From Dysosmobacter acutus (GTDB taxonomy: Bacteria; Bacillota; Clostridia; Oscillospirales; Oscillospiraceae): a DNA stretch of 64,000 nucleotides. The notes under the pieces were generated by a model. It was not told the origin of the DNA, did no database searches, and saw nothing but the letters and a program-made list of their open reading frames with translations. The stretch is from NCBI RefSeq assembly GCF_018919205.1, contig NZ_JAHLQN010000001.1, forward strand, positions 496,001 through 560,000. Reading direction: 5' to 3'. This document shows, piece after piece, positions 1 to 64,000 of the stretch; the stretch's first letter is position 1; each line of letters starts with the position of its first letter. The position numbers and the translations under genes are program-made.

Positions 1-316
1 ACCAGCTGGCATCGGCGATCAGGGGAATCTCTCCGTCGCCGCCGGTGAGCAGGTCGTAGAGCCGGGCGCCGATGGTGATGATCTGGGCGTTGGTCAAAAG
101 CGCCCGGGAGTCAAAGGAGGTTTTGGTCTTGCCCTCCATAAGGCTGGACTCGTAGACCGTTTGGACGTAGGACTCACACCAGGTGCCCTTCACGTCAGGG
201 AAACCTGATCCATAGGTCTCCTGCTGGGGGACCAGTCCATTCTGCGGGTAGGCCAGGGCCGGCGCAACCCCTAAGAGCAGGGCCAGCAGAAAGGCGGCCA
301 GGCGGGTCGGTTTCAT
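1..316 (-). CDS. SLH-domain secreted protein (C-terminus beyond window edge)
   Basis: The first 105 residues of a secreted protein, read leftward out of the window. An ATG at 316 is preceded by an AGGAGTGG-type ribosome site. The start encodes a clear signal peptide: Lys/Arg near the N-terminus, a Leu/Ala-rich core and an A-L-A cleavage region near residue 22. A segment then reads F-P-D-V-K-G-T-W, typical of S-layer homology (SLH) repeats, and runs to R-L-Y-D-L-L-T-G-G-D-G. This closely parallels the N-terminal part of the protein at 4556-5536, so the two are probably paralogues. SLH repeats usually anchor proteins to secondary wall polymers; that role is inferred from the family. It lies 85 bases after hisS on the same strand and has its own ribosome site. 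The rest of the protein cannot be judged. Confidence 0.75.
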   Translation of the reverse strand, partial: MKPTRLAAFLLALLLGVAPALAYPQNGLVPQQETYGSGFPDVKGTWCESYVQTVYESSLMEGKTKTSFDSRALLTNAQIITIGARLYDLLTGGDGEIPLIADASW

Positions 317-401
317 TGAACACCACTCCTCTTTGTATTATTTGAAAAGTATATTACAAATTGGATTCAAAATTCCGATATGTGGCTGACGAATAACCTG
401 C

Positions 402-1757
402 TCAGCCCAGGATTACCGCGCCGCTGTTTTTCTCCGCCAGGCCGGCGCGGATAAGAGCGATGGTGTCAGCGGGGGAGAGCTTGGTCTGCTCCCCGGTGGC
501 CATGTCCTTGCAGGCCACGATGCCGCCTGCGATTTCGTCCTCGCCCAGGAAGATGACGTAGGGGATGCCTAACTTGTCGGCGTAGCCGATCTTCTGCTTG
601 AACTTCTTCTGCTCGCAGTGGAGCTGGGTGCGGATGCCTGCCTCCCGCAAAGAGGTAGCCAGGGCGATGGCCGCCGACAGGTCCTCGGTCATGGGCAGGA
701 TGAGCACGTCGGCCGGCGCGGTGGGCAAATCCGGGTTGAGCATATTCTGCTCGCCAAGCACGTAGAAAAGGCGGGTCAGGCCGATGGAGATGCCCACGCC
801 GGGCAGCTTTTTGTCGGTATAGAACTCGGCTAAGTTGTCGTAGCGGCCGCCGGAGCAGACGGAGCCGATCTCCGGGTGGTCCAGCAGCGTGGTCTCGTAG
901 ACCGTGCCGGTGTAGTAGTCCAGGCCCCGGGCAATGGTGAGGTCCACGGCAAAGTTCTCCGCCGGCACGCCGAAAGATGTCAGGGAGGAGGACACAGAGT
1001 TCAGCTCGTTGAGGCCCTCGTCAAAGAGGGGGCTGCGGCCCGCATAGCCGGAGAGGGAGGAAAGCACCTCCCTGCTGCTGCCGGTGATGGAGATGAAAGA
1101 AAGGATTTCGGCGGACTGCTCTTTGGAGAGGCCCAGGTCCTCCACCAGAATGGCGCCCACTTTTTCCGCGCCGATTTTGTCCAACTTGTCCACCGTGCGC
1201 ATGATGTCGCCGGAGCGCCCGGAGAGCCCCTGCATCTCATAGAAGCCGTTCAGAATCTTGCGGTTGTTGACCCGGATCTGGAAACGTCTGAGTCCCAAGG
1301 TGGAGAAGGTCTTATAGATGATGGCGGGAATCTCCGCCTCGTTGAGGATAGAGAGCTGTCCGTCGCCGATGACGTCAATGTCCGCCTGGTAGAACTCCCG
1401 GAACCGGCCCCGCTGGGCCCGCTCACCCCGGTAGACCTTGCCGATCTGATAGCGGCGGAAGGGGAAGGTCAGGTCGTTGTAGTGCAGCGCCACATACTTG
1501 GCCAGGGGGACCGTCAGGTCAAAGCGCAGGCTCAAATCCGCGTCGCCCTTGGTGAAGCGGTAGATCTGCTTTTCCGTCTCGCCGCCGCCCTTGGCCAACA
1601 GTACCTCGGAGGATTCGATGACGGGAGTGTCCAAAGGCGTGAAGCCGTAGAGGGAATAGGTGTGCCGCAGCACCTCCATCATGCGCTCCATCTGCTGCTG
1701 GGCGGGAGGAAGCAGCTCCATAAAGCCGGAGAGGGTTCTTGGTGTCATTTTCGACAT
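402..1757 (-). CDS. hisS: Histidyl-tRNA synthetase
   Basis: A 451-residue class II aminoacyl-tRNA synthetase that charges tRNA-His with histidine in the cytoplasm. Motif 2 is visible around residues 105-130 (VYRGERAQRGRFREFYQ). The histidine-specific signature ARGLDYYTGTVYE lies near residue 275, and motif 3 (GGRYDNL then GVGISIGLTRL) near 305-330. The C-terminal anticodon-binding domain follows. Length is normal for bacterial HisRS. The ATG start is followed by the typical M-x-K-x-T-P-R-T-L-S-G opening. It is expressed behind a T-box leader and its own promoter (2055-2083). In many Firmicutes hisS is followed by aspS; here the next gene is an SLH protein, so aspS is elsewhere or absent from this locus. 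Confidence 0.97.
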   Translation of the reverse strand: MSKMTPRTLSGFMELLPPAQQQMERMMEVLRHTYSLYGFTPLDTPVIESSEVLLAKGGGETEKQIYRFTKGDADLSLRFDLTVPLAKYVALHYNDLTFPFRRYQIGKVYRGERAQRGRFREFYQADIDVIGDGQLSILNEAEIPAIIYKTFSTLGLRRFQIRVNNRKILNGFYEMQGLSGRSGDIMRTVDKLDKIGAEKVGAILVEDLGLSKEQSAEILSFISITGSSREVLSSLSGYAGRSPLFDEGLNELNSVSSSLTSFGVPAENFAVDLTIARGLDYYTGTVYETTLLDHPEIGSVCSGGRYDNLAEFYTDKKLPGVGISIGLTRLFYVLGEQNMLNPDLPTAPADVLILPMTEDLSAAIALATSLREAGIRTQLHCEQKKFKQKIGYADKLGIPYVIFLGEDEIAGGIVACKDMATGEQTKLSPADTIALIRAGLAEKNSGAVILG

Positions 1758-1804
1758 AGTGATGCTCCTTTAGTTGAGATGAGTGTCCGTCGGCGCGGGA
1801 CAAC

Positions 1805-2048
1805 AAAAAACGCTCTCGTCCCGGCAGTTTGGGACGAGAGCGAGCGGTCGCTTCGTGGTGCCACCCAAATTCGAAGCAGACTTGTCTGCTTCCTTTTGGC
1901 TCCTGGTACGGGGAGCGGGCCGTGGGCGTCTCCGCCCCTGCTCCGCCGCTGTCTTTCCAACCTCCTGCCGCAGGGCGCTTCCAGCAAAGCGCGCCCCTCT
2001 CTGGATGCGGCGGTGGGATTGTACTCCTGCGGCTTCCGCGCAGTATAC
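1805..2048 (-). promoter_or_regulatory. T-box leader upstream of hisS, apparent specifier GAC (Asp)
   Basis: The leader RNA of hisS has T-box architecture. The T-box sequence (GGGTGGCACCACG, 1855-1868) is followed by an intrinsic terminator with stem GCTCTCGTCCC / GGGACGAGAGC (1812-1822 with 1831-1841) and a T run (1805-1810). Upstream, Stem I can be folded: GCCGC/GCGGC at its base, a specifier loop with AGGAGUA on the 5' side and GGAAAGACA on the 3' side, and an apical region with AGAGA and GCUGGAAG. The loop matches the ileS leader in this window (GGAAA then codon then A), which puts the specifier codon at 1951-1953 as GAC, an aspartate codon. Uncharged tRNA would stabilise the antiterminator and allow read-through. 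The T-box call is firm; the specifier assignment is by hand folding. Confidence 0.88.
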
Positions 2049-2054
2049 CTTTTT

Positions 2055-2083
2055 ATTTTAGGCAGTTTGGACTCAAAAGTCAA
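2055..2083 (-). promoter_or_regulatory. Promoter of the hisS T-box transcript
   Basis: A SigA-type promoter reads TTGACT (2078-2083), a 17-base spacer and TAAAAT (2055-2060) on the minus strand. It lies between the mgsA stop and the T-box leader, which places the transcript start near 2048. Confidence 0.7.
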
Positions 2084-2086
2084 GGC

Positions 2087-2503
2087 TCAGATATTCAGCG
2101 GCTTTGTGACGGGATTGACGATGGTGCGCCAGTCCAGATCGCCCCGGGCCAGACCAAGCACCAGCATCTCGGCGGTGGCGATGTTGCTGGCAAAGGGGAT
2201 GTTGTTCTGATCGCACAATCTGGAAATATAGGATACATCCTCCGCCATGACGTCGCTGTTGGGGTCGTTGAAAAACAGCACCATATCAAACTCGTTGTAG
2301 GAGATGCGGGCCCCGATCTGCTGGCTTCCGCCGTGGGCATAGGAGAGGAAACAGTGGATGTTCAATCCCGTGGACTCAGAGACCATGTTTCCGGTGGTGC
2401 TGGTGGCATATAGGCTGTGCTGAGACAGAATCCCGGCATAGGCGGTGCAGAATTGAACCATGAGCTCTTTTTTGTTGTCATGGGACATGATGGCGATATT
2501 CAT
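2087..2503 (-). CDS. mgsA: Methylglyoxal synthase homologue lacking the catalytic Asp
   Basis: A 138-residue protein of the MgsA/MGS-like family, which converts dihydroxyacetone phosphate to methylglyoxal and phosphate. The fold signature is clear: N-terminal IAIMSHDNKK, phosphate-binding TSTTGN, GGSQQIGARI, FFNDP and IPFASNIATAE. The central motif in characterised enzymes is GGDQQ, whose Asp (Asp71 in E. coli) is the proposed catalytic base; here it is Ser (GGSQQ). The His equivalent to E. coli His98 is also not aligned; the stretch reads MAEDV rather than PHDPDV. The fold is therefore certain but catalytic activity is doubtful. It starts at an ATG with AAGGAGCG upstream, 18 bases after minD, and probably shares its transcript. 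Confidence 0.85.
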   Translation of the reverse strand: MNIAIMSHDNKKELMVQFCTAYAGILSQHSLYATSTTGNMVSESTGLNIHCFLSYAHGGSQQIGARISYNEFDMVLFFNDPNSDVMAEDVSYISRLCDQNNIPFASNIATAEMLVLGLARGDLDWRTIVNPVTKPLNI

Positions 2504-2521
2504 AGGATGGTTCGCTCCTTT

Positions 2522-3268
2522 CTATTTGATCCGCATCAGCGGAACCCGCGCCCCGGTGATGCGTTTTGCAATGTTCCCATAGGCCGCGGCCGCCAGCGAG
2601 GAGTCGGAGAGCATCAGGGGGATGCCCCGGCCCATGCAGATGGGCAGGGCGTCGTCCTCCGGCACCACGCCCAAAAGGGGCAGCCCGGCGGTGTCGATGG
2701 CGTCGTCGATGGTGGCGTGAAGCCCCTTGAGAAGCTTCCTGCGCACCCGGTTCACCACCAGGTGCAGCCGGTTCTGGGGAAACTGTCCGTCCAACAGCAT
2801 GACCGTATGCTGGGCGTCCCGAAGGCTGGTGGCGTCAGTGGTGGTGACCACAACGGCCCGGTCCGCAGCGCAGGAGGCCAGGCGAAAACCGGAGCCTAAC
2901 CCGGCGGGAGCGTCGATGAGGCAGTAGTCAAAGGTTTTGTTGATCCTTGAGATCAGGCGGTACATGTCCGCGCCGGTCAAAACCTGCCGCCCCATCCCCA
3001 TGGGCGCGGTCAGCAGATAGAGGTTTGGCATCCGGGGATGCTGGACCACCGCCTCCTCCAGGGTGCAGCGGCCCAGGGCCACGTCGGTGAAATCCATCAG
3101 CGCCCGGTCGGTGAGGCCCAAGGCCAAATCCAGGTTCCGCAGCCCGATGTCGCAGTCCAGGCAAAGCACCCGCTTTCCAAGCAGGGACAGCGCGGAACCC
3201 ACACTGGCGGTGAATGAAGTTTTCCCGGTGCCGCCCTTGCCGGACACCACAACAATACTTTCTCCCAT
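2522..3268 (-). CDS. minD: MinD-like ParA-family ATPase
   Basis: A 248-residue P-loop ATPase of the MinD/ParA class, which in MinD proper recruits MinC to the membrane to block polar division. It opens M-G-E-S-I-V-V-V-S-G-K-G-G-T-G-K-T-S, a deviant Walker A with the signature lysine. LDCDIGLRNLDLALG and the DAPAG Walker B (YCLIDAPAGLG) follow. I chose the ATG at 3268 because it gives the canonical MGE opening and has AAGGGAG upstream; a TTG 27 bases earlier is less likely. Neither minC nor minE is in the window, and the C-terminus (RITGARVPLMRIK) lacks an obvious F-x-x-R-L-F-G amphipathic membrane helix. It could be a MinD-like orphan with another partner. Confidence 0.8.
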   Translation of the reverse strand: MGESIVVVSGKGGTGKTSFTASVGSALSLLGKRVLCLDCDIGLRNLDLALGLTDRALMDFTDVALGRCTLEEAVVQHPRMPNLYLLTAPMGMGRQVLTGADMYRLISRINKTFDYCLIDAPAGLGSGFRLASCAADRAVVVTTTDATSLRDAQHTVMLLDGQFPQNRLHLVVNRVRRKLLKGLHATIDDAIDTAGLPLLGVVPEDDALPICMGRGIPLMLSDSSLAAAAYGNIAKRITGARVPLMRIK

Positions 3269-3370
3269 TTTATGCGAAAACTCCCTTCTTTGCAACAGGA
3301 AATCGATTGCGAATGAAAAAATTTCTGATTTATATCCCTGCCGAAGGGAGGTAAGATCGTCAAAAGGCGG

Positions 3371-4066
3371 TCACAGCGGCGCTTTTTTGATCTTGGCGAA
3401 AGCCCTGGGGTATTTGGGCGGTGTGGAGCAAACCTTTCGGATGGAGATCAAACGGTGGGTGACGCCGGCGCCGGGCACCTCATAATCCCGAACCTCCTCC
3501 ACCTCGCCCCCCAGAACCTTGATGGCTTTGGCGGCGGCGGAGAGCTCCTGGGCGCAGTCCACGGACTTCATGGCCAGAAAGGCGCCGCCCGGGCGCACCA
3601 GCGGCAGGCATAGCTCGCAGAGCATAGGCAGCGACGCCACGGCCCGGGAGGCGGCCAGGTCAAAGGATTCCCGGTGGGCGGAGGCAAACTCCTCGGCCCG
3701 GCCATGGACGCAGGTCACATCCTCCAGATCCAGGGCGTCGCAGACCTCCTGCAAAAAGGTGATCCGCTTGCCCAAGGAGTCCAGCAGCGTCAATCGGATG
3801 TCCGGGCGGCAGATTCGCAGGGGGAGGCCGGGAAAGCCCGCGCCGGTCCCCACGTCCACCAGGGACTTGCCGGAAAAATCCGTCAGGTTCAAAAGGGCCA
3901 GACTGTCCAAAAAGTGAAGCCGTGCCACATCCTCAGGGGCGGTGATGGCGGTGAGGTTCATCACCTCGTTCTTCTTCAGCAGCAGCTCCCCATAGCGCTC
4001 CAACCGGGGGGCGCAGTCCTCGGGAAGGCCCAGCGCCCGGAGGCCCCGCACCAGCGCCTCCCTCAT
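3371..4066 (-). CDS. rsmG: 16S rRNA m7G527 methyltransferase RsmG (GidB)
   Basis: A 231-residue SAM-dependent methyltransferase that modifies G527 in the 530 loop of 16S rRNA. The SAM-binding motif LVDVGTGAGFPGLPL is at about residues 70-85. A conserved N-terminal segment (LLLKKNEVMNLTAI) and ASRAVASLP in the middle identify the RsmG family. The start is set by coupling to mscL: the ATG at 4066 overlaps the mscL TGA in an ATGA arrangement. An upstream in-frame extension would run antisense-like through mscL and has no family support. In many Firmicutes rsmG sits beside parA/parB and mnmG; here parAB is about 4 kb away and mnmG is not in the window. Confidence 0.96.
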   Translation of the reverse strand: MREALVRGLRALGLPEDCAPRLERYGELLLKKNEVMNLTAITAPEDVARLHFLDSLALLNLTDFSGKSLVDVGTGAGFPGLPLRICRPDIRLTLLDSLGKRITFLQEVCDALDLEDVTCVHGRAEEFASAHRESFDLAASRAVASLPMLCELCLPLVRPGGAFLAMKSVDCAQELSAAAKAIKVLGGEVEEVRDYEVPGAGVTHRLISIRKVCSTPPKYPRAFAKIKKAPL

Positions 4067-4497
4067 TTGGACGCTTTCAGCAGGTCCCGGATCTCCGTCA
4101 GAAGCTTCTCCTCGGCGGAGGGCGCCGGCGGGGCGGGAGGGGCGGCCTCTTCCTTTTTCCGGTGGAACTTGTTGATGGCCCGGATCAGGCAGAACACAGC
4201 CAGGGCGATGATCAGAAAGTCCAGGATGGTGGAGAGGAACGAGCCGTAGTTGATGGAGACCGCAGCGGCAATCTCCTCGCCATTTTCCACCACCGCCTGC
4301 TTCAGCACGATCTTCCACTGGCTGAAATCCACGCCGCCGGTGAGCATGGACACGGCGGGCATGATGATGTCGTTGACAAGCGAGGTGGAGATTTTGCCGA
4401 ACGCGCCGCCGATGATGACGCCGACGGCCATGTCCAATACGTTGCCCCGGGCGATGAACTGCTTAAATTCGGCGACAAATCCGTTGCCTTTTGCCAT
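4063..4497 (-). CDS. mscL: Large-conductance mechanosensitive channel MscL
   Basis: A 144-residue homopentameric membrane channel that opens under high membrane tension to release solutes on osmotic downshock. The N-terminal amphipathic segment and first transmembrane helix carry the family signature (FIARGNVLDMAVGVIIGGAFGKI, from about residue 13). The second helix is FLSTILDFLIIALAVFCLI near 88-106. A Pro/Ala-rich linker and a charged C-terminal helical bundle follow. It starts at an ATG with TAGGAGGGA upstream and overlaps rsmG by four bases, so the two are translationally coupled. Confidence 0.97.
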   Translation of the reverse strand: MAKGNGFVAEFKQFIARGNVLDMAVGVIIGGAFGKISTSLVNDIIMPAVSMLTGGVDFSQWKIVLKQAVVENGEEIAAAVSINYGSFLSTILDFLIIALAVFCLIRAINKFHRKKEEAAPPAPPAPSAEEKLLTEIRDLLKASK

Positions 4498-4555
4498 AAA
4501 TAAATCCCTCCTAAAATATAGAGAAAAAATCTACGATTTGGAATCTTCCAAGTTT

Positions 4556-5536
4556 TTAAATCCGCAGTGACGATTCCAGCACCCGGGACAGCATGACGGC
4601 CGCCTGGGCGCGGGTCAGGGGCGCGGTGCCGCGAAAGGTGCCGGCGGCGTCCGTCCCGTTGAGAATACCGGCCCGGTATAGGGAGAGGATGGCCTCGGTC
4701 TGCTCCGCGTCGTAGCGTGCGCCGGGTACGTCGGGCAGGGAGTCCACGGTACACCGCTGTTCCATCTCGCCGCCCACGGAGCTGAGCCACATGGCAAAAT
4801 CCTCCCGCCAAGCGGTGTCCCCAAAAGAGCTGACCAGCCAGTGGGGGCTGTAGAGAATATCCAGATTCTCCCGGTAGTCAATGTAGAAGGCGGCCGGGAA
4901 CCACCACTGGTCCCAAGCCCCGGCCGCCTGGGCATTTCGCCAGGAGCGGCTGTAGGCGTTGAGATGGATGGCCATGGATTTTGCATCCGTGTCCGGTGTC
5001 AGATGGAAGGAGACGGTTTTTCCGTCCGGCCCGGTCTGGCCGCTGCCGCTGTACCGAAAGCCGTCGCCGTCAAAGCCGAATTCGATGCGCAGGGGGAAAT
5101 AGGGGGAGAAGGGCGTTTGAAGTTCCGCCGTCAGCATAAAGTCGCCGCTCGCCCAGCTGTAGGACAGGACCTGGCCCAGGTTGGCCACCTGGGTGCCGGT
5201 CAGGTCGTAAAACCGAACGTACTCCCGGGGTTCCTGAGGCGCCGGGGGCAGCACTCCGTCCCCACCTTTTCGCAGGTCATACAGCCGGGCGGAAAGCACC
5301 ATCAGCTGCTCCATAGCCAGAGGCGAGTTGGGGGAGAAGGTCTCCGTCGAGGTGCCGTTGAGAAGACCTGTCTCATAGCAGAGCTTCACCGCGTCATAGC
5401 ACCACGCGTCCTCCACCACGTCGGAAAAGCCCGGGTACGCCCGTGTCTTGGAAAACGCTGTATCCGCTGCGGCACAAGGGATACAGGATGTGGACAGGAA
5501 TAGAGCCAATAGAATTGCCAAAAGTGAACGCCGCAT
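4556..5536 (-). CDS. SLH-domain secreted protein
   Basis: A 326-residue exported protein. The ATG at 5536 follows an AGGAGGG ribosome site and gives a good signal peptide (MRRSLLAILLALFLS, then a Cys and a C-A-A-A-D region). A lipoprotein-like Cys is possible, but the classic L-x-x-C box is not clear. One SLH-like repeat spans about residues 33-85 (YPGFSDVVEDAWCYDAV, FSPNSPLAMEQLMVLSARLYDL). Another is at the C-terminus (IL..LYRAGILNG....FRGTAPLTRAQAAVMLSRVL). The intervening ~190 residues, rich in aromatic residues, are not recognised. SLH repeats typically bind wall polymers. The N-terminal repeat resembles that of the partial gene at 1-316. Confidence 0.8.
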   Translation of the reverse strand: MRRSLLAILLALFLSTSCIPCAAADTAFSKTRAYPGFSDVVEDAWCYDAVKLCYETGLLNGTSTETFSPNSPLAMEQLMVLSARLYDLRKGGDGVLPPAPQEPREYVRFYDLTGTQVANLGQVLSYSWASGDFMLTAELQTPFSPYFPLRIEFGFDGDGFRYSGSGQTGPDGKTVSFHLTPDTDAKSMAIHLNAYSRSWRNAQAAGAWDQWWFPAAFYIDYRENLDILYSPHWLVSSFGDTAWREDFAMWLSSVGGEMEQRCTVDSLPDVPGARYDAEQTEAILSLYRAGILNGTDAAGTFRGTAPLTRAQAAVMLSRVLESSLRI

Positions 5537-5620
5537 CGTTTCGATCCCTCCTGTCGTCTGAAAACGACTCAAAAAAACTACAAATTGCAATCGGAAGAAA
5601 AGAGACTATACAAATAGTAT

Positions 5621-6928
5621 TTACCTCTTCTTGGGAAGCAGCAGCTCCTTGCCGCCCATATAGGGGCGCAGCGCTTCCGGTACCCGGACGGAGCCGTCAT
5701 CACAGAGGTTGTTTTCGAGGAAGGCAATGAGCATCCGGGGCGGCGCCACCACTGTGTTGTTCAGCGTGTGGGGCAGGTATTTCTTTCCATCCTGCCCGGT
5801 GACGCGGATTTTCAGCCGCCGGGCCTGCGCGTCGCCCAGGTTGGAGCAGGAGCCCACCTCGAAGTACTTCTGCTGCCGGGGAGACCAGGCCTCCACATCA
5901 AGGGAGCGGCACTTCAAATCCGCCAGGTCCCCGGAGCAGCACTCCAGCGTCCGGACGGGGATGTCCAGGCTGCGGAACAGCTCCACCGTGTTCTGCCACA
6001 GCTTGTCAAACCAGACGGGGGACTCCTCGGGCCTGCAGACCACGATCATCTCCTGCTTTTCAAACTGGTGGATGCGGTATACGCCACGCTCCTCAATGCC
6101 ATGGGCGCCCTTTTCCTTGCGGAAGCAGGGTGAGTAGGAGGTCAGCGTCTGGGGCAGGGACTCCTCCGGAAGAATCTGGTCGATAAACTTTCCGATCATG
6201 GAGTGTTCGCTGGTGCCGATGAGATAGAGGTCCTCGCCTTCGATCTTGTACATCATGGCGTCCATTTCCGCAAAGCTCATAACGCCGTCCACCACGCCCT
6301 GGCGGATCATAAAGGGCGGCACGCAGTAGGTAAAGCCGCGGTCGATCATGAAATCCCGGGCGTAGGAGATGACGGCGGAGTGGAGCCGGGCCATGTCGCC
6401 CATGAGATAGTAAAAGCCGTTGCCAGCCACCCGGCGGGCGGCGTCCAGATCCAGTCCCTCAAAGGACTCCATGATCTCCGCGTGGTAGGGGATTTCAAAG
6501 GGAGGGGTCACGGGCTCGCCGAAGCGCGCCACCTCCACGTTTTGTGAATCGTCTTTGCCGATGGGCACTTTCTCATCCAAAAGCTGGGGAATCACCAGCA
6601 TCCGTTTGCGGATTTCCCCCTCCAGCTCGGCTTCCCGCTCTTCCAGCTCCTTGAGCCGCTCGGCGTTGGCGGTGACCTGGGCCTTGACGGCCTCCGCCTC
6701 TGACAGCTTGGACGGGTCCTTTTTGGCCTGACCCATCAGCATGCCGATCTGCTTGCTGAGGGAGTTGCGGGCGGCCCGGAGCTCGCTGCCCTCCGTGACG
6801 GCGGCGCGGAACTCCTCATCCAACTTCAGCACTTCGTCCACCAGGGGGAGCTTGCTGTCCTGGAATTTGTTTCTGATGTTCTGACGCACCAGGTCGGGAT
6901 TTTCCCGGATCAGTTTGATATCAAGCAC
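5621..6928 (-). CDS. serS: Seryl-tRNA synthetase
   Basis: A 435-residue class II synthetase that charges tRNA-Ser (and tRNA-Sec where present). An N-terminal antiparallel coiled-coil arm that contacts the long variable arm of tRNA-Ser covers about residues 25-105. The catalytic core follows, with motif 2 near residue 270 (ERGVYRIHQFEKQEM), SCSNLGDAQARR near 355 and motif 3 HTLNNTVVAPPRMLIAFLENN near 390. It starts at GTG (6926-6928) after GAGGTGAACA, giving the canonical MLDIKLIRENP opening. No T-box is seen in the 64 bases upstream; a parS-like palindrome is there instead. It may be read from the parAB operon. Confidence 0.97.
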   Translation of the reverse strand: MLDIKLIRENPDLVRQNIRNKFQDSKLPLVDEVLKLDEEFRAAVTEGSELRAARNSLSKQIGMLMGQAKKDPSKLSEAEAVKAQVTANAERLKELEEREAELEGEIRKRMLVIPQLLDEKVPIGKDDSQNVEVARFGEPVTPPFEIPYHAEIMESFEGLDLDAARRVAGNGFYYLMGDMARLHSAVISYARDFMIDRGFTYCVPPFMIRQGVVDGVMSFAEMDAMMYKIEGEDLYLIGTSEHSMIGKFIDQILPEESLPQTLTSYSPCFRKEKGAHGIEERGVYRIHQFEKQEMIVVCRPEESPVWFDKLWQNTVELFRSLDIPVRTLECCSGDLADLKCRSLDVEAWSPRQQKYFEVGSCSNLGDAQARRLKIRVTGQDGKKYLPHTLNNTVVAPPRMLIAFLENNLCDDGSVRVPEALRPYMGGKELLLPKKR

Positions 6929-6973
6929 GATTGTTCACCTCATTACAAATTGTGCCGCGCTGCGGCATGGAAC

Positions 6974-6989
6974 TGTTTCACGTGAAACA
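6974..6989. other. parS: parS-like site 1 (between serS and the coiled-coil gene)
   Basis: The perfect 16-base palindrome TGTTTCACGTGAAACA matches the Firmicutes parS consensus (TGTTNCACGTGAAACA). Spo0J/ParB binds such sites, loads as a CTP-dependent clamp and recruits condensin. It is 0.6 kb from the parB stop and close to the serS start. Confidence 0.88.
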
Positions 6990-6992
6990 GGC

Positions 6993-7541
6993 CTATTCGG
7001 CTGGCTCGGCCATCTTCTGGGCCACGCCCTCTTTCAGCTGCTGATAGCGCTGAAAAGGGGAGACCACGTCAGCATTTCCGGACTCCTTGGGCAGGGCGTC
7101 CATCACGCCGCTCTTCTCATACTGGTCGATAGACGCCTGACACTGGGCGTAATCGCCGGCGGAATACTGCTGCTGGAGGCAGTAGAGACCAAGGAGGGCG
7201 GAGGATTCATCCTCCTTGCTCTTTCGCTGGGCCTGTTCGCTCTCAAGCTGTTCCTCTGTGCTGCTCAGTTCCTTCTGGGCCCTCTCTATCGCCTTTTGCA
7301 GCTGCAGATTCTCATCCAGAGCGTCCTGCAGCTCCTCGATGGCGTTGACATTGTTGTGAAGCTCGCCCAAGACCTGCTGGTTGCTGCGCTGGTGCATCAC
7401 AAAGGAGACAAGGATCAGGGCGAATGCCACGGTAAAAAGTATGATGATATAGATGAAGACGGGCTTCTGACGGCCGGAAGCAGCCTCCTCCGGGGCCGGG
7501 ACCGCGTCCTGGGCGCCGTCGCCCCGCTTTTTGAACTTCAT
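6993..7541 (-). CDS. Membrane-anchored coiled-coil protein next to parB
   Basis: A 182-residue protein that I do not recognise as a named family. After a basic N-terminus (MKFKKRGDG) there is a single hydrophobic segment at about residues 28-49 (FIYIIILFTVAFALILVSFVM). A long Gln/Glu/Leu-rich coiled coil follows at about 52-115. A soluble C-terminal part (LLGLYCLQQQYSAGDYAQC) resembles a helical-repeat segment. The predicted topology is a short cytoplasmic N-terminus with the coiled coil outside. It lies 27 bases downstream of parB and 64 bases upstream of serS on the same strand, with a parS site just after its stop. Position suggests co-transcription with parAB; a role in segregation is only a guess. 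Confidence 0.75.
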   Translation of the reverse strand: MKFKKRGDGAQDAVPAPEEAASGRQKPVFIYIIILFTVAFALILVSFVMHQRSNQQVLGELHNNVNAIEELQDALDENLQLQKAIERAQKELSSTEEQLESEQAQRKSKEDESSALLGLYCLQQQYSAGDYAQCQASIDQYEKSGVMDALPKESGNADVVSPFQRYQQLKEGVAQKMAEPAE

Positions 7542-7568
7542 GGTTAGTTTGACATCCTTTCCAATAAA

Positions 7569-8444
7569 TCATGCGTCCCTGTGCTTCAGGGCGGACAAGG
7601 CCTCCAAAAGATCGTTCAGGTCGTCCAGACCATAGTATTCCAGCTCAATGCGGCCCTTTTTCCGGCCGCTGACAATGCGGCAGCCCCGGCCCAGCCGGGA
7701 GCTGAGCTCCTTCTGGGCCTCCTCCGTATAGTTGACGCTGACGCCGCTTTTCGGCGCGGGGCCGTTCGGCTTGGACTCGGTCAGTTTCTTGACCAGCGTC
7801 TCCGTCTGCCGGACGGAGAGATCGCCGTCCACCACCGCGGCGGCGGCCTTTTGCTGAGCCTCCGCCCCCAAGGGCAGCAGGGCCCGGGCATGGCCGGAGG
7901 ACAGGGCGCCTTCCTCCACCAGCTTGCGGACCGGAGGACAGAGCCCAAGAAGCCGCAGGGAGTTGGCCACGGCGCTGCGGGACTTGCCCACCGCGGCGGC
8001 CGCCTCCTCCTGGGTCATGTGGTAGGTGTCGATGAGGGACTGGAAGCCGGAGGCCTCCTCCATGGGGTTCAGGTCCTCCCGCTGGAGGTTTTCGATCATG
8101 GCCAGCTCAGCGGCCTTGCGGTCGTCGGCCTCGATGACGATGACCGGCACCTCCTGCAGCCCGGCCAGACGCGCCGCCCGCCAGCGGCGCTCTCCGGCGA
8201 TGATCTGATAGTAGCCGGAGGAGAGGCGGCGCACCGTCAGAGGCTGGATGATGCCGTGCTGACGGATAGAGTCCGCCAAGTCCGCCAGGGAGGCGTCGTC
8301 AAAAAACTTGCGGGGCTGGCTGGAGCAGCTCTCCACCTGGGAAATGGGGAGGGAGAGGGCGCTTCCCGTATCACCTTTCAGCGCTTCCTCGCCCAAAAGG
8401 GCCCCCAGTCCCCGGCCCAGACCCTTTGCCTTATTTGTTGCCAT
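7569..8444 (-). CDS. parB: Chromosome-partitioning protein ParB (Spo0J)
   Basis: A 291-residue ParB-family CTPase that loads at parS and spreads as a sliding clamp. The N-terminal CTP-binding domain carries the C-motif GERRWRA near residue 85 and the P-motif ENLQREDLNP near 120. The central helix-turn-helix (MTQEEAAAAVGKSRSAVANSLRLL) is at about 145-170. The C-terminal dimerisation domain ends the protein. It starts at an ATG with AAGGGAGAT upstream and lies 34 bases after parA. Three parS-like palindromes nearby fit its role. Confidence 0.97.
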   Translation of the reverse strand: MATNKAKGLGRGLGALLGEEALKGDTGSALSLPISQVESCSSQPRKFFDDASLADLADSIRQHGIIQPLTVRRLSSGYYQIIAGERRWRAARLAGLQEVPVIVIEADDRKAAELAMIENLQREDLNPMEEASGFQSLIDTYHMTQEEAAAAVGKSRSAVANSLRLLGLCPPVRKLVEEGALSSGHARALLPLGAEAQQKAAAAVVDGDLSVRQTETLVKKLTESKPNGPAPKSGVSVNYTEEAQKELSSRLGRGCRIVSGRKKGRIELEYYGLDDLNDLLEALSALKHRDA

Positions 8445-8478
8445 AGCGATCTCCCTTCAAAAGGAAAAGTAAGTAGAG

Positions 8479-9237
8479 TTATTGGCTGTTCTTCCTGAGA
8501 AACTCCCTGGCCAGGGCGGTGTAGCTCTCCGCGCCCCGGGAGCTGCGGTCGTAGGAGGTGATGGGCTTGCCGTGGCTTGGGGCCTCGCTGAGCCGCACAT
8601 TCCTTGGAATCACCGTGGAGTAGACCTTGCCCGGGAAAAAGCGCTTGACCTCCTCCGCCACCTGGAGGGCCAGGTTGGTGCGGCCGTCAAACATGGTCAG
8701 CAGCACGCCCTCCAGTTCCAGCCGGGGGTTCAGGGACCGGCGCACGATGCGCACGGTGCTCATCAGGTCTGAAAGCCCCTCCAGTGCAAAGTATTCCCCC
8801 TGCACCGGAACCAGCAGCGCGTCCGCCGCGCAGAGGGCGTTGAGGGTCAAAAGCTCCAGGGAGGGGGGACAGTCGATGAAGATGAAGTCATAGTCGTCCT
8901 GAAGCTGGTTGAGGGCATTTCGCAGCAAAAACTCCCGGGAGTCCATGGAAATCAGCTCAATGCCCGCGCCGGCCAGCGCCTTGTTGGAGGGCAGCACGTC
9001 GCCGTAGCGGGTGGAAACCACCGCCTCACGCACCGGAGCGTCGCCCACCATCACCTGGTAGACGCCCTGGGACAGGGATTTGTCCACGCCCATCCCGGAG
9101 GTGGAGTTGGCCTGGGGGTCAAAGTCGCACAGCAGCACCCGCTTGCCCAACTCGTGAAGGGCGGCGGTCAGATTGACGCAGGTGGTCGTCTTGCCCACGC
9201 CGCCTTTTTGATTGACAATTGCGATGATTTTAGCCAA
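8479..9237 (-). CDS. parA: Chromosome-partitioning ATPase ParA (Soj)
   Basis: A 252-residue ParA/Soj ATPase that works with ParB in origin segregation and in control of DnaA. The deviant Walker A KGGVGKTT is at about residues 11-18, with DFDPQANSTSG at about 40 and FIFIDCPPSLELLTLNAL at about 120. I chose the TTG at 9237 (AGGTG five bases upstream), which gives the family-typical opening M-A-K-I-I-A-I-V-N-Q-K-G-G. Longer in-frame starts would run across the promoter. The promoter is at 9286-9314, with parS sites just upstream. Confidence 0.96.
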   Translation of the reverse strand: MAKIIAIVNQKGGVGKTTTCVNLTAALHELGKRVLLCDFDPQANSTSGMGVDKSLSQGVYQVMVGDAPVREAVVSTRYGDVLPSNKALAGAGIELISMDSREFLLRNALNQLQDDYDFIFIDCPPSLELLTLNALCAADALLVPVQGEYFALEGLSDLMSTVRIVRRSLNPRLELEGVLLTMFDGRTNLALQVAEEVKRFFPGKVYSTVIPRNVRLSEAPSHGKPITSYDRSSRGAESYTALAREFLRKNSQ

Positions 9238-9285
9238 AAGGGCACCTGCTTTCTCAATGGTTGAGTGAAAACCCATACAAATTAC

Positions 9286-9314
9286 AGTATAGCAAGCTTG
9301 TCCCCTCATTTCAA
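9286..9314 (-). promoter_or_regulatory. Promoter of parAB
   Basis: TTGAAA (9309-9314), a 17-base spacer and TATACT (9286-9291) on the minus strand, with TGC before the -10 (extended -10). The nearest parS-like site lies 26 bases upstream of the -35, so ParB bound there could influence this promoter. Confidence 0.75.
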
Positions 9315-9339
9315 GAATAAGGGAGAAAAAAGCGGAAGA

Positions 9340-9355
9340 AGTTTCACGTGAAACA
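9340..9355. other. parS: parS-like site 2 (upstream of parA promoter)
   Basis: AGTTTCACGTGAAACA matches the parS consensus at 15 of 16 positions (first base A instead of T). It is 22 bases from site 3, so the two form a pair in the intergenic region between parA and the GH13 gene. Confidence 0.82.
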
Positions 9356-9365
9356 GGAGGGCAAA

Positions 9366-9400
9366 CAAAAAGGGCACTGTTTCACGTGAAACAGTGCCCT
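9366..9400 (-). terminator. parS: GH13 gene terminator containing parS-like site 3
   Basis: Positions 9371-9400 are a 30-base perfect palindrome whose half-site is AGGGCACTGTTTCAC. Its central 16 bases (9378-9393) are TGTTTCACGTGAAACA, a perfect parS. On the minus strand the palindrome is followed by TTTTTGTTTGC, so it also has the form of a rho-independent terminator. It lies 13 bases after the stop of the GH13 gene. One sequence thus appears to serve both for ParB loading and for transcription termination. Confidence 0.8.
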
Positions 9401-9413
9401 GAAAGCCAAACCC

Positions 9414-11267
9414 TCAGACAAGCAGCATTCCATCCAGGGAGGGCAGCGTCAGCTCCACCTCTCCGTCTAAAACCGCAAACTGCTGACCGGTGAGCAGGTC
9501 CGTGGCCAGGTCGCCCGGGTAGGGAAGGGTCAGACTGCGCTCCTCTGCCCCGCAGTTGAAAAGGGCCCAGGTGGTCTCATCGCCCTCCTGCCGGGAAAAG
9601 ACCAGCAGGCCGCCCTGGGCGGCTTGGTAACGGATGGTTCCGCTTTGCAAAGAGGGGCGCTGGGTGCGGATGCGGCCCAACAGGCGGTAGTGCTCAAGAA
9701 GCTCCCTGTTCTCATGGCCCCAGGGGAAGGTCCCCCGGTTAAAGGGGTCCTCAAAGCCCTGCATCCCCGCCTCGTCGCCGTAAAAGATGGTGGGGGAGCC
9801 GGGGAAGGCGTAGAGCAGCAGTGCCGCCAGCCGCAACCGCCGCAGTCCCCGCCGGAGCTCCTCTCCCGAGAGGCGGTAGACCCGGCGCTCCGCCCGGTCG
9901 GTGATGGGGGCTGGCTGGCCCAGGAGCGTGAGAATCCGCGGCGTATCATGGGTGCCCAAAAAATTCATGGCCGAGTAAAAGGCAGGGGCGGGATAATTCT
10001 CCCGGATGCTCTCCATGGCCTCATAAAAAGCCTCCGCCGGTCCGCCCAAAAGATAGGCAAGAGCGGCGTTGCGGAAGGGATAATTCATCAGGGCATGTGT
10101 CTCATCCCCAAGGAGATAGCGGCGGCGCTGGGAATAGGCTATCTTATTGGACCCGTCTTCCCACACCTCGCCCAACAAAATGGCGTCGCCCTCCGTCTCC
10201 TCCATGGCGCGGCGGATGTCCCGGATGAAGTCGTCGGGCAGCTCGTCGGCCACATCCAGCCGCCAGCCGGAGGCGCCCAGGCGGAGCCAGCGGCGGATCA
10301 CCGAGTCCTCTCCCGTCACCATATAGGCCCGATAGCCCGGATCATCCTCCTGGACGGCGGGCAGGGTGCGGATGCCCCACCAGGCGTCGTACTGATCCGG
10401 CCAATGGGAAAACCGGTACCAGCCGGCATAGGGGGAGCTTAGGCTCTGGGCCGCGCCAACGGAGGGGTAAAAGCCCTCCTGGTTGAAGTAGACGCTGTTG
10501 GAGCCGGTGTGGTTGAACACGCCGTCCAACACCACCCGGATGCCGTATTTGCGCCCCTCGCCGCACAGGTGCGCAAAGTCCTCCTCCGTGCCAAGGAAGG
10601 GATCGATCTTCCGGTAGTCCGCCGTGTTGTAGCGGTGATTGGAGGCGGATTCAAAGATGGGACAGAGATACAGTGTGGAGACTCCAAGGCTCTGAAGATA
10701 GGGCAGCTTGGAGGAGATGCCCAACAATGAGCCACCGTAGAAGTCCCGGCTGCGCACCTCGCCGTCCGGGTCCGGCAGATAGTCCATGGGTTCGTTCCAG
10801 TCTTTGTGCACCACACGGTTGCCCACCACGCCGTCGGGCTTTGGAAGGGAGAGCCGACAGAAACGATCTGGGAATATTTGGTAGGTAATGCCCCGGCCGA
10901 ACCACTCAGGGGTGGATCTGTGCCCAGAGTAGACCGTCAGCTGCCAGCGGCGTTCGTCGGCGCTTTCCCCCCAGCCGCCGCGGGTAAGGCAGCGGGAGGA
11001 GCCGTCTGCGCGGTAAAAGCGGAAGGCATACCACACGATCTCCGGCTCAGCGGGGGCGGAAAAGGTGATGGTGAATCCGCCCTCCTCCGTGGGAGAGAGG
11101 GCGAGCACCTCCTCTGAGGCGGCAAAGTCGTGGTAGGCAAGGAGTTCACAGCGGGGAAAACCCTCCGCGCCGACCGGGCGGAGGGTGAGGGTCACAGGGG
11201 TGGAGGTGGGAACGGCGCCGTAAGGGGTCTTGCAGCGCGGGTCCCGGGAGTCAAAGCAAGAGGACAT
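9414..11267 (-). CDS. GH13 alpha-glycosidase (neopullulanase/cyclomaltodextrinase-like)
   Basis: A 617-residue alpha-amylase-superfamily enzyme without a signal peptide, so intracellular. An N-terminal beta-sandwich-like region (about residues 1-115) precedes the TIM barrel, which begins at GRGITYQIFPDRF. Region I is DGVFNHTG. The nucleophile region is GWRLDVADEL (Asp), the acid/base region is LLGEVWED (Glu), and the third acid is in FLGTHDTPR (Asp). A C-terminal beta domain ends the protein. This architecture fits neopullulanase, maltogenic amylase or cyclomaltodextrinase, which hydrolyse maltodextrins; exact specificity cannot be read. The ATG at 11267 has AAAGGAATGGAG upstream. It sits alone between the parAB and mre loci. 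Confidence 0.88.
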   Translation of the reverse strand: MSSCFDSRDPRCKTPYGAVPTSTPVTLTLRPVGAEGFPRCELLAYHDFAASEEVLALSPTEEGGFTITFSAPAEPEIVWYAFRFYRADGSSRCLTRGGWGESADERRWQLTVYSGHRSTPEWFGRGITYQIFPDRFCRLSLPKPDGVVGNRVVHKDWNEPMDYLPDPDGEVRSRDFYGGSLLGISSKLPYLQSLGVSTLYLCPIFESASNHRYNTADYRKIDPFLGTEEDFAHLCGEGRKYGIRVVLDGVFNHTGSNSVYFNQEGFYPSVGAAQSLSSPYAGWYRFSHWPDQYDAWWGIRTLPAVQEDDPGYRAYMVTGEDSVIRRWLRLGASGWRLDVADELPDDFIRDIRRAMEETEGDAILLGEVWEDGSNKIAYSQRRRYLLGDETHALMNYPFRNAALAYLLGGPAEAFYEAMESIRENYPAPAFYSAMNFLGTHDTPRILTLLGQPAPITDRAERRVYRLSGEELRRGLRRLRLAALLLYAFPGSPTIFYGDEAGMQGFEDPFNRGTFPWGHENRELLEHYRLLGRIRTQRPSLQSGTIRYQAAQGGLLVFSRQEGDETTWALFNCGAEERSLTLPYPGDLATDLLTGQQFAVLDGEVELTLPSLDGMLLV

Positions 11268-11305
11268 GTCTCCATTCCTTTCGGAAAATAATTTGGATGG
11301 GCGTG

Positions 11306-13420
11306 CTATTGCAGAAGCTGGTCCTCGCCGATCAGCGCCGCGCCGATCTCATCGGTGGAGAAGTAGGAGTTGAGAATCTCCACGGCGGTGGAGGCCAGCG
11401 CCGCACCGGAGCCGCCCTTTTCAATGACAATGGCCAAAGCGATCTCCGGATCGTCGTAGGGGGCAAAGCAGACAAGGATGCCGTTGTCTTTTATTTTGGC
11501 GCCCAATTGGGCGGTGCCGGTCTTGGCGCCCGCGTCCACCACGCAGTTTGCAAAGTAGGAGGAAAGGCTTCCGGAGGTGACCAGACCATGCATGCCGGTC
11601 TTTACCACATTGAGGGTGGAGTCGCTGATGGAAACGGTGTTCAGCGGATCCGGAACACCGGCGTAGAGCAGCTCCGAGTTGTCATAGGATTTGACGCTTT
11701 TGAGCAGATGGGCCGGGTAGTGCTTGCCGCCGGAGACAATGGTGGCCACATAGTTGGCCAGCTGGAGCGGCGTAAACAGGTGGTCGGACTGGCCGATGGC
11801 GGCCTGTACCGTGTCTCCTCCATACCAGGTGCCGCCGGCTGCCTCCCGCGCCGCGGGGCTGGCCAGCGTGCCGGATTTCTCATCTATTTCAATTCCCGTG
11901 GGCTGGCCCAGGCCAAAGGCCGCGGCATATTCGTCTATCCTGTCGATGCCCAGCAGATAACCCATCTGGTAGAAAAAATAGTTGCAGGAGACGGTGATGG
12001 CCTCGGTGATATTGACAAGGCCGTGGCCGCTGCGATTCCAGCAGTTGAGGCCGAAGGGCTCCGAGCCGGCGATCATCTGGGGATAGTACCACCGGCCGGT
12101 GTCCCGAATCTTTTCGCTGGGGGTGACAACGCCTTCCTCCAACGCCGCGATGGCGGTGAGGGGTTTAAAGGTGGAGCCGGGGGGATAGGTGCCCTGGGTG
12201 GCACGGTTGAAGAGGGGCGCGTCCTCCCGGGTGTTGAGCTCGGCGCTGTCCTGGGAGTAGGTGGCCAGGTTGTAGGTGGGGTAGGAGGCCAGCGCCATCA
12301 CCTCTCCGGTGCCCACCTGGACCACGGCCGCGCCGCCTCCCCGGGAGATGCCGTCCTTTTCCGTCATATCGCCCACGGTCTTGGCCAGGGCGGTCTCCAC
12401 GGCCTCCTGAAAGGGCAGATCGATGGTCAGCGACACGGTGCTTCCGGGCTGAGGGGCCTTGGTGTAAAGCTCGCTGGTGGTTTTGCCCTCGCTGTTTTTC
12501 GAGACCACCCGGGTGCCGTCGGTGCCGTGGAGGTATTCCTCAAAGGCCAGCTCCACGCCGGATTTGCCTACCAGGTCGTCTAAGGAATAGCCTTTGTCCT
12601 TCAGCTCTTCATATTCATCCTCCATGCGCCCCACAAATCCTAAGATGTGGGCCGCAGCGTCGGTTTGATAGTCCCGGACGGAGGAGGAGCCCACCTTTAC
12701 GCCGGGATAGTCGCCGTCGGTGATCTCGGAGATCATCTCCGTGCTCACATCCACGGCAAAGATATAGGCGGAGGTATTCACCAGTTTACGCACCGCAAGC
12801 TCGTACTGTACCCCCATGACGGAGCGGGCCTGGCTGTCACTGTAGGAGGCGGGCACGCCCAGCACCGTGCGCATGCCGGCAAGAAGCGTGTCCGCGCTCA
12901 GGCCGCTCTCCTTCAGATAGGCGGAAAGCTGCTCCTGCCGGGTCATCTCCTCCGCGCGGTAGGAGGCGGGCAGGGAGTCTGCGATCCACTTGTTGGCCTG
13001 AAGGTATTTGATAAAGCGGGAACTTTGGGTGGAATCCAGTCCGTCCAGAGCAAAGGCAAAGGGAGCCTGAGCGGTGATGGGCAGATTCTCCACCCACTCC
13101 ACACCATACCTCTGGCAGAGCTGAATCAGGTTCCAGATGGCCTCCGCCTCATTTTCTCCCTTGTCCAAAAGGGAGCTGTCAAAGGTCAGCGTATAGCTCA
13201 GGCGGTTGGATACCAGGGTTTTGCCGTTGCGGTCGGTGAGAATGCCCCGGGAGGCCTCCACCGTCTCCCGCTGGGTGATGGTGCGCACCGACTGCTCCAG
13301 GTAGTCCTGGCCGTGGACGATCTGGGTGGAGTAGAGCACGCCCACAAAGGCCGTGAGGCAAACGGCCAGAAACAGCGCGATCACTGAGACGCGGATGTGA
13401 AAATATTTGCTGTCTTCCAT
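11306..13420 (-). CDS. mrdA: Penicillin-binding protein 2 (elongasome transpeptidase)
   Basis: A 704-residue class B PBP that crosslinks peptidoglycan during lateral wall growth. A cytoplasmic N-terminus is followed by a transmembrane anchor (VSVIALFLAVCLTAFVGVLY) and a pedestal domain. The transpeptidase domain carries the active-site SxxK in GSTFKPLTA, SxN in TVSCNYF and KTG in GAKTGTAQ. I chose the ATG at 13420, which has GAAAGGAGT upstream. It follows mreC and mreD in the order expected for the elongasome. MreB is not in the window and must be encoded elsewhere. Confidence 0.94.
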   Translation of the reverse strand: MEDSKYFHIRVSVIALFLAVCLTAFVGVLYSTQIVHGQDYLEQSVRTITQRETVEASRGILTDRNGKTLVSNRLSYTLTFDSSLLDKGENEAEAIWNLIQLCQRYGVEWVENLPITAQAPFAFALDGLDSTQSSRFIKYLQANKWIADSLPASYRAEEMTRQEQLSAYLKESGLSADTLLAGMRTVLGVPASYSDSQARSVMGVQYELAVRKLVNTSAYIFAVDVSTEMISEITDGDYPGVKVGSSSVRDYQTDAAAHILGFVGRMEDEYEELKDKGYSLDDLVGKSGVELAFEEYLHGTDGTRVVSKNSEGKTTSELYTKAPQPGSTVSLTIDLPFQEAVETALAKTVGDMTEKDGISRGGGAAVVQVGTGEVMALASYPTYNLATYSQDSAELNTREDAPLFNRATQGTYPPGSTFKPLTAIAALEEGVVTPSEKIRDTGRWYYPQMIAGSEPFGLNCWNRSGHGLVNITEAITVSCNYFFYQMGYLLGIDRIDEYAAAFGLGQPTGIEIDEKSGTLASPAAREAAGGTWYGGDTVQAAIGQSDHLFTPLQLANYVATIVSGGKHYPAHLLKSVKSYDNSELLYAGVPDPLNTVSISDSTLNVVKTGMHGLVTSGSLSSYFANCVVDAGAKTGTAQLGAKIKDNGILVCFAPYDDPEIALAIVIEKGGSGAALASTAVEILNSYFSTDEIGAALIGEDQLLQ

Positions 13421-13430
13421 GTGACTCCTT

Positions 13431-13943
13431 TCAATCGATGTCGCGGCACTTGCGGTGGATGGCGGAAAAGAGCAGGTGCACCGGCAGCACAAAGACCAGC
13501 GTCAGCGCCGTCTCCTGTAGAGAGAGCATCAGCGCCCGGGAGACATCGCCCAGGCCGCTGAGCAGCAAGAGGAGAATCCGGGCCCCATCCACCAGCACAA
13601 AGGACGCCGACACGGCCGCAAGGGAACAGAGGAACCCGGCGGAGACCAACCCCTCGGCGATGAGGCCGGAGAGCAGGCCCGCCAGGGGAAAGAGCAGGGT
13701 GTAAAAGCAGGGCAGGGGGCCGGTGATGGTCAAATCACAGACCAGGCCGGCCACCAGGCCGAAGGCGGTGCCAGAAAACGGCCCCTCCTGGGCGGCCAGC
13801 ACCGCCACCACCGCCGGGTAGAGGAAGGGGAAAACGCCCCGCAGAAGAATATGCTGCATTACAAGGCCCTGAACCAGACAGCAGAAAAGAAAGGCCAGGC
13901 TGTAGAGCAGCCAGCGGACCACCGTTACATTGCGAAAAGGCAA
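13431..13943 (-). CDS. mreD: Rod shape-determining protein MreD
   Basis: A 170-residue polytopic membrane protein of about five to six hydrophobic helices, matching MreD in length, hydropathy and position between mreC and mrdA. MreD helps MreC tether the elongation machinery. It starts at TTG (13943), eight bases after a good AGGAGG; no ATG fits better. Confidence 0.9.
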   Translation of the reverse strand: MPFRNVTVVRWLLYSLAFLFCCLVQGLVMQHILLRGVFPFLYPAVVAVLAAQEGPFSGTAFGLVAGLVCDLTITGPLPCFYTLLFPLAGLLSGLIAEGLVSAGFLCSLAAVSASFVLVDGARILLLLLSGLGDVSRALMLSLQETALTLVFVLPVHLLFSAIHRKCRDID

Positions 13944-13961
13944 ACTTTATGCCTCCTTTCC

Positions 13962-14801
13962 TTACTCCACGATGTCAAAGCCCTTGATGATGAACACCTG
14001 GCTCAGCCCATCAAAGTCCACCATGGGGGCGATCACCGCGTACTGGGTCAGGCCGGAGTCGTCCAGTTTGACCTCCTCCACGGAGCCGATGACCAGCCCT
14101 GTGGGATAGTAGCCGCCCACGCCGGAGGTGATGATGAGGTCCCCGTTGAGCAGCGTGGAATCGGCGGGCAGGTAGCTGAGCTTCAGGCGCTTTTCACCCA
14201 TCAGGTTGAAGTCGCCGCTGGCCACACCGATCTCATCGGTGCGGAAGACCATGGCGCCAAGCTGGGTATCCGTGTCGATGATGGTGAGGACCGTACACCA
14301 GTTCAGCCCCGCCTCGGAGACCACGCCCACCAGGTAGTGCTGCTCGTTGACCACGCAGTCTCCCACCGCCACACCGTGGTCCGTGCCCCGGTTCAGCGTC
14401 AGGGAGGAGGTCCAGTTGGAGGTGTTGCGGGCGGTGATGCGGGCAGATTCAAGGTCAAAGTCCTTTCGCTGCTCCCGCAGGTTCAAAAGGGAGCGCAAGC
14501 GGGCGTTTTCCTCGCTGTCCGCCTCGCTTTGCCGAATCGCCTCCTCCATCTTCGCGATCCGGTTGCGCAGCTCCGCGTTTTCCTCCTCCAGCGCCTTGTA
14601 GTCGGCGTAGTAGGCCTGCTTGTCGTTGAACCACTCCGCCACGGAGGTGAAGGCGCTGCGGAAGGGGGAGGTGATGATTCCGGCCAGATTGGTCAGCGGG
14701 GCGGAGGTGTTGGTGAAAACGGACATGACGGAAAGAGCCACTGCGATGACCGCCGCGGCAAAGAGAATCCACAGACCGTGTTTTTTTAAAAAGTGTTTCA
14801 A
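13962..14801 (-). CDS. mreC: Rod shape-determining protein MreC
   Basis: A 279-residue single-pass membrane protein. It has a short basic N-terminus (MKHFLKKHG), one transmembrane helix, a coiled coil at about residues 60-110 and a C-terminal double beta-barrel domain (ITSGVGGYYPTGLVIGSV near 210-230). MreC scaffolds PBP2 and activates wall synthesis. The start is TTG at 14801 with GGAGG five bases upstream, so both mreC and mreD use TTG. It lies 17 bases after maf. Confidence 0.94.
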   Translation of the reverse strand: MKHFLKKHGLWILFAAAVIAVALSVMSVFTNTSAPLTNLAGIITSPFRSAFTSVAEWFNDKQAYYADYKALEEENAELRNRIAKMEEAIRQSEADSEENARLRSLLNLREQRKDFDLESARITARNTSNWTSSLTLNRGTDHGVAVGDCVVNEQHYLVGVVSEAGLNWCTVLTIIDTDTQLGAMVFRTDEIGVASGDFNLMGEKRLKLSYLPADSTLLNGDLIITSGVGGYYPTGLVIGSVEEVKLDDSGLTQYAVIAPMVDFDGLSQVFIIKGFDIVE

Positions 14802-14818
14802 AGCCGCCTCCTCTTGCG

Positions 14819-15406
14819 TTACAAACCCTCTTGCCCGTCTAAGAACGTCACGCCAAACCGCTCCAGCATCCGGGAAAGACGCAGCAGCGGCAGCCCCATC
14901 ACATTGTAAAAGTCGCCGCGGATGCCCTCCACCAACAGTGCGCCAAGGCCCTGGACGCCGTAGGCGCCCGCCTTGTCCATGGGCTCGCCGCTCTGGATGT
15001 AGGCGTGCAGCTCCCGCTCCGAGGCGGGGCGGAAGGTGACGGCGGTGGATTCCGATTCGGTCAGAAACCGCTCCCCCTGACGGACGGTGACGCCGGTGCA
15101 GACGGTGTGGGTGCGGCCCTGAAGGGACAGGAGCATCTTCAGCGCCTGCTCCTCATCCCGGGGCTTGCCCAGCCGCTCATCCCCCAAAAACACCATTGTG
15201 TCGGCGGTGATGACAATTTCCTCCGGCGTGCATCGGACGGCCTCCGCCTTCTCCCGGGAGATATACTCCACCACCTGGGGCGGCGTCAGGCCCTTGGGAT
15301 ACCACTCCTCCACCTTGGGAACGCGGATGTCAAACTCCCGGATGCCGATCCGGGACAAAAGCTCCTGCCGCCGGGGTGAGCCGGAGGCCAATACAATCTG
15401 TGCCAT
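14819..15406 (-). CDS. maf: Maf family nucleotide pyrophosphatase
   Basis: A 195-residue Maf/HAM1-like house-cleaning NTPase that hydrolyses modified or non-canonical nucleoside triphosphates (dTTP/UTP type in many members). The Maf signature opens the protein (IVLASGSPRRQELL), with EEIVITADTMV near residue 70 and GKPRDEEQAL near 85. I chose the ATG at 15406, close behind GGAGGAG. Maf next to mreCD is a common Firmicutes arrangement. Confidence 0.93.
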   Translation of the reverse strand: MAQIVLASGSPRRQELLSRIGIREFDIRVPKVEEWYPKGLTPPQVVEYISREKAEAVRCTPEEIVITADTMVFLGDERLGKPRDEEQALKMLLSLQGRTHTVCTGVTVRQGERFLTESESTAVTFRPASERELHAYIQSGEPMDKAGAYGVQGLGALLVEGIRGDFYNVMGLPLLRLSRMLERFGVTFLDGQEGL

Positions 15407-15485
15407 GCTCCTCCACGCGCCATAGGCGCTTAAGTTACAAAATTTACAGCTGCATTTCGTAGGCCGCAATATATGACAAGCAATC

Positions 15486-15917
15486 TTACTTGCCGGTTGA
15501 ACCAAAGCCGCCCCGGTCGGACTCCTCCAGGGAGCTGCAGGCCACGAATTCTAAGCGGGGCTGGTGGGCCATGATCCGGAACTGGCAGATTCGGCTGCCT
15601 CTGGGGATGAATGTGTTGCGGGTGGCATAGACCGGCATCCGCCACTCATCGCCGCTGCCCCGGTAGGACCAGTCCACCACACCCATGGAGTTGGTCTGCA
15701 AAATGCCGTAGTTCTTAAACGTGGAGCTGCGGGGCACGATATGGGCCTCGTAGCCCTCCGGCAGGGCCACGGCGATCCCAAGGGGGATCAGCCGGAACTC
15801 CCCGGCGGAAAGGGTCACGTCCTCCGCCGCGGCCAGGTCGATCCAGTCGGATTTTCCCTCCACATAGCAAAGCCGGGGGGAGTCGTCTGAAAAATATTTG
15901 ACGTGAATGGTCTCCAT
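15486..15917 (-). CDS. dut: dUTP diphosphatase
   Basis: A 143-residue trimeric dUTPase that hydrolyses dUTP to dUMP and pyrophosphate, supplying the dTMP precursor and keeping uracil out of DNA. All five motifs are visible: AAEDVTLSAGE, PRSSTFKNYGI, GVVDWSYRGSGDEW, RICQFRI and the C-terminal GGFGSTGK that closes over the substrate. The ATG at 15917 has AAGGAGAAA upstream. The DNA upstream (15960-16075) is AT-rich and includes a TATAAT on the minus strand (15998-16003), though no clear -35 is seen. Confidence 0.94.
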   Translation of the reverse strand: METIHVKYFSDDSPRLCYVEGKSDWIDLAAAEDVTLSAGEFRLIPLGIAVALPEGYEAHIVPRSSTFKNYGILQTNSMGVVDWSYRGSGDEWRMPVYATRNTFIPRGSRICQFRIMAHQPRLEFVACSSLEESDRGGFGSTGK

Positions 15918-16075
15918 AAAGTTTCTCCTTGTATCAGCAAGCTCAGACCGATTCTGCAAACATGCAGAAAATTCTGTTTCAACTGATTGTAAATCGTATT
16001 ATATAAATAAAATATTACTAAAAGTTTCCAAAAAAGGCCGCGTGCGGGAGAGCCGCATTCGCCTGAAGATGCCGG

Positions 16076-18169
16076 TTAGTCCACTCCCTTGTAGAAAAGG
16101 CCCCGGGTAAAAAGGGCCGGCGGCTCGCCGGAGCGGCGGTAGGCCCGGAACACCTGGGCGCATTCCTCGGCGGATTCGGTGGTGAAGCGAAGCCGGGCGT
16201 AAGAAAGACCGATGTCCTTCCAGTCCTCCCGGTCCGCCAGCCAAAGCACACGGCTGTTTTGCAGCTCGCTTCGGCAGCCATAGGCGCAGAGGATGGGGAA
16301 GGACGCGTTGGTCCGGTCCCGGAGGGCGGCCGTGCCGTCGCAGGGGCAGCCGCCGTCATTTTGCACCAGGCAGTTCTCCATGATCTGGAGAGGCAGCCGG
16401 CCGTAGACCACCGCCTCCACGCTGAGAAATTTTTCAAGGTCCCGTATCTGTTCCCGGCGCAGTTCAAAGGAGACTGCGGCGGAGGAGAGGCCCCGCTGAT
16501 ACAAAAAGAGCAGGGAGCGGGAGTTGAAGACATTGAGTCCAAAGTCTCCGGCCAGAGTCATGCCGGACTCCCGGGCCAGGGGGAAGTGGCCCAGGTTGGA
16601 AAGGCCCAGTCCGGTAACGCCGCTGTCCCGGGCAGTGAGCAGCAGCGAGCGGAGCTCTGTTTCGTCCGCGTCCCGCCAGACCCGGGGAAACAGGGCATAA
16701 AACTCGGTTCTCCCCAAATAGGGGGCCAGGTCGAATTCGCCGATCCGCTCCAGGGGCAGGTAGATCCGGGCCGGGCCCTGGTCCACCAGCTCCTCGCTGA
16801 GCTGGCCGCCCCGGCTCAGCGAGCAGGTGAGGCGGGGCGGACCCTTGTGGTTCCAAAGGGCAGGAGGCAGGGGCTGGGGTTCCAGACTCCGCCGTTTGGG
16901 CGGGCGGACCCGTTCCGCGGTCAGCTCCTCCAGGGCCTGACGGCGCAGGGCGTTGATGGACGCGGCGCTTAAGGAGAGGCCCTCGTCCACCACGGCGGTG
17001 GCCCCGGTGCAGTGGAAGGCGGTGCCGCCAGTCTTTTTCAGCCGCTCCTCCACCTCGCCGGCGGTGACGGCGCGGCTGCGGGCGGCCTCGGGCACCGGCC
17101 CTGTGACGGAAACAATGTGATCGCGGTCATCGGTGGCGGTGAGCACCACCGGTACGCCCACGCCCACCCGGCAGAAAAAGGAGACGCCCACGGTGCGCAG
17201 CGTGCCGCTTTCATAGGCGGAGCGGACCTGGGCAAAGAGCTCCCGGGGCTCCCGGGCGTCCTCGGGGCGGGTGCCGAACATATCGGCGCCCCGTTTGCCC
17301 CGGTAGTACCAGTCCGTGAAGCCGCTGCGGGAAAAGGCGTCGGAGAGCTGTTGGGCCTCCTTGTCCGTGGGAGTGCGGCGCTCCCGGAGGAGCCGGGCGT
17401 AGATGGACGTGACCACCGCCACATACTCCGGACGCTTCATCCGGCCCTCCAACTTAAGACATGCCACGCCCATCTGCCGCAGCTCCTCCAGGTGGTCGGC
17501 CATGGAGCTGTCCTTCAGGCTGAGAGGGTGGCCGGGCTTGGCCGGCCGTCCATCACGCTCCAGCCGGTAGGGCAGGCGGCAGGGCTGGGCACAGGTGCCC
17601 CGGTTGCCGCTGCGGCCGCCCAAAAAGGCGCTCATGGAGCACTGGCCGCTGTAGCTCATGCAGAGGGCGCCGTGGGCAAAGACCTCGATCTCGGCGCCGC
17701 TGGCGCGAATGATGCGGGCAATGTCCTCACCGCTCAGCTCCCGGGCCACCACCACACGGGTGCAGCCCATGCGGGAGGCCTCCAATGCGCCGCCGGAGGT
17801 GAAAATACTCATCTGGGTGCTGGCGTGGAGGGGCAGGTCCGGTAGCGTCTGGCGCAGCAACTCAAAAAGACCCCAGTCCTGTACCAGCACCGCGTCCACG
17901 CCGGCCTGGGAGGCCATGCGGGCGGTCTGAAGGGCCTGGAGCAGCTCCCGGTCCGTGAGCAGGGTGTTCAGCGTCAGGTAGACCTTGACGCCCAACAGAT
18001 GGCAGTAGGACAGGGCCTGAAGGAAGTCCTCTTCGGAGAAATTTTTGGCGCCCCGGCGGGCATTAAAGCTGCCCACGCCCAAGTAAACGGCGTCGGCGCC
18101 GCACTGGACGGCGGCGCGCAGCGCCTCCGGAGAGCCGGCGGGGGAGAGGAGCTCGGGCCTACCGGTCAT
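16076..18169 (-). CDS. Peptidase U32 family protein (RlhA-like), with DUF3656-like C-terminus
   Basis: A 697-residue protein. Its N-terminal ~400 residues are the U32 family (ELLSPAGSPEALRAAVQCGADAVYLG, then HGALCMSYSGQCSMSAFLGGRSGNRGTCAQPCRLPY with clustered Cys). The LKDSSMADHL and LKIEGRM-type motif LKLEGRMKRPEYVA follow. The C-terminal ~290 residues resemble the DUF3656 extension. E. coli RlhA (YdcP), with this core, hydroxylates C2501 of 23S rRNA. Older annotations call the family collagenase-like, but the rRNA role fits this long form better. It overlaps zapA by 11 bases, so the two are coupled. Confidence 0.88.
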   Translation of the reverse strand: MTGRPELLSPAGSPEALRAAVQCGADAVYLGVGSFNARRGAKNFSEEDFLQALSYCHLLGVKVYLTLNTLLTDRELLQALQTARMASQAGVDAVLVQDWGLFELLRQTLPDLPLHASTQMSIFTSGGALEASRMGCTRVVVARELSGEDIARIIRASGAEIEVFAHGALCMSYSGQCSMSAFLGGRSGNRGTCAQPCRLPYRLERDGRPAKPGHPLSLKDSSMADHLEELRQMGVACLKLEGRMKRPEYVAVVTSIYARLLRERRTPTDKEAQQLSDAFSRSGFTDWYYRGKRGADMFGTRPEDAREPRELFAQVRSAYESGTLRTVGVSFFCRVGVGVPVVLTATDDRDHIVSVTGPVPEAARSRAVTAGEVEERLKKTGGTAFHCTGATAVVDEGLSLSAASINALRRQALEELTAERVRPPKRRSLEPQPLPPALWNHKGPPRLTCSLSRGGQLSEELVDQGPARIYLPLERIGEFDLAPYLGRTEFYALFPRVWRDADETELRSLLLTARDSGVTGLGLSNLGHFPLARESGMTLAGDFGLNVFNSRSLLFLYQRGLSSAAVSFELRREQIRDLEKFLSVEAVVYGRLPLQIMENCLVQNDGGCPCDGTAALRDRTNASFPILCAYGCRSELQNSRVLWLADREDWKDIGLSYARLRFTTESAEECAQVFRAYRRSGEPPALFTRGLFYKGVD

Positions 18170-18485
18170 GCTTGTTCCCGTTCTGGAGACGGAAGATCTC
18201 CCGCTTGAGTTCAGACGCCTCGGCCTTGGCCCGGCCCGCCTCCTCCACGTATTCCTTCAGCTGCCGGCGGAGGTTCTCCGCGTCCTCCTGCGCCTTGAAA
18301 AGCTCGTCTGTGATGTTGGCGGCGGTAAGCACAGCCGCGTCGGTGCGGCCCACATGGGCGCCCTTGAGCACCTCCGTCATCTTGGCGTCCACATAGCTGC
18401 CCACCCGCTGCATGTAAGAGGGCGCCTCCTGGGCGACAAAGTTGTATTCCTCGCCGCAGATATTGACGACAACATGGTTTTCCAT
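18159..18485 (-). CDS. zapA: Cell-division protein ZapA
   Basis: A 108-residue ZapA homologue, which crosslinks FtsZ filaments at midcell. The N-terminal domain is typical (VVNICGEEYNFVAQEAPSYMQRVGSYVDAKM). A conserved TAANITDELFKAQ and a long C-terminal coiled coil from residue 60 follow. It starts at an ATG with AAGGGAGGC upstream. A promoter is at 18648-18675 on the minus strand. Confidence 0.93.
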   Translation of the reverse strand: MENHVVVNICGEEYNFVAQEAPSYMQRVGSYVDAKMTEVLKGAHVGRTDAAVLTAANITDELFKAQEDAENLRRQLKEYVEEAGRAKAEASELKREIFRLQNGNKHDR

Positions 18486-18647
18486 CCGAATTGCCTCCCT
18501 TTCTCTTTTGTAACCTCAGGCGGACCAGCCTGTGCCGGAGCGCCGCTTTATAGATATGCCAATTTATCTTGCAACAGTCCCATGGAGCTGTTATGCCGCA
18601 GGCGCCCGTCGCCGCTGCGGCACATTGGTAAAATGCAGTATACGGCT

Positions 18648-18675
18648 ATTATACCATAAAAACGGGTCTGGTAAA
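18648..18675 (-). promoter_or_regulatory. Promoter of zapA
   Basis: TTTACC (18670-18675), a 16-base spacer and TATAAT (18648-18653) on the minus strand, with TGG before the -10 (extended -10). The leader to the zapA start is about 150 bases; I see no recognised RNA element in it. The 317-base gap 18486-18802 holds this and the divergent dnaD promoter. Confidence 0.65.
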
Positions 18676-18723
18676 GAGAATTTGTCCAATTTGCCGGAAG
18701 AGCCGCTTCCAGAAAAGTTGCTG

Positions 18724-18752
18724 TTGTCCTGGAGGGAGATTTCGTGTAGAAT
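18724..18752 (+). promoter_or_regulatory. Probable promoter of dnaD-dnaI
   Basis: TTGTCC (18724-18729), a 17-base spacer and TAGAAT (18747-18752), about 45 bases before the dnaD start. The hexamers are moderate matches. Confidence 0.5.
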
Positions 18753-18802
18753 AGGAAAGAAATCTGGTGGAGAACCAGAGCACAAGAGAAAGGAGGCGGC
18801 GT

Positions 18803-19714
18803 ATGGCAAGCTGCCTGCTGCCTGTGGACGGGGACGAGAGCGTCCTGGTGTCCGGGCCCGTGCTGCGCCGCCTCATCGGAAGCGGCAGCGGCGACGCGGC
18901 CCTTTTATATCTCTGCCTGCTGCGCCGCCGAGGCGAAATCTCCATGGAGCAGGCCGGCCGGGAGCTGAAGTGGGACCGGATGCGGCTGCAGACCGCTGAG
19001 GACGAGCTCCGGGCCATGAACCTGCTTGGGGCGGGAGAGCAGCGGGAGGCAGCGCCCAGCCCGCCGCCCGCCTACGAGCGGGAGGACGTGCTGAACTGCC
19101 TTGAGCACAGCGAGGAGTTCCGCTGCCTGACGGCGGAGGTGGAGCGGAAGTTAGGGAAGAAGCTGTCCACCCCGGACCTGAGCATTCTTTTGGGACTGTA
19201 TGACTATTTGGGGCTGCCGGCGGACGTGATCTACCTGATAGTGTGCCACTGTATGGAGCGGAGCGCCGCGCGCTATGGGCCGGGGCGGCGTCCCTCGCTG
19301 CGCCGGATTGAGCAGGAGGGCTATGCCTGGGCGGCCCGGGGCGTGGACACCCAGGAGCGGGCGGCGGCCTATCTCAAGCAGTACGCCGTCCGCCAGGGCA
19401 TGCTGCCCCGGTACATGGAGGCGCTGCAATTGGGGGACCGGCCCCCGGCTCCCTCGGAGGAGAAATACCTCACCGCCTGGGCCGACATGGGTTTTTCCCC
19501 CGAGGCGGTGGCGCTGGCCTACGACAGGACCATGCTGCGCTGCCACAAGCTGAAGATGAACTACTTGGACGGCATTTTGAAAAAGTGGGACGAGAAGGGG
19601 CTTCACACGGTGGATGAGATTCAGTCCGGCGACGGACGGCGCCCCGCCCCCGTGCCGGCCGCCGCCCAGGGAAGCCGCCAGAGCGCGGCGGAGCTGAAAA
19701 AGTATTTGAAGTGA
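18803..19714 (+). CDS. dnaD: DnaD-domain replication initiation protein
   Basis: A 303-residue protein with an N-terminal winged-helix-like part (residues 10-80) and a DnaD-type domain. The region EREDVLNCLEHSEEFRCLTAEVERKLGKKLSTPDLSILLGLYDYLGLPADVI, at about 85-150, is characteristic of DnaB_2/DnaD domains. The end of the protein repeats the fold (AWADMGFSPEAVALAYDRTML...KMNYLDGILKKW). DnaD remodels DNA and helps load the helicase during initiation and restart. The ATG at 18803 has AGGAGG six bases upstream. It is 16 bases before a DnaI-like ATPase, which matches the primosome role. Confidence 0.88.
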   Translation: MASCLLPVDGDESVLVSGPVLRRLIGSGSGDAALLYLCLLRRRGEISMEQAGRELKWDRMRLQTAEDELRAMNLLGAGEQREAAPSPPPAYEREDVLNCLEHSEEFRCLTAEVERKLGKKLSTPDLSILLGLYDYLGLPADVIYLIVCHCMERSAARYGPGRRPSLRRIEQEGYAWAARGVDTQERAAAYLKQYAVRQGMLPRYMEALQLGDRPPAPSEEKYLTAWADMGFSPEAVALAYDRTMLRCHKLKMNYLDGILKKWDEKGLHTVDEIQSGDGRRPAPVPAAAQGSRQSAAELKKYLK

Positions 19715-19730
19715 TGGAGGAGGACGCTCT

Positions 19731-20714
19731 GTGGCAGTGGATGGAAAAGTGATGCGCCGGGCGCTGGGCCGCTATGAGGCGGACAAGCAGCGGCGCACCG
19801 ACGAGTTTGCCGCCCGCCGGGCGGCGGTCTATGCCCGGATTCCGGAGATATCGGCCATTGACCGGGAGCTGGCCGGAACCATGCGCCAGATCATCGCCCA
19901 GGCGCTGCGCCAGGGCCAGGACCCGTCGGAGGCCATCGGCCGGATCCGGGACCAGAACCTGGGCCTTCAGGAGGAGAAGCGGCGCCTGCTCATGAGCCGG
20001 GGCTACGCCGCGGACTTTTTGGATGAGACGCCGGAGTGTCCCCTGTGCGGCGACAGCGGCTACCGGGACGGCCGGATGTGCCGGTGTCTGCGGCGCTACT
20101 ACGCAGAGGAACAGATGAAGGAGCTGTCCCGGCTGCTGGACCTGGGCAGCCAGAGCTTCGACACCTTCTCTCTGGACTGGTACGACCAGAACGTCTGGCC
20201 GGAGATGGGGCGTTCGCCCCGGTCCCACATGGAGACCGTATACGAGTCCTGCGTCCACTACGCCCGCAGCTTTGGAAAAAAGAGCGCCAATTTGCTGATG
20301 ACCGGCGCGCCGGGCCTGGGGAAGACCTTCCTCTCCGCCTGCATTGCCCGGGAGGTCAGCGGCCGGGGCTTTTCCGTGGTCTATGACACCGCGAACAGCA
20401 TCTTTTCTCAGTTTGAAGACCAGAAATTCGGCCGGGAGGGGGACGGGGAGGTCCGCCGGGTGCTGAACTGCGACCTGCTGATTTTAGATGACCTGGGCAC
20501 GGAGATGACCACCTCCTTTATCCAGAGCGCCCTGTACCAGATTGTGAACACCAGGCTGATGACCGACAAGTCCACCATCCTCAACACCAACCTGACCCCG
20601 GACGAGCTTCGGCGGCGCTATACGTCCCAGATCGCCTCCCGAATCGAGGGGGAGTACGAGGTGCTGGTGTTTTTCGGAGACGACATCCGGAAACTGAAAC
20701 GGGAGCGGCAGTGA
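19731..20714 (+). CDS. dnaI: Helicase-loader ATPase (DnaC/DnaI-like)
   Basis: A 327-residue AAA+ ATPase. The N-terminal ~100 residues are helical. A zinc-binding cluster CPLCGDSGYRDGRMCRCL at about 102-120 precedes the AAA+ core: Walker A GAPGLGKTFL, Walker B DLLILDDLGTE, sensor-type LNTNLTPDELRRRY and IASRIEGEY. This is the architecture of DnaI/DnaC loaders that place the replicative helicase at origins or forks. It starts at GTG (19731) with GGAGGAGG upstream. The stop codon lies in the loop of its own terminator hairpin. Confidence 0.9.
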   Translation: MAVDGKVMRRALGRYEADKQRRTDEFAARRAAVYARIPEISAIDRELAGTMRQIIAQALRQGQDPSEAIGRIRDQNLGLQEEKRRLLMSRGYAADFLDETPECPLCGDSGYRDGRMCRCLRRYYAEEQMKELSRLLDLGSQSFDTFSLDWYDQNVWPEMGRSPRSHMETVYESCVHYARSFGKKSANLLMTGAPGLGKTFLSACIAREVSGRGFSVVYDTANSIFSQFEDQKFGREGDGEVRRVLNCDLLILDDLGTEMTTSFIQSALYQIVNTRLMTDKSTILNTNLTPDELRRRYTSQIASRIEGEYEVLVFFGDDIRKLKRERQ

Positions 20715-20730
20715 GCCGCTCCCGTTTTTT
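20700..20730 (+). terminator. Terminator after the helicase loader
   Basis: Stem CGGGAGCGGC / GCCGCTCCCG (20700-20709 with 20715-20724) followed by TTTTTT. The five-base loop AGTGA contains the TGA stop of the gene, so terminator and coding end overlap. On the other strand it could also end the aminotransferase transcript. Confidence 0.85.
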
Positions 20731-20734
20731 ATAG

Positions 20735-21934
20735 TTAACCCTGACGGGCCTGAAGCAGGTCCCGAATCACCTGGCTCAGGATCTGAATGCCCCGCTCGAT
20801 CTTCTCGTCGGTGCAGTTGGAGTAGTTCAGCCGCATGGTGGCCACGCCCCGGTCCTTCTCATAGAAGGGGTCGCCGGCCGTGACCAGCACGCCCCGCTTC
20901 ACCGCCTCGTTTTGCACCTCCACGGCGGAGAGGCCGTCGGGCATGGTGGCCCAGATGAACATGCCGCCCTTCGGTTTGGTGTAGCGCACGCCCTCGGGCA
21001 TGTAGCGGGCAATGCAGTCCATCATCACGTCCGCCTGATGCTGGTAGAGGTTCTTGATCCTGGCCATGTGGGCGTCCAGGTCGTTGTCCTCCAGATACTG
21101 GGCCAGCACCATCTGGCAGAAGATGTTGGTGTGCAGGTCCATGACCTGCTTGTAGCCCAGGAGTTTTTCCATCAGCGCTCTGTTGGGGCAGGCGATCCAG
21201 CCGATGCGCATGCCCGGGGACACGGTCTTGGAGAAGGTGCCCAACATGCAGCACTGTTCGCCTAAGTACCGGCCGAAGGATTCGCCGCCCTCGCCCCGGA
21301 AGCGCAGCTCGCCGTAGGGGTTGTCCTCCACCATCAGCATGTTGGTGGAGGCGACCAGGGCGGCCACCCGCTCCCGGACCTCCTTGGAGTAGGTGAGTCC
21401 CGTGGGGTTCTGGAAGTTGGGAATGGCGTAGAAGAATTTGGGGGAGTGGCTCTTGAGCAGCTCCTCCAGCTCATCGCAGTCAGCGCCGCTGTCGGTCAGT
21501 CCCACGGTGAGGATTTCAGGGTCGTACAGGTGGAAGGTCTGCAGGGCCGCCAGATAGCTGGGCCGCTCCACCAGCACCTCGTCGCCGGGGTCCACCAACA
21601 CCGCGCTGAGCATATCCAGCGCCTGCTGAGAGCCGTTGGTAATCAGGATGTCGTCGGCGCTGAGGGTCACGCCGAAGCGGGCGTAACGCTTGGCGATGAA
21701 GCTGCGCAGAGGCCCGTAGCCGGCGGTGGAGCTGTACTGAAGGGCCTGGACGCCGTTTTGCTGAAGCACTTTGTTGACCGCCGCCTCAATGTCCTCCACC
21801 GGGAAGGAGATGGGGTTGGGAAGCCCGCCGCCGAAGGAGATCAGGTCCGGTGCCGTGGCGGCCTTGAGCATGGCGTCCACAAACTCGCCCTGAAAATCGG
21901 GCTTTGACATTCTCTTTGAAATCTGAATCTGCAT
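20735..21934 (-). CDS. PLP-dependent class I/II aminotransferase (2-aminoadipate type)
   Basis: A 399-residue fold-type I aminotransferase. The substrate-binding start is DLISFGGGLPNPISFP. TNGSQQALDM near residue 100 holds the cofactor phosphate region, NFQNPTGLTYS is near 180, and LGTFSKTVSPGMRIGW near 240 carries the PLP lysine. This matches the MocR/LysN-like aminotransferases without a helix-turn-helix domain, which act on 2-aminoadipate, aromatic or branched-chain amino acids; specificity is unknown. The ATG at 21934 has AAAGGAGT upstream; the next ATG upstream is inside a palindromic leader. Confidence 0.88.
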   Translation of the reverse strand: MQIQISKRMSKPDFQGEFVDAMLKAATAPDLISFGGGLPNPISFPVEDIEAAVNKVLQQNGVQALQYSSTAGYGPLRSFIAKRYARFGVTLSADDILITNGSQQALDMLSAVLVDPGDEVLVERPSYLAALQTFHLYDPEILTVGLTDSGADCDELEELLKSHSPKFFYAIPNFQNPTGLTYSKEVRERVAALVASTNMLMVEDNPYGELRFRGEGGESFGRYLGEQCCMLGTFSKTVSPGMRIGWIACPNRALMEKLLGYKQVMDLHTNIFCQMVLAQYLEDNDLDAHMARIKNLYQHQADVMMDCIARYMPEGVRYTKPKGGMFIWATMPDGLSAVEVQNEAVKRGVLVTAGDPFYEKDRGVATMRLNYSNCTDEKIERGIQILSQVIRDLLQARQG

Positions 21935-21956
21935 AGCTGCACTCCTTTGTCTCTTA

Positions 21957-21980
21957 TGTGGGCCGGCGCGCCGGCCCACA
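21957..21980. repeat. 24-bp perfect palindrome in the aminotransferase leader
   Basis: Half-site TGTGGGCCGGCG followed immediately by its exact reverse complement. It lies 13 bases before the ribosome site and downstream of a TATAAT (22004-22009, minus strand). In RNA it would form a very stable hairpin close to the start. It could be an operator, an mRNA stabiliser or a translation switch. Confidence 0.7.
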
Positions 21981-22151
21981 GGAATAAATCAGTTATTTAA
22001 ATCATTATAGTACGAAACCGCCGGGAAGAAAAGGGGAATTTTCCCAAGGGAGGGGGAGGCCCGCCGGGAAAGGACCCAGGACTCCGCACGGGACCGGGGA
22101 GACGGAGCGGCGCTGCCCGTGGATGACCGGCAATCGCGGCTTGGCAAATAT

Positions 22152-22178
22152 GCCCCGGAGCCAACCCAACTCCGGGGC
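22152..22178 (-). terminator. Possible terminator after the DUF2461 gene
   Basis: Stem GCCCCGGAG / CTCCGGGGC (22152-22160 with 22170-22178) lies 10 bases past the stop. The following minus-strand bases are only ATATTTG, so termination would be weak. Confidence 0.45.
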
Positions 22179-22188
22179 TTGTCCCGTC

Positions 22189-22869
22189 CTATGTCTCCCG
22201 GGGATCAGGATCGCCCTCCAGCGTCACAAAGTAGCCGTAGTAGGGGATCAGGAAGTCATAGCCCCGGATCAGCCGGTCTAACAGCTGCCGGTGAAAGAGC
22301 TCCTCCGACAGCGCTTCGTTGTGGCTGATGGAGAAATTTTTCTTCCGGTACCAGGGCGCAAGCAGCGCTGAAGGCGCCTGGGCCTTGGGCTTTTTGTACT
22401 CCTCGCCCTCTATCTGGAACTCGCTCTGGCGGCTCAGCGAACGGGTCAGCTTCTCCATGGGCGCCGGGTTGGCATCCATCCGGGCGCGGAGCTTCATCAT
22501 AGTCACCGGCTGGGCCGAGTAATAGCCCAGGCCGTAGCCCCAGCTCTCCGGCCCCAATTCAAACCAGAAGCAGGGCTGCACGCTCCACGCGCCGCCGGGG
22601 CGCTCCACGGAAAACCACAGGTGGTCCTTGTAGGGGCCGCGGCCAAAGAGGCGGCGGGCGTCCCGATAGATGCGGGAGACCCGGCAGATCAGGCCGTAGT
22701 CCGGGCACTTTTCCGAAAGGTGGGCATAGACCTCATCCGCCAGATAGCGCATGGGTGTGTAGAAGTGGTCCAGATAGGTCTGCTTGTTGGCCTCGAACCA
22801 CGGTTTTTCATTGTTGAAGCGGATTCCCCACATGAAATCCACTGTTGCGTCGTCAAATCCCTGAAACAT
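22189..22869 (-). CDS. DUF2461 family protein
   Basis: A 226-residue protein matching the DUF2461 family of unknown function. Typical features are an N-terminal NNEKPWFEANKQTY, SRIYRDARRLFGRGPYKDHLWFSV in the middle and an aromatic-rich GGAWSVQPCFWFEL segment. The family is cytoplasmic and widely distributed; no biochemical role is assigned with confidence. The ATG at 22869 has AAGGAGTAG upstream. It is separated from both neighbours and probably has its own transcript. Confidence 0.8.
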   Translation of the reverse strand: MFQGFDDATVDFMWGIRFNNEKPWFEANKQTYLDHFYTPMRYLADEVYAHLSEKCPDYGLICRVSRIYRDARRLFGRGPYKDHLWFSVERPGGAWSVQPCFWFELGPESWGYGLGYYSAQPVTMMKLRARMDANPAPMEKLTRSLSRQSEFQIEGEEYKKPKAQAPSALLAPWYRKKNFSISHNEALSEELFHRQLLDRLIRGYDFLIPYYGYFVTLEGDPDPRET

Positions 22870-22975
22870 ATCCTACTCCTTGTCGTCCTGTTTGGATCGT
22901 GCCGGTTTCGGTCATACCATACTCCGCAAATTTCCATATGCTTCCGCCCCGGCGTCCTGCCAAAGAAGGATTGCC

Positions 22976-23893
22976 CTACCGCCTGGACCGGAGTGCGCGC
23001 AGCTGGGTCTGAAACTCCTGGGGCAGGGGACAGCTCAGTTCCACAAGCTCCCCGGTGCGGGGGTGTATGAACCGCAGCCCCACGGCGTGGAGGCACTGGC
23101 CCTGAAGGCCCGGCACCGCCTTTTTGGCCCCGTAGACCGTGTCGCCAAGGATCGGGTGGCCGATATAGGCCATGTGCACCCGGATCTGATGGGTGCGTCC
23201 GGTCTCGAGACGGCAGCGGACATAGGTGCAGCCCGGATAGCGCTCGATGACCTCCCAGTGGGTGAGCGCCTCCTTGCCGCCGCTGACCACGGCCATCTTT
23301 TTGCGGTCGGCTTTGTGGCGGCCGATGGGCGCGTCCACCGTGCCCCGGTCCTCCTTCAGACTGCCGGTCACCAGGCACTCGTAGGTCCGGGCCAGGGTGT
23401 GGTCCTGAAGCTGGGCCGAGAGGGACAGGTGAGCCGCGTCGTTTTTGGCCGCGATGATGAGCCCCGAGGTGTCCCGGTCGATGCGGTGGACGATGCCGGG
23501 GCGCAGCACGCCGCCGATGCCGGAGAGGCTTCCGGCGCAGTGGTGAAGCAGCGCGTTGACCAGCGTGCCGTCGCTGTGGCCCGGTGCCGGGTGCACCACC
23601 AGCCCCTTGGGCTTGTTCACCACGATCACGTCGGCGTCCTCGTAGACCACGTCCAGGGGAATGTCCTGGGCTTTTACATCCAGCGCCTCCGGCTCCGGAA
23701 GGTCCGCCTCCACCACCTCGCCGCCTGCAAGGCGCAGATTTTTGGCCGCGGCCTTCCCGCCGCAGAGCACCCGGCCCTCTTCCAGCAGCCGTGCGGCGGC
23801 GGAGCGGCTCAGCCCCTCCGCCGAGGCGGCCAGAAAGGCGTCAATTCGGCTTCCCGCGGCCTCCGGAGGGACCTCAAACGTGATCCTTGCCAT
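22976..23893 (-). CDS. rluD: RluD-type 23S rRNA pseudouridine synthase
   Basis: A 305-residue RluA/RluD-family pseudouridine synthase. An N-terminal S4 RNA-binding domain (SRIDAFLAA...SRSAAARLLEEGRVL) covers about residues 13-60. The catalytic domain contains VVHPAPGHSDGTLVNALLHH and the motif HRIDRDTSGL with the catalytic Asp. LVTG and GRTHQIRVHM follow. The ATG at 23893 lies within the end of lspA (20-base overlap) and has AGGAGCGG upstream. The lspA-rluD pair is a standard Firmicutes arrangement. Confidence 0.93.
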   Translation of the reverse strand: MARITFEVPPEAAGSRIDAFLAASAEGLSRSAAARLLEEGRVLCGGKAAAKNLRLAGGEVVEADLPEPEALDVKAQDIPLDVVYEDADVIVVNKPKGLVVHPAPGHSDGTLVNALLHHCAGSLSGIGGVLRPGIVHRIDRDTSGLIIAAKNDAAHLSLSAQLQDHTLARTYECLVTGSLKEDRGTVDAPIGRHKADRKKMAVVSGGKEALTHWEVIERYPGCTYVRCRLETGRTHQIRVHMAYIGHPILGDTVYGAKKAVPGLQGQCLHAVGLRFIHPRTGELVELSCPLPQEFQTQLRALRSRR

Positions 23894-24365
23894 GGGGCCG
23901 CTCCTGCTTGTCGTGTGTCTCATAGAACCAAAGATAATAGATTGCCGCTAAGATGGCTCCCGTGACCACGCAGATGTCCGCCACGTTGAACACGGGATAG
24001 TGTATGAACTGAAAGTTGAACATGTCCACCACATATCCAAGCCGTATCCGGTCGATGATATTGCCAAGGCCTCCGGAGACGATCAGGGCGCAGGCGGTCA
24101 GCCCCAGGGGGTGGCGGACAATCCGCCGCACCGCGAAATAAGCCACCGCCGCCACAATGGCGCTGGTCACTACCACAAGCAGCCACCGCATGCCGGAAAA
24201 GCTGGACCAGGCGGCGCCGTAGTTGTGGACCAGCCGCAGTTCCACAAAGCCGGGGATCAGGGGCTGACTTCCACCTAAAATCAAATTGACGCTGACATAG
24301 TGCTTGACCCATTGGTCCGCGGCCAGCGCCGCTGCGGCCAGGGCAATATAGAGCAAAGACTGCAT
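23874..24365 (-). CDS. lspA: Lipoprotein signal peptidase LspA
   Basis: A 163-residue, four-helix inner-membrane aspartyl peptidase that removes the signal peptide of prolipoproteins after diacylglycerol addition. The conserved GLGNIIDRI and VFNVADICV each supply one catalytic Asp. The first helix LYIALAAAALAADQWVKHY is typical. I chose the ATG at 24365, nine bases after GAGAGGAA; an ATG 18 bases upstream lies within that ribosome site. Confidence 0.94.
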   Translation of the reverse strand: MQSLLYIALAAAALAADQWVKHYVSVNLILGGSQPLIPGFVELRLVHNYGAAWSSFSGMRWLLVVVTSAIVAAVAYFAVRRIVRHPLGLTACALIVSGGLGNIIDRIRLGYVVDMFNFQFIHYPVFNVADICVVTGAILAAIYYLWFYETHDKQERPHGKDHV

Positions 24366-24431
24366 AGATACGGTTCCTCTCATTGGTTTAAAGGCGCGCT
24401 TACAGCGCCCTGCGGCAGGCCGGCCGTCCGC

Positions 24432-25490
24432 TCAGATCAGCCAGCGGTTGACCAGGGGGATGCGGCGGAGCACCTCGTAGTCCAGGCAGCCGCAGCCCAG
24501 AAGCAGCAGAGCCATCATGGGGACTGTCACGACCGCGGGCCCCACCAGCGCGGTCAGGCCGAAGTGGGCAAAGGTCTTCAGGAAGAAGATGTGGACCAGA
24601 AATACGCAGAAGGAGGCCTTGGAGATGTACTCCAGCACAGCGGCCGCGGATTCCGGAATGCGAACGGACAGGCACAGGCCGTAGACGCCCACGGCGATGA
24701 GGCACATCCCCACGCCCATGCCCTCGAAAAAGTGGGTGTCCAACTTCCCGGCGGCAGAGGACGCGGCCCAGCTGCCGCAGAAGGCGGTCAGAAAGCCCGC
24801 CAGGGCCGTCAGTGCCCAGGGCCACCGCCTGTCGGGGCCGCTGTGATAGGCCGAGAGATAGCGGCCCAGGAGCGTGTAGCCGATGGAGGCGTAGGTCATG
24901 TTCATCAGCCACTGCTTGGGAATGCCCACCAGGAGGGTGAAGGGCCAGAAGGTCTTGACCGTGGGGTATAGGATCCCCAGCAAAAACCACAGCCCCAGGA
25001 GATAGGAGAGCTGGCGCCTGTCCGCGTGGGCGGCCACAAGATAGGTGATGGGCAAAAAGGCATACACCAACAGCATGATGTGCAGGTAGTAGAGGTGCTC
25101 CTCATGGCGGAAAAGCACCACCTCTTTCAGGGACTGGATCAGCGCGGGGGCGGTCAGCTGTCCATAGGCCAGAAGGGAGAAGACCTTGTAGCACACGGCC
25201 CAGAACAGCAGCGCCGCCAGCAGCCGGGGGAAGTTCTTGGTATAGAGCTTCTTCAGCGTTATGGCCTTTTCCGGGTTCAGCAGCAGCTGGCCGCTGGCCA
25301 TGAGGAACAGGGAAACGCTCACATGGGAGACGCAGGCCCAGAACAGGGCGCACAGCCAGGCCGGCGTACCTACCGCGTCCGCCGCAAAGGCGGGTACCGC
25401 CACATGGCTGATGAGTACGTCCAAAATCGCCACGGTTTTAATAAGGTCCACCGCGCCGCTGCGCCTTTGCACAGGAAGCGTTTTCTCCAT
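24432..25490 (-). CDS. Acyltransferase-3 family membrane protein
   Basis: A 352-residue polytopic membrane protein with about ten hydrophobic helices. It has the acyltransferase_3 (OafA/NodX-like) opening (SGAVDLIKTVAILDVLISHVAVP, His in the first helix). Such proteins O-acylate cell-surface polysaccharides, peptidoglycan or other envelope targets. Substrate unknown. The ATG at 25490 has GAAAGGAGT upstream. No surface-polysaccharide genes are adjacent. Confidence 0.8.
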   Translation of the reverse strand: MEKTLPVQRRSGAVDLIKTVAILDVLISHVAVPAFAADAVGTPAWLCALFWACVSHVSVSLFLMASGQLLLNPEKAITLKKLYTKNFPRLLAALLFWAVCYKVFSLLAYGQLTAPALIQSLKEVVLFRHEEHLYYLHIMLLVYAFLPITYLVAAHADRRQLSYLLGLWFLLGILYPTVKTFWPFTLLVGIPKQWLMNMTYASIGYTLLGRYLSAYHSGPDRRWPWALTALAGFLTAFCGSWAASSAAGKLDTHFFEGMGVGMCLIAVGVYGLCLSVRIPESAAAVLEYISKASFCVFLVHIFFLKTFAHFGLTALVGPAVVTVPMMALLLLGCGCLDYEVLRRIPLVNRWLI

Positions 25491-25528
25491 AGAAACTCCT
25501 TTCAATCGCATCAAGACGGGAAAACAGG

Positions 25529-25557
25529 GGAGGGCGGGGCAAATTGCCCCGCCCTCC
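25529..25557 (-). terminator. Probable terminator of the LysE/ArgO gene
   Basis: A near-perfect inverted repeat, GGAGGGCGGGGCAA / TTGCCCCGCCCTCC, lies 64 bases after the exporter stop. The following minus-strand sequence CCTGTTTTCCC is only moderately T-rich. Confidence 0.55.
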
Positions 25558-25620
25558 AGTTTAATCGCTTTTTGGAAAATATGCAACCGGACAGAGAAAA
25601 ATGTTGTGGCCGCCGCTGCT

Positions 25621-26229
25621 TTAAAAGAGAAGGAAAAAGGTTTTCAGCAGCCGGACCCCGTTGAATAAAATCACCGCGCCGCACACGATGCTGATGCCCC
25701 GCATGACCCTGGGGGTGATGCGGCTGGAAAACAGCTGGGCGATCAGGGTGATGCCCGAAAACCACATGGCGGAGGACAGCAGCACGCCGGCGATGAAAAA
25801 GCCGCTTTGATCCGGCGGCAGCGTCACCCGGAACGCGCCCAACAGCATGGTGCCGTCAATGAGCGCCTGCGGGTTGCACCAGGTCACAGCCAGAAGCTTG
25901 GAAACCATCTTCCAGAAGGGAAGGCCGGTTTGCTGGCGGCCCAGTTCCTCCGCCTTGGCGCGCAGCAGACCCACGCCAATCCATATCACCATCAAGCTGC
26001 CCACCAGCAGCACCACCATTTGCAGGGCGGGCCAGCGCTCCATCACCGCGCCGATGCCGAAAAAGCAGGAAAGGGACAGCGTGGCGTCCAGAAAAATGGC
26101 TGCCAGGACCATCTCTACAGCCTGCCGGCGGGTGATGGTGAGGGCGTTGTCGATGATAAACAGGTTTTGCAGTCCGATGGGCGCCACATAGGCAAGGCCG
26201 ATGGCAATACCCTGGAAAAATACAGGCAT
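25621..26229 (-). CDS. LysE/ArgO family amino-acid exporter
   Basis: A 202-residue, six-helix membrane protein of the LysE family, which exports basic amino acids such as arginine or lysine. The family-typical opening is GIAIGLAYVAPIGLQNLFIIDNAL. VTWCNPQALIDG near residue 115 matches the conserved W-x-N-P loop. The ATG at 26229 has GAGGAG eight bases upstream. No LysG/ArgP-type regulator is adjacent. Confidence 0.87.
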   Translation of the reverse strand: MPVFFQGIAIGLAYVAPIGLQNLFIIDNALTITRRQAVEMVLAAIFLDATLSLSCFFGIGAVMERWPALQMVVLLVGSLMVIWIGVGLLRAKAEELGRQQTGLPFWKMVSKLLAVTWCNPQALIDGTMLLGAFRVTLPPDQSGFFIAGVLLSSAMWFSGITLIAQLFSSRITPRVMRGISIVCGAVILFNGVRLLKTFFLLF

Positions 26230-26356
26230 GGGCAATTCTCCTCAGGACAGGGGCCCGGCGGAGCATCTCAGAGCGCTCCTTAGGGCAGCATCCGTTTCTC
26301 TGATCTCAGACCACGGCCGCCGGGGGGGCGTATGCCGGAAAACTGGCGGTCAGCTT

Positions 26357-29170
26357 TTAAAATTGGGGCAGCTTGCGGACCACGGCGGCGCAGCGCGGGC
26401 ACAATCCCGGGTGGTTGGGGTCCTCGCCCACCTGGAGGGAGTGCATCCAGCAGCGCTGGCACTTCTCGCCCGCGGCCTCGGAGACCTCCACGCTCAGTCC
26501 GGGGAAGTTTGCGCCTTGGCCCACTACAGAGTCTGACGCCGCCTCGGCGGAGGTGATGGTGCACTCGGAGACAATGAACAGCTCCGCCAGATTCAGCGTG
26601 GCCACCTGGGCCAGGGCGCTCATGGCGTCGCTGTCCGCGGCGTGAAGGGACACGTGGGCCTCCAGGGCTTTGCCGATCTTCTTCTGGGCCCGGGCGGCCT
26701 CCAGCACCGAGTTGACGTCGCCGCGCAGACGGATCACCGTGTCCCACTTGGCCATGGCCTTGTCGCTGAGGGCGTAGTCGGTGAATACGCCGTTCATCTC
26801 ATTGAGCACCACGTTGCGCGGATCGTCGCCCTCCCGGTGGGGCATGGCCTGCCAGATCTCGTCGCAGGTAAAGGAGAGGATGGGGGCCATCAGGCGGGTC
26901 ATGGTGTCCAGGATCAGGTAGAGGGCGGTCTGGGCGCTGCGGCGCAGCGCGCCGTCCTTCTCCTCGCAGTAGAGGCGGTCCTTGATGATGTCCAGGTAGA
27001 AGCTTGAGAGGTCCACCACGCAGAAGTCGTTGACCAGGTGGGTCAGCACGTGGAACTCATAGTTGTCGTAGGCCTTCAGCCCGGCCTCCACCAGGCCGTT
27101 GAGCCGGCTGACCGCCCAGCGGTCCAGCTCCTCCATATCCTTGGGGGCCACCAGGTCGTTGGGGTCAAAGCCGTCCAGATTGCCCAGGCAGTAACGGGCG
27201 GTGTTGCGGAACTTCAGGTAGTTCTGGCTCAGCTGCTTGAAAATCTCCTTGGAGCAGCGCACGTCGGCGTGGTAGTCGGCGCTGGCGGCCCAGAGACGCA
27301 GCAGGTCCGCGCCGAAATCACGGAAGATCTCCGCCGGGTCCATGCCGTTGCCCAAGGATTTGTGCATGGCCTTGCCCTCGCCGTCCACGGTCCAGCCGTG
27401 GGTCAGGCACTCTTTGAAGGGCGCACCCTTGCCCAGGGCGCCCACGGCGGTCAGCAGCGCGGACTGGAACCATCCCCGGTACTGGTCCAGGCCCTCCAGG
27501 TACATGGTGGAGGGCCAGAAGCCCTGCTCCTTGCGCATGGCGGCCACGTGGGAGGAGCCGGAGTCAAACCAGCCGTCCAGGGTGTCCTCCTCCTTGGTAA
27601 AGCCGTGGTCCGCGCCGCAGTGCGGGCAGGTAAAGCCCTTGGGCAGGATCTCCTCCGCTTCTTTGGCGAACCAGGCGTTGGAGCCCTCCCGCTCAAAGAG
27701 GTCGGCCACGGCGGCGATGGTTTCATCGCTGCAGATGGGCTTGCCGCACTTGGGGCAGTAGAACACGGGGATGGGCAGGCCCCACTTGCGCTGGCGGCTG
27801 ATGCACCAGTCGTTGCGCTCGCGGATCATGGAGATCATCCGATCCTTGCCCCAGGCGGGGACCCAGCGCACATCGTCGCAGGCGGCCACGGCCTCGTCCT
27901 TAAAGGCATCCACGGAGCAGAACCACTGGGGCGTGGCCCGGAAGATGATGGGGCCCTTGCAGCGCCAGCAGTGGGGGTAGGAGTGGACGATGTCCTCGCT
28001 TGCAAAGAGGGCGCCGCTCTCCTTCATGTCGCTGAGGATGACGGCGTTGGACTCGTCGGTCTTCATGCCGGCGTACTTGCCGGCGTAGTCGGTGTGGCGG
28101 CCCTGGTCGTCCACAGGCACCACCATGTCCATGCCGTAGCGCCTGCAGGTTTCGTAGTCGTCGGCGCCGAAGCCCGGAGCGGTGTGGACGCAGCCGGTAC
28201 CGGAGTCCATGGTGACATAGTCCGCCAGCAGCAGCCGGGAGGTCTTGGGCAGGAAGGGGTGGTCGGCTAACATGTTCTCAAAGAAGGCGCCGGGATGGGT
28301 TTCCACGATTTCATAGCCCTCTACGCCGCCGATCTTCATGACCTTCTCCACCAGGGCCTCGGCCAGGATATAGACCTCGCCGCCCGGGGCCTTGACCAGG
28401 GCGTAGGACTCCTCCGGGTGCAGCGCGATGCCCAGGTTGCCGGGCAGCGTCCAGATGGTGGTGGTCCAGATCACGAAAAAGAGCTTTTTGGGGTCGTAGG
28501 CGCTGAGCTTGCCGCAGTCGTCGTGCATGGGGAACTTCACATACACGGTGGTACAGGGGTCGTCCTGATACTCGATCTCCGCCTCGGCCAGGGCCGTCTC
28601 GTCCTTGGGGCACCAGTACACGGGCTTGAGGCCCTTGTAGATATAGCCCTTTTTGAACATCTCGCCGAAGACCTTGACCTCCTCCGCCTCAAATCGGGGG
28701 TCCATGGTCTTGTAGGGGTGCTCCCAGTCAGCCAGCACGCCCATGCGCTTAAAGCCCTCCATCTGCACGTCGATATAGTGCTGGGCAAAGTCGTGGCAGG
28801 CGGAGCGGAACTCCGGCACGCTCATGGCCTTGCGGTTGAGCTTGTTCTTCTTGATAATGGCGGACTCAATGGGCATGCCGTGGTTGTCCCAGCCGGGGAT
28901 ATAGGGGGTGTAGTAGCCCCGCATGGCATAGGAGCGGGTGATGAAGTCCTTCAGCGCCTTGTTCAGGGCGTGGCCCATGTGCAGATCGCCGTTGGAGAAG
29001 GGCGGGCCGTCGTGGAGGCTGAAGAGGGGCTTTCCCTCGTTCTTTTTCAGCATCTCGTTGTAAAGGTCCGACTCCTCCCAGCGCCTGAGCATGTCCGGCT
29101 CCCGCTTGGGCAGGCCCGCCCGCATGGGGAACTCGGTCTGGGGCAGGTTGATGGTCTTGTTGTAGTCCAT
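26357..29170 (-). CDS. ileS: Isoleucyl-tRNA synthetase
   Basis: A 937-residue class I synthetase charging tRNA-Ile, with editing of valine. The HIGH-type motif is NGDLHMGHALNK near residue 60. The CP1 editing domain is in the middle. The KMSKS-equivalent loop reads GKAMHKSLGN near 605, a variant of the canonical sequence. The C-terminus carries a zinc site (CQRCWMH...CPRC), as in bacterial type 1 IleRS. It starts at ATG 29170, 15 bases after a zinc-ribbon gene, and both are controlled by the T-box leader at 29470-29742. Confidence 0.97.
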   Translation of the reverse strand: MDYNKTINLPQTEFPMRAGLPKREPDMLRRWEESDLYNEMLKKNEGKPLFSLHDGPPFSNGDLHMGHALNKALKDFITRSYAMRGYYTPYIPGWDNHGMPIESAIIKKNKLNRKAMSVPEFRSACHDFAQHYIDVQMEGFKRMGVLADWEHPYKTMDPRFEAEEVKVFGEMFKKGYIYKGLKPVYWCPKDETALAEAEIEYQDDPCTTVYVKFPMHDDCGKLSAYDPKKLFFVIWTTTIWTLPGNLGIALHPEESYALVKAPGGEVYILAEALVEKVMKIGGVEGYEIVETHPGAFFENMLADHPFLPKTSRLLLADYVTMDSGTGCVHTAPGFGADDYETCRRYGMDMVVPVDDQGRHTDYAGKYAGMKTDESNAVILSDMKESGALFASEDIVHSYPHCWRCKGPIIFRATPQWFCSVDAFKDEAVAACDDVRWVPAWGKDRMISMIRERNDWCISRQRKWGLPIPVFYCPKCGKPICSDETIAAVADLFEREGSNAWFAKEAEEILPKGFTCPHCGADHGFTKEEDTLDGWFDSGSSHVAAMRKEQGFWPSTMYLEGLDQYRGWFQSALLTAVGALGKGAPFKECLTHGWTVDGEGKAMHKSLGNGMDPAEIFRDFGADLLRLWAASADYHADVRCSKEIFKQLSQNYLKFRNTARYCLGNLDGFDPNDLVAPKDMEELDRWAVSRLNGLVEAGLKAYDNYEFHVLTHLVNDFCVVDLSSFYLDIIKDRLYCEEKDGALRRSAQTALYLILDTMTRLMAPILSFTCDEIWQAMPHREGDDPRNVVLNEMNGVFTDYALSDKAMAKWDTVIRLRGDVNSVLEAARAQKKIGKALEAHVSLHAADSDAMSALAQVATLNLAELFIVSECTITSAEAASDSVVGQGANFPGLSVEVSEAAGEKCQRCWMHSLQVGEDPNHPGLCPRCAAVVRKLPQF

Positions 29171-29185
29171 GTCTTGTATTTCCTC

Positions 29186-29446
29186 CTATTGTTGGCGGCG
29201 TTTGCCTTTTTCAATCAGTTTGCAGGGAAAAGTGACCAGTCCGCAGTCCCGGCAGAGCATGGCGCCGGAAAAGGTGGGGAAGGGATCACGGGTAAACATC
29301 GACGTGTCGTCATCCTCCAGGGGCCCAAGGTCCACCTGGTCGGTGGGGCCGCGGAACATGCGCAGCTCTTGCTGGGTCCAGAAGGGATATTTTTGGGTGT
29401 GCAGGTCGCCGGATTCCATCTCTTTCCCGCATTTGGGACAGTTCAT
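29186..29446 (-). CDS. Small zinc-ribbon protein between the T-box and ileS
   Basis: An 86-residue protein with two CxxC pairs (NCPKCGKEM at the N-terminus and LCRDCGLVTF near residue 65), the pattern of a single zinc ribbon. The middle is short and acidic (DLGPLEDDDTSMF). Similar small zinc-ribbon proteins occur in Clostridia, but their function is not known to me. The ATG at 29446 has TAAGGAGG upstream. As the first gene after the Ile T-box it should be induced by isoleucine starvation along with ileS. Confidence 0.8.
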   Translation of the reverse strand: MNCPKCGKEMESGDLHTQKYPFWTQQELRMFRGPTDQVDLGPLEDDDTSMFTRDPFPTFSGAMLCRDCGLVTFPCKLIEKGKRRQQ

Positions 29447-29469
29447 CGCGAACCTCCTTACAAAAAACA

Positions 29470-29742
29470 AAATGCCCCCGTCTCCTAAGAGACAGGGGCA
29501 AAGCCTCTGCGGTACCACTCTTGGTTGCCGCATTGCTTGCGCAAAGCGGCCGCTCATGCCCCACAGCCATGGGGCGACGGAATAACGCCCGTCACACGTC
29601 CGCGCTTACTGAATCCTTCAGCGGGAGGCTCCAAGGTGATTTTCCTCCGGGTCCGCCCTCCGCCTTTCACCAAAACGGCGGCTCTCTTTGCGGCTTTCCC
29701 GGACTACTCTTCCTCTTCCACGCCCTGCATCTGTTCAATTAC
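29470..29742 (-). promoter_or_regulatory. Isoleucine T-box leader of the zinc-ribbon/ileS operon
   Basis: A T-box sequence (AGAGTGGTACCGCAG, 29507-29521) is followed by a terminator stem TGCCCCTGTCTC / GAGACGGGGGCA (29473-29499) and a T-rich tail. Upstream Stem I features are an AGUA segment, an AGAGA apical motif and a specifier loop ending GGAAA-AUC-A. The specifier codon AUC (29638-29640) is an isoleucine codon and matches the downstream ileS. Uncharged tRNA-Ile should trigger read-through. This leader explains most of the 390-base gap 29447-29837. Confidence 0.93.
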
Positions 29743-29748
29743 TCTGGT

Positions 29749-29777
29749 ATGATACCCGTTTTGATCCTTTTTGTCAA
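29749..29777 (-). promoter_or_regulatory. Promoter of the ileS T-box transcript
   Basis: A strong SigA-type promoter: TTGACA (29772-29777), a 17-base spacer and TATCAT (29749-29754) on the minus strand, just before the leader. Confidence 0.85.
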
Positions 29778-29837
29778 CTGAACAGACGGCATTTTTTCCT
29801 GTTTTCTCTGATTTTGCGCATTTATCGCCCTGGAGCG

Positions 29838-30512
29838 TCACGGCCCGGCGCCGCGGCGGCGCCTCCACAGCCCATAGGCCGCCACAGCCGCCGCCGTGGT
29901 GGTGGCCATGACCGCAAGGGAGATCAGGAACTGAGGGGACCCCGGCTCCCTTATGGCGTCTCCCATCAGGGTGAAGCAGATGGTCTGAGGGGCGAAGCCC
30001 AATACCGATCCCAGCACATAGGGCCAATAGCGCAGGCCGGAGGCCCCCATGTACATGCTGACGATGTCACAGGAGAAGAGGCCCACAACCCGGACCAAAA
30101 AGGAGTAAATAAAGTCGTTCCCCACCCGGAAGTCCCGGAGCGCATGGAGCTTCGGGTGCTTTTTTATCAGGCGCTCCACGCTCTGGCCCGTGGAGAGCCG
30201 GGCGGTGAAAAAGGGCACCGAGCAGGCCACCGCCACCCCCGCCATGTTGACAGCCAGGGCGGCGGGAAGGGGAAAGAGCAGCGTGGCCGCCACTTCAAAA
30301 AGAGCCAGCGGCAGCAGCACGGACAGGCTTTTGACGGCATAGAGCAGCAAGAGAAGCAGCGCCGCCAGCAGCTGGTTTTCCGGCGCATGGGACAGCAGTG
30401 CCTCCACGGTGAGGTCCCGGTCGGTCCCCAACACCCAGATCACCAGCCCAATGGTCACCACCATGGGAACCAGCCGCAAAAACCGCTTTCCAAGAGGCTC
30501 TCTCTTTTCCAA
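29838..30512 (-). CDS. TVP38/TMEM64 (DedA-like) membrane protein
   Basis: A 224-residue membrane protein of the TVP38/TMEM64 family. About five to six hydrophobic helices are visible, with conserved PLALFEVAATLLFPLPAALAVNMAG and the re-entrant-type FLVRVVGLFSCDIVSMYMGASGLRYWPYVLGSVLG. Members are thought to act in lipid or membrane homeostasis. I propose a TTG start at 30512, seven bases after GGAGAGGAG; no ATG in frame has comparable signals. It may extend upstream, where the sequence looks non-coding. Confidence 0.8.
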   Translation of the reverse strand: MEKREPLGKRFLRLVPMVVTIGLVIWVLGTDRDLTVEALLSHAPENQLLAALLLLLLYAVKSLSVLLPLALFEVAATLLFPLPAALAVNMAGVAVACSVPFFTARLSTGQSVERLIKKHPKLHALRDFRVGNDFIYSFLVRVVGLFSCDIVSMYMGASGLRYWPYVLGSVLGFAPQTICFTLMGDAIREPGSPQFLISLAVMATTTAAAVAAYGLWRRRRGAGP

Positions 30513-30652
30513 AGTCCCGCTCCTCTCCCTGTGATTGAGTTCCCGGCTGTCCCCGGGCACGAAAACTGAAAGGGTGCCCGGCGGATCGGACGGGGCCCAT
30601 GAATGCCATTTATCATACCGCCGAAAAGGCGGAAAGTAAATAGACAAAATGA

Positions 30653-30680
30653 CGCCGTGCCGGAGTATTCCGGCACGGCG
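30653..30680 (-). terminator. Terminator after the VanW gene
   Basis: Perfect stem CGCCGTGCCGGA / TCCGGCACGGCG with a four-base loop. On the minus strand it is followed by TCATTTTGTC. It lies 12 bases after the stop codon at 30692. Confidence 0.7.
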
Positions 30681-30691
30681 GTGGATTTCCC

Positions 30692-32527
30692 CTATATGCC
30701 GCTTTGCTGGGGATCGCTCTGTCCGGCGCCGGCGGAGCTTCCGGTCTCCGGCACGGGCCAGTTGAGGCCGCCCTCCGGAGTTTCCGGCGTAGTGGCGGAT
30801 CCCCCCGCCTCCGGTGTGGCGGGCGCGGCGGTGCCGCCCTCCGGGGTCTCCGGCGCCACCGGCGTTGTGCCGCCCTCCGGAGTTTCCGGCGTCACGGGAT
30901 CGGTGATCTCCGGCGTCTCCGGCTTGACAGCGGGCGTATCCGGCATCTCCTTGGTGCCCCGCAGGATCACCTTGTTGCGGACCTTATAGTCGCTGGAGGC
31001 CTCAAAGGCGCTGGAGATCAGCTTGCCGCTGGCGTCATACACATTGCGGTAGGTGCGGACCTTATAGCCTGTGTAGGGCGTGGTCTTCACCTGCTCCGTG
31101 CCCGCCGGCAGTGTGGGATCGTCCTCATAGACCACCGTAAAGGGCGTGGTGCTCAGCTCCTCCTTGGTCATTTTCACATACTTGCCAGTCAGGTTGGTGC
31201 CGTAGATGGTGACGGTCAGATAGTTCTTGGAGTAGGAGGCCACGATTTTGATGGGATAGTCCGTGTTGTTGGAAAAGCGGAACTCCGGCCCGCCCCAGGA
31301 CACGGTGGCGTCCATGCCCTTTGTGATGTAGGCGGGCACATAGCGGTGGGCCGCCCGGGTGACGATCTCCAGGTCCGACAGCAGCGCCGTCATATAGAGG
31401 GTGGAGGAGGTCTGGCAGATGCCGCCGCCGATCTCATCCACGGTTTCGCCCCGCACATAGGCCGGGGCCGGCAGATAGCCCCGGGCCGCGGTGCGCTCGC
31501 CCACCACGTCGTTGTAGGAAAAGACGTCGCCGGTGTTGAGCACGAAGCCGTTGATGGCGGCCGCGGACTTTTTCACATTGCTGATGCGGTTGGAGCTACC
31601 GCTCACGTGGGTCTTATAGGTGCCTAACACATCCCGGAACAAAAGCGGCCGGAGCTCATCCGCCGTCACGGCGGGATACTCCACCGCCGCGGGGATCTCC
31701 ACGGTTTCGCCGGGCTCCGCCTCGTCCAGAAGACGCTGGGCCTCCTCCTGGTCGAACTCGGCGCCCACCACGGCCTCATAGATGCTTTCGGTCTTTGGGT
31801 CGTACCCGGCGTTTTTCACCTCCCGGGCCGCGGCGGTATGGACGGCCTGGGCGGAGAGGACCGTGCCCCGCACCAGCGTGTAGGGGATGGGGACGGACTC
31901 GTAGTCACACTTGCCCAGCGCCTCGCTCAGCACCTGGACCAGCGTGTCCGGGTCCAGGGAATAGCCGTCCTTGGCCTTGGTGATATAGACGGCCTCCGAT
32001 CCCATGGTGTAGGCGCCGTTCACCGGCTCGCGGCTCAGCTTTTTTGCAAGGGCGGGGGCGAGCTCCGTGAGATTCCCGGCCTGAAGGACCGCGTCCACGC
32101 TGCCGCCGCCCAACATCCCGCTGAGGTAATGCCAGCCGGAGGCGAAGAAGTTGGCGCTGTGGCAGTAATCGTAGGCTGCCTGGGCCGTGGCCGCGCTGTC
32201 CATGGTCACGCCGCCTATCTCACCGAAGGTCAGCGGCACCTCGGTGCCGGAGTAATCGTCCTCAGACGCGGCCAGCGTCAGTCCGATGGCCGTGTCGTCC
32301 GCCCAGGCGTCCTGGTGAGCCTCCAGCTGGGCCTCCGCCTGTGCGATGGTCATTCCGCCCACCTCCCAGGTGTCCGCCACACGGACGCCGGGGAAGATCG
32401 TGCCGCTGCGGCTGGCCGCGAAGCACAGGGCTATGTAACACAGGAACAGGACGCCCAAGGCGACGGCGGCAATGACCAGGCCGCGCTTATTCCATTTTTT
32501 CCCTGTCTCCATGTGCTTTCCTTCCAT
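30692..32527 (-). CDS. VanW-domain cell-surface protein with Pro/Glu-rich tail repeats
   Basis: A 611-residue protein with a cytoplasmic basic start and an N-terminal transmembrane anchor at about residues 15-40 (LVIAAVALGVLFLCYIALCFAA). A peptidoglycan-binding-like domain precedes the VanW domain at about 315-450 (FVLNTGDVFSYNDVVGERT, ICQTSSTLYMTALL). The C-terminal ~80 residues are repeats of PETPEGG-type units rich in Pro, Thr and Gly, which may span the wall. VanW proteins are linked to the envelope; their biochemical role is unclear. The ATG at 32527 follows TAGGAGGG. The tail is encoded by near-repeats of about 22 bases. Confidence 0.85.
   Translation of the reverse strand: MEGKHMETGKKWNKRGLVIAAVALGVLFLCYIALCFAASRSGTIFPGVRVADTWEVGGMTIAQAEAQLEAHQDAWADDTAIGLTLAASEDDYSGTEVPLTFGEIGGVTMDSAATAQAAYDYCHSANFFASGWHYLSGMLGGGSVDAVLQAGNLTELAPALAKKLSREPVNGAYTMGSEAVYITKAKDGYSLDPDTLVQVLSEALGKCDYESVPIPYTLVRGTVLSAQAVHTAAAREVKNAGYDPKTESIYEAVVGAEFDQEEAQRLLDEAEPGETVEIPAAVEYPAVTADELRPLLFRDVLGTYKTHVSGSSNRISNVKKSAAAINGFVLNTGDVFSYNDVVGERTAARGYLPAPAYVRGETVDEIGGGICQTSSTLYMTALLSDLEIVTRAAHRYVPAYITKGMDATVSWGGPEFRFSNNTDYPIKIVASYSKNYLTVTIYGTNLTGKYVKMTKEELSTTPFTVVYEDDPTLPAGTEQVKTTPYTGYKVRTYRNVYDASGKLISSAFEASSDYKVRNKVILRGTKEMPDTPAVKPETPEITDPVTPETPEGGTTPVAPETPEGGTAAPATPEAGGSATTPETPEGGLNWPVPETGSSAGAGQSDPQQSGI
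30769..30915 (-). repeat. Repeats encoding the VanW tail
   Basis: Three near-identical copies of a CCGCCCTCCGGRGTYTCCGG unit lie at about 30769, 30833 and 30869 (as written on the plus strand), with degenerate copies between. They encode the PETPEGG repeats. Such tracts often vary in copy number by slippage or recombination. Confidence 0.65.
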
Positions 32528-32662
32528 GTGTGCCCTCCTATGGATCAATTGGATCAAATGCGGACAACCATACCCTATGCATCCGCCGGGCAGGTTATCA
32601 CCACGTACCCCATTTTACCACAGGGGGCGGCGGAAAAGCATTACAATCCTGTAACAACTGCG

Positions 32663-33463
32663 TCACCGCCCGCTCTTTTTGGGGATGCGGATGGTCAGCA
32701 GGATTTCGCTGTCCGTGTCCCGGCGGTCCCATCCCGCGTCCACGCCGGCCCGGCGCATCACGCCGAGGCCCCGCTCCACGCTGTTGAGGAACAGCCGCAC
32801 GTCCTTGAGGATGAAGGTGGTCCGCCGCTGGGGCGGCGCTGTCTGGAGATGGGCAAGGCGCTGGTCAATATAGGTTTCGCTCTGGGCCACGTTGAGTCCG
32901 TGGTCGATGATGTGGCGCAGGGCCGCCGTCCGCTCGCCCGCCTCCTCCAGCCGCAGCAGCGCCCGGGCGTGGCGCTCGCTTAAGTTTGCCTCACGCAGCA
33001 AGGAGCGGTCCGCCTCGCTCAGCCGCAGCAGCCGGAGCTTGTTGGCCACGGCGCTCTGGGACTTGCCCAGCCGGCGGCCCACTTCCTCCTGGCTGAGCCC
33101 GTAGTCCCCGATCAGCCTGGCCATGGCTTCCGCCTCTTCAAAATAGTGGAGGTCCTGGCGCTGGAGATTCTCCACCAGGGCAAGGGCGGCGGAGTCCTCA
33201 TCGTCCATGGCCGCCACAATGCAGGGCACCTCCCGCAGACCGGCCAGCGCCGAGGCCCGGAGCCTGCGCTCCCCGGCCACCAGCTCAAACTCCTCCCCCT
33301 TGCGCCGCACCGTCAGAGGCTGAAGCACCCCGTAGCGGCGGATGCTCTCCGACAGCTCCAGGAGCGGGCGCTCCTCAAAGTGGCGGCGGGGCTGGGCGGG
33401 GTTGGGGCGGATTTTCTCAAGGGGGATGCGGAGCACGGACCCCGCCTTACGGTAAAACTGCAT
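32663..33463 (-). CDS. noc: ParB-family nucleoid occlusion protein (Noc-like)
   Basis: A 266-residue ParB paralogue. The CTP-binding motif GERRLRAS is near residue 65 and the P-motif ENLQRQDLHY near 98. The helix-turn-helix (LSQEEVGRRLGKSQSAVANKLRLLRL) is at about 123-148. It differs from ParB mainly in the C-terminal part. B. subtilis Noc has an N-terminal amphipathic helix for membrane binding; here the start (MQFYRKAGSVLRI) does not show it clearly. The gene is divergent from mnmE, beside which noc normally lies in Firmicutes. Noc proper inhibits division over the nucleoid via sites resembling ATTTCCCGGGAAAT. A second ParB is a less likely reading. Confidence 0.82.
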   Translation of the reverse strand: MQFYRKAGSVLRIPLEKIRPNPAQPRRHFEERPLLELSESIRRYGVLQPLTVRRKGEEFELVAGERRLRASALAGLREVPCIVAAMDDEDSAALALVENLQRQDLHYFEEAEAMARLIGDYGLSQEEVGRRLGKSQSAVANKLRLLRLSEADRSLLREANLSERHARALLRLEEAGERTAALRHIIDHGLNVAQSETYIDQRLAHLQTAPPQRRTTFILKDVRLFLNSVERGLGVMRRAGVDAGWDRRDTDSEILLTIRIPKKSGR

Positions 33464-33566
33464 GAAAAGACTCCTTTCCCGGAAATACTTTTCTTTCTAT
33501 CCTAAGGATTTTCGTTCGACTTTACCTGAAAAAACCGTCGAAGGGGTGGGAAAATTTCGGATTATT

Positions 33567-33575
33567 TGCTATACT
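33567..33575 (+). promoter_or_regulatory. Extended -10 promoter candidate for mnmE
   Basis: TGCTATACT (TGC extension plus TATACT at 33570-33575) lies about 60 bases before the mnmE start. The -35 region is poor, as allowed for extended -10 promoters. Confidence 0.5.
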
Positions 33576-33635
33576 GTTTCAATTCGGAGGAATCCGCAGG
33601 TTTTTCAGTAACTTTGTGAGAAAATGAGGTGTACC

Positions 33636-34979
33636 ATGGAACCCATTGCTGCCATTGCCACCGCCCCGGCCCCCTCGGCCATCGGCGTGATCCGCCTGAG
33701 CGGCGAAGGAGCCGCCGCCCTTGCCGGCCGCGTCTTTTCCCCAGCCGCCGGCAGGCCGCTGGACAAGTGCCCGCCCAGGACCATGCACTACGGAACCATG
33801 TCCGACCGGCGCCGCCGCACGGTGGACCGGGGGATGGCCGTCTGGTTCCCCGCCGGCCACAGCTACACCGGCGAGGAGTCGGCGGAGCTCTACTGCCACG
33901 GCTCCCCGGTGGCCATGGGGGAGGTGTTGAGCGCCCTTTTGGAAGCCGGGGCCAGGCAGGCCGGGCCGGGGGAGTTCACCCGCCGCGCCTTTTTGAACGG
34001 CCGCATGGACCTGACCTCGGCGGAGGCGGTGATGGACCTCATTGACGCGGAGACGGCGGAGGCGGCCCGTCTGGCCGCCTCTCAGAGCAGCGGGGCCCTG
34101 GGCCGCACGGCCCGGGCGGTCTATGACGACCTGCTGGACCTCTCCGCCCGGTTTTCGGCGGTGGTGGATTACCCGGACGAGGACCTGGAGGACGTCCGTC
34201 CCGATGAGATCCGGCGGACGCTGGATGGGGCGGAGGAGACGCTCTCCACCCTGCTTTCCTCCGTCGGCAGGGGGGCGGTCATGAGATCCGGCGTGCCCAC
34301 CGCCCTCATCGGACGGCCCAACGCCGGCAAGTCGTCCTTGCTCAACGCCCTGGCCGGGACGGAGCGGGTGATCGTCACCGCCCGGCCCGGCACCACCCGG
34401 GACACGGTGGAGGAGCCGGTGCGGCTGGGGGACGTGACGCTGCGGCTCATCGACACCGCCGGCATCCGGGACGCGGAGGAGGAGGCGGAGCGCCTGGGCG
34501 TGGAGCGCTCCCGCCGGGCCGCCGCTCAGGCGGAGCTGGCCATTTTGGTGATAGACGGGTCCGCGACCTGGTCCAGTGAGGATGAGCAGGCGCTCCGGGC
34601 CGCCTCCGCGGCAAAGCGTCTTCTGGTGGTGCGGTCCAAGGCGGACCTGCCCCAGGATGCGGGAGTCGCGGAGCGCTTTCCCCAGGCCATTTGCGTCAGC
34701 GCGAAGACCGGTCGGGGCATAGAGGACATAGAGCGGGCGGTTGGCGGGCTCTTTCCGTCGCCTGAGGCCGCCTTTACCCTGACAAACCAGCGGCAGCAGG
34801 ACGCGGTGCGCCGGGCATCAAACGCCGTGCAGCGCGCCCGCCAGGCCCTGGAGCTGACGCCGGACGCGGCCCTCACCGATGTGGAGGAGGCCATGGCCGC
34901 CCTGGGGGAGCTTTTGGGGAGGACGCCGAAGGAGGACATTGTGGAGCAGGTGTTCGCCCGGTTTTGCGTGGGGAAATAG
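33636..34979 (+). CDS. mnmE: tRNA modification GTPase MnmE
   Basis: A 447-residue GTPase that, with MnmG, forms the cmnm5 group at U34 of certain tRNAs. The N-terminal folate-binding domain is at residues 1-120 (APAPSAIGVIRLSG). The helical domain follows, with the G domain inserted (G1 GRPNAGKSSL, G2 region GTTRDTVEE, G3 DTAGIR). The protein ends F-C-V-G-K, the conserved C-terminal Cys motif. I chose the ATG at 33636, preceded by TGAGGTG. The mnmG partner is not in the window, whereas in many Firmicutes it is adjacent. Confidence 0.96.
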   Translation: MEPIAAIATAPAPSAIGVIRLSGEGAAALAGRVFSPAAGRPLDKCPPRTMHYGTMSDRRRRTVDRGMAVWFPAGHSYTGEESAELYCHGSPVAMGEVLSALLEAGARQAGPGEFTRRAFLNGRMDLTSAEAVMDLIDAETAEAARLAASQSSGALGRTARAVYDDLLDLSARFSAVVDYPDEDLEDVRPDEIRRTLDGAEETLSTLLSSVGRGAVMRSGVPTALIGRPNAGKSSLLNALAGTERVIVTARPGTTRDTVEEPVRLGDVTLRLIDTAGIRDAEEEAERLGVERSRRAAAQAELAILVIDGSATWSSEDEQALRAASAAKRLLVVRSKADLPQDAGVAERFPQAICVSAKTGRGIEDIERAVGGLFPSPEAAFTLTNQRQQDAVRRASNAVQRARQALELTPDAALTDVEEAMAALGELLGRTPKEDIVEQVFARFCVGK

Positions 34980-35040
34980 CGAAAACCGGCACAAATGCAA
35001 TTTTCTCACGCAAAGCGATATTGAATCAGGCGTTTGGTGA

Positions 35041-35069
35041 TTTACAAAACCAGATTTTTGTGGTATGCT
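35041..35069 (+). promoter_or_regulatory. Promoter of the DUF1836-degV-prmA operon
   Basis: TTTACA (35041-35046), a 17-base spacer and TATGCT (35064-35069), about 40 bases before the DUF1836 start. Confidence 0.65.
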
Positions 35070-35109
35070 GTGTCTGTTTCAGTGGAGTTTCAAAGAAGGA
35101 GGCAAAGAA

Positions 35110-35637
35110 ATGGATGAGCTGCACGCGCTGCAGGAGGTGCTGCGCGCTCAACGGCCGGTGGAGTGGGATCAGCTGCCCGATATCCCGCTGTATATGGATC
35201 AGGTGCTCTCCTACATGGACCGCCAGAGCATCCGGGTGGACGAGGGCGACGCGCTGACCTCCGCCATGGTGAACAACTACACCAAAAGCGGACTGGTGCC
35301 CCGGGCCGAGGGAAAGAAATACGGCCGGGAGCACCTGGCCTATCTCACGGCCATCTGCGCCCTCAAACAGGTGATGTCCGCCCGGGACATGGCGCTGATC
35401 ATCGGCAAGGAGACGGAGGGGAGCCACTCGGTGGAGGAGATGTACCAGCGCTTCCGCGCCAGCCTGGACCAGGCGCTGGAGCATGCCGCCGGGGAGATGG
35501 AGCCCTATCTGGACGAGGAGAAGTTAGCAGACGGCGCCGTCCACTTTGCCCTTTTGAGCTATGCGGCCGGCGTGGCCAGCCGGCGCTACGTGAATGTGCT
35601 GCGGTCTCTGGAGCCGGAGAGCAAGAGGAAGAAATAA
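35110..35637 (+). CDS. DUF1836 family protein
   Basis: A 175-residue DUF1836 protein. The middle (LYMDQVLSYMDRQ...TSAMVNNYTKSGLVPRAEGKKYGREHLAYLTAICALKQVMS) resembles a MerR-like winged helix, and the family is often called a putative regulator. DNA binding is an inference from that resemblance. The ATG at 35110 has GAAGGAGG upstream. It is the first gene of a short operon with degV and prmA. Confidence 0.82.
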   Translation: MDELHALQEVLRAQRPVEWDQLPDIPLYMDQVLSYMDRQSIRVDEGDALTSAMVNNYTKSGLVPRAEGKKYGREHLAYLTAICALKQVMSARDMALIIGKETEGSHSVEEMYQRFRASLDQALEHAAGEMEPYLDEEKLADGAVHFALLSYAAGVASRRYVNVLRSLEPESKRKK

Positions 35638-35673
35638 GCCGGCGGCGCCGGTTTTCTGAAGGAGAGAGGAACT

Positions 35674-36546
35674 ATGAGAGAGTTTATCATCATGACCGAC
35701 AGCTGCTGCGACATGACCGCCAAAATGGCGGCAGACCTGGAGCTGGAGGTGGTGCCCCTGTCGCTGCACATGGGCGGAGAGGAGTACCGCAACCTGCTGG
35801 ACGGCAGTGAAATCGGCTTCCAGGACTTTTATAACCGCATCCGCTCCGGAGAGGAGGCCACCACCTCGGCCATCAGCGTCGGAGCCTTTGAGGAGAGGAT
35901 GCGCCCCATCCTCCGCCAGGGAAAGGACATTCTGTGCATCAACTTCTCCTCGGCCCTGTCCACCACCTACCAGTCCGCAGCCATTGCGGCCGAGGATATG
36001 CGCGCGGAGTTCCCCGGGGCCAGGGTCCTGGTGGTGGACAGCCTGTGCGCCTCCCTGGGCCAGGGCCTGCTGATCTATCTTTGCGCCCAGGAGAAAAAAC
36101 GGGGCGCAACCATCGATGAGGTCCACGCCTATGCCGAGGCCACCAAGGGCCGCGTTTGCCACTGGTTTACCGTGGACGATCTGAACCACCTCAAGCGGGG
36201 CGGGCGCATCAACGCCGCCACGGCACTTTTCGGCACTATGCTCTCCATCAAGCCGGTGATGCATGTGGACGACACGGGACACCTGGTGCCTGTCAGCAAG
36301 GCCCGGGGCCGCAAGTCCTCTCTTGTGGAGCTGGTGAACCACATGGAGAAGACAGCCGTGGATCCTGCTCATCAGACCGTGTTTATCAGCCACGGCGACT
36401 GCGAGGGCGACGCGCTGTTTGTGGCCGACGAGATCAAAAAGCGTTTCGGCACGGAGCAGATCTACCTCAATTTCGTGGGACCCGTCATCGGCAACCACTC
36501 CGGGCCGGGCACGGTGGCCCTGTTCTTCATAGGCAGCCAGCGCTGA
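35674..36546 (+). CDS. DegV family fatty-acid-binding protein
   Basis: A 290-residue DegV family protein, which binds fatty acids (as FakB does in the FakAB fatty-acid kinase). The typical opening is EFIIMTDSCCDMT. Family motifs are TSAISVGAFEERM, INFSSALSTTYQSA and LNHLKRGGRI, with a C-terminal HSGPGTVALFFIG. FakA is not in the window. The ATG at 35674 has AAGGAGAGAGG upstream. Confidence 0.9.
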   Translation: MREFIIMTDSCCDMTAKMAADLELEVVPLSLHMGGEEYRNLLDGSEIGFQDFYNRIRSGEEATTSAISVGAFEERMRPILRQGKDILCINFSSALSTTYQSAAIAAEDMRAEFPGARVLVVDSLCASLGQGLLIYLCAQEKKRGATIDEVHAYAEATKGRVCHWFTVDDLNHLKRGGRINAATALFGTMLSIKPVMHVDDTGHLVPVSKARGRKSSLVELVNHMEKTAVDPAHQTVFISHGDCEGDALFVADEIKKRFGTEQIYLNFVGPVIGNHSGPGTVALFFIGSQR

Positions 36547-36560
36547 ATCGAGGCGGCGGA

Positions 36561-37514
36561 ATGAACTGGCTGGAGCTGCACATTGACACCTCCCCCGCCG
36601 GCTTGGAGCCGGTGACCACGCTGCTCTCCGCGCTGGGGATCGACGGCGTGGTGGTGGACGACGAGGGGGAGTTCCTACAGTTTTTGGAGAACAACCATCA
36701 GTACTGGGACTATGTGGACGAGGAGCTGATGGCGCGGGAGCGGGGCAAGTCCCGGATCACCTTCTACCTTGAGGAGAACGAATCGGGGTTCAGCCTGTTA
36801 GGGCAGGTGCGCATCGCCCTCTCCGCCCTCAAGCGGGAGCGGAGCGACTGCGGAGCGTTGTTGCTCACCATGGAGAACCTTCAGGACTCCGACTGGGAGA
36901 ACAACTGGAAGCAGTATTATAAGCCCATGGAGATCGGGGAGCGGCTGATTGTCATCCCCGAGTGGGAACAGGCGGACACCCGGGGCCGCATTCCCCTGAT
37001 CCTCAATCCCGGGCTCACCTTTGGGACCGGCAGCCACGCCACCACCCGGCTGTGCCTGACGGCCCTGGAGCGCCATGTCCGCGGCGGCGAGCAGGTGCTG
37101 GACCTGGGCTGCGGCAGCGGCATTTTGTCCGTGGCCGCCCTGGCGCTGGGGGCGGAGCACGCCGTGGCCGTGGACATCGACGACAAGTGCCTGAACGTGG
37201 CCTATGAAAACGCGGCCCTCAACCACATCGGCCGCGACCGCTACCGGGTGCTGGTGGGGAACGTCCTCTCCGACGGCGCTCTCCGGCGGGAGATCGGCTC
37301 CGGCTATGACATCGTGGTGGCCAACATTGTGGCGGATGTGATCATCGCCCTAAGCCCCATGGTGGGGGAGCTGAAGAAGCGGGAGGGGCTGTTCCTCTGC
37401 TCCGGCATCATCGACGACCGGGCGGTGGAGGTGGCGGACCGGCTCCGTCAGGCGGGCCTTGCCATTTTGGAGACCAGGCAGAGCGAGGGCTGGTTCTCCT
37501 ATCTTTGCAGATAG
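36561..37514 (+). CDS. prmA: Ribosomal protein L11 methyltransferase PrmA
   Basis: A 317-residue SAM-dependent enzyme that trimethylates ribosomal protein L11. The N-terminal substrate-recognition domain contains WENNWKQYYKP near residue 110. The substrate-channel motif FGTGSHATTRLCL near 155 and the SAM site VLDLGCGSGILSVAALALGA near 180 follow. The ATG at 36561 opens MNWLELHI, the family-typical start, 14 bases after degV. A bidirectional terminator follows. Confidence 0.95.
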   Translation: MNWLELHIDTSPAGLEPVTTLLSALGIDGVVVDDEGEFLQFLENNHQYWDYVDEELMARERGKSRITFYLEENESGFSLLGQVRIALSALKRERSDCGALLLTMENLQDSDWENNWKQYYKPMEIGERLIVIPEWEQADTRGRIPLILNPGLTFGTGSHATTRLCLTALERHVRGGEQVLDLGCGSGILSVAALALGAEHAVAVDIDDKCLNVAYENAALNHIGRDRYRVLVGNVLSDGALRREIGSGYDIVVANIVADVIIALSPMVGELKKREGLFLCSGIIDDRAVEVADRLRQAGLAILETRQSEGWFSYLCR

Positions 37515-37570
37515 CGCGCACGGCGGGGAGAGCTGCCGGCCCGGAAGGCGGCCCGGCGCAATGGAACAGA

Positions 37571-37604
37571 AAAAAAGCAGAGGCAAACGCCTCTGCTTTT
37601 TTCT
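37571..37604. terminator. Bidirectional terminator between prmA and the opposing gene
   Basis: Stem AAAAAAGCAGAGGC / GCCTCTGCTTTTTT with a four-base loop. It has A and T runs on both sides, between convergent genes. Confidence 0.9.
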
Positions 37605-37611
37605 TATGCTG

Positions 37612-37974
37612 TCAGCTGGTGGACAGGGATACGGAAGACACCCGGCCGTCCTCCAGCCTAAGTGTCAAAACGGCGCAGTCGACGGAGATCAGCCCCGGCT
37701 CCAGCCCCAACTCATAGGAGAGAAAGGAGCCGCAGTCCGTGGAGTACACCGTCTCCTCCCCCAGCAGGGCCTTCACCTGATGGACGCTCATGCCCTCCAG
37801 GTCGTAGCGTCCTACCAGGTTGTCCACCAGGTCAGCGCGCTGCTCCGGGGCGCTGAGCCAGCGCTCCGTGGTAAAGGTGTGCTGGAAGCGGCACCACACC
37901 ACGGCAGCAAGGGCGATGGACAGCGCGGCAATACCAAGCCACAGTTTTTTTTCCTTCCACGCCGTGTTCATCAT
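37612..37974 (-). CDS. Small membrane-anchored protein (BamE/SmpA-like fold possible)
   Basis: A 120-residue protein with one N-terminal transmembrane segment (LWLGIAALSIALAAVVWCRF) and a soluble domain. The order of motifs (LVGRYDLEGMSVHQVKALLGEE, an aromatic middle, a final LTLRLEDGRVSSVSL) resembles the small beta/alpha fold of SmpA/BamE- or BLIP-like proteins. I offer that only as a structural suggestion. Its ATG follows the amidase stop with no gap, so they are in one operon. Function unknown. Confidence 0.75.
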   Translation of the reverse strand: MMNTAWKEKKLWLGIAALSIALAAVVWCRFQHTFTTERWLSAPEQRADLVDNLVGRYDLEGMSVHQVKALLGEETVYSTDCGSFLSYELGLEPGLISVDCAVLTLRLEDGRVSSVSLSTS

Positions 37975-38619
37975 TCAGTCCTCCTTTTCAAAGCCCTCAT
38001 TGAGACGCGCCTCCACGTCTGAGAGGAACTGCGTCCAGGCGTCCTCATGGTCCACATAGTACTTGGGGCAGATTTTTCCTGTCACATCATAATGACGGAT
38101 GACGTCCTCATTTGGTTTCAAATGAAATGCGTCGCACAGCCAGGCCGTCAATTCCACCACCCGCCCATAGGTCACGCCGGAAAACTGTCCGGATTCGTCC
38201 GGGTGGCACACCTCCACGGCCACGGTGTCGTCGTTGCGGCCGTTGGAGGCGTATGCGATCTCTGTCAGGGGGATGCACTGGATGACCTCTCCCTCCAGCC
38301 CCACCACAAAGTGGGCGCTGGCAAAGGTGTTTTCCTCCCCGGTGGAGAGGGATTCAAAGTAGTTGCGGTTGGCCTGGGCCGAGGTGCCGGGGTTGCCCAC
38401 ATAGTGGATCACCACGCCCCGGACGTTCTTCAGCTTGTCGCCGGGCCGGGACCAGGGGTTTTCCGTGAGATACTGCTGCTCCACCCATTCGGGCGCCTGG
38501 ACGTCCGCCGGCCCCGCCGGGCGCAGCACCACCCACGCACCAACGGCGACAAAGGCAAGCGCCAGCAGCAGCGGCGCGGGGGGGACGCCCCGGCTTCTCT
38601 TTTTGTGTCGTGTCGCCAT
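37975..38619 (-). CDS. N-acetylmuramoyl-L-alanine amidase (amidase_2)
   Basis: A 214-residue protein with an N-terminal membrane anchor or uncleaved signal (APLLLALAFVAVGAWVVL) and an amidase_2/PGRP-like domain. Zinc-site residues are apparent in VVIHYVGNPG (His) and VIRHYDVTGKICPKYY (His, plus Lys/Cys). AHFVVGLEGEVIQCIPLTEIAYASNGRN is typical of this family. It should cleave the bond between MurNAc and L-Ala in peptidoglycan. The ATG follows a modest ribosome site. Confidence 0.87.
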   Translation of the reverse strand: MATRHKKRSRGVPPAPLLLALAFVAVGAWVVLRPAGPADVQAPEWVEQQYLTENPWSRPGDKLKNVRGVVIHYVGNPGTSAQANRNYFESLSTGEENTFASAHFVVGLEGEVIQCIPLTEIAYASNGRNDDTVAVEVCHPDESGQFSGVTYGRVVELTAWLCDAFHLKPNEDVIRHYDVTGKICPKYYVDHEDAWTQFLSDVEARLNEGFEKED

Positions 38620-38625
38620 AGAAAA

Positions 38626-40632
38626 TCAGGCTGCCTCCGCCACAAGGATTTCCGTGGGACCGTCGGCCCCGCCGATGATGGCTCCCCCTTCCGCCGAAGC
38701 CTCCTCATAGTCCGCGTTCATCTTTTCCTGAAGCTCCTTTTCAGTCATCAGCGGCCGGTCCTCACCGGCGACGCCAAGCTCCTCCAGGGCCTGGAGGGTG
38801 GAGCGCATGCAGGCGGTGAGCGGAATCCGGACATAGTGGGTCCTGCTGCGCTGGTCCGTAAGGCAGTATAGCTCCAGACTGTTGCTCATCTGGCTGTCCT
38901 CATCAAAGAGACCCTGCCCGGACCGGCCGGACCGGATGTCCGCCAGAATGGCCTCGGCCAGCGTCCTGGCCTCGTCTGTGGTCAGACTGTACCAGTTGTT
39001 GGAGGTGGAGCCCCGCTCGGAGACCGTGTAGTACTCAAACTCACCGCCGCTGACCCTGGTGAGGTCGCCGCCGTCAAGCATGTATTCGATCTGGGCCTTG
39101 GGATCGGCGCAGAACGTTTGCAGGGCGCAGACGGCGGACTTGCCGTCCGATACTTCCTCCTGCCGGTAGTAAATGGTGTAGCTCCGGCTCAGCTCACTGC
39201 CGCCTGCAAGGCGATAGGTGAGACGCAGGCTGGTGCGGGAATAGCCGGGCCGCTCTGCGTCCGGCGTCATGGGCCAGCGGTCATATTCCCGGGACCGGTC
39301 CATCTGAAGCTCTTTTTCCGCCACGGCATGGCTGTGGGCGTCCCGCAGCAGGTCGATCAGGAGGGGATCCTCCGTTTCACCGTCGATGTATTGAAAGGGG
39401 CCGTTGATGGAGTAGCCGAGACTCTGGATTTCCTCCGCGGCGGGCACTTTGGTCTCCAGGCCCAGCAGGTCCATGGACATGCAGACGCTGAGGACAAGCA
39501 GCACCACCGTCAGCACCGCGGCGCCCTTCCAGGAGGCGCGGAGCACCCGGAAGGACTTTCTCATCAGCATTTCCGCCGCGAAATAGCCCACAAGGCCCAT
39601 GAGGACCATGCACACCAGTACGCCCGTCAGGGAGTAGTCCGCCTGGAGCCGGTACTGACCCCAGGTCAGGTAATACAGCCCCTGCCCAAGACCCAAGGCG
39701 GAGCAGCAGGCCACGCCGTACTTGAATACCGGCTTTGCCCAGCCCTGGGCCACGGTGTCGCCGGCGGATTCGCTGTTTCTGCGGCAGTAGAGCGCCAAAG
39801 CCGCCAGGGCGAATCCCAGGCCCACAGCGGTATAGATCCACACGGCGCCCAGCCCCAGAATCCGGACGGAAACAATGGTCGTATAGCTTTCATCCCATAC
39901 ATATTCCACGCGCAGATTCCGGGAAAGATAGACCGCGGGCGAAAGCCGCAGCGCCCACATGGTGAATCCGCCGCTGCCTCCGGCGAGATAGCCGTAGAGG
40001 AAGATGGAGGAGAAGGTGCGCACCAGGTAGTCGATGCCGATTGCAAGGACGTTCCCCACGCCGAAAAACACGGGGATGGCCAGCACCTGGCCGGTGAACA
40101 TGGCGCACAGCACGCCGAAGGAGAAAAACAGCACCGCGAGGCAGCAGCTCACGCCCAGCCAGATCACCAGTTCCCGAAGGGGCATGCCCGCGCCGCCGGT
40201 GAGCAGCACCGCCCAGGTCAGGACAAAGACCAGCGCGTGGGCGGAGAAGAACATGAACAGCCCCGAGAGATAGTTGGTCCAGAAAAGGCCGGCGCGCCGG
40301 ATGGGCAGCGTGTGGACGAAGCCCACGGACCGGGCGGTGCAGAGGTAGCTGTAAAGGGCCATGGCCATCAGGCAGCCGAAGACCAGCGTCATAAAAATGG
40401 AGAAGCCGCTGGCGCTGTTGAGAATGTCCCAGGCCAGGTCGTCGTAGGAGAGGCTGGCGGGGTCGGCGTATCCGTTGTGCAGCTGGGTGAACAGGTTCAG
40501 CGGCAGGGCCAGCGTCCAGATCAGGGCGTAGGCGGCCCACAGCGGCCAGAACCGGCTTATATTCTTGCGGAACAAGGTGCCCGAGAGCAGGGGCATCCTG
40601 ATCAAATCAGAGGATGATGTCTTTGACTGCAT
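38626..40632 (-). CDS. ABC-2-type transporter permease with C-terminal IGGADGP motif
   Basis: A 668-residue permease with roughly ten hydrophobic segments in the first ~390 residues and a C-terminal soluble region. It is paired with the ATPase upstream (26-base overlap). The start is an ATG at 40632 with TGGGAGGTG upstream. Such GntR-linked exporters (YtrABCDEF-like) are often tied to envelope stress; the substrate is unknown. The last 20 residues contain I-I-G-G-A-D-G-P-T-E-I (38647-38679). This is nearly the same motif as in the uncharacterised protein at 44876-46351, and its DNA is almost identical. The motif is unexpected in a permease. Confidence 0.85.
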   Translation of the reverse strand: MQSKTSSSDLIRMPLLSGTLFRKNISRFWPLWAAYALIWTLALPLNLFTQLHNGYADPASLSYDDLAWDILNSASGFSIFMTLVFGCLMAMALYSYLCTARSVGFVHTLPIRRAGLFWTNYLSGLFMFFSAHALVFVLTWAVLLTGGAGMPLRELVIWLGVSCCLAVLFFSFGVLCAMFTGQVLAIPVFFGVGNVLAIGIDYLVRTFSSIFLYGYLAGGSGGFTMWALRLSPAVYLSRNLRVEYVWDESYTTIVSVRILGLGAVWIYTAVGLGFALAALALYCRRNSESAGDTVAQGWAKPVFKYGVACCSALGLGQGLYYLTWGQYRLQADYSLTGVLVCMVLMGLVGYFAAEMLMRKSFRVLRASWKGAAVLTVVLLVLSVCMSMDLLGLETKVPAAEEIQSLGYSINGPFQYIDGETEDPLLIDLLRDAHSHAVAEKELQMDRSREYDRWPMTPDAERPGYSRTSLRLTYRLAGGSELSRSYTIYYRQEEVSDGKSAVCALQTFCADPKAQIEYMLDGGDLTRVSGGEFEYYTVSERGSTSNNWYSLTTDEARTLAEAILADIRSGRSGQGLFDEDSQMSNSLELYCLTDQRSRTHYVRIPLTACMRSTLQALEELGVAGEDRPLMTEKELQEKMNADYEEASAEGGAIIGGADGPTEILVAEAA

Positions 40633-41503
40633 AGTCGGCACCTCCCAACTCATAAATGAAGATTTCCTCCAGCGTCAGCGGCACGGCGTCCGCCAGCAGG
40701 GGAGTGTATGTGGCAAGGCGGTTAGTGGCCTCCTCGGCCCCCATGCGCATGATCAGCGTGTGGATTCGGCCCACCCGGGAGGCGTGGAGCACGGGAAGCT
40801 CCGGGGGCACCTCGGTGACGCCGTCGGAGAAGACCACCTGCATTTTGACCATATTGTCCTGCAGCTGGGCCAGGGACCGCTCCAGGAGGACCTGGCCGTG
40901 GTTCATGATGCCCACGTGGTCGCATACATCCTCTAACTCCCGCAGGTTGTGAGAGGAGACCAGCACCGTGGTGCCCCGCTCGCTGACGTCGTTCATGATG
41001 AGGCCCCACACCTGGCGGCGCATCACCGGGTCCAGACCGTCCACCGGCTCATCCAACACCAGCACGTCCGGCAGACAGCACATGGCCAGCCAAAAGGCCA
41101 CCTGCTTCTGCATGCCCTTGCTCAGGCGGCGGATGGTGCGGTTTTCGTCGATTTCAAAGACCTCTTTCATTTTCTCATACCGCTCCATGGAGAAGCGGGG
41201 ATAAAACCCCCGGTAGAACCGCATCATATCCCGGGGGGAGGACTGGAGAAAGTAGTACCAGTCATCGGGGATGGCTGCGATGCGGGACTTGAGCGCCGGG
41301 TTCTCCCAGACCTTCTGCCCGTCGATGGCGATGGTGCCGGAGTCCTGGCGGTAAATGCCCGTCAGATGGCGGATCAGCGTGGATTTTCCCGCGCCGTTGG
41401 GGCCCACCAGCCCGTAGACCGCGCCTGCCGGCACGCTCAGGCTGGCCCCATCCAAAGCGGCAAAGCCGTCAAAGCGCTTGACGACATTGTTCACCTCAAT
41501 CAT
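40607..41503 (-). CDS. ABC transporter ATP-binding protein (YtrB-like)
   Basis: A 298-residue ABC ATPase. Walker A is GPNGAGKST near residue 35. The signature is the variant RLSKGMQKQ near 135, and Walker B is DVLVLDEPVDGLD near 155. The switch His is in VLVSSHNLREL. Length and the C-terminal extension match ATPases of YtrA-regulated exporters. The ATG at 41503 overlaps the GntR gene by eight bases. Confidence 0.93.
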   Translation of the reverse strand: MIEVNNVVKRFDGFAALDGASLSVPAGAVYGLVGPNGAGKSTLIRHLTGIYRQDSGTIAIDGQKVWENPALKSRIAAIPDDWYYFLQSSPRDMMRFYRGFYPRFSMERYEKMKEVFEIDENRTIRRLSKGMQKQVAFWLAMCCLPDVLVLDEPVDGLDPVMRRQVWGLIMNDVSERGTTVLVSSHNLRELEDVCDHVGIMNHGQVLLERSLAQLQDNMVKMQVVFSDGVTEVPPELPVLHASRVGRIHTLIMRMGAEEATNRLATYTPLLADAVPLTLEEIFIYELGGADYAVKDIIL

Positions 41504-41861
41504 TTCTTGCTCCTTCCCTGAACAGTGCTTCCAGATCCCGCTCCGCCACCTGAAGATAGCGCAGCTCGGCCAAGGTTTCCCTCACACGGTTCATCAGCTC
41601 TTCCTTCCGGGCCTGGTCCGCCTCCGGATTTCCCGCGGCGAAGCTTCCCTTGCCCTGCACGGAATAGATATAGCCCTCCGTCTCCAGCTCGTTATACGCC
41701 CGCTGGATGGTGTTGGGGTTGATGGCCAGCTGTGTTGCCAGCGCCCGCACTGAGGGCAGCCGGTCGTCCTTTGCCAGCGCACCGGTGACAATCAGCTTTT
41801 TCAGGCCGTCCCGTATCTGTTCGTAGATGGGCCGGGAGTCCCGATAGTTCAGACTGATCAT
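41496..41861 (-). CDS. GntR-family regulator (YtrA subfamily)
   Basis: A 121-residue short GntR regulator. The winged helix-turn-helix is at residues 10-75 (PIYEQIRDGLKKLIVTGAL, LPSVRALATQLAINPNTIQRAYNELETEGYIYSVQGKGSF). A short C-terminal dimerisation helix follows. The YtrA subfamily lacks a large effector domain and usually represses its own operon and the linked ABC genes. It is the first gene of this operon and has an inverted repeat in its promoter. Confidence 0.92.
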   Translation of the reverse strand: MISLNYRDSRPIYEQIRDGLKKLIVTGALAKDDRLPSVRALATQLAINPNTIQRAYNELETEGYIYSVQGKGSFAAGNPEADQARKEELMNRVRETLAELRYLQVAERDLEALFREGARND

Positions 41862-41888
41862 CCAATCACCTCCTGTTCATCGACTCCA

Positions 41889-41916
41889 ACTGTACTATTC
41901 GTACTAATACAGTCAA
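41889..41916 (-). promoter_or_regulatory. GntR operon promoter with overlapping operator
   Basis: TTGACT (41911-41916), a 16-base spacer and TACAGT (41889-41894) on the minus strand. The region 41889-41913 is an imperfect inverted repeat with outer arms ACTGTA / TACAGT and inner AGTAC / GAATAGT-like parts. A GntR dimer bound here would block polymerase, giving autorepression. Confidence 0.7.
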
Positions 41917-42022
41917 TATAGACCATTTCCCGCCTCCTGTCAAGTGCCGCTTTTTTGCCGCAAATTTCCTGAGAAAGATGGGGAAAACATTGAAAACTCA
42001 GTGATTTTTCGTAAAATTCCAC

Positions 42023-42050
42023 TTTACATCCGCCTTTTTTATGGTATAAT
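42023..42050 (+). promoter_or_regulatory. Promoter of rpsO
   Basis: TTTACA (42023-42028), a 16-base spacer and a perfect TATAAT (42045-42050). A GC-rich leader of about 110 bases follows (42057-42166), with a possible stem CCCGC/GCGGG. S15 mRNAs are often autoregulated through such leaders, but I cannot confirm a specific structure. Confidence 0.75.
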
Positions 42051-42166
42051 AAAAAAGCACGCGTATCAGGCGTGAATTTTAAACTGCCCCAGAGCTTGGC
42101 CCGCGGAAGGCTTCACCGGCCCGGGACTCAGCTTTGCGGGGACTTATGGAAAGGTGGACAAACCCC

Positions 42167-42433
42167 ATGATGCTGAAAGAGCAGAAGACGAAGATCATCA
42201 GCGAAAACCGCACCCACGAAAAGGACACCGGCTCCCCCGAGGTACAGGTGGCCATTTTGACCGAGCGCATCAACCAGCTCACCGAGCACATGAAGAAGAA
42301 CCCCCAGGATAAGCACTCCCAGAGAGGCCTTCTGAAGATGGTCGGTAAGCGCCGCAGCATGCTGGATTATCTCCAGCGCAAGGACATCGAGCGCTACCGC
42401 GCCCTGATTGCCAAGCTGGGCCTGCGTAAGTAA
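42167..42433 (+). CDS. rpsO: 30S ribosomal protein S15
   Basis: An 88-residue ribosomal protein that binds the central domain of 16S rRNA early in 30S assembly. Family sequence is plain: [51 protein letters not shown] and the C-terminal [13 protein letters not shown] chose the first ATG of ATGATG at 42167, with AAAGGTGG upstream; starting three bases later is equally possible. The rpsO-pnp order is conserved in bacteria. Confidence 0.97.
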
Positions 42434-42441
42434 TGGAAATG

Positions 42442-42476
42442 AGGGTGGTGTGGCATTGGCGCACCACCCTTTCTTT
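42442..42476 (+). terminator. Terminator/attenuator between rpsO and pnp
   Basis: Stem AGGGTGGTG / CACCACCCT (42442-42450 with 42462-42470) followed by TTCTTT. It may reduce read-through into pnp. The remaining ~160 bases to pnp contain no other element I recognise. Confidence 0.75.
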
Positions 42477-42638
42477 CATCCCTTTCTCCCGCGTCGCATG
42501 AGAGCCATACAAAGCCTTTAGCAGTTGAAGGAGCGCCTTTTTCAGCGCCGTATGATGAAGGAACGCTTTGCGGGGCGCCGCTTCAAGTGCTAATGGTTTG
42601 GCTCCCATGCGGAAAAAATTCTGTAAAGGAGACAAACC

Positions 42639-44789
42639 ATGTCAACCATCATCACCCAAAGACAATTCCCCGGCTGCCGCAGATACGAAATGGAGCTTGC
42701 CGGACGGCCCCTCTTCCTGGAGGTGGGCAAGCTGGCCGAGCTGGCCAACGCCGCCGTCATGGTGGGCTACGGCGACACCCGCGTGCTGGTGTGCGCCACC
42801 GCGGCTCCCCGTCCCCGGGACGGCATCGACTTCTTCCCCTTAAGCGTGGATTTTGAGGAGAAGATGTACTCTGTGGGCCGCATCCCCGGCAGCTTCAACC
42901 GCCGGGAGGGCCGCCCCGGTGAAAAGGGCGTTCTGACCGCCCGGGTCATTGACCGCCCCATCCGCCCCCTGTTCCCCTATGACTTCCGCAACGACGTGTC
43001 CATTATGGCCACGGTCATGAGCGTGGATCACGACTGCTCTCCGGAGGTCGCCGCCCTCATCGGCACCTCCGCCGCCCTGGCCATCTCCGACATTCCCTGG
43101 AACGGCCCCATCGGCGCGCTGAAGGTGGGCCTGGTGGACGGCAAGCTGGTCTTCAACCCCACCAGTGAACAGCGCAAGACCTCCGACCTGGACGTCACCG
43201 TGGTCTCCACCGGCAAGAAGGTGGTCATGATCGAGGCCGGCGCCAACGAGGTGGACAACGACACCATGTACGAGGCCATCCGCATGGCCCATGAGGAGAA
43301 CCAGAAGCAGATCGCCCTCATCAACCAGATGGTGAGCGAGATCGGCAAGCCCAAGTTCGACTATCCCCACGCGGACTTTGACCAGGAGCTCTTTGACAAG
43401 ATCGTCTCCGCCACCATGGACGAGGCCAGGGCCGCCATGGACACCGACGACAAGAACGTCCGGGAAGCCCGCTGGAACGCCCTGATCGACCACTGGCACG
43501 AGCTGTTCCTTGAGGACTATCCCAACATGGACCAGTACCTTGAGGAGATCACCTACAAGTTCCAGAAGAAGATCGTCAAGGCCTGGCTGCTGGAGGGCCA
43601 CCGTGTGGACGGCCGCAAGAGCAACGAGATCCGTCCCTTAAGCGCCGAGGTGGGCATCCTGCCCCGGGTCCACGGCTCCGGCCTTTTCACCCGCGGCCAG
43701 ACCCAGGTCCTCTCCGCCTGCACCTTGGACACCCTTTCCGCCGCCCAGAAGTTAGACACCATCTGGGAGGAGACGGAAAAGCGCTATATGCATCACTATA
43801 ATTTCCCCGGCTACAGCGTGGGCGAGGCCAAGCCCGCCCGCAGCCCCGGCCGCCGGGAGATCGGCCACGGCGCCCTGGCCGAGCGGGCGCTGCTGCCGGT
43901 GCTGCCCTCTGTGGAGGAGTTCCCCTATGCCATCCGCGTGGTCAGCGAGGTGGTCTCCTCCAACGGCTCCACCTCCCAGGGCTCCATCTGCGGCTCCACG
44001 CTGGCCCTCATGGACGCCGGCGTGCCCATCAAGGCCCCTGTGGCCGGCATCTCCTGCGGACTGATCCAGGATGACAACGGCGGCTTCACCACCTTCATCG
44101 ACATCCAGGGCGTGGAGGACTTCCACGGCGAGATGGACTTCAAGGTGGCCGGCACCAAGAAGGGCATCACCGCCATCCAGATGGACCTGAAGAACGACGG
44201 ACTGACCATGGAGATCATCCGCAACGCCTTGGACATCACCTACGACGCCCGCTGCGAGATTCTGGACCAGATCATGCTGCCCTGCATCGCCGCGCCCCGC
44301 AAGGAGGTCAGCAAGTACGCCCCCAAGATGATCACCATGCACATTGATCCCGACAAGATCCGGGAGGTCATCGGCTCCGGCGGTAAGGTCATCCAGAAGA
44401 TCGTGGCCGACACCGGCGCCAAGATCGACATCAACGACGACGGCTCCGTGTTCATCTCCGCCCCCAACCCCGAGTCCTGCGACGCCGCCAAGAAGTGCAT
44501 CGACGACATCGTGTTTGTGCCTGAGGTGGGATCGCTGTACTACGGCCGCGTGGTGCGCCTGATGACTTTCGGCGCCTTTGTGGAGCTGGCCCCCGGCAAG
44601 GACGGCCTGGTCCACATCTCCAAGCTGGCCGACCACCGCATCGAGAAGGTGGAGGACGCCTGCAAGATCGGCGACATGATGTGGGTCAAGGTCACCGAGA
44701 TCGACGAGAAGGGCCGCGTGAACCTCTCCCACAAGGACGCCATGAAGGAAATCGCCGCCAAGGAAGCGGCCGGCGAGCGCGTCAAGTAA
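42639..44789 (+). CDS. pnp: Polynucleotide phosphorylase
   Basis: A 716-residue 3'-5' phosphorolytic exoribonuclease of the RNA degradosome. Two RNase PH-like domains cover residues 1-230 and 300-545 (FFPLSVDFEEKMYSVGRIPGSFNRREGRP; GQTQVLSACTLDTL; SSNGSTSQGSICGSTLALMDAGVP). A KH domain (DKIREVIGSGGKVIQKIV) and an S1 domain (GSLYYGRVVRLMTFGAFVEL) end the protein. The ATG at 42639 has AAAGGAGA upstream. Confidence 0.98.
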   Translation: MSTIITQRQFPGCRRYEMELAGRPLFLEVGKLAELANAAVMVGYGDTRVLVCATAAPRPRDGIDFFPLSVDFEEKMYSVGRIPGSFNRREGRPGEKGVLTARVIDRPIRPLFPYDFRNDVSIMATVMSVDHDCSPEVAALIGTSAALAISDIPWNGPIGALKVGLVDGKLVFNPTSEQRKTSDLDVTVVSTGKKVVMIEAGANEVDNDTMYEAIRMAHEENQKQIALINQMVSEIGKPKFDYPHADFDQELFDKIVSATMDEARAAMDTDDKNVREARWNALIDHWHELFLEDYPNMDQYLEEITYKFQKKIVKAWLLEGHRVDGRKSNEIRPLSAEVGILPRVHGSGLFTRGQTQVLSACTLDTLSAAQKLDTIWEETEKRYMHHYNFPGYSVGEAKPARSPGRREIGHGALAERALLPVLPSVEEFPYAIRVVSEVVSSNGSTSQGSICGSTLALMDAGVPIKAPVAGISCGLIQDDNGGFTTFIDIQGVEDFHGEMDFKVAGTKKGITAIQMDLKNDGLTMEIIRNALDITYDARCEILDQIMLPCIAAPRKEVSKYAPKMITMHIDPDKIREVIGSGGKVIQKIVADTGAKIDINDDGSVFISAPNPESCDAAKKCIDDIVFVPEVGSLYYGRVVRLMTFGAFVELAPGKDGLVHISKLADHRIEKVEDACKIGDMMWVKVTEIDEKGRVNLSHKDAMKEIAAKEAAGERVK

Positions 44790-44800
44790 GCAAGCCAAAA

Positions 44801-44832
44801 GAGCGAAGGCCCAATGGCCTTCGCTCTTTTTC
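44801..44832. terminator. Terminator after pnp
   Basis: Stem GAGCGAAGGCC / GGCCTTCGCTC with loop CAAT, followed by TTTTTCTG on the plus strand. An A run precedes it on the other side, so it can also end the opposing gene. Confidence 0.88.
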
Positions 44833-44875
44833 TGTGGGGAGGTGCGAACGATTGCTTTTCTGCGGGACAAGGCGC

Positions 44876-46351
44876 TTACAGGAGGTCCACCGTTTGCTCC
44901 GGCAGGGTTCTGACCCGGAACTCCACGCGCCACTCCACCTCCGGCGGCGGTTCGAACCGGAGGGAGGAACAGGCGGCGCGCGGATTGGCCCCTCCCGCGG
45001 CGAATACGGCGACGGGACCATCGGCCCCGCCGATGACGCCCACGGCCGCCGCGCCATGGAAGCCCGAACCTCCTGCTTCACCCTCCCTGGGCCGGGGCGG
45101 GTCGCTTTCCCGGCAATCCCGGACCAGGAAGCCGTCCTGCGGCAGGTCCGGCAAAAGGTGGTAGCGCAGCAGGCAAAGGTGGGTGGGAACGTCCGTCCCC
45201 TCCTCCCGGAAACAGTCGGAGGAGAGCTCCTGAGGAGCGCATTCGTCTACAACCAGCGTATGGCGCGCACCGGTGACGGGATGGGTGAAGGAGACGGAAT
45301 CGCCGGCTCCTGAGACGTGGAACCGGGGTCCGGGGAGGGAGAGCGGCTCCTGGCGCAGCGTTGCCTGAAGGGAGCGCAGGACCGGCGGGCGGGATGTAGC
45401 CCAGCGGAAGGACCGGCGCAGCAGAATCCAGCCATAGGACGGGTCCAGGCCGTAGTGGGCCAGGATGTCCCGGGCCTCCCGCTCCTGCATCTCCTCCGGC
45501 AGGCAGGGGTTCCAGGCAATACCGCAGCCATGGTGGCCGGACAGGGCCCTTCCGTTGACCGCCATCCGGGTGTCCACATCCAGGGACAAAGGGTTTTCCG
45601 CCTCCAGTTCCATCCGCTGCTCATCGGTGAGCGTCGGTTCGCCGCGCTCCGGGGAGAGGTCCCACTTGTTCAAGAAGGCGCGGATCCGCTCCGGCGCCAC
45701 CCGGGCGCAGAAGTCCGCCACCAGCCCCTTGCCGCAGACGTAGACCGCCGGGACCTGCCACAGTGCGTCTGCCCAGGAAAAGGATTTTCGGACGGGGATC
45801 TCACGGCCGGCCCGTTCCCGGCCGTGGCGGCCCCAAAAGCCGCCGGAATAGAAGACCTTCCACTCCTGCGGCCTCTCCGGCGGCAGGGCGGGGGACGGGA
45901 TTGGCGCGCTCAGCTGGCTGAGGTCAATCTCTTCCTGAAGAGCCTGAATATAGGAAAAGGGGTCCTCCATGGGCTTCAGGTCCAGTTCGCGGCGCAGCGC
46001 CTCCAGCCGCTCCGGATTCTCCGGCGGGTTATGCAGCAGGAAATCGCTGAACTGCTCCCGGGACCAGCCGGGCGCCTGCTCCGCGGCCGCAAAGCCGCCG
46101 CAGGAGAGCAGGAGGGACAGAAAGTCCCGGAAGTTTCGGGCCAGGGGCCGCACATACTCCCCCGGGGCGTTCATAGGGCTCACGGAGAATATCGTCTCCC
46201 CGAAGCCGGGGGCCGTGCAGCAGTGGATGCCGTCCACCCCGGCCCAGCCGATGATCCGGGCGCCCTTTGGCGTGCAGAAATAGCCGCTTTCTTCACTGCC
46301 CGCCTCCAGCCCCAGAGGCGAAAGGTCGATGCGGGTCCAGTCTGATTTCAT
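44876..46351 (-). CDS. Uncharacterised 491-residue protein with an IGGADGP motif
   Basis: I do not recognise this protein. It has no signal peptide or membrane helix. The N-terminal third (GYFCTPKGARIIGWAGVDGIHCC, FSVSPMNAPGEYVRPLARNFRDFLSLLLSCGG) has the look of a SUKH/SMI1-like module. The C-terminal third contains SFTHPVTGARHTLVVDECAPQ and ends in a beta-rich segment. Between them, at about residues 440-455, is V-I-G-G-A-D-G-P-V-A-V-F (45002-45037), flanked by Gly/Ala. That motif recurs at the C-terminus of the ABC permease in this window. The ATG at 46351 has GAGGGAG upstream. It stands alone between pnp and ppa. Confidence 0.7.
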   Translation of the reverse strand: MKSDWTRIDLSPLGLEAGSEESGYFCTPKGARIIGWAGVDGIHCCTAPGFGETIFSVSPMNAPGEYVRPLARNFRDFLSLLLSCGGFAAAEQAPGWSREQFSDFLLHNPPENPERLEALRRELDLKPMEDPFSYIQALQEEIDLSQLSAPIPSPALPPERPQEWKVFYSGGFWGRHGRERAGREIPVRKSFSWADALWQVPAVYVCGKGLVADFCARVAPERIRAFLNKWDLSPERGEPTLTDEQRMELEAENPLSLDVDTRMAVNGRALSGHHGCGIAWNPCLPEEMQEREARDILAHYGLDPSYGWILLRRSFRWATSRPPVLRSLQATLRQEPLSLPGPRFHVSGAGDSVSFTHPVTGARHTLVVDECAPQELSSDCFREEGTDVPTHLCLLRYHLLPDLPQDGFLVRDCRESDPPRPREGEAGGSGFHGAAAVGVIGGADGPVAVFAAGGANPRAACSSLRFEPPPEVEWRVEFRVRTLPEQTVDLL

Positions 46352-46395
46352 GAACTCCCTCTTTTCTTTGAAGCTTAAGGGACATTGTAATCCCA

Positions 46396-46409
46396 TTTTC
46401 CCGGGAAAT
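46396..46409. other. Noc-binding-site-like palindrome
   Basis: TTTTCCCGGGAAAT matches the B. subtilis Noc site ATTTCCCGGGAAAT at 13 of 14 positions. It lies in an intergenic stretch. One site alone is weak evidence, but a Noc paralogue is encoded 13 kb away. Confidence 0.4.
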
Positions 46410-46428
46410 CCACCCTTTCCGGCAACAG

Positions 46429-46456
46429 AAAAGGAGGAGCGGACGCTCCTCCTTTT
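46429..46456 (-). terminator. Terminator of ppa
   Basis: Stem AAAAGGAGGAGCG / CGCTCCTCCTTTT directly after the ppa stop. On the minus strand it ends in TTTTCTG. Confidence 0.75.
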
Positions 46457-46459
46457 TTG

Positions 46460-46990
46460 CTATTGTCCAAATTTGATCCGGTAGGCCTCCAGGCTGTCTT
46501 CGATGACCCGGACGGCCTCCGGCCGGGAGAACACCTGGCCGATCTCCGTGCGCTTGCCCTCAAGGTTCTTGTAGACGGAGAAAAAGTGGCGCATCTCCGT
46601 GGCGATGTGGGCGGGCAGCTGGGAGATGTCGCTGTAGACGTTCCAGGCCGGGTCGTCGAAGGGGATGGCGATGATCTTTTCGTCCCGGCTGCCGCCGTCG
46701 TGCATGACGATGACGCCGATGGGGAAGCAGCGCACCAGGCTCATGGGGTGGATGCCCTCGCTGCACAGCACCAAAACGTCCAGCGGGTCGCCGTCGTCGG
46801 CAAAGGTCCGGGGCAGAAAGCCGTAGTTGGCGGGGTAGTGGGTCGAGGTGTAGAGGATGCGGTCCAAGCGCAGCGCCCCGGTCTGCTTGTCGATCTCGTA
46901 CTTGTTCTTGGAGCCCTTCTCAATTTCGATCACCGCCCAAAAGTCCTCCGGGGCCATGTGGGCCGGGGAGACGTCGTGCCAAAGATGCAT
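46460..46990 (-). CDS. ppa: Inorganic pyrophosphatase (family I)
   Basis: A 176-residue soluble family I pyrophosphatase that pulls biosynthetic reactions forward by hydrolysing pyrophosphate. Active-site motifs are visible: EIEKGSKNKYEIDKQTG, YPANYGFLPRTFADDGDPLDVLVL (the D-x-D-P-x-D-x-x-V signature) and the later D-x-x-W-N region DDPAWNVYSDI. The ATG at 46990 has AAAGGAGGAG upstream. Confidence 0.95.
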   Translation of the reverse strand: MHLWHDVSPAHMAPEDFWAVIEIEKGSKNKYEIDKQTGALRLDRILYTSTHYPANYGFLPRTFADDGDPLDVLVLCSEGIHPMSLVRCFPIGVIVMHDGGSRDEKIIAIPFDDPAWNVYSDISQLPAHIATEMRHFFSVYKNLEGKRTEIGQVFSRPEAVRVIEDSLEAYRIKFGQ

Positions 46991-47047
46991 GGAAACTCCT
47001 CCTTTTTCCGTAGTATGCCCGCGGGAGGCCGTTTCTTGCAGCAATGG

Positions 47048-47839
47048 CTACGACAGGGCGGCGGTGTCAAGAAAGTGGGGCTGCACCACCGGCAGCAGCG
47101 CTTCCCACACAGGTTCATCGGCAATCCGGGCCTCAAAGTACAGCGCCGGGTCATCCACCGATAGGTACCCAATGCCCAAAGAGGGAAGTGTGATATAGCA
47201 GATCTCCCCCGAGTCATAGGTGAAAAAAAGGGTTTTGCTCAGATCATCCGCCTGAAGGTCCCGGTCCCGCCGGCCCAACTCTGCCTGAGAAAGGAGATCC
47301 ACCAGCTTGCCAATCTCCGCCGGATCGGTGAGCAGCACGGATTTGCCCTGGGTGGAGATCTCCGCCTGAATCAGCTTTCCTTTCAGCGCGTCACCGGGCA
47401 GAAAGTTCTGGAGCTGAGACTGGTAGTGTTCCCGGGTTTCCTTTACCGGGTCTATTGGGTCGCCGCCCGCACGATAGAGGGCATAGCCCCGGCAGAACAT
47501 CAGCGCGCACAGCGCAAGCGCGGCGGCGGAAATCGCTTGGCGCATCAGTTTTCTGAACCGCCTGCGCATTTCGCACTCCACCACCTGAAGTATGGCGCGG
47601 CTCTGGACTTCTCCTGATGCAAGCGCCGGATTCAGCTCGCCCCGCACTATCTCCACAACTGAAAGACCCAGCGCGTCGGCCAGAGGCTCCAGAAGGGATA
47701 CGTCTGGAAAGCCCGCTCCCCGTTCCCATTTGCTGACGGTGCGGTCGGAGATGCTGAGGCGCTCCGCCAGCTGGCGCTGGGTCAGGCCAAGCTCTTTGCG
47801 CGCGGCGGCAATCAGCCCGCCGGTTTTCCTTTGGTCCAT
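47048..47839 (-). CDS. XRE-family regulator with a membrane anchor
   Basis: A 263-residue protein. An N-terminal helix-turn-helix of the XRE/cro type (LIAAARKELGLTQRQLAERLSISDRTVSKWERGAGFPDVSLLEPLADALG) covers residues 8-58. A transmembrane segment at about 115-135 (AISAAALALCALMFCRGYALY) follows a basic stretch. The C-terminal ~125 residues form an extracellular domain. The layout (cytoplasmic DNA-binding part, one helix, outside sensor) suggests one-component signalling from the surface; the signal is unknown. The ATG at 47839 has AGAGGTGAT upstream. Confidence 0.85.
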   Translation of the reverse strand: MDQRKTGGLIAAARKELGLTQRQLAERLSISDRTVSKWERGAGFPDVSLLEPLADALGLSVVEIVRGELNPALASGEVQSRAILQVVECEMRRRFRKLMRQAISAAALALCALMFCRGYALYRAGGDPIDPVKETREHYQSQLQNFLPGDALKGKLIQAEISTQGKSVLLTDPAEIGKLVDLLSQAELGRRDRDLQADDLSKTLFFTYDSGEICYITLPSLGIGYLSVDDPALYFEARIADEPVWEALLPVVQPHFLDTAALS

Positions 47840-47996
47840 ACGATCACCTCTCCAACATGGTACCGGATCGGGGCCCTGTTGGCAACAAACGATTCGTGGA
47901 GTGCCGAAGAAACTGGCGTAAAGGGGCGGTGCGCGCCTTGGCAGCATAGGATCAATTGCTTCGCTTTGCAGGAGAACTCATTTACCGGCCCGGCAG

Positions 47997-48629
47997 CTAA
48001 ACCAAATGATATTGTGGGACGTTTTCCATCAATAATTTGCGGAATTCATTCACTGCTCCGAATGCCAAGTCGCACTTTTGCAGCATGACAGCACGGGTGT
48101 CAAATATAAAGAGAAATCCGTCAGAAGTTTCGATGATGCGCTCAAAGCCGCCGTATGGAATCCATTCCGCGTCTCCATTCCCGGCGGGCAGAGCCATTCC
48201 CGCTTCGGAGAAATAGACCGCAGCGGATGGCCCTGGTGAAAGGGTCCGCGCCCTTTTAAGCAGCAATTCTGCGGGGCGGTCAAACCGGTTTTTCCTGCGT
48301 GCCCTGCCTTGCCAAAGCCCTCCGATTCCGGCGCCGACCGCAACAGCGCCTGTGAGTAGAGGGACAAATAATGCCTGGGGCTCCATGAGACCGGGTACGA
48401 ACAGGAAAATACCCAACACCAGGCAAATAACACTCATGATTTTTGTGCGTAGCTTGCTTCTGGTCCTCCCGTGTGTTACCGCATTGAGCCGATCGGCGGC
48501 TTTCCACAGAACCGGATGAGCATTCCTTGAAACCAGTTCCGTTCTCTTTTCAAGCGCCTTGCTTACCTGCGGCAAAAGAAGAGCGGTATCATACGAACTG
48601 ATTTGGAATCTGAACCCACGGCTTTCCAT
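47997..48629 (-). CDS. YcxB-like membrane protein
   Basis: A 210-residue protein with two adjacent hydrophobic segments at about residues 62-100 (IMSVICLVLGIFLFVPGLM, FVPLLTGAVAVGAGIGGLW). The C-terminal part (YFSEAGMALPAGNGDAEWIPYGGFERIIETSDGFLFIFDTRAVMLQKCDL) has the order of conserved elements seen in YcxB-like proteins. Function unknown. The ATG at 48629 has GGAGGTGAAC upstream. Confidence 0.7.
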   Translation of the reverse strand: MESRGFRFQISSYDTALLLPQVSKALEKRTELVSRNAHPVLWKAADRLNAVTHGRTRSKLRTKIMSVICLVLGIFLFVPGLMEPQALFVPLLTGAVAVGAGIGGLWQGRARRKNRFDRPAELLLKRARTLSPGPSAAVYFSEAGMALPAGNGDAEWIPYGGFERIIETSDGFLFIFDTRAVMLQKCDLAFGAVNEFRKLLMENVPQYHLV

Positions 48630-48795
48630 TCGTTCACCTCCACTGACGGCTGACGCGTCAAGCCCGTTGCCCTGAAACCGGCCCGCGTTACCCGCCAATA
48701 TCTGTTTGCAGATAGTTACTCATAACGCGTTTTATTGAGCTCCGTAAAACTATGCTCAACTGAAAAGTCACTGGATGGAGCTTCTGTATAAATGA

Positions 48796-49167
48796 TTAAC
48801 TCTCTTTTTTGTAAATCTGATATACCTGCCAGACGGTTTCCTTTTTACCGTCTATTGAAACCGTCTTCCCTTTTTCGGCTTCTTCAACATGAATCCGGAT
48901 GTCAGTTAAATTGCCATTCAACAACCTTTCAAGCAATTCGTTATCAAAAACGCCAGTCTCATCAATAGCGACCGTATTGCTTAATAGTGCAATATAAAAT
49001 GTCTTCCCGCTGCTTTCAACAACAGCCAACGGTTTAGTGTATTCTTTAACTTGGACATACCCCACCAATTTTCCATCAATAGTCTCTTTGATAGACGAAC
49101 GGCCCATATGCGCTACAGTAAAAAGTACAGCGACTAAACAGATGACTATGATACCTCTTTTTTTCAT
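48796..49167 (-). CDS. AT-rich orphan protein with one membrane segment
   Basis: A 123-residue protein starting M-K-K-R-G and followed by a hydrophobic segment (IIVICLVAVLFTVAHMG), then a small domain (LVGYVQVKEYTKPLAVVESSGKTFYIALLSNTVAIDETG). I do not recognise the family. Its base composition is clearly AT-richer than the neighbours, with AT-rich codons throughout, which suggests recent acquisition. The ATG at 49167 has AAGGGAGGG upstream and it has its own promoter (49211-49239). Confidence 0.75.
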   Translation of the reverse strand: MKKRGIIVICLVAVLFTVAHMGRSSIKETIDGKLVGYVQVKEYTKPLAVVESSGKTFYIALLSNTVAIDETGVFDNELLERLLNGNLTDIRIHVEEAEKGKTVSIDGKKETVWQVYQIYKKES

Positions 49168-49210
49168 TCGGCCCTCCCTTACAAATAAAACCGTATTTGT
49201 CGTTTTCATT

Positions 49211-49239
49211 ATTTTATTATTATTTGTACATGCAGTCAA
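49211..49239 (-). promoter_or_regulatory. Promoter of the AT-rich orphan
   Basis: TTGACT (49234-49239), a 17-base spacer and TAAAAT (49211-49216) on the minus strand, in an AT-rich intergenic stretch. Confidence 0.7.
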
Positions 49240-49310
49240 GAAAGCCCTCGCAAAATCGACGGAGCTTATTCCGGCAGCAATTTTCTGAAAAGGGACGCCG
49301 GAATGTTTTC

Positions 49311-49339
49311 TTGTGCTTTTTTGCGTTTTGTGCTATAAT
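49311..49339 (+). promoter_or_regulatory. Promoter of miaB
   Basis: TTGTGC (49311-49316), a 17-base spacer and TATAAT (49334-49339), with TGC before the -10. It lies about 50 bases before the miaB start and may drive the miaB-mutS cluster. Confidence 0.75.
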
Positions 49340-49387
49340 CATTCAGTTAAATTCGCGGATTTTACCCTTTTTTCGGAGGATAGAAGT

Positions 49388-50806
49388 TTGGAACGGAATC
49401 GTGTATTGGTACCCCAGGCGGATCTTGCCCGCCAGAGGGAATTTGAGCAAAAAATCATGGCCTACTGGCAGGACCGGGGGAAGGCCCCCACGGCCTGTGT
49501 GGATACCTTCGGCTGCCAGCAGAATGTGGCCGACGGACAGCGGATTATGGGGATGCTCCAAGCCATGGGCTTCACCTTTACTGACGAGCCCGCCCGGGCA
49601 GATTTGGTGCTGTTGAACACCTGCGCCGTTCGGGAGCACGCGGAAAAGCGGGTCTACGGAAATTTGGGCGCTCTGACCCACACGAAAAAGGCCAACGGCG
49701 CCCAGGTGATCTGCCTGTGCGGCTGCATGGCCCAGCAGCCCTCTGTTGCCAAAAAGGTGCGGGAGAGCTACCGCCATGTGGACCTGGTGTTCGGCCCCCA
49801 CGCCCTGTGGCGCTTTCCGGAGCTGCTCTACCAGGTCTACACCCGCCGGGGCCGCGTCTTCTCCATCGACGACGAGCCGGGCACCATTGCCGAGGGACTG
49901 CCGGTGGTGCGGGAGGCGGGCGTCAAGGCCTGGGTCTCCATCATGTACGGCTGCAACAACTTCTGCTCCTACTGCATCGTGCCCTACGTCCGCGGCCGGG
50001 AGCGGTCCCGGGAAGCGGAGTGCATTGTTGAGGAGGTGCGGGGCCTGGTGGCGGAGGGGTACAAGGACATCACCCTCCTGGGGCAGAACGTCAACTCCTA
50101 CGGCCGGGATTTGGGCACGGGCATGGACTTTGCAGATCTGCTCAGCCGGATCGACGGCGAGGTGGAAGGGGACTACCTCATCCGCTTCATGTCCAGCCAT
50201 CCCAAGGACGCCACGCCCAAACTCTTTGACACCATGGCCCGCTGCCCCCATGTGGCCCGGCAGCTCCATCTGCCCTTCCAGTCCGGCAACAACCGGGTGC
50301 TGGAGGCCATGAACCGCCGCTACACCCGGGAGAAGTACCTGGAGCTGGTGAATTACGCCAAGGACGTGATGCCGGGTTTGGTGCTGACCTCGGATGTGAT
50401 CATCGGCTTTCCTGGTGAGACGGAGGCCGAGGCCATGGATACCGTGTCCTTGGTGAAGGAGGTGGGCTTTGACGCCCTGTTCACCTTCATCTACAGTCCC
50501 CGCCCCGGCACGGCGGCCGCGGCCATGCCCGACCCGGCCACCCGGGCGGAAAAGCAGGTCTGGTTCGACCGGCTTCTGGACGCCCAGAACGAAATCTCCG
50601 CCCGGCAGCACGCGGCCTATGTGGGCAGCACGGTCCGGGTCCTGGTGGATGGGGAGAGCGGCGACGAGCGCTGGCCCCTCAGTTCCCGGACCAATGGCGG
50701 GCGGCTGGTGCACCTATTGGGAAGCAGGGACCTGATCGGCAGCTTTGCGCAGGCCCGTATCACGGACAGCAATACCTGGGCTCTCTTCGGCGAGGCGGTG
50801 GAGTGA
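49388..50806 (+). CDS. miaB: tRNA-2-methylthio-N6-dimethylallyladenosine synthase MiaB
   Basis: A 472-residue radical-SAM methylthiotransferase acting at A37 of tRNAs already prenylated by MiaA. The N-terminal UPF0004 domain has three Cys for one cluster (FGCQQN, NTCAVRE, CGCMAQ). The radical-SAM motif is CNNFCSYCIVPYVRGRERS near residue 185. A C-terminal TRAM domain follows. The best start is TTG at 49388, seven bases after CGGAGGA; earlier in-frame codons lie inside the promoter. Its partner miaA is 9 kb downstream. Confidence 0.96.
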   Translation: MERNRVLVPQADLARQREFEQKIMAYWQDRGKAPTACVDTFGCQQNVADGQRIMGMLQAMGFTFTDEPARADLVLLNTCAVREHAEKRVYGNLGALTHTKKANGAQVICLCGCMAQQPSVAKKVRESYRHVDLVFGPHALWRFPELLYQVYTRRGRVFSIDDEPGTIAEGLPVVREAGVKAWVSIMYGCNNFCSYCIVPYVRGRERSREAECIVEEVRGLVAEGYKDITLLGQNVNSYGRDLGTGMDFADLLSRIDGEVEGDYLIRFMSSHPKDATPKLFDTMARCPHVARQLHLPFQSGNNRVLEAMNRRYTREKYLELVNYAKDVMPGLVLTSDVIIGFPGETEAEAMDTVSLVKEVGFDALFTFIYSPRPGTAAAAMPDPATRAEKQVWFDRLLDAQNEISARQHAAYVGSTVRVLVDGESGDERWPLSSRTNGGRLVHLLGSRDLIGSFAQARITDSNTWALFGEAVE

Positions 50807-50830
50807 GGGCCGGAACGAAAGGAGAAGCGG

Positions 50831-51658
50831 ATGAAAGTCGTCACCCTTTTGGAGAACACATCCTGTGCCCCGGGCCTGGCCCACGCCCATGGGCTGAGCC
50901 TGTACATCGAGACGCCGGGCCACAGGATTCTTTTTGACATGGGGCCAAACGCGGCCTTTTTGGAAAACGCGGAGAAGTTGGGCGTGGATATTGCCGCCGT
51001 GGACACGGCGGTGCTCTCCCACGGCCACTATGACCACGGCGGCGGCCTGGAGCTCTTTTGCAGGCGCAACAGCCGCGCCAAAGTCTACATGAGCCGCTAC
51101 GCCTTTGAGCCCCACTACGCCGTGGGCGGCGGCACGCCGGAGTACATCGGCCTGCCGGAGACGGCGCGCAGGTACGAAGACCGCTTTGTCCTGTGCGGCG
51201 AGGACGAGGTACTGGACGAGGAGCTGCGCCTTTTCTCCCGGGTGGAGAGCCGCGACTATCCCTCCGGCGCCAACAAAACGCTGCGGCGCAGGGAAGGGGA
51301 CGAGTATCCGGCGGAGGACTTCCGCCATGAGCAGAACCTTCTGATTACCGCCGGGGGCAAGTCGGTGCTGGTGGCAGGCTGCGCCCACCGGGGCATCGTC
51401 AACATCCTCCGCGCGGCGGAGGGGCTTTTGGGCCGCTCGCCGGATTGCGTGTTCTCAGGCTTCCACCTCTTCAACCCCGGCACCGGCGCCGCCGAGCCCC
51501 GGGAGCTGGTGGAGGCTGTGGGGCGCCAGCTTGCCGGAAGAGCGGGCACCGTCTACCGCACGGGCCACTGCACCGGCGCCGAGGCCTACGGGATTTTGAA
51601 GGAGCTCCTGGGCGGCCGGATGGACTACATGTCCGCCGGCACCGTATTTGAGGTGTAG
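50831..51658 (+). CDS. MBL-fold metallohydrolase
   Basis: A 275-residue metallo-beta-lactamase-fold protein. The metal motif HxHxDH is in LSHGHYDHGGG near residue 62; further metal ligands are likely in CAHRG and TGHCTG. The closest described members are the pterin-related, archaeal MJ0888-like hydrolases; the substrate is unknown. The ATG at 50831 has AAAGGAGA upstream, 24 bases after miaB. Confidence 0.85.
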   Translation: MKVVTLLENTSCAPGLAHAHGLSLYIETPGHRILFDMGPNAAFLENAEKLGVDIAAVDTAVLSHGHYDHGGGLELFCRRNSRAKVYMSRYAFEPHYAVGGGTPEYIGLPETARRYEDRFVLCGEDEVLDEELRLFSRVESRDYPSGANKTLRRREGDEYPAEDFRHEQNLLITAGGKSVLVAGCAHRGIVNILRAAEGLLGRSPDCVFSGFHLFNPGTGAAEPRELVEAVGRQLAGRAGTVYRTGHCTGAEAYGILKELLGGRMDYMSAGTVFEV

Positions 51659-51659
51659 G

Positions 51660-52112
51660 ATGATAGACAGTGAGATCGGCGTCCATGTTTCTTTGCTGAC
51701 AGGCAAGGACGCAGGCGCCGCCTATGCGAGCCTCCTGGCCCTGGAGGCCGAGAGCCGCGAGAGCGACGCCGCCTTTGGCTGGTTCGACGAGTTTGCCGCC
51801 ATGCTGACCCACAGGAGCGGCTTTGTCCGGATGCGGGGACTGCGGCTGGTGGCGGCCAACGCCCGGTGGGACCGGGAGGGAAAGGTGGACCGGGCGCTGG
51901 GGGACTACTTTGCCTGCATGGAGGACCCAAAGCCCATCGTGGCCCGGCAGTGCATCCAGCACCTGTGGCTGATCGGCGAGGCGCGCCCGGACCTGAGGCC
52001 GGAGATGGTGCGTGCGCTCCGGCAGGCGGAGCCCTCCCGATACGCCCAATCCATGGCCCCTTTGGTGGAGGCGGACCGGAGAGAAGCACTTGAGCGCCTT
52101 TTGGGGCGCTGA
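51660..52112 (+). CDS. Small HEAT-like repeat protein
   Basis: A 150-residue all-helical protein. Segments such as FVRMRGLRLVAANARWD and PIVARQCIQHLWLIGEARPDLRPEMVRAL look like HEAT repeats. No named family is clear. It starts at ATG 51660, one base after the MBL stop, so the two are probably coupled. It sits between miaB-MBL and mutS. Confidence 0.7.
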   Translation: MIDSEIGVHVSLLTGKDAGAAYASLLALEAESRESDAAFGWFDEFAAMLTHRSGFVRMRGLRLVAANARWDREGKVDRALGDYFACMEDPKPIVARQCIQHLWLIGEARPDLRPEMVRALRQAEPSRYAQSMAPLVEADRREALERLLGR

Positions 52113-52147
52113 ACAAAAAGACAGAGAAAAACAGGCGAGGTGAGTAC

Positions 52148-54745
52148 ATGGCGGAGCTGACCCCCATGATGAAGCAGTATTTGAAGATCAAAGAGGAGAA
52201 CAAGGATTCCATCCTCTTTTTCCGGCTTGGAGACTTTTACGAGATGTTCGACGAGGACGCCCGGACGGCCTCCCAGGAGCTGGACCTGACCCTGACAAGC
52301 AGGGACAAGGACCCCAACAAGAGCGCGGAGGAGAAAATCCCCATGTGCGGGATTCCCTACCACGCCAGCGACAGCTACATCGCCCGGCTCATCGCCAAGG
52401 GCTATAAGGTGGCCATCTGCGAGCAGATGGAGGACCCGGCCACGGCCAAGGGGCTGGTGAAGCGGGACATCATCCGGGTCATCACCCCGGGCACGGTGAT
52501 CGACAGCGCCTGCCTGGAGGACAAGAGCAGCAACTTTTTGTGCGGCGTGTACCTGGATTCCCAGAACGCCGGCGTGGCCTTTTGCGACATCACCACCGGC
52601 AAGACCCACCTCACCTCCTGCTCCGGCCGGGAGCGGATAGAGCACGTGATCAACGAGATCGGCCGCTTTTCCCCGGCGGAGGCCATTTTAAACGACGCCG
52701 CCGCGTCGGAGGGGCAGCTGACGGAGACGCTGCGGGAGCGGTTCCACTGCCGGGTGGAAAACGGCGGTGAGGACCGCTTCGCCCTGAAGGCGGCGCAGGA
52801 GCACATCGCCATGCAGTTCGGCGCCGAGGCGCTCTCCCGCCTGGGCGCGGGGAATCCCGCCGCCGCCATGGCCCTGGGGGGCCTTTTGAGCTATCTCTAT
52901 GAGACCCAGAAGACCACCCTCTCCCACATCAACGACCTGGACTACTATGAGCAGGGCCGGTTCATGGAGCTGGATTTGACCGCCCGGCGGAACCTGGAGC
53001 TGACGGAGACGCTCCGGGGCAAGGAGAAGAAGGGAAGCCTCCTCTGGGTGCTGGACCGGACGAAAACCGCCATGGGCGGCCGGATGCTCCGCAGTTTTCT
53101 GGAGAGGCCCCTTTTGAGCGTCACGGCCATCCAGCGCCGCCTGGGCGCCGTCTCCGCCCTGGTGGAGGACACGGCGGCCCGGGAGGAGATCATTGCGGCC
53201 CTCACCGGCATGGGGGATTTGGAGCGTCTTATCGGGCGCATCGTCTACGGCACCGCAGGTGCCCGCGACATGGCCGCCCTGCGCGCCTCCGCAGAGCGGC
53301 TGCCCGCCGTGGCGGAGCAGTTGGGCCGCTTCACCGACCGCCGCCTTGCGGAGATAGCCCGGGAGCTGGATCCCCTTACGGACCTTCAGGAGGAGATCGC
53401 CGCCGTCATTGGGGACGAGCCGCCCTTTTCCGTCCGGGAGGGCGGCTTCATCCGCCCGGGCTACGACGCGGAGGTGGACCGTCTGCGGGATATTCTCTCC
53501 GGCGGCAAGGGCGTTATCGCCGGCATCGAGGCCCAGGAGCGGGAGAAGACCGGTATCCGCACCTTGAAGGTGGGCTACAACAAGGTGTTCGGCTACTACA
53601 TCGAGGCGCCAAGGTCCGCCGCGGACAAGGTGCCGGGCCACTATATCCGCAAGCAGACCCTGGCCAATGGGGAGCGCTACATCACCCAGGAGCTCAAGGA
53701 TTTGGAGCATACCATCCTGACGGCCTCCGACCGTGTGAAGGCGCTGGAATACGAGCTCTTTACCCGGCTGCGGGAGAAGGTTTCCGCCCAGGCGGTCCGC
53801 ATCCAGCGGACGGCCGCGGCCGCGGCGGAGGCGGACGCGCTGTGCTCACTGGCAGAGGTGGCGGTGCGCAACCACTACTGCCGCCCCAGCGTGGATGAGT
53901 CCGGCGTCCTGGAGATTCACGAGGGCCGCCACCCGGTGGTGGAGCGGATGCTCAGGGACAGCCTCTTTGTGCCCAACGACACCTTCATGGGGGAGAAGGA
54001 GAACCGGGTGGCCATCATCACCGGCCCCAACATGGCGGGAAAGTCCACCTACATGCGCCAGGTGGCGCTGATCGTCCTCATGGCCCAGATGGGCTCCTTT
54101 GTACCGGCCGCCTCCGCCCGCATCGGCGTGGTGGACCGGATTTTCACCCGCATCGGCGCCAGCGACGACCTGGCCGCCGGTCAGTCCACCTTTATGGTGG
54201 AGATGACCGAGGTGTCGGAGATTCTCCATCAGGCCACCTCCGAGAGCCTTCTGATCTTAGATGAGATCGGCCGGGGCACCTCCACCTATGACGGCATGTC
54301 CATCGCCCGGGCGGTGCTGGAGTACTGCGCGGAGAAAAAACGGGCCAAGACACTGTTCGCCACCCACTACCACGAGCTGACGGAGCTGGAAAGCAGCCTC
54401 AGCGGCGCCGTGAACTACAACATCGCCGTGAAAACCAGGGGCGAGGACATCATCTTCCTGCGCAAGATCCTGCCCGGGGGCGCGGACCGCAGCTACGGCA
54501 TCGAGGTGGCCAAGTTAGCGGGCCTGCCTCCAAAGGTGGTGGAGCGGGCCAAAAAGATTCTTAAGGAGTTGGAGGAGGCCAACGGAGTGCAGTACGTGGC
54601 GCCCCGGACCGAGGAGCCCCAGGTGTCCCTTGCGGCCATAGGGGAGGGGGAGGTGCTGGACGCCCTGCGCCGCTGCCAGGTGGAGACGCTGACGCCCCTT
54701 GAGGCCATGAACCTCCTCTACCAGCTCAAGCAGAAGCTGTCGTAG
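52148..54745 (+). CDS. mutS: DNA mismatch repair protein MutS
   Basis: An 865-residue mismatch-recognition ATPase. The N-terminal mismatch domain has the F-x-E region in RLGDFYEMFDEDA near residue 28. The clamp and lever helices are in the middle. The ATPase has Walker A TGPNMAGKSTYMRQ near 622, Walker B LLILDEIGRGTSTYDG and FATHYHEL. A C-terminal dimerisation extension follows. The ATG at 52148 has GCGAGGTGA upstream. Confidence 0.98.
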   Translation: MAELTPMMKQYLKIKEENKDSILFFRLGDFYEMFDEDARTASQELDLTLTSRDKDPNKSAEEKIPMCGIPYHASDSYIARLIAKGYKVAICEQMEDPATAKGLVKRDIIRVITPGTVIDSACLEDKSSNFLCGVYLDSQNAGVAFCDITTGKTHLTSCSGRERIEHVINEIGRFSPAEAILNDAAASEGQLTETLRERFHCRVENGGEDRFALKAAQEHIAMQFGAEALSRLGAGNPAAAMALGGLLSYLYETQKTTLSHINDLDYYEQGRFMELDLTARRNLELTETLRGKEKKGSLLWVLDRTKTAMGGRMLRSFLERPLLSVTAIQRRLGAVSALVEDTAAREEIIAALTGMGDLERLIGRIVYGTAGARDMAALRASAERLPAVAEQLGRFTDRRLAEIARELDPLTDLQEEIAAVIGDEPPFSVREGGFIRPGYDAEVDRLRDILSGGKGVIAGIEAQEREKTGIRTLKVGYNKVFGYYIEAPRSAADKVPGHYIRKQTLANGERYITQELKDLEHTILTASDRVKALEYELFTRLREKVSAQAVRIQRTAAAAAEADALCSLAEVAVRNHYCRPSVDESGVLEIHEGRHPVVERMLRDSLFVPNDTFMGEKENRVAIITGPNMAGKSTYMRQVALIVLMAQMGSFVPAASARIGVVDRIFTRIGASDDLAAGQSTFMVEMTEVSEILHQATSESLLILDEIGRGTSTYDGMSIARAVLEYCAEKKRAKTLFATHYHELTELESSLSGAVNYNIAVKTRGEDIIFLRKILPGGADRSYGIEVAKLAGLPPKVVERAKKILKELEEANGVQYVAPRTEEPQVSLAAIGEGEVLDALRRCQVETLTPLEAMNLLYQLKQKLS

Positions 54746-54782
54746 GCTGCGGCGGAACAAATCAACAAGAGGAGGAATATCC

Positions 54783-55493
54783 ATGGCAAGACGCGCCGCT
54801 GCCGCCGGCTTAAGCGACGGAGAAAAGATCGCCGGCACCGTGTTTTTTGTGCTCTATGTGGCGGTGCTGCCCTTTGTCACCCGCCCGGCCCTGGACCTGT
54901 TAGGCCGGATGCTTGGGGTGGAGATCGGGGAGTCCCTGGGCAACACCATTTACTATTACGTCGTTTTCGCGGTGACGCTGATCCTGTTTCACCGCTTCAT
55001 CGGACGCACGTCCGCTCTTTTCGTCAACAATCTCAACAACAGCCTCAAGACGCTGGCCATGGGGTTTGTGGCCTTCTACGGCCTCAATGAGCTGGTGTAC
55101 CGCCTGGCCAACATGGCCACCGGCGCCCACACCAACCTCAACGACATGACCATCTCCGCCCAGATCAGCGCCGCGCCCCGCACCACCATCCTCATTGTGG
55201 TGGCGCTCGCGCCCTTTGTGGAGGAGGTGCTGTTCCGGGGGCTGGTTTTCGGCGGCATACGGTCCCGCAGCCGCTTCGCGGCCTACGCCGCGTCCTGTCT
55301 GCTCTTCGCCCTGCTCCATGTGTGGCAGTACGCCGTGGGAAGCCACGATCTCTCCTATCTGGTGCTGACTCTGGAATACCTTGTGCCCGGCGTGGTATTC
55401 TGCTGGGCCTATGAGCACTCCGGGACGCTCTGGACGTCCATCCTGCTCCACGCCGGGGTCAACGCCCTGTCGGTGGCCACGCTGCTTTCATGA
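54783..55493 (+). CDS. CPBP-family intramembrane metalloprotease
   Basis: A 236-residue polytopic membrane protein with the CPBP/Abi signature: EEVLFRGLVFGGI near residue 142 (glutamates and Arg) and LLFALLHVW with the metal-binding His near 180. A further conserved N is in LLHAGVNAL. These are prenyl-endopeptidase-like or bacteriocin-immunity-type proteases; the target is unknown. The ATG at 54783 has AAGAGGAGG upstream. Its place between mutS and mutL is unusual. Confidence 0.87.
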   Translation: MARRAAAAGLSDGEKIAGTVFFVLYVAVLPFVTRPALDLLGRMLGVEIGESLGNTIYYYVVFAVTLILFHRFIGRTSALFVNNLNNSLKTLAMGFVAFYGLNELVYRLANMATGAHTNLNDMTISAQISAAPRTTILIVVALAPFVEEVLFRGLVFGGIRSRSRFAAYAASCLLFALLHVWQYAVGSHDLSYLVLTLEYLVPGVVFCWAYEHSGTLWTSILLHAGVNALSVATLLS

Positions 55494-55506
55494 GGGAGGA
55501 GCGGAT

Positions 55507-55998
55507 ATGAAAAGCGGAACGCTGAGCCTGTCCCCGGCCGGGGGATGGAAGCACACGGCGCTGGCGGCGCTGCTGAGCGCGCTGCTCAGCGGCGGCGCGG
55601 TCTATTGGACCGTGCGCTGCCTGCCGTTGGACGCCCTGCCCCTGAGCATCGTGTCGGCGTTGCTGGCCTATGTGCTGCTGCGGGTCTTCTACCCGGCCTT
55701 TGACCATCTGCTCCCCGGCGGCAAGCGGGAGGAGTCCGTGGATTGGGTGGTCTCCGCCTCCGCGCTGACGCTGGCGGGGAAGTCCATCGACCGGTCTGGA
55801 ATCCGCGCCGTCCACTGCTGGCCCAACCGGGATGCCCTGGGCAACGACAAACCAGGCTGGACCGTAAACATTGAAACCGATGGGAAAAACATCCTGCTGC
55901 GCTCCCTGACCGGAGAGGACCGGGCGGAGCAGTCCGCCCAGGCGCTGCAAAGCCTGGTGGAGGCGCTGGGCTATGGCGGAGCGTGGCACAGGCCATAG
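55507..55998 (+). CDS. Uncharacterised membrane protein between CPBP and mutL
   Basis: A 163-residue protein with two hydrophobic helices at about residues 14-60 (ALAALLSALLSGGAVYWTV, LSIVSALLAYVLLRVFY). A soluble C-terminal domain (WVVSASALTLAGKSIDRSGIRAVHCWPN) has a PH-like look, similar to bacterial PH-domain proteins. No family call. The ATG at 55507 has GGAGGAGCGG upstream. It is tightly linked to the CPBP gene (13-base gap). Confidence 0.7.
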   Translation: MKSGTLSLSPAGGWKHTALAALLSALLSGGAVYWTVRCLPLDALPLSIVSALLAYVLLRVFYPAFDHLLPGGKREESVDWVVSASALTLAGKSIDRSGIRAVHCWPNRDALGNDKPGWTVNIETDGKNILLRSLTGEDRAEQSAQALQSLVEALGYGGAWHRP

Positions 55999-56014
55999 AG
56001 AAAGGAACCGGAAA

Positions 56015-58018
56015 ATGGCACAGATTCAACAACTGAGCTCCCATGTGGCGGACCTGATCGCCGCCGGCGAGGTGGTGGAGCGGCCCGCCAGCGTGGTGAA
56101 GGAGCTGGTGGAAAACGCGGTGGACGCCGGGGCGTCCTCCGTGGTGGTGGAGGTGCGCCGGGGCGGCATGGGATTGATCCGTGTCACGGACAACGGCTGC
56201 GGCATTGCGCCGGAGGAGCTGCCCACCGCCTTTTTGCGCCACGCCACCAGTAAGCTGCGCCAGGAGAGCGACCTGGGCAGGATCGGCACGCTGGGCTTTC
56301 GCGGCGAGGCGCTGGCGGCCATTTCCGCCGTGTCCCGGGTGGATATCTGCACCTGCCCCGCCGGGGCGCTGACCGGCGCAAGACTCCATCTGGAGGGGGG
56401 CGTGGGCGGAGAGGTGGAGGAGACCGGAGCGCCCCAGGGCACCACGGTTTCGGTGCAGGACCTCTTTTACAACACACCGGCCCGCCTCAAGTTCATGAAG
56501 AAGGACACGGCTGAGACGGCGGCGGTGATGGGGCTGATGCAGCACCTGGCGCTGTCCCACCCGGAGATATCCTGCAAGTTTATCAAGGACGGCGTGGAGG
56601 CGCTTCACACCCCGGGGGACGGGAAGCTTTCCTCCGCCGTGTACGCCGCGCTGGGCCGGGACTTTGCCCGGAGCCTGGTGGAGGTCTCCGGCCGGGGCGG
56701 CGAGGTGGCGGTGCATGGCTTTGTCACCAGGCCTCTGGCGGGCCGCGGGTCCCGCAGCATGCAGACCTTTTTCGTCAACGGCCGCTTCATCAAATCGCCT
56801 CTTTTGACGGCGGCGCTGGAGGAGGGCTACCGCAACCAGATCATGAAGGGCCGCTTTCCCGGCTGCGTGCTCCATGTGGAGCTGCCGGTGACGGCGGTGG
56901 ACGTGAACGTCCACCCGGCCAAGACCCAGGTGAAGTTCGCCCGGGAGAAGGAGGTCTTTGACGCCGTGTTCCACACGGTGGTGGACGCGCTGGAGCAGGA
57001 CGGAAAGCCGGCGGCTCCCGGCCGGCGGGAGGAATTTTTCAAGACTATGGACGCCCGGACCTATCGGGAGAGCGCCGGGGCGGAGGGGAGTGCCGCGCGG
57101 CCCGCCGCTCCCGATCGGACAGTGACACCGGAGCGGCCCGCCGCTCCGACACCGTCTGGTGTACGGCCACTTGTTCCCGCCGCGCCGGTGGTGCGCCCGG
57201 CGGCAGGCCGGATTGTGCTGCCAGCCCAGCCGCCTGCCTGGGATACGGAGACAGGCGGGAAAACATCGGTGCGGGACAGGGCGCCGCAGGTCCCGGGTTA
57301 CTATCGGCGGGAACCTGAGGCCGCCCTGCCGGGCGTGGAGAGGGCGGCGCGAACGGAAGAGAGCGACGCGGCCCCGGCAAAGAGGAGTGCTGAAAGCCTT
57401 CCGGAGGCGGAGCAGCAGTCCATGCCTCTGCCCGGCGCGGCGGGCCGGAGCGCCGAAACGCCCTGGCGCATTGCCGGGGAGGTGCTCAAGACCTACATCA
57501 TCTGCGAGGACGAAGGGGGCAGCGTGTGGCTCATCGACAAGCACGCCGCCCATGAGCGGATCAATTTTGACCGCATGAAGGCCCGCCTGGAGCCGCCCAT
57601 GCGCCAGCGGCTCCTCTCGCCCATTGTGCTGGAGCTGTCCCGGGAGGACGGGGCGCTGCTTCTTGAGAACCTGAAGATTCTGGAGGAGTTCGGCTTTTCC
57701 TGTGAGGACTTCGGCGGCGATTCGGTGCTGGTGCGGGAGGTGAGCGCGGACATCGACGCAGCCGACGCGGAGGCTACGCTGGAGGAGTTCGCGGAAAACC
57801 TGCGCAGCGGCCGGGACGTGGATGAGCGCAGGGAAAAGCTGCTCCACACCATGGCCTGCAAAGCCGCCATCAAGGCGGGCATGGACAGCTCAGAGCAGGA
57901 GCTGCGGGTACTGGTGGAGCGGGTCCAGTCGGGGGAGATCAAATACTGCCCCCACGGCCGCCCCGTGGCGGTGGAGCTGAGCCGCTACGAGTTAGAGAAG
58001 ATGTTCAGGCGGGCATAG
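56015..58018 (+). CDS. mutL: DNA mismatch repair protein MutL
   Basis: A 667-residue GHKL ATPase. N-terminal motifs are VVKELVENAVDAGA, VTDNGCGI, TLGFRGEAL and GTTVSVQDLFYN. A long Pro/Ala/Arg-rich linker spans about residues 340-455. The C-terminal endonuclease-type domain has DKHAAHERINFD, a variant of DQHA(x)2E(x)4E whose final Glu is Asp here, plus ACKAAIKAG and CPHGRPVAVEL. It should nick the strand to be repaired, if the Asp supports metal binding. The ATG at 56015 has AAAGGAACCGG upstream. Confidence 0.97.
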   Translation: MAQIQQLSSHVADLIAAGEVVERPASVVKELVENAVDAGASSVVVEVRRGGMGLIRVTDNGCGIAPEELPTAFLRHATSKLRQESDLGRIGTLGFRGEALAAISAVSRVDICTCPAGALTGARLHLEGGVGGEVEETGAPQGTTVSVQDLFYNTPARLKFMKKDTAETAAVMGLMQHLALSHPEISCKFIKDGVEALHTPGDGKLSSAVYAALGRDFARSLVEVSGRGGEVAVHGFVTRPLAGRGSRSMQTFFVNGRFIKSPLLTAALEEGYRNQIMKGRFPGCVLHVELPVTAVDVNVHPAKTQVKFAREKEVFDAVFHTVVDALEQDGKPAAPGRREEFFKTMDARTYRESAGAEGSAARPAAPDRTVTPERPAAPTPSGVRPLVPAAPVVRPAAGRIVLPAQPPAWDTETGGKTSVRDRAPQVPGYYRREPEAALPGVERAARTEESDAAPAKRSAESLPEAEQQSMPLPGAAGRSAETPWRIAGEVLKTYIICEDEGGSVWLIDKHAAHERINFDRMKARLEPPMRQRLLSPIVLELSREDGALLLENLKILEEFGFSCEDFGGDSVLVREVSADIDAADAEATLEEFAENLRSGRDVDERREKLLHTMACKAAIKAGMDSSEQELRVLVERVQSGEIKYCPHGRPVAVELSRYELEKMFRRA

Positions 58019-58039
58019 GACCCGCGGGAAGGAGACGAC

Positions 58040-58231
58040 ATGGCAAAGGAAAAACGATTTGTCAGGGTGTTTAAGGAATCCTCCATGGGGGAGTCTAATG
58101 AGGTCTGGGTGGACCGGGCCACCGGTGTGAACTATTTTTACCGCGGCTCCGGCTACGGCGGCGGATTGACGCCGCTTCTTGGGGCGGACGGCATGCCGGT
58201 GGTCACCCGCCTGATGGACGGGGAGGAGTGA
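58040..58231 (+). CDS. DUF6440-like small protein
   Basis: A 63-residue protein (RFVRVFKESSMGESNEVWVDRATGVNYFY...GGGLTPLLGADGMPVV) resembling the DUF6440 family, small proteins of unknown function also found on mobile elements. The ATG at 58040 has GGAAGGAGAC upstream. Its stop is one base before miaA, so it is part of the mutL-miaA run. Confidence 0.7.
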   Translation: MAKEKRFVRVFKESSMGESNEVWVDRATGVNYFYRGSGYGGGLTPLLGADGMPVVTRLMDGEE

Positions 58232-58232
58232 A

Positions 58233-59177
58233 ATGGCGGGAAAGCTGATCTGCGTCGTGGGCCCCACCGCCTCCGGAAAGACCCGGCTGGGGGTGGAGAT
58301 CGCCAAACGATGGGGCGGCGAGGTGGTCAGCGTGGATTCCATGCAGATATACCGGGGCATGTCCATCGGCACCGCGGCGCCCACGCCCGCGGAGATGCAG
58401 GGCGTTCCCCACCACATGGTCGGCGTGGCCGATCCGGCGGAGAGCTGGTCCGTGGCCCGGTTTGTCCAGGAGGCCACAGAGCGCGTGGAGGACATCCTCC
58501 GCCGGGGAAGACAGCCGGTTTTGGTGGGCGGCACCGGCCTCTACCTGGACGCTTTGGTCCGGGGCGGGGGCTTTGCCCCCGGCGGCTCCGGCGGAGCCGT
58601 CCGCCATGCACTCCGGGAGCGGCTGGAGCGTGAGGGCGTTGAGCCTCTGCTCCGGGAGCTGCGACGAGTGGACCCCCAGGCCGCCGAACGGCTGCATCCG
58701 GCGGATGAAAAGCGGATTCTGCGGGCGCTGGAGGTCTACCTTGAGACGGGAAAGACCATTACCGCCCACAATGAGGAGAGCCGGCTCCGGCCGCCCCGGT
58801 ATGAGGCGGTGTATATCGGCCTTGCCTTCCGGGACCGGGAGGAGATGAAGCGCCTCATCGACGCGCGGGTGGAGCGCATGGCGGCCGATGGGCTGGTGGA
58901 TGAGGTGAGGGCCCTTTTGCAAAGCGGGCTCCCCCGGGACGCCACCGCGCTCCAGGCCATCGGCTACAAGGAGTTTGCCGGTGTGATAGAGGGGGAGAAG
59001 AGCGAAGAGGAGGCCATTGAGGAGGTCAAGCTCCGCTCCCGCCAGTATGCCAAACGGCAGCTCACGTGGCTGCGCCGCAATCCGGAGATTCACTGGATTT
59101 GGTGGGAAGGAGAGCGGGATTTTGCCGAAGCCCTCCGCCTTTCGACAGAAATCATCACCGCCCAGGGCTTAGGATAA
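58233..59177 (+). CDS. miaA: tRNA dimethylallyltransferase MiaA
   Basis: A 314-residue enzyme that prenylates A37 of tRNAs reading UNN codons, the substrate for MiaB. Motifs: P-loop VGPTASGKTRLG near residue 8, DSMQIYRGM near 35 and GGTGLYLDAL near 97. TRQYAKRQ-type RSRQYAKRQLTWLRRN is near 270. It starts at ATG 58233 with GGGGAGGAG upstream. The mutL-miaA-hfq order is the same as in gamma-proteobacteria. Confidence 0.97.
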   Translation: MAGKLICVVGPTASGKTRLGVEIAKRWGGEVVSVDSMQIYRGMSIGTAAPTPAEMQGVPHHMVGVADPAESWSVARFVQEATERVEDILRRGRQPVLVGGTGLYLDALVRGGGFAPGGSGGAVRHALRERLEREGVEPLLRELRRVDPQAAERLHPADEKRILRALEVYLETGKTITAHNEESRLRPPRYEAVYIGLAFRDREEMKRLIDARVERMAADGLVDEVRALLQSGLPRDATALQAIGYKEFAGVIEGEKSEEEAIEEVKLRSRQYAKRQLTWLRRNPEIHWIWWEGERDFAEALRLSTEIITAQGLG

Positions 59178-59249
59178 GCTCAGGCGGGCGCAGGACGTCC
59201 GTACTTCAAAGAAGCGGCCATTGCCGCAAGAGAGAAAAGGGGACGTTTT

Positions 59250-59477
59250 ATGCAAAAGCAAGCCAACTACCAGGAACTGTTTCTTTCCCAGGTGAGACGG
59301 GGCCGGACTCCGGTGACGGTCTTTTTGGTGAACGGATTCCAGCTGCGGGGCGTGATTTCCGGCTTTGACAGCTTTGTGGTGATGTTAGACAGCGACGGCA
59401 AGCAGCAGATGATCTATAAGCACGCCATCTCCACGGTGGTGCCGGCCAGGGCGGTGGAGATGAAGGAAGAGGAATAA
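59250..59477 (+). CDS. hfq: RNA chaperone Hfq
   Basis: A 75-residue Sm-like protein that forms a hexamer binding small RNAs and A/U-rich RNA. Sm1 is at about residues 14-45 ([30 protein letters not shown]) and Sm2 at about 54-66 ([13 protein letters not shown]). The conserved Y/K-H motif YKHA is present. The ATG at 59250 has AAAAGGGG upstream. Confidence 0.97.
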
Positions 59478-59522
59478 AAAAGCGGCCCTGGCCGCGCCGT
59501 TTACAGAAGAAAGGAAAGCTTC

Positions 59523-60731
59523 ATGAAGTCGGGTGTCACAAAAGGAATACTGACCGTGCTGATGCTGTGCATTCTGGCCTACTTTGGGATTCAGATCGGC
59601 GGATACTTCTCCGATCCGCTGTCCACGGTCACGGCTTATCAGTATCAGGTGGAGGACGCGGTCACCGTCACCGGATACGTGGTGCGTCAGGAGGAGGTGC
59701 TCTCCGATGGGGGTGCCGGCGTGCTGGACCTGCGCCGCAGCGAAGGGGAGAAGGTGGGCGCTGGCCAGACGCTGGCCGTGGTGTATAAGGACCAATCCAC
59801 CCTGGACGCCCGGGATCAGATCGAAGCGCTCACCGCGCGATTGGAGCAGCTCCAGTATGCCCAGGACGCCTCCCTCTCCTCGGAGGTGTCGCTGCGGCTG
59901 GACAGCGACATCCTATCCCGGATCACCAAATTGCACACGACCCTCTCCGAGGACAAGCTGACCTCGGCGGACAGCGTCCTCTCCGACCTGCGGTCCCTGA
60001 TTCTGAAACGCGACTATACATATACCGATGCGGCGGACCTCTCCGGAGAGATCGCCAGCGTGCAGGGCCAGATTCAGTCCCTGCGTTCCTCGGCCTCGGC
60101 GGCCACCACGGTGATCGCCGCCAAGAGCTCCGGCGTCTATTCGGCGGTGGTGGACGGCTACGAGACCGTGTTGGTGCCGGACGCGCTGAAGACCATGACG
60201 GCAAAGGAGTTCCGCGCCATCGGGCGGGACGGCGCCGTCTCCTCCCGGGTGGGAAAGCTGATCTACGGCGACACCTGGTATTTTGTGACGCTGCTGCGCC
60301 AGTCCGACGCGGAGAGCCTGGCCTCTTCCACCACGCTGCGCTTTGCCAAGGGCATCGACACGCCCTTCCGGGTGAAGGTGGAATCGGTGAGCGAGCCTGA
60401 GGACGGCCGGTGCGTGGTGGTCTTCTCCACCAACAAGTACCTCTCCGAGGTGACGCTGCTGCGCCAGCAGAGCGCGGACGTGGTCCGCTCCTCCTACGAC
60501 GGGCTGCGGGTGCCGCGAAACGCCGTCCGGGTGGACGAGTCCGGCCAGAGCGGCGTCTACTGCCGGGTGGGCGTCACAGCCCGGTTTAAGCCCGTGGAGG
60601 TGACCTACACCGGGGAGGACTTCTGCCTGATCCGGGGCACATCCGATGAGGACAAGCGGCGGCTGCGGACGGGCGACCAGGTGATCCTCTCGGCGGGGGA
60701 GCTGTACGACGGAAAAATCGTTGGAAATTGA
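59523..60731 (+). CDS. HlyD-type membrane-fusion/adaptor protein
   Basis: A 402-residue protein with an N-terminal transmembrane helix (GILTVLMLCILAYFGIQIGGYF). A beta-barrel/lipoyl-like half (VEDAVTVTGYVVRQEEVL...GEKVGAGQTLAVVY) precedes a coiled-coil hairpin at about residues 95-195, after which the second half follows. This is the HlyD/RND-adaptor layout. No ABC or other pump genes are nearby; the next genes are ylmE, sepF and divIVA. The partner is unknown, and a role near the division site is only an inference. The ATG at 59523 has AAAGGAAA upstream. Confidence 0.78.
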   Translation: MKSGVTKGILTVLMLCILAYFGIQIGGYFSDPLSTVTAYQYQVEDAVTVTGYVVRQEEVLSDGGAGVLDLRRSEGEKVGAGQTLAVVYKDQSTLDARDQIEALTARLEQLQYAQDASLSSEVSLRLDSDILSRITKLHTTLSEDKLTSADSVLSDLRSLILKRDYTYTDAADLSGEIASVQGQIQSLRSSASAATTVIAAKSSGVYSAVVDGYETVLVPDALKTMTAKEFRAIGRDGAVSSRVGKLIYGDTWYFVTLLRQSDAESLASSTTLRFAKGIDTPFRVKVESVSEPEDGRCVVVFSTNKYLSEVTLLRQQSADVVRSSYDGLRVPRNAVRVDESGQSGVYCRVGVTARFKPVEVTYTGEDFCLIRGTSDEDKRRLRTGDQVILSAGELYDGKIVGN

Positions 60732-60776
60732 CCGGAAACTGAAAAAGAGAAGCGTTTGGGAAAGGAAGGCTTTCAT

Positions 60777-61475
60777 ATGTCCATTGCGGAAAACATTGAC
60801 GAGGTGCGCCGGAAGATCGCCGGCGCCGCCCGGGAGGCGGGCAGGGCGCCGGAGGAGATCACTCTGGTGGGCGCCAGCAAGATGAACGACGCCGCCGCCT
60901 GCCGGGAGGCCATTGCCGCCGGCATCGACGTGCTGGGGGAAAACCGGGTCCAGGAGATGCTGCAAAAGTACGAGCAGCACGCCTATGACGGCGCACCGCT
61001 CCACTTCATCGGCCATCTGCAGCGCAACAAGGTCCGCCAGGTGGTGGGCAAGGTGGAGCTGATCCAGTCCGTGGGCAGCCTGGAGCTTTTGGAGGAGATC
61101 GAAAAATGCGCCGCCAGGCAGGGCCTGCGGCAGAAGGTGCTGCTGGAGGTCAATATCGGCGGCGAGGAGAGCAAGTCCGGGTTTGCGCCCTCGGAGATGA
61201 TGGGCGCGGCGGAGCAGGCCCTGAAAAAAGAGCACATCGAGGTACGCGGCGTTATGACCATCCCGCCGGTGGAAACGGCTCCTCACGCAAATATGGTGTT
61301 TTTTCATCAAGTTCACACACTATATGTTGACATCAACGAGAAATTGTTTCATAATAAATTAGAATACCTGTCCATGGGCATGAGCGGCGATTACGCCGAT
61401 GCCATCCGGGCCGGCGCCACCATGGTTCGTGTGGGCACTGCGATCTTTGGCGCCCGGAAATACGGCGCCCAATAA
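60777..61475 (+). CDS. ylmE: YggS/YlmE-family PLP-binding protein
   Basis: A 232-residue single-domain PLP-binding protein of the YggS/PLPBP family, which helps keep pyridoxal phosphate homeostasis. Motifs: LVGASKMNDAAACREAI (PLP-lysine near residue 34), GENRVQEMLQKY, HFIGHLQRNKV and SMGMSGDYADAIRAGATMVRVGTAIFG. The ATG at 60777 has AAAGGAAGG upstream. It precedes sepF, as in other Firmicutes. Confidence 0.93.
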   Translation: MSIAENIDEVRRKIAGAAREAGRAPEEITLVGASKMNDAAACREAIAAGIDVLGENRVQEMLQKYEQHAYDGAPLHFIGHLQRNKVRQVVGKVELIQSVGSLELLEEIEKCAARQGLRQKVLLEVNIGGEESKSGFAPSEMMGAAEQALKKEHIEVRGVMTIPPVETAPHANMVFFHQVHTLYVDINEKLFHNKLEYLSMGMSGDYADAIRAGATMVRVGTAIFGARKYGAQ

Positions 61476-61506
61476 ACGACTTACACAAGAAGAGGAGGCT
61501 GCGGCC

Positions 61507-61959
61507 ATGAGCATTCTGGACGAGCTGAAGAAGTGGACCCATCCCTATGAGGATGAGGACGAGGAATATGAGGACGACTTCCCCGATTTGAGCAAAAAGG
61601 AGTCTCCCTTTGAGGACCGGCGCTCGGAGCGGAAGGCCGTGGCCGAGGACCGGCGCAACAAGGTGGTGAACATCCATGCCACCACCCAGCTGAAGGTGGT
61701 GCTGGTGAAGCCGGAGCGCTTTGAAAACGCCTCTGAGATTGCCGACCACCTGAAGGACAAGCGCACCGTGGTCATCAACCTGGAGTCCACCAACAAGGAC
61801 ATTGCCCGCCGCCTGATCGACTTTTTGTCCGGCGTGGCCTATGCCGGCGAGGGCAAGATCAAAAAGGTGGCTGCCAACACGTACATCATCACCCCCTACC
61901 ATGTGGACATTGAGGGCGACCTGATCGACGAGCTGGAGAACAACGGCCTGTACTTTTAA
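61507..61959 (+). CDS. sepF: Cell-division protein SepF
   Basis: A 150-residue SepF, which binds FtsZ and the membrane at the septum. An N-terminal amphipathic start (MSILDELKKW) and an acidic linker precede the core domain at about residues 60-145 (VVLVKPERFENASEIADHLKDKRTVVINLESTNKDIARRLIDFLSGVAYAGEGKIKKVAANTYIITP). The ATG at 61507 has GAGGAGGC upstream. Confidence 0.95.
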   Translation: MSILDELKKWTHPYEDEDEEYEDDFPDLSKKESPFEDRRSERKAVAEDRRNKVVNIHATTQLKVVLVKPERFENASEIADHLKDKRTVVINLESTNKDIARRLIDFLSGVAYAGEGKIKKVAANTYIITPYHVDIEGDLIDELENNGLYF

Positions 61960-62079
61960 GAGCCGCCTTAGGCGCGGGAAGCGGCCGACGGCCTTGCCGC
62001 GGCCTGGATACGTGCGGCCTGGGGCGCTCAGGCCGCCGAATAAAGACAGGGGCGACGCCCCTATGGGAGGGTTTTTCTG

Positions 62080-62751
62080 ATGCTGACGCCGCAGGAGGTT
62101 TCAAATCACGCCTTTACCAAGGCGATGATGGGTGGCTACAACATGGCCATGGTGGACGAGTTCTTAGATGAGCTGACCGACGACTATACGTCGCTGTACA
62201 AGGAGAACGCCGCGCTGAAGGCGAAGCTGAAGGTCCTGGTGGACAAGGTGGAGGAATACCGCTCCACGGAGGACGCCATGCGGGCCGCGCTGCTGACGGC
62301 CCAGAAGATGGCGGGCAGCATTGTGCAGGAGGCGGAGAAAAAGCGGGACGAGCTGCTTGATGAGGCGGAGACCAGGGCCAGAGAGCGGATAGGCGATCTG
62401 CAAAACGAGGTGTCGGCGCAGCAGCAGCGGCTGACGGCCGGGCAGCAGTCCTTGGCTGAGTTCATCCGCACCTCCAGGGAAGCCTGTGAAAAGCAGCTGG
62501 CGTTCTTAGAGGAGCTGCCGGAGCTGCCGGTCCAGGCGGCGCAGCCCCCGGAGGAGGAAAAGGGCCATTCCGTTGAGGAGATCGAGGAGCAGATCCTGGC
62601 CGCCTACAACGAAGAGCCGTCCGCCGCCGTGGAGCCGGAGGAGGAGACTCCTGCAAGGGAAGAGGAGCAAAACCCCTTCCTGGACGACGCCACCCGGACC
62701 ATTAATCTGGATGATTTGAAGTTTGGCCGCAACTACAACGGCGGAAAATAA
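62080..62751 (+). CDS. divIVA: Cell-division protein DivIVA
   Basis: A 223-residue DivIVA-family protein that senses negative membrane curvature at poles and septa. The N-terminal domain carries the usual motif (TPQEVSNHAFTKAMMGGYNMAMVDEFLDELTDDY). A long coiled coil covers about residues 35-145, then an acidic tail ends in DDLKFGRNYNGGK. The ATG at 62080 has GGGAGGG upstream. A strong terminator follows. Confidence 0.93.
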   Translation: MLTPQEVSNHAFTKAMMGGYNMAMVDEFLDELTDDYTSLYKENAALKAKLKVLVDKVEEYRSTEDAMRAALLTAQKMAGSIVQEAEKKRDELLDEAETRARERIGDLQNEVSAQQQRLTAGQQSLAEFIRTSREACEKQLAFLEELPELPVQAAQPPEEEKGHSVEEIEEQILAAYNEEPSAAVEPEEETPAREEEQNPFLDDATRTINLDDLKFGRNYNGGK

Positions 62752-62753
62752 AC

Positions 62754-62784
62754 AAAAGCGGCTCTTCCAAGAGCCGCTTTTTTC
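62754..62784 (+). terminator. Terminator after divIVA
   Basis: Stem AAAAGCGGCTCTT / AAGAGCCGCTTTT with a two-base apex (about 62754-62781), then T's. Ends the ylmE-sepF-divIVA run. Confidence 0.9.
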
Positions 62785-62815
62785 TGCTGCGGCGAAAGAG
62801 AAAGGAGGATGCGCC

Positions 62816-63715
62816 ATGACGCCCATCGTCGCCATCCTGTATGATTTTGACAAGACCCTCTGCACCACGGACATGCAGGATTACGCCTTCATCCCAAGCC
62901 TGGGGATGACCCCGTCCGAGTTCTGGCAGAAGGCCAACCGGTTCGGCTGGGAAAACCGCATGGACGGCATTCTGGCCTACATGTTCACCATGCTCCAGGA
63001 GTCAAGGAGCAGGAACCTGCCCTGGACCCGGCAGGGCCTGGTGGAAAAGGGCAGGAGCATCGTCCTCTTCCCCGGGGTGCGGGACTGGTTCCGGCGGATC
63101 AACGCGTTCGGAGCGTCCCAGGGGGTGGAGGTGGAGCACTACATCATCTCCTCCGGATTGCGGGAGATCATCGAGGGTTCGTCCATCAGCGGCGAGTTCA
63201 AGGAAATTTATGCCAGTGAGTTCTACTACGATGAATCCGGCGTGCCGGTGTGGCCCAAACTGGCGGTCAACTTCACCGCCAAGACCCAGTTTGTCTACCG
63301 CATCAACAAGGGCGTGTTAGACGTGTCCAACGACAGGGACCTGAACGCCTCCATGCCCGACGACAGCAAGCGGGTGCCCTTCACCAACATGATCTACATG
63401 GGCGACGGGCTCTCCGACGTGCCCTGCATGAAGATGATGCGGGCCTACGGCGGCCAGGCCATCGCCGTGTACCAGGACGGCAACCGCCCCGGTGTGGAGG
63501 ACCTGCTGAGCAAGGGGCGGGTGGACTTCATCTTCCCGGCGGACTACAGCGAGGGCACGGATCTGGACGCCACGGTGAAGAACATCATCACCAAGATGTC
63601 CATTTTGGACCGGTTGACGGAGGAGAACACCCAGCAGCTCAAGCGGATCGGCTGGGACGTGCTGCCCAACCAGGCCAGCTTATTTGAAGCGCCGCAGGAA
63701 GGAAAGACCCTGTGA
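62816..63715 (+). CDS. HAD-family phosphatase-like protein
   Basis: A 299-residue haloacid dehalogenase-superfamily protein. Motif I is LYDFDKTLCTTD near residue 8 (DxD), motif II is in HYIISSGLREII near 107 and the C-terminal motif is YMGDGLSDVPCMK near 200. The middle inserts a cap domain. A phosphatase of a small substrate is likely. The ATG at 62816 has AAAGGAGG upstream. Its TGA overlaps the next gene. Confidence 0.85.
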   Translation: MTPIVAILYDFDKTLCTTDMQDYAFIPSLGMTPSEFWQKANRFGWENRMDGILAYMFTMLQESRSRNLPWTRQGLVEKGRSIVLFPGVRDWFRRINAFGASQGVEVEHYIISSGLREIIEGSSISGEFKEIYASEFYYDESGVPVWPKLAVNFTAKTQFVYRINKGVLDVSNDRDLNASMPDDSKRVPFTNMIYMGDGLSDVPCMKMMRAYGGQAIAVYQDGNRPGVEDLLSKGRVDFIFPADYSEGTDLDATVKNIITKMSILDRLTEENTQQLKRIGWDVLPNQASLFEAPQEGKTL

Positions 63716-64000
63716 TCATATTGCTGCACGGGCTGGGGCAGACGCCCCAAAGCTGGGACCGGACGATCTCCCATCTTCCGGACTCAGACGTCCGCTGCCC
63801 TGATCTCTTTCGGCCCCTTGGGGGGAAGGAGCACACCTACCAGGCCCTCTATCAGGGGCTCTGCCGCTCCTGCGGGGAGGTGGAGCCGCCGTTTGTACTC
63901 TGCGGCCTCTCCTTAGGCGCGGTGGCGGCGCTCCACTATGCCATGGACCACCCGGGGAGGGTGTCCGCCCTCATCCTCATCGCGCCCCAGTACCGGATGC
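63712..64000 (+). CDS. Alpha/beta hydrolase (N-terminal part; cut by window edge)
   Basis: The start of an alpha/beta hydrolase. GTG at 63712 overlaps the HAD stop (GTGA), so the two are coupled, with GGAAGGAAA upstream. The first 96 residues include the oxyanion-loop LLHGLGQTPQSWD and the nucleophile elbow GLSLGA (Ser) near residue 67. The remainder lies beyond the window. Confidence 0.82.
   Translation, partial: MIILLHGLGQTPQSWDRTISHLPDSDVRCPDLFRPLGGKEHTYQALYQGLCRSCGEVEPPFVLCGLSLGAVAALHYAMDHPGRVSALILIAPQYRM

Follow-up and report, generated by a model that had tools for sequence, protein, structure and literature searches.

An IGGADGP-containing segment resembling the sodium-binding hairpin tip of OadB is dispersed among unrelated bacterial proteins

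Two proteins encoded within a 64,000-nucleotide stretch of the Dysosmobacter acutus genome (the window; contig NZ_JAHLQN010000001.1, positions 496,001 to 560,000) carry the same heptapeptide, IGGADGP, near their C-termini. The question raised by this locus is why two otherwise unrelated proteins share such a sequence, and what the sequence may be for.

Two window proteins share a single short segment

Both host proteins are encoded on the minus strand. Host protein 1 (38626..40653) is a membrane protein of 675 aa, read as an ABC-2-like permease from its sequence and from weak, sub-cut-off matches only. Its operon also contains genes for an ABC transporter ATPase (40607..41503, minus strand) and a GntR-type regulator (41496..41861, minus strand), both named from their ORFs alone. 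The segment of interest, hereafter the tag, spans 38635..38685 (minus strand, residues 657-673), and nine residues follow its IGGADGP core (38656-38676) before the protein ends. The permease had been predicted to end in IIGGADGPTEI; this string is present, but the protein runs six residues further (...LVAEAA) and, as a minor correction, the longest ORF begins at 40653 rather than 40632. Host protein 2 (44876..46396, 506 aa) was left uncharacterised by ORF reading and family matches, the latter being confined to the tag, and showed neither a signal peptide nor a transmembrane (TM) helix by a simple hydropathy rule. Its tag (44996..45046, minus strand; core 45014-45034) occupies a variable loop near the C-terminus.

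In a BLASTP comparison of the two proteins, the motif was the sole meaningful similarity (9 of 17 residues identical, E 0.027) and the rest was noise, which bore out the sharing originally reported. PF03977, the domain of the sodium-pumping decarboxylase beta subunit OadB, gave a weak match to residues 447-468 of the host protein 2 ORF (22 residues; 15.8 bits, cut-off 31.6) and no match to host protein 1 at E values up to 1; the full domain was found above the Pfam cut-off in neither. The OadB hairpin-tip motif IGGADGPT, with the Asp that is Asp203 of OadB, is present in both, with V for the final T in host protein 2.

The window contains two IGGADGP matches; 100 shuffles averaged 0.04, and none reached two. 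The whole genome contained four matches and none to the reversed pattern. Besides the two window proteins, the matches fell in a genuine OadB and in a stop-to-stop frame of 73 codons that lacks an ATG and would encode a small membrane protein. Copying from one window gene to the other, 6.4 kb away, was not supported, as each tag recurs in homologues of other genomes; the closeness of the two tags is therefore probably a matter of chance.

The motif is dispersed among unrelated proteins

The search over relatives proposed in the original prediction was run on 60 genomes (the D. acutus genome and 59 relatives) with the exact pattern and a reversed-pattern control. As a result, 62 matches were obtained, 39 in OadB and 23 in other proteins, and the reversed pattern gave none. 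Fifteen further genomes yielded 35 pattern matches and one control match. GAMTDF, another OadB segment used as a control, was not dispersed: all 38 of its matches lay inside OadB, as compared by eye.

The resulting collection comprised 138 tags in 68 host clusters, 35 of which had a host ORF of at least 150 aa; 39 of the 138 tags lay in ORFs shorter than 150 aa. Another Pfam domain above its cut-off was found in 14 of the 20 hosts scanned. The hosts are mostly membrane-associated proteins, mainly of gut Clostridia, and genomes that have any exact copies have one to three. Being built on the exact pattern, the collection is biased toward intact motifs. Of 36 tags found by profile, 31 read IGGADGPT, a count not taken as evidence because the acceptance pattern already demanded Asp or Glu and Gly-Pro. 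Five profile matches without the motif (L269, L272, L280, L318 and L324) were dropped, some of which may be decayed tags. The largest host family was found in 0 of 118 genomes in the first search and in 5 of 61 around G063. No description of the motif as a dispersed tag was found in the open-licence literature.

Chance or composition, that is, Gly/Ala-rich sequence in G+C-rich genomes, could plausibly account for a few matches, for instance the one in the tail of the L024 GTPase and those at nine loci dropped as noise (L087, L100, L109, L113, L139, L158, L178, L183 and L187). As an explanation of the whole it is highly improbable in view of the window shuffles, the empty reversed-pattern search of the 60 genomes, the matching positions outside the motif and the retention of tags among orthologues. 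The earlier suggestion of a dispersed tag is supported by the dozens of unrelated proteins that carry the motif, by orthologues with and without it, and by the controls; that of convergent low-complexity sequence found no support against the shuffles, the reversed pattern and the GAMTDF control.

The tag matches the sodium-binding hairpin tip of OadB

The tag consensus of about 17 residues reads S-[VI]-[GSA]-[IV]-IGGADGP-T-[SA]-[IV]-F-[VI]-[AST]-G. In OadB, the motif forms the tip of helical hairpin H1, and its Asp is the sodium ligand Asp203 (PDB 6iva, 6iww). Positions outside the searched motif likewise resemble OadB, so the likeness covers about 17 residues, and the link to decarboxylase beta subunits, at first noted as a resemblance, goes further than that. 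The tag is the same segment as the H1 tip of OadB (PF03977, TIGR01109), whereas nothing else of the 349-position domain is present in the hosts.

The two window genes have 23 bases, TCATCGGCGGGGCCGA[C/T]GGTCCC, in common with one difference. The near-identity of their DNA was correctly seen but is unremarkable, the third codon positions of the motif being diverse over 126 windows (entropy of 1.4 to 1.95 bits, and 0.88 in the two-fold Asp codon; one window, L283, shows its OadB rather than its tag). Only 57 of 3391 tag-OadB alignments ran beyond the tag, L133 being an example, and 42 of 1656 cross-family tag-tag DNA alignments extended more than 15 bases beyond it (L283, which also contains OadB, was left out of this flank test). 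Within the same genome, tag and OadB codons had a likeness of 0.528 against 0.481 when shuffled (35 pairs; 46 of 5000 shuffles as high); they are only slightly more alike than shuffled codons, which indicates that the copies are not recent.

A mobile DNA element in its simple form, one of the readings first offered, was rejected on these diverged codons and rarely common flanks. Rickettsia palindromic elements (RPEs) are short in-frame coding units in unrelated proteins. PARCELs (PMC2996958) are likewise short coding units lying in frame in unrelated, often membrane-targeted proteins. The tags share this in-frame occurrence; unlike such elements, they are conserved in protein and not in DNA, are usually single-copy and show little sign of mobile elements. 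Searches with a 23-residue query, which is insensitive, returned one record from a phage collection (E 0.5) and no match from a plasmid collection, and IMG/VR gave 11 stretches, four of them judged noise (L288, L291, L292 and L298).

Tags are present in some orthologues and absent from others, and conserved in one family

Comparison of homologues with and without the motif revealed both kinds among orthologues. In a tree of 29 permease homologues (the partial L253 left out), 7 had an intact tag, 4 a degenerate one and 18 none; one of these 18, L248, is cut short. Many OadB-bearing genomes have a degenerate or absent tag in this family (L244 and L248 left out of this count), and the tag is missing from the host protein 2 family in two genomes (G033 and G036). 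In another family, a tagless query retrieved seven loci, counting its own, and the tag is present in every one. The nonsynonymous:synonymous ratio in this family was 0.23 in the tag and 2.07 elsewhere (15 pairs, six full-length members), which shows strong purifying selection on the tag in the one family tested.

These data bear on the view that tags are functionless inserts, pieces of oadB or of earlier tags that were inserted in frame where linkers and tails tolerate them, in the manner of RPEs, and that linger until decay. The permease tree, in which the tag is patchy and sometimes degenerate, fits this view, as do the few alignments exceeding the tag and the serine recombinase seen at 4 of the 113 tag loci. 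It is rather unlikely, however, given the strong selection on tag codons in one family, the age of the copies, the confinement of GAMTDF to OadB, and the few matches in phage, plasmid and viral collections.

Tags lie near membrane anchors without a recurring neighbour

In 87 of the 138 cases, no more than 25 residues separate the tag from a predicted TM helix, signal peptide or lipobox, and 22 tags follow a lipobox. The order of tag, hydrophobic helix, basic cluster and protein end was seen by the simple hydropathy rule in 42; the other 96, those of both window proteins among them, do not have it. Seventeen tags lie at most 22 residues from the C-terminus, with no space for a helix behind. Tags occur on both sides of the membrane, and two large host clusters (19 and 12 members) look mostly cytoplasmic. 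A specifically terminal tag, as once proposed, does not agree with tags after lipoboxes, between helices and in loops.

LPXTG, PEP-CTERM and GlyGly-CTERM, the last paired with rhombosortase, are also short motifs in otherwise unrelated proteins, with the order seen in those 42 tags (PMC3237569). A membrane-proximal sorting or processing signal of this sort, by which a membrane protease or transpeptidase would cut or transfer the host, would suit that order and the tags behind lipoboxes, and the small tagged membrane protein of the D. acutus genome scored 21.3 bits with TIGR01167, the LPXTG anchor domain model, whose cut-off is 15.9. We nonetheless consider it unlikely. Motif, TM helix and basic cluster at the extreme C-terminus did not characterise the tags overall; unlike C-terminal sorting tags, they are not restricted to C-termini and occupy both membrane sides, cytoplasmic-looking clusters and tails without room for a helix, with few exact copies per genome. 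Moreover, the match to OadB would be left unexplained. In 16 of 21 genomes with a single target, rhombosortase lay at most one gene away from it (PMC3237569), whereas no recurring neighbour enzyme was found among 113 tag loci, most of them only 3-10 kb long. Leaving aside paralogues of the hosts and operons held in common, the most widespread neighbour families were generic and reached at most 7 loci (ABC-type ATPases, 7 of 113).

A shared neighbour or operon was accordingly rejected as an explanation, synteny having shown only that a number of small tagged genes lie within housekeeping operons. Such genes, with neighbours named from sequence, were seen upstream of hprK (L073), between ROK kinase and murB genes (L279, and L285 likewise by position) and between ylxM and ffh (L283).

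Tags co-occur with OadB

Among the near-complete genomes counted, tags were confined to those bearing OadB: 46 of 177 OadB-bearing and 0 of 48 OadB-lacking genomes had them (one-sided Fisher 3.7e-6, ignoring relatedness and genome size), two of the tag-bearing ones (the D. acutus genome and G060) being search centres picked for having tags. Four genomes outside the count (G002, G026, G027 and G031; 56-84% complete) had a tag and no OadB over the cut-off. OadB-bearing genomes might simply be donors, as the functionless-insert view would have it.

The same restriction would suit a decoy that imitates OadB to titrate an attacker or binder, such as a bacteriocin, or a peptide released as a signal, as would the very diverse hosts, few copies and many small ORFs. 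This is quite improbable: defence families in 10 hosts gave no match beyond helix-turn-helix models in one, and cytoplasmic hosts are ill-suited to a surface decoy.

The best reading, held tentatively and at somewhat less than even confidence, is a portable protein-level tag of about 17 residues that serves docking or recognition and is tied to the decarboxylase. It is favoured because the dispersal stands out against the controls, the flanking positions are OadB-like, one family shows retention and selection, and tags co-occur with OadB; it is weakened because no partner emerged among the neighbouring genes, tags lie on both membrane sides, and tags are degenerate or absent in many OadB-bearing genomes. 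On this reading, an OadB-like H1 tip entered unrelated proteins of OadB-bearing bacteria, chiefly Clostridia, on many occasions, most commonly beside a membrane anchor, and has been preserved at the protein level. The partner would be the decarboxylase complex or another factor that handles OadB too, and it may recruit or control the host protein. The H1 tip sits inside the OadB core domain, which is awkward for recognition as a free peptide.

It is conceivable, though doubtful, that bacteria which depend on a sodium-pumping decarboxylase reuse the ion-binding hairpin tip of the pump as a portable address label. Envelope regulators, lipoproteins, transport proteins and tiny membrane proteins would bear this label and thereby be linked with the pump or its sodium state; this would be a tag system with a piece of a catalytic site as its code. 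Short dispersed motifs have earlier led to whole sorting systems, namely those of sortase, exosortase and rhombosortase. The present tag is unusual in three respects: it has the sequence of an enzyme's Na+-binding loop, it may stand away from a terminus, and its few copies per genome lie in different hosts. It raises the testable question of what reads it, and it explains why some proteins other than decarboxylases match PF03977 and TIGR01109 in part.

The IGGADGP motif in two window genes and its resemblance to OadB

A degenerate GGADGP pattern matched the window exactly twice, each time on the minus strand (38657-38673 and 45015-45031); 100 shuffles of the window gave a mean of 0.04 matches, and none reached two. 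Both matches code for IGGADGP, one in each of two minus-strand ORFs (38626-40653 and 44876-46396), and the sites have 23 shared bases with one mismatch. Apart from the motif, the two proteins proved unrelated. The original prediction of a common motif with near-identical DNA in two proteins of no other kinship was borne out. The first ORF encodes a membrane protein of 675 residues with weak, sub-cut-off matches to ABC-2-type permeases (hereafter the permease), preceded by genes for an ABC ATPase and a GntR regulator (names of neighbouring genes, here and below, were read from sequence). Window protein 2 matched no family outside the motif itself, where models of the decarboxylase beta subunit gave weak scores. 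An N-acetylmuramoyl-L-alanine-amidase-like gene adjoins the permease (37975-38619, minus strand), and genes of a single amidase-like family also neighbour the permease at five further motif-bearing loci (L037, L038, L063, L064 and L065).

The motif also occurs in OadB, the beta subunit of Na+-pumping decarboxylases (PF03977, TIGR01109). At positions -4 to +12, mostly left free by the search pattern, residue preferences were similar in OadB and in the ~17-residue module with an IGGADGP core found in other proteins (the tag). Alignment to PDB 6iva equated the motif Asp with residue 203. According to PMC7274780, Asp203 forms part of the tip of helical hairpin H1, and the D203A substitution is reported there to abolish Na+ binding. 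L332, the second of the OadB paralogues in the Dysosmobacter acutus genome, has IGAADGPT in place of IGGADGPT, and the tags match the form of the first. Short partial PF03977/TIGR01109 matches at profile positions of about 100-135 were tags, not decarboxylases, and tags in genomes G146, G111, G093 and G439 exceeded even the Pfam cut-off; automatic annotation may therefore misname tag proteins.

Dispersal of the tag beyond the window

The D. acutus genome contained four motif matches. Besides those in the two window genes, one lay in a genuine OadB (530 bits against PF03977) and one in a small stop-to-stop frame that lacks an ATG start and combines a lipobox-like Cys and the motif with a single TM helix and KRKR. 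The proposed pattern search, run on this genome and 59 relatives, gave 62 matches, all of which were read; 39 lay in OadB and 23 in other proteins, one of which (L024) may be a chance match, and the reversed pattern had no match in these 60 genomes. A control conserved OadB segment, the only one used, matched 38 times in the same genomes, all 38 inside OadB when checked by eye against OadB intervals. Fifteen further genomes gave 35 motif matches and one match of the reversed pattern. A genome-collection scan added at least 120 loci; it was thinned of most OadB through one base beyond the motif, a pattern that biases position +8, and its counts should not be read as frequencies. Once duplicates and nine loci judged to be noise had been removed, the matches listed comprised 85 OadB and 95 tags, and later loci raised the tag total to at least 138. 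In 80 matches listed, the tag-locus records were nearly all from Clostridia, the exceptions being L092, from a Treponema, and L118, whose record bears the label Bacteroides. No description of the tag was found in open-licence literature searched by motif letters or by decarboxylase-family and misannotation topics, the latter at the level of titles and abstract openings.

Co-occurrence with OadB, and loss of the tag

OadB was called when PF03977 scored above its cut-off, and tags were called from weaker PF03977 hits that contained IGGADGP or a close form of it (IGG[S/P/E/Y]DGP), together with matches to the exact pattern, the latter sought in the 60 relatives only. Among relatives at least 90% complete, tags occurred in 12 of 29 OadB-positive and 0 of 9 OadB-negative genomes. 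The corresponding counts were 19/86 and 0/32 in the order of G060 (the genome of L116, a Lachnospiraceae record), and 19/76 and 0/12 in a second sample of genomes from the order to which the window belongs. The union without duplicates, sorted by hand and including the D. acutus genome and G060 as tag-bearing by choice, gave 46/177 and 0/48 (p 3.7e-6, uncorrected for relatedness and genome size). The count excluded less complete genomes, four of which (G002, G026, G027 and G031; 56-84%) had a tag and no OadB over the cut-off; these may reflect gaps or be counter-examples.

Comparison of homologues with and without the motif, also suggested at the outset, revealed both states in the permease family: among 29 homologues the tag was intact in 7, degenerate in 4 (for example IIGGADEFTGVFVTG) and counted absent in 18, including one sequence cut short (L248). 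On the permease tree, the intact state required at least three changes on well-supported branches. One permease (L225) lacked the tag within an otherwise intact clade, and OadB was not found in its genome (G023, 90% complete). Among permeases whose C-terminus could be read and whose genome had a known OadB state, the tag was present, intact or degenerate, in 11 of 22 from OadB-positive versus 0 of 5 from OadB-negative genomes (p 0.054); three of these five came from one clade, and two of the five genomes, G004 and G031, were just 76% and 84% complete. Among homologues of window protein 2, L255 was missing only the central part of the tag (SVGVI then LATGK; OadB-positive genome), and the tag was likewise missing from L258 (OadB-positive) and L256 (OadB-negative).

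Evidence of selection on the tag sequence

Third codon positions of the motif varied widely. DNA alignments extended past the tag in 42 of 1656 cross-family tag-tag and 57 of 3391 tag-OadB comparisons, and the codons of a tag and OadB from the same genome resembled each other little more than those of shuffled pairs did, so the tags are not, as a rule, recent copies. In a 19-member family, a tag-less query found seven loci including its own, and all seven were tagged, one with a frameshifted gene. Across the six of these seven that were full-length, codon differences, summed over 15 non-independent pairs, were 24 nonsynonymous to 106 synonymous within the tag (0.23) and 1314 to 635 outside it (2.07). 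These codon ratios, from one family, are the strongest indication that the tag amino acids themselves are under selection. The tags might instead be OadB-derived inserts without function, which would fit both the OadB link and the decay of the tag; this appears rather unlikely, as it leaves the purifying selection unexplained.

Hosts and position of the tag

With the tag masked, the 138 proteins bearing it (hosts) formed 68 BLASTP clusters, in which small membrane proteins were probably over-split; 35 clusters included an ORF no shorter than 150 aa, measured stop to stop. In a Pfam scan of 20 hosts, 14 had another domain above its cut-off (HAAS, HTH_3, SBP_bac_3, SBP_bac_1, SLH, DsbD_TM, PGA_cap, LGT, Cu_amine_oxidN1, Peptidase_M56, Pro_isomerase and, in L024, MMR_HSR1). 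By simple hydropathy rules, applied without a control set, 87 of 138 tags had a predicted helix, signal peptide or lipobox no more than 25 residues away; 22 stood behind a lipobox, 42 showed the order tag, helix, basic C-terminus, and 17 were within 22 residues of the C-terminus. The tag occupied an N-terminus that looks cytoplasmic in the 19-member cluster, fused behind Lgt in two cases, and a variable loop in the 12-member cluster of window protein 2.

The tag could plausibly serve for recognition at the protein level, with a link to the decarboxylase and a putative partner, a tentative reading that would account for the selection, the host diversity, the membrane-side position and the OadB dependence. 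A CTERM-like processing signal would cover the 42 tags in tripartite order and the 22 behind a lipobox, yet it seems unlikely, since the cytoplasmic families and the OadB link are left unexplained.

In L078 and L096 (about 3894-5309 of L096), prolipoprotein diacylglyceryl transferase (LGT) is joined via the tag to a ~170-residue domain, which elsewhere is free-standing behind an N-terminal tag and had no Pfam match in L117 and L096. Two loci, L148 (IGSADSPTFILV) and L162 (IGGADGATDIVI), contained a second, degenerate copy about 15-25 residues after the first, as if tag units could duplicate. A serine-recombinase family was present in four tag loci with unrelated hosts (L123, L153, L210 and L215), which may simply reflect how common these genes are. 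Small tag-plus-helix genes with differing helix sequences were placed tightly in operons, before ffh (L283) and murB (L279), and after suf-like genes (L277) and a recD2-like gene (L282).
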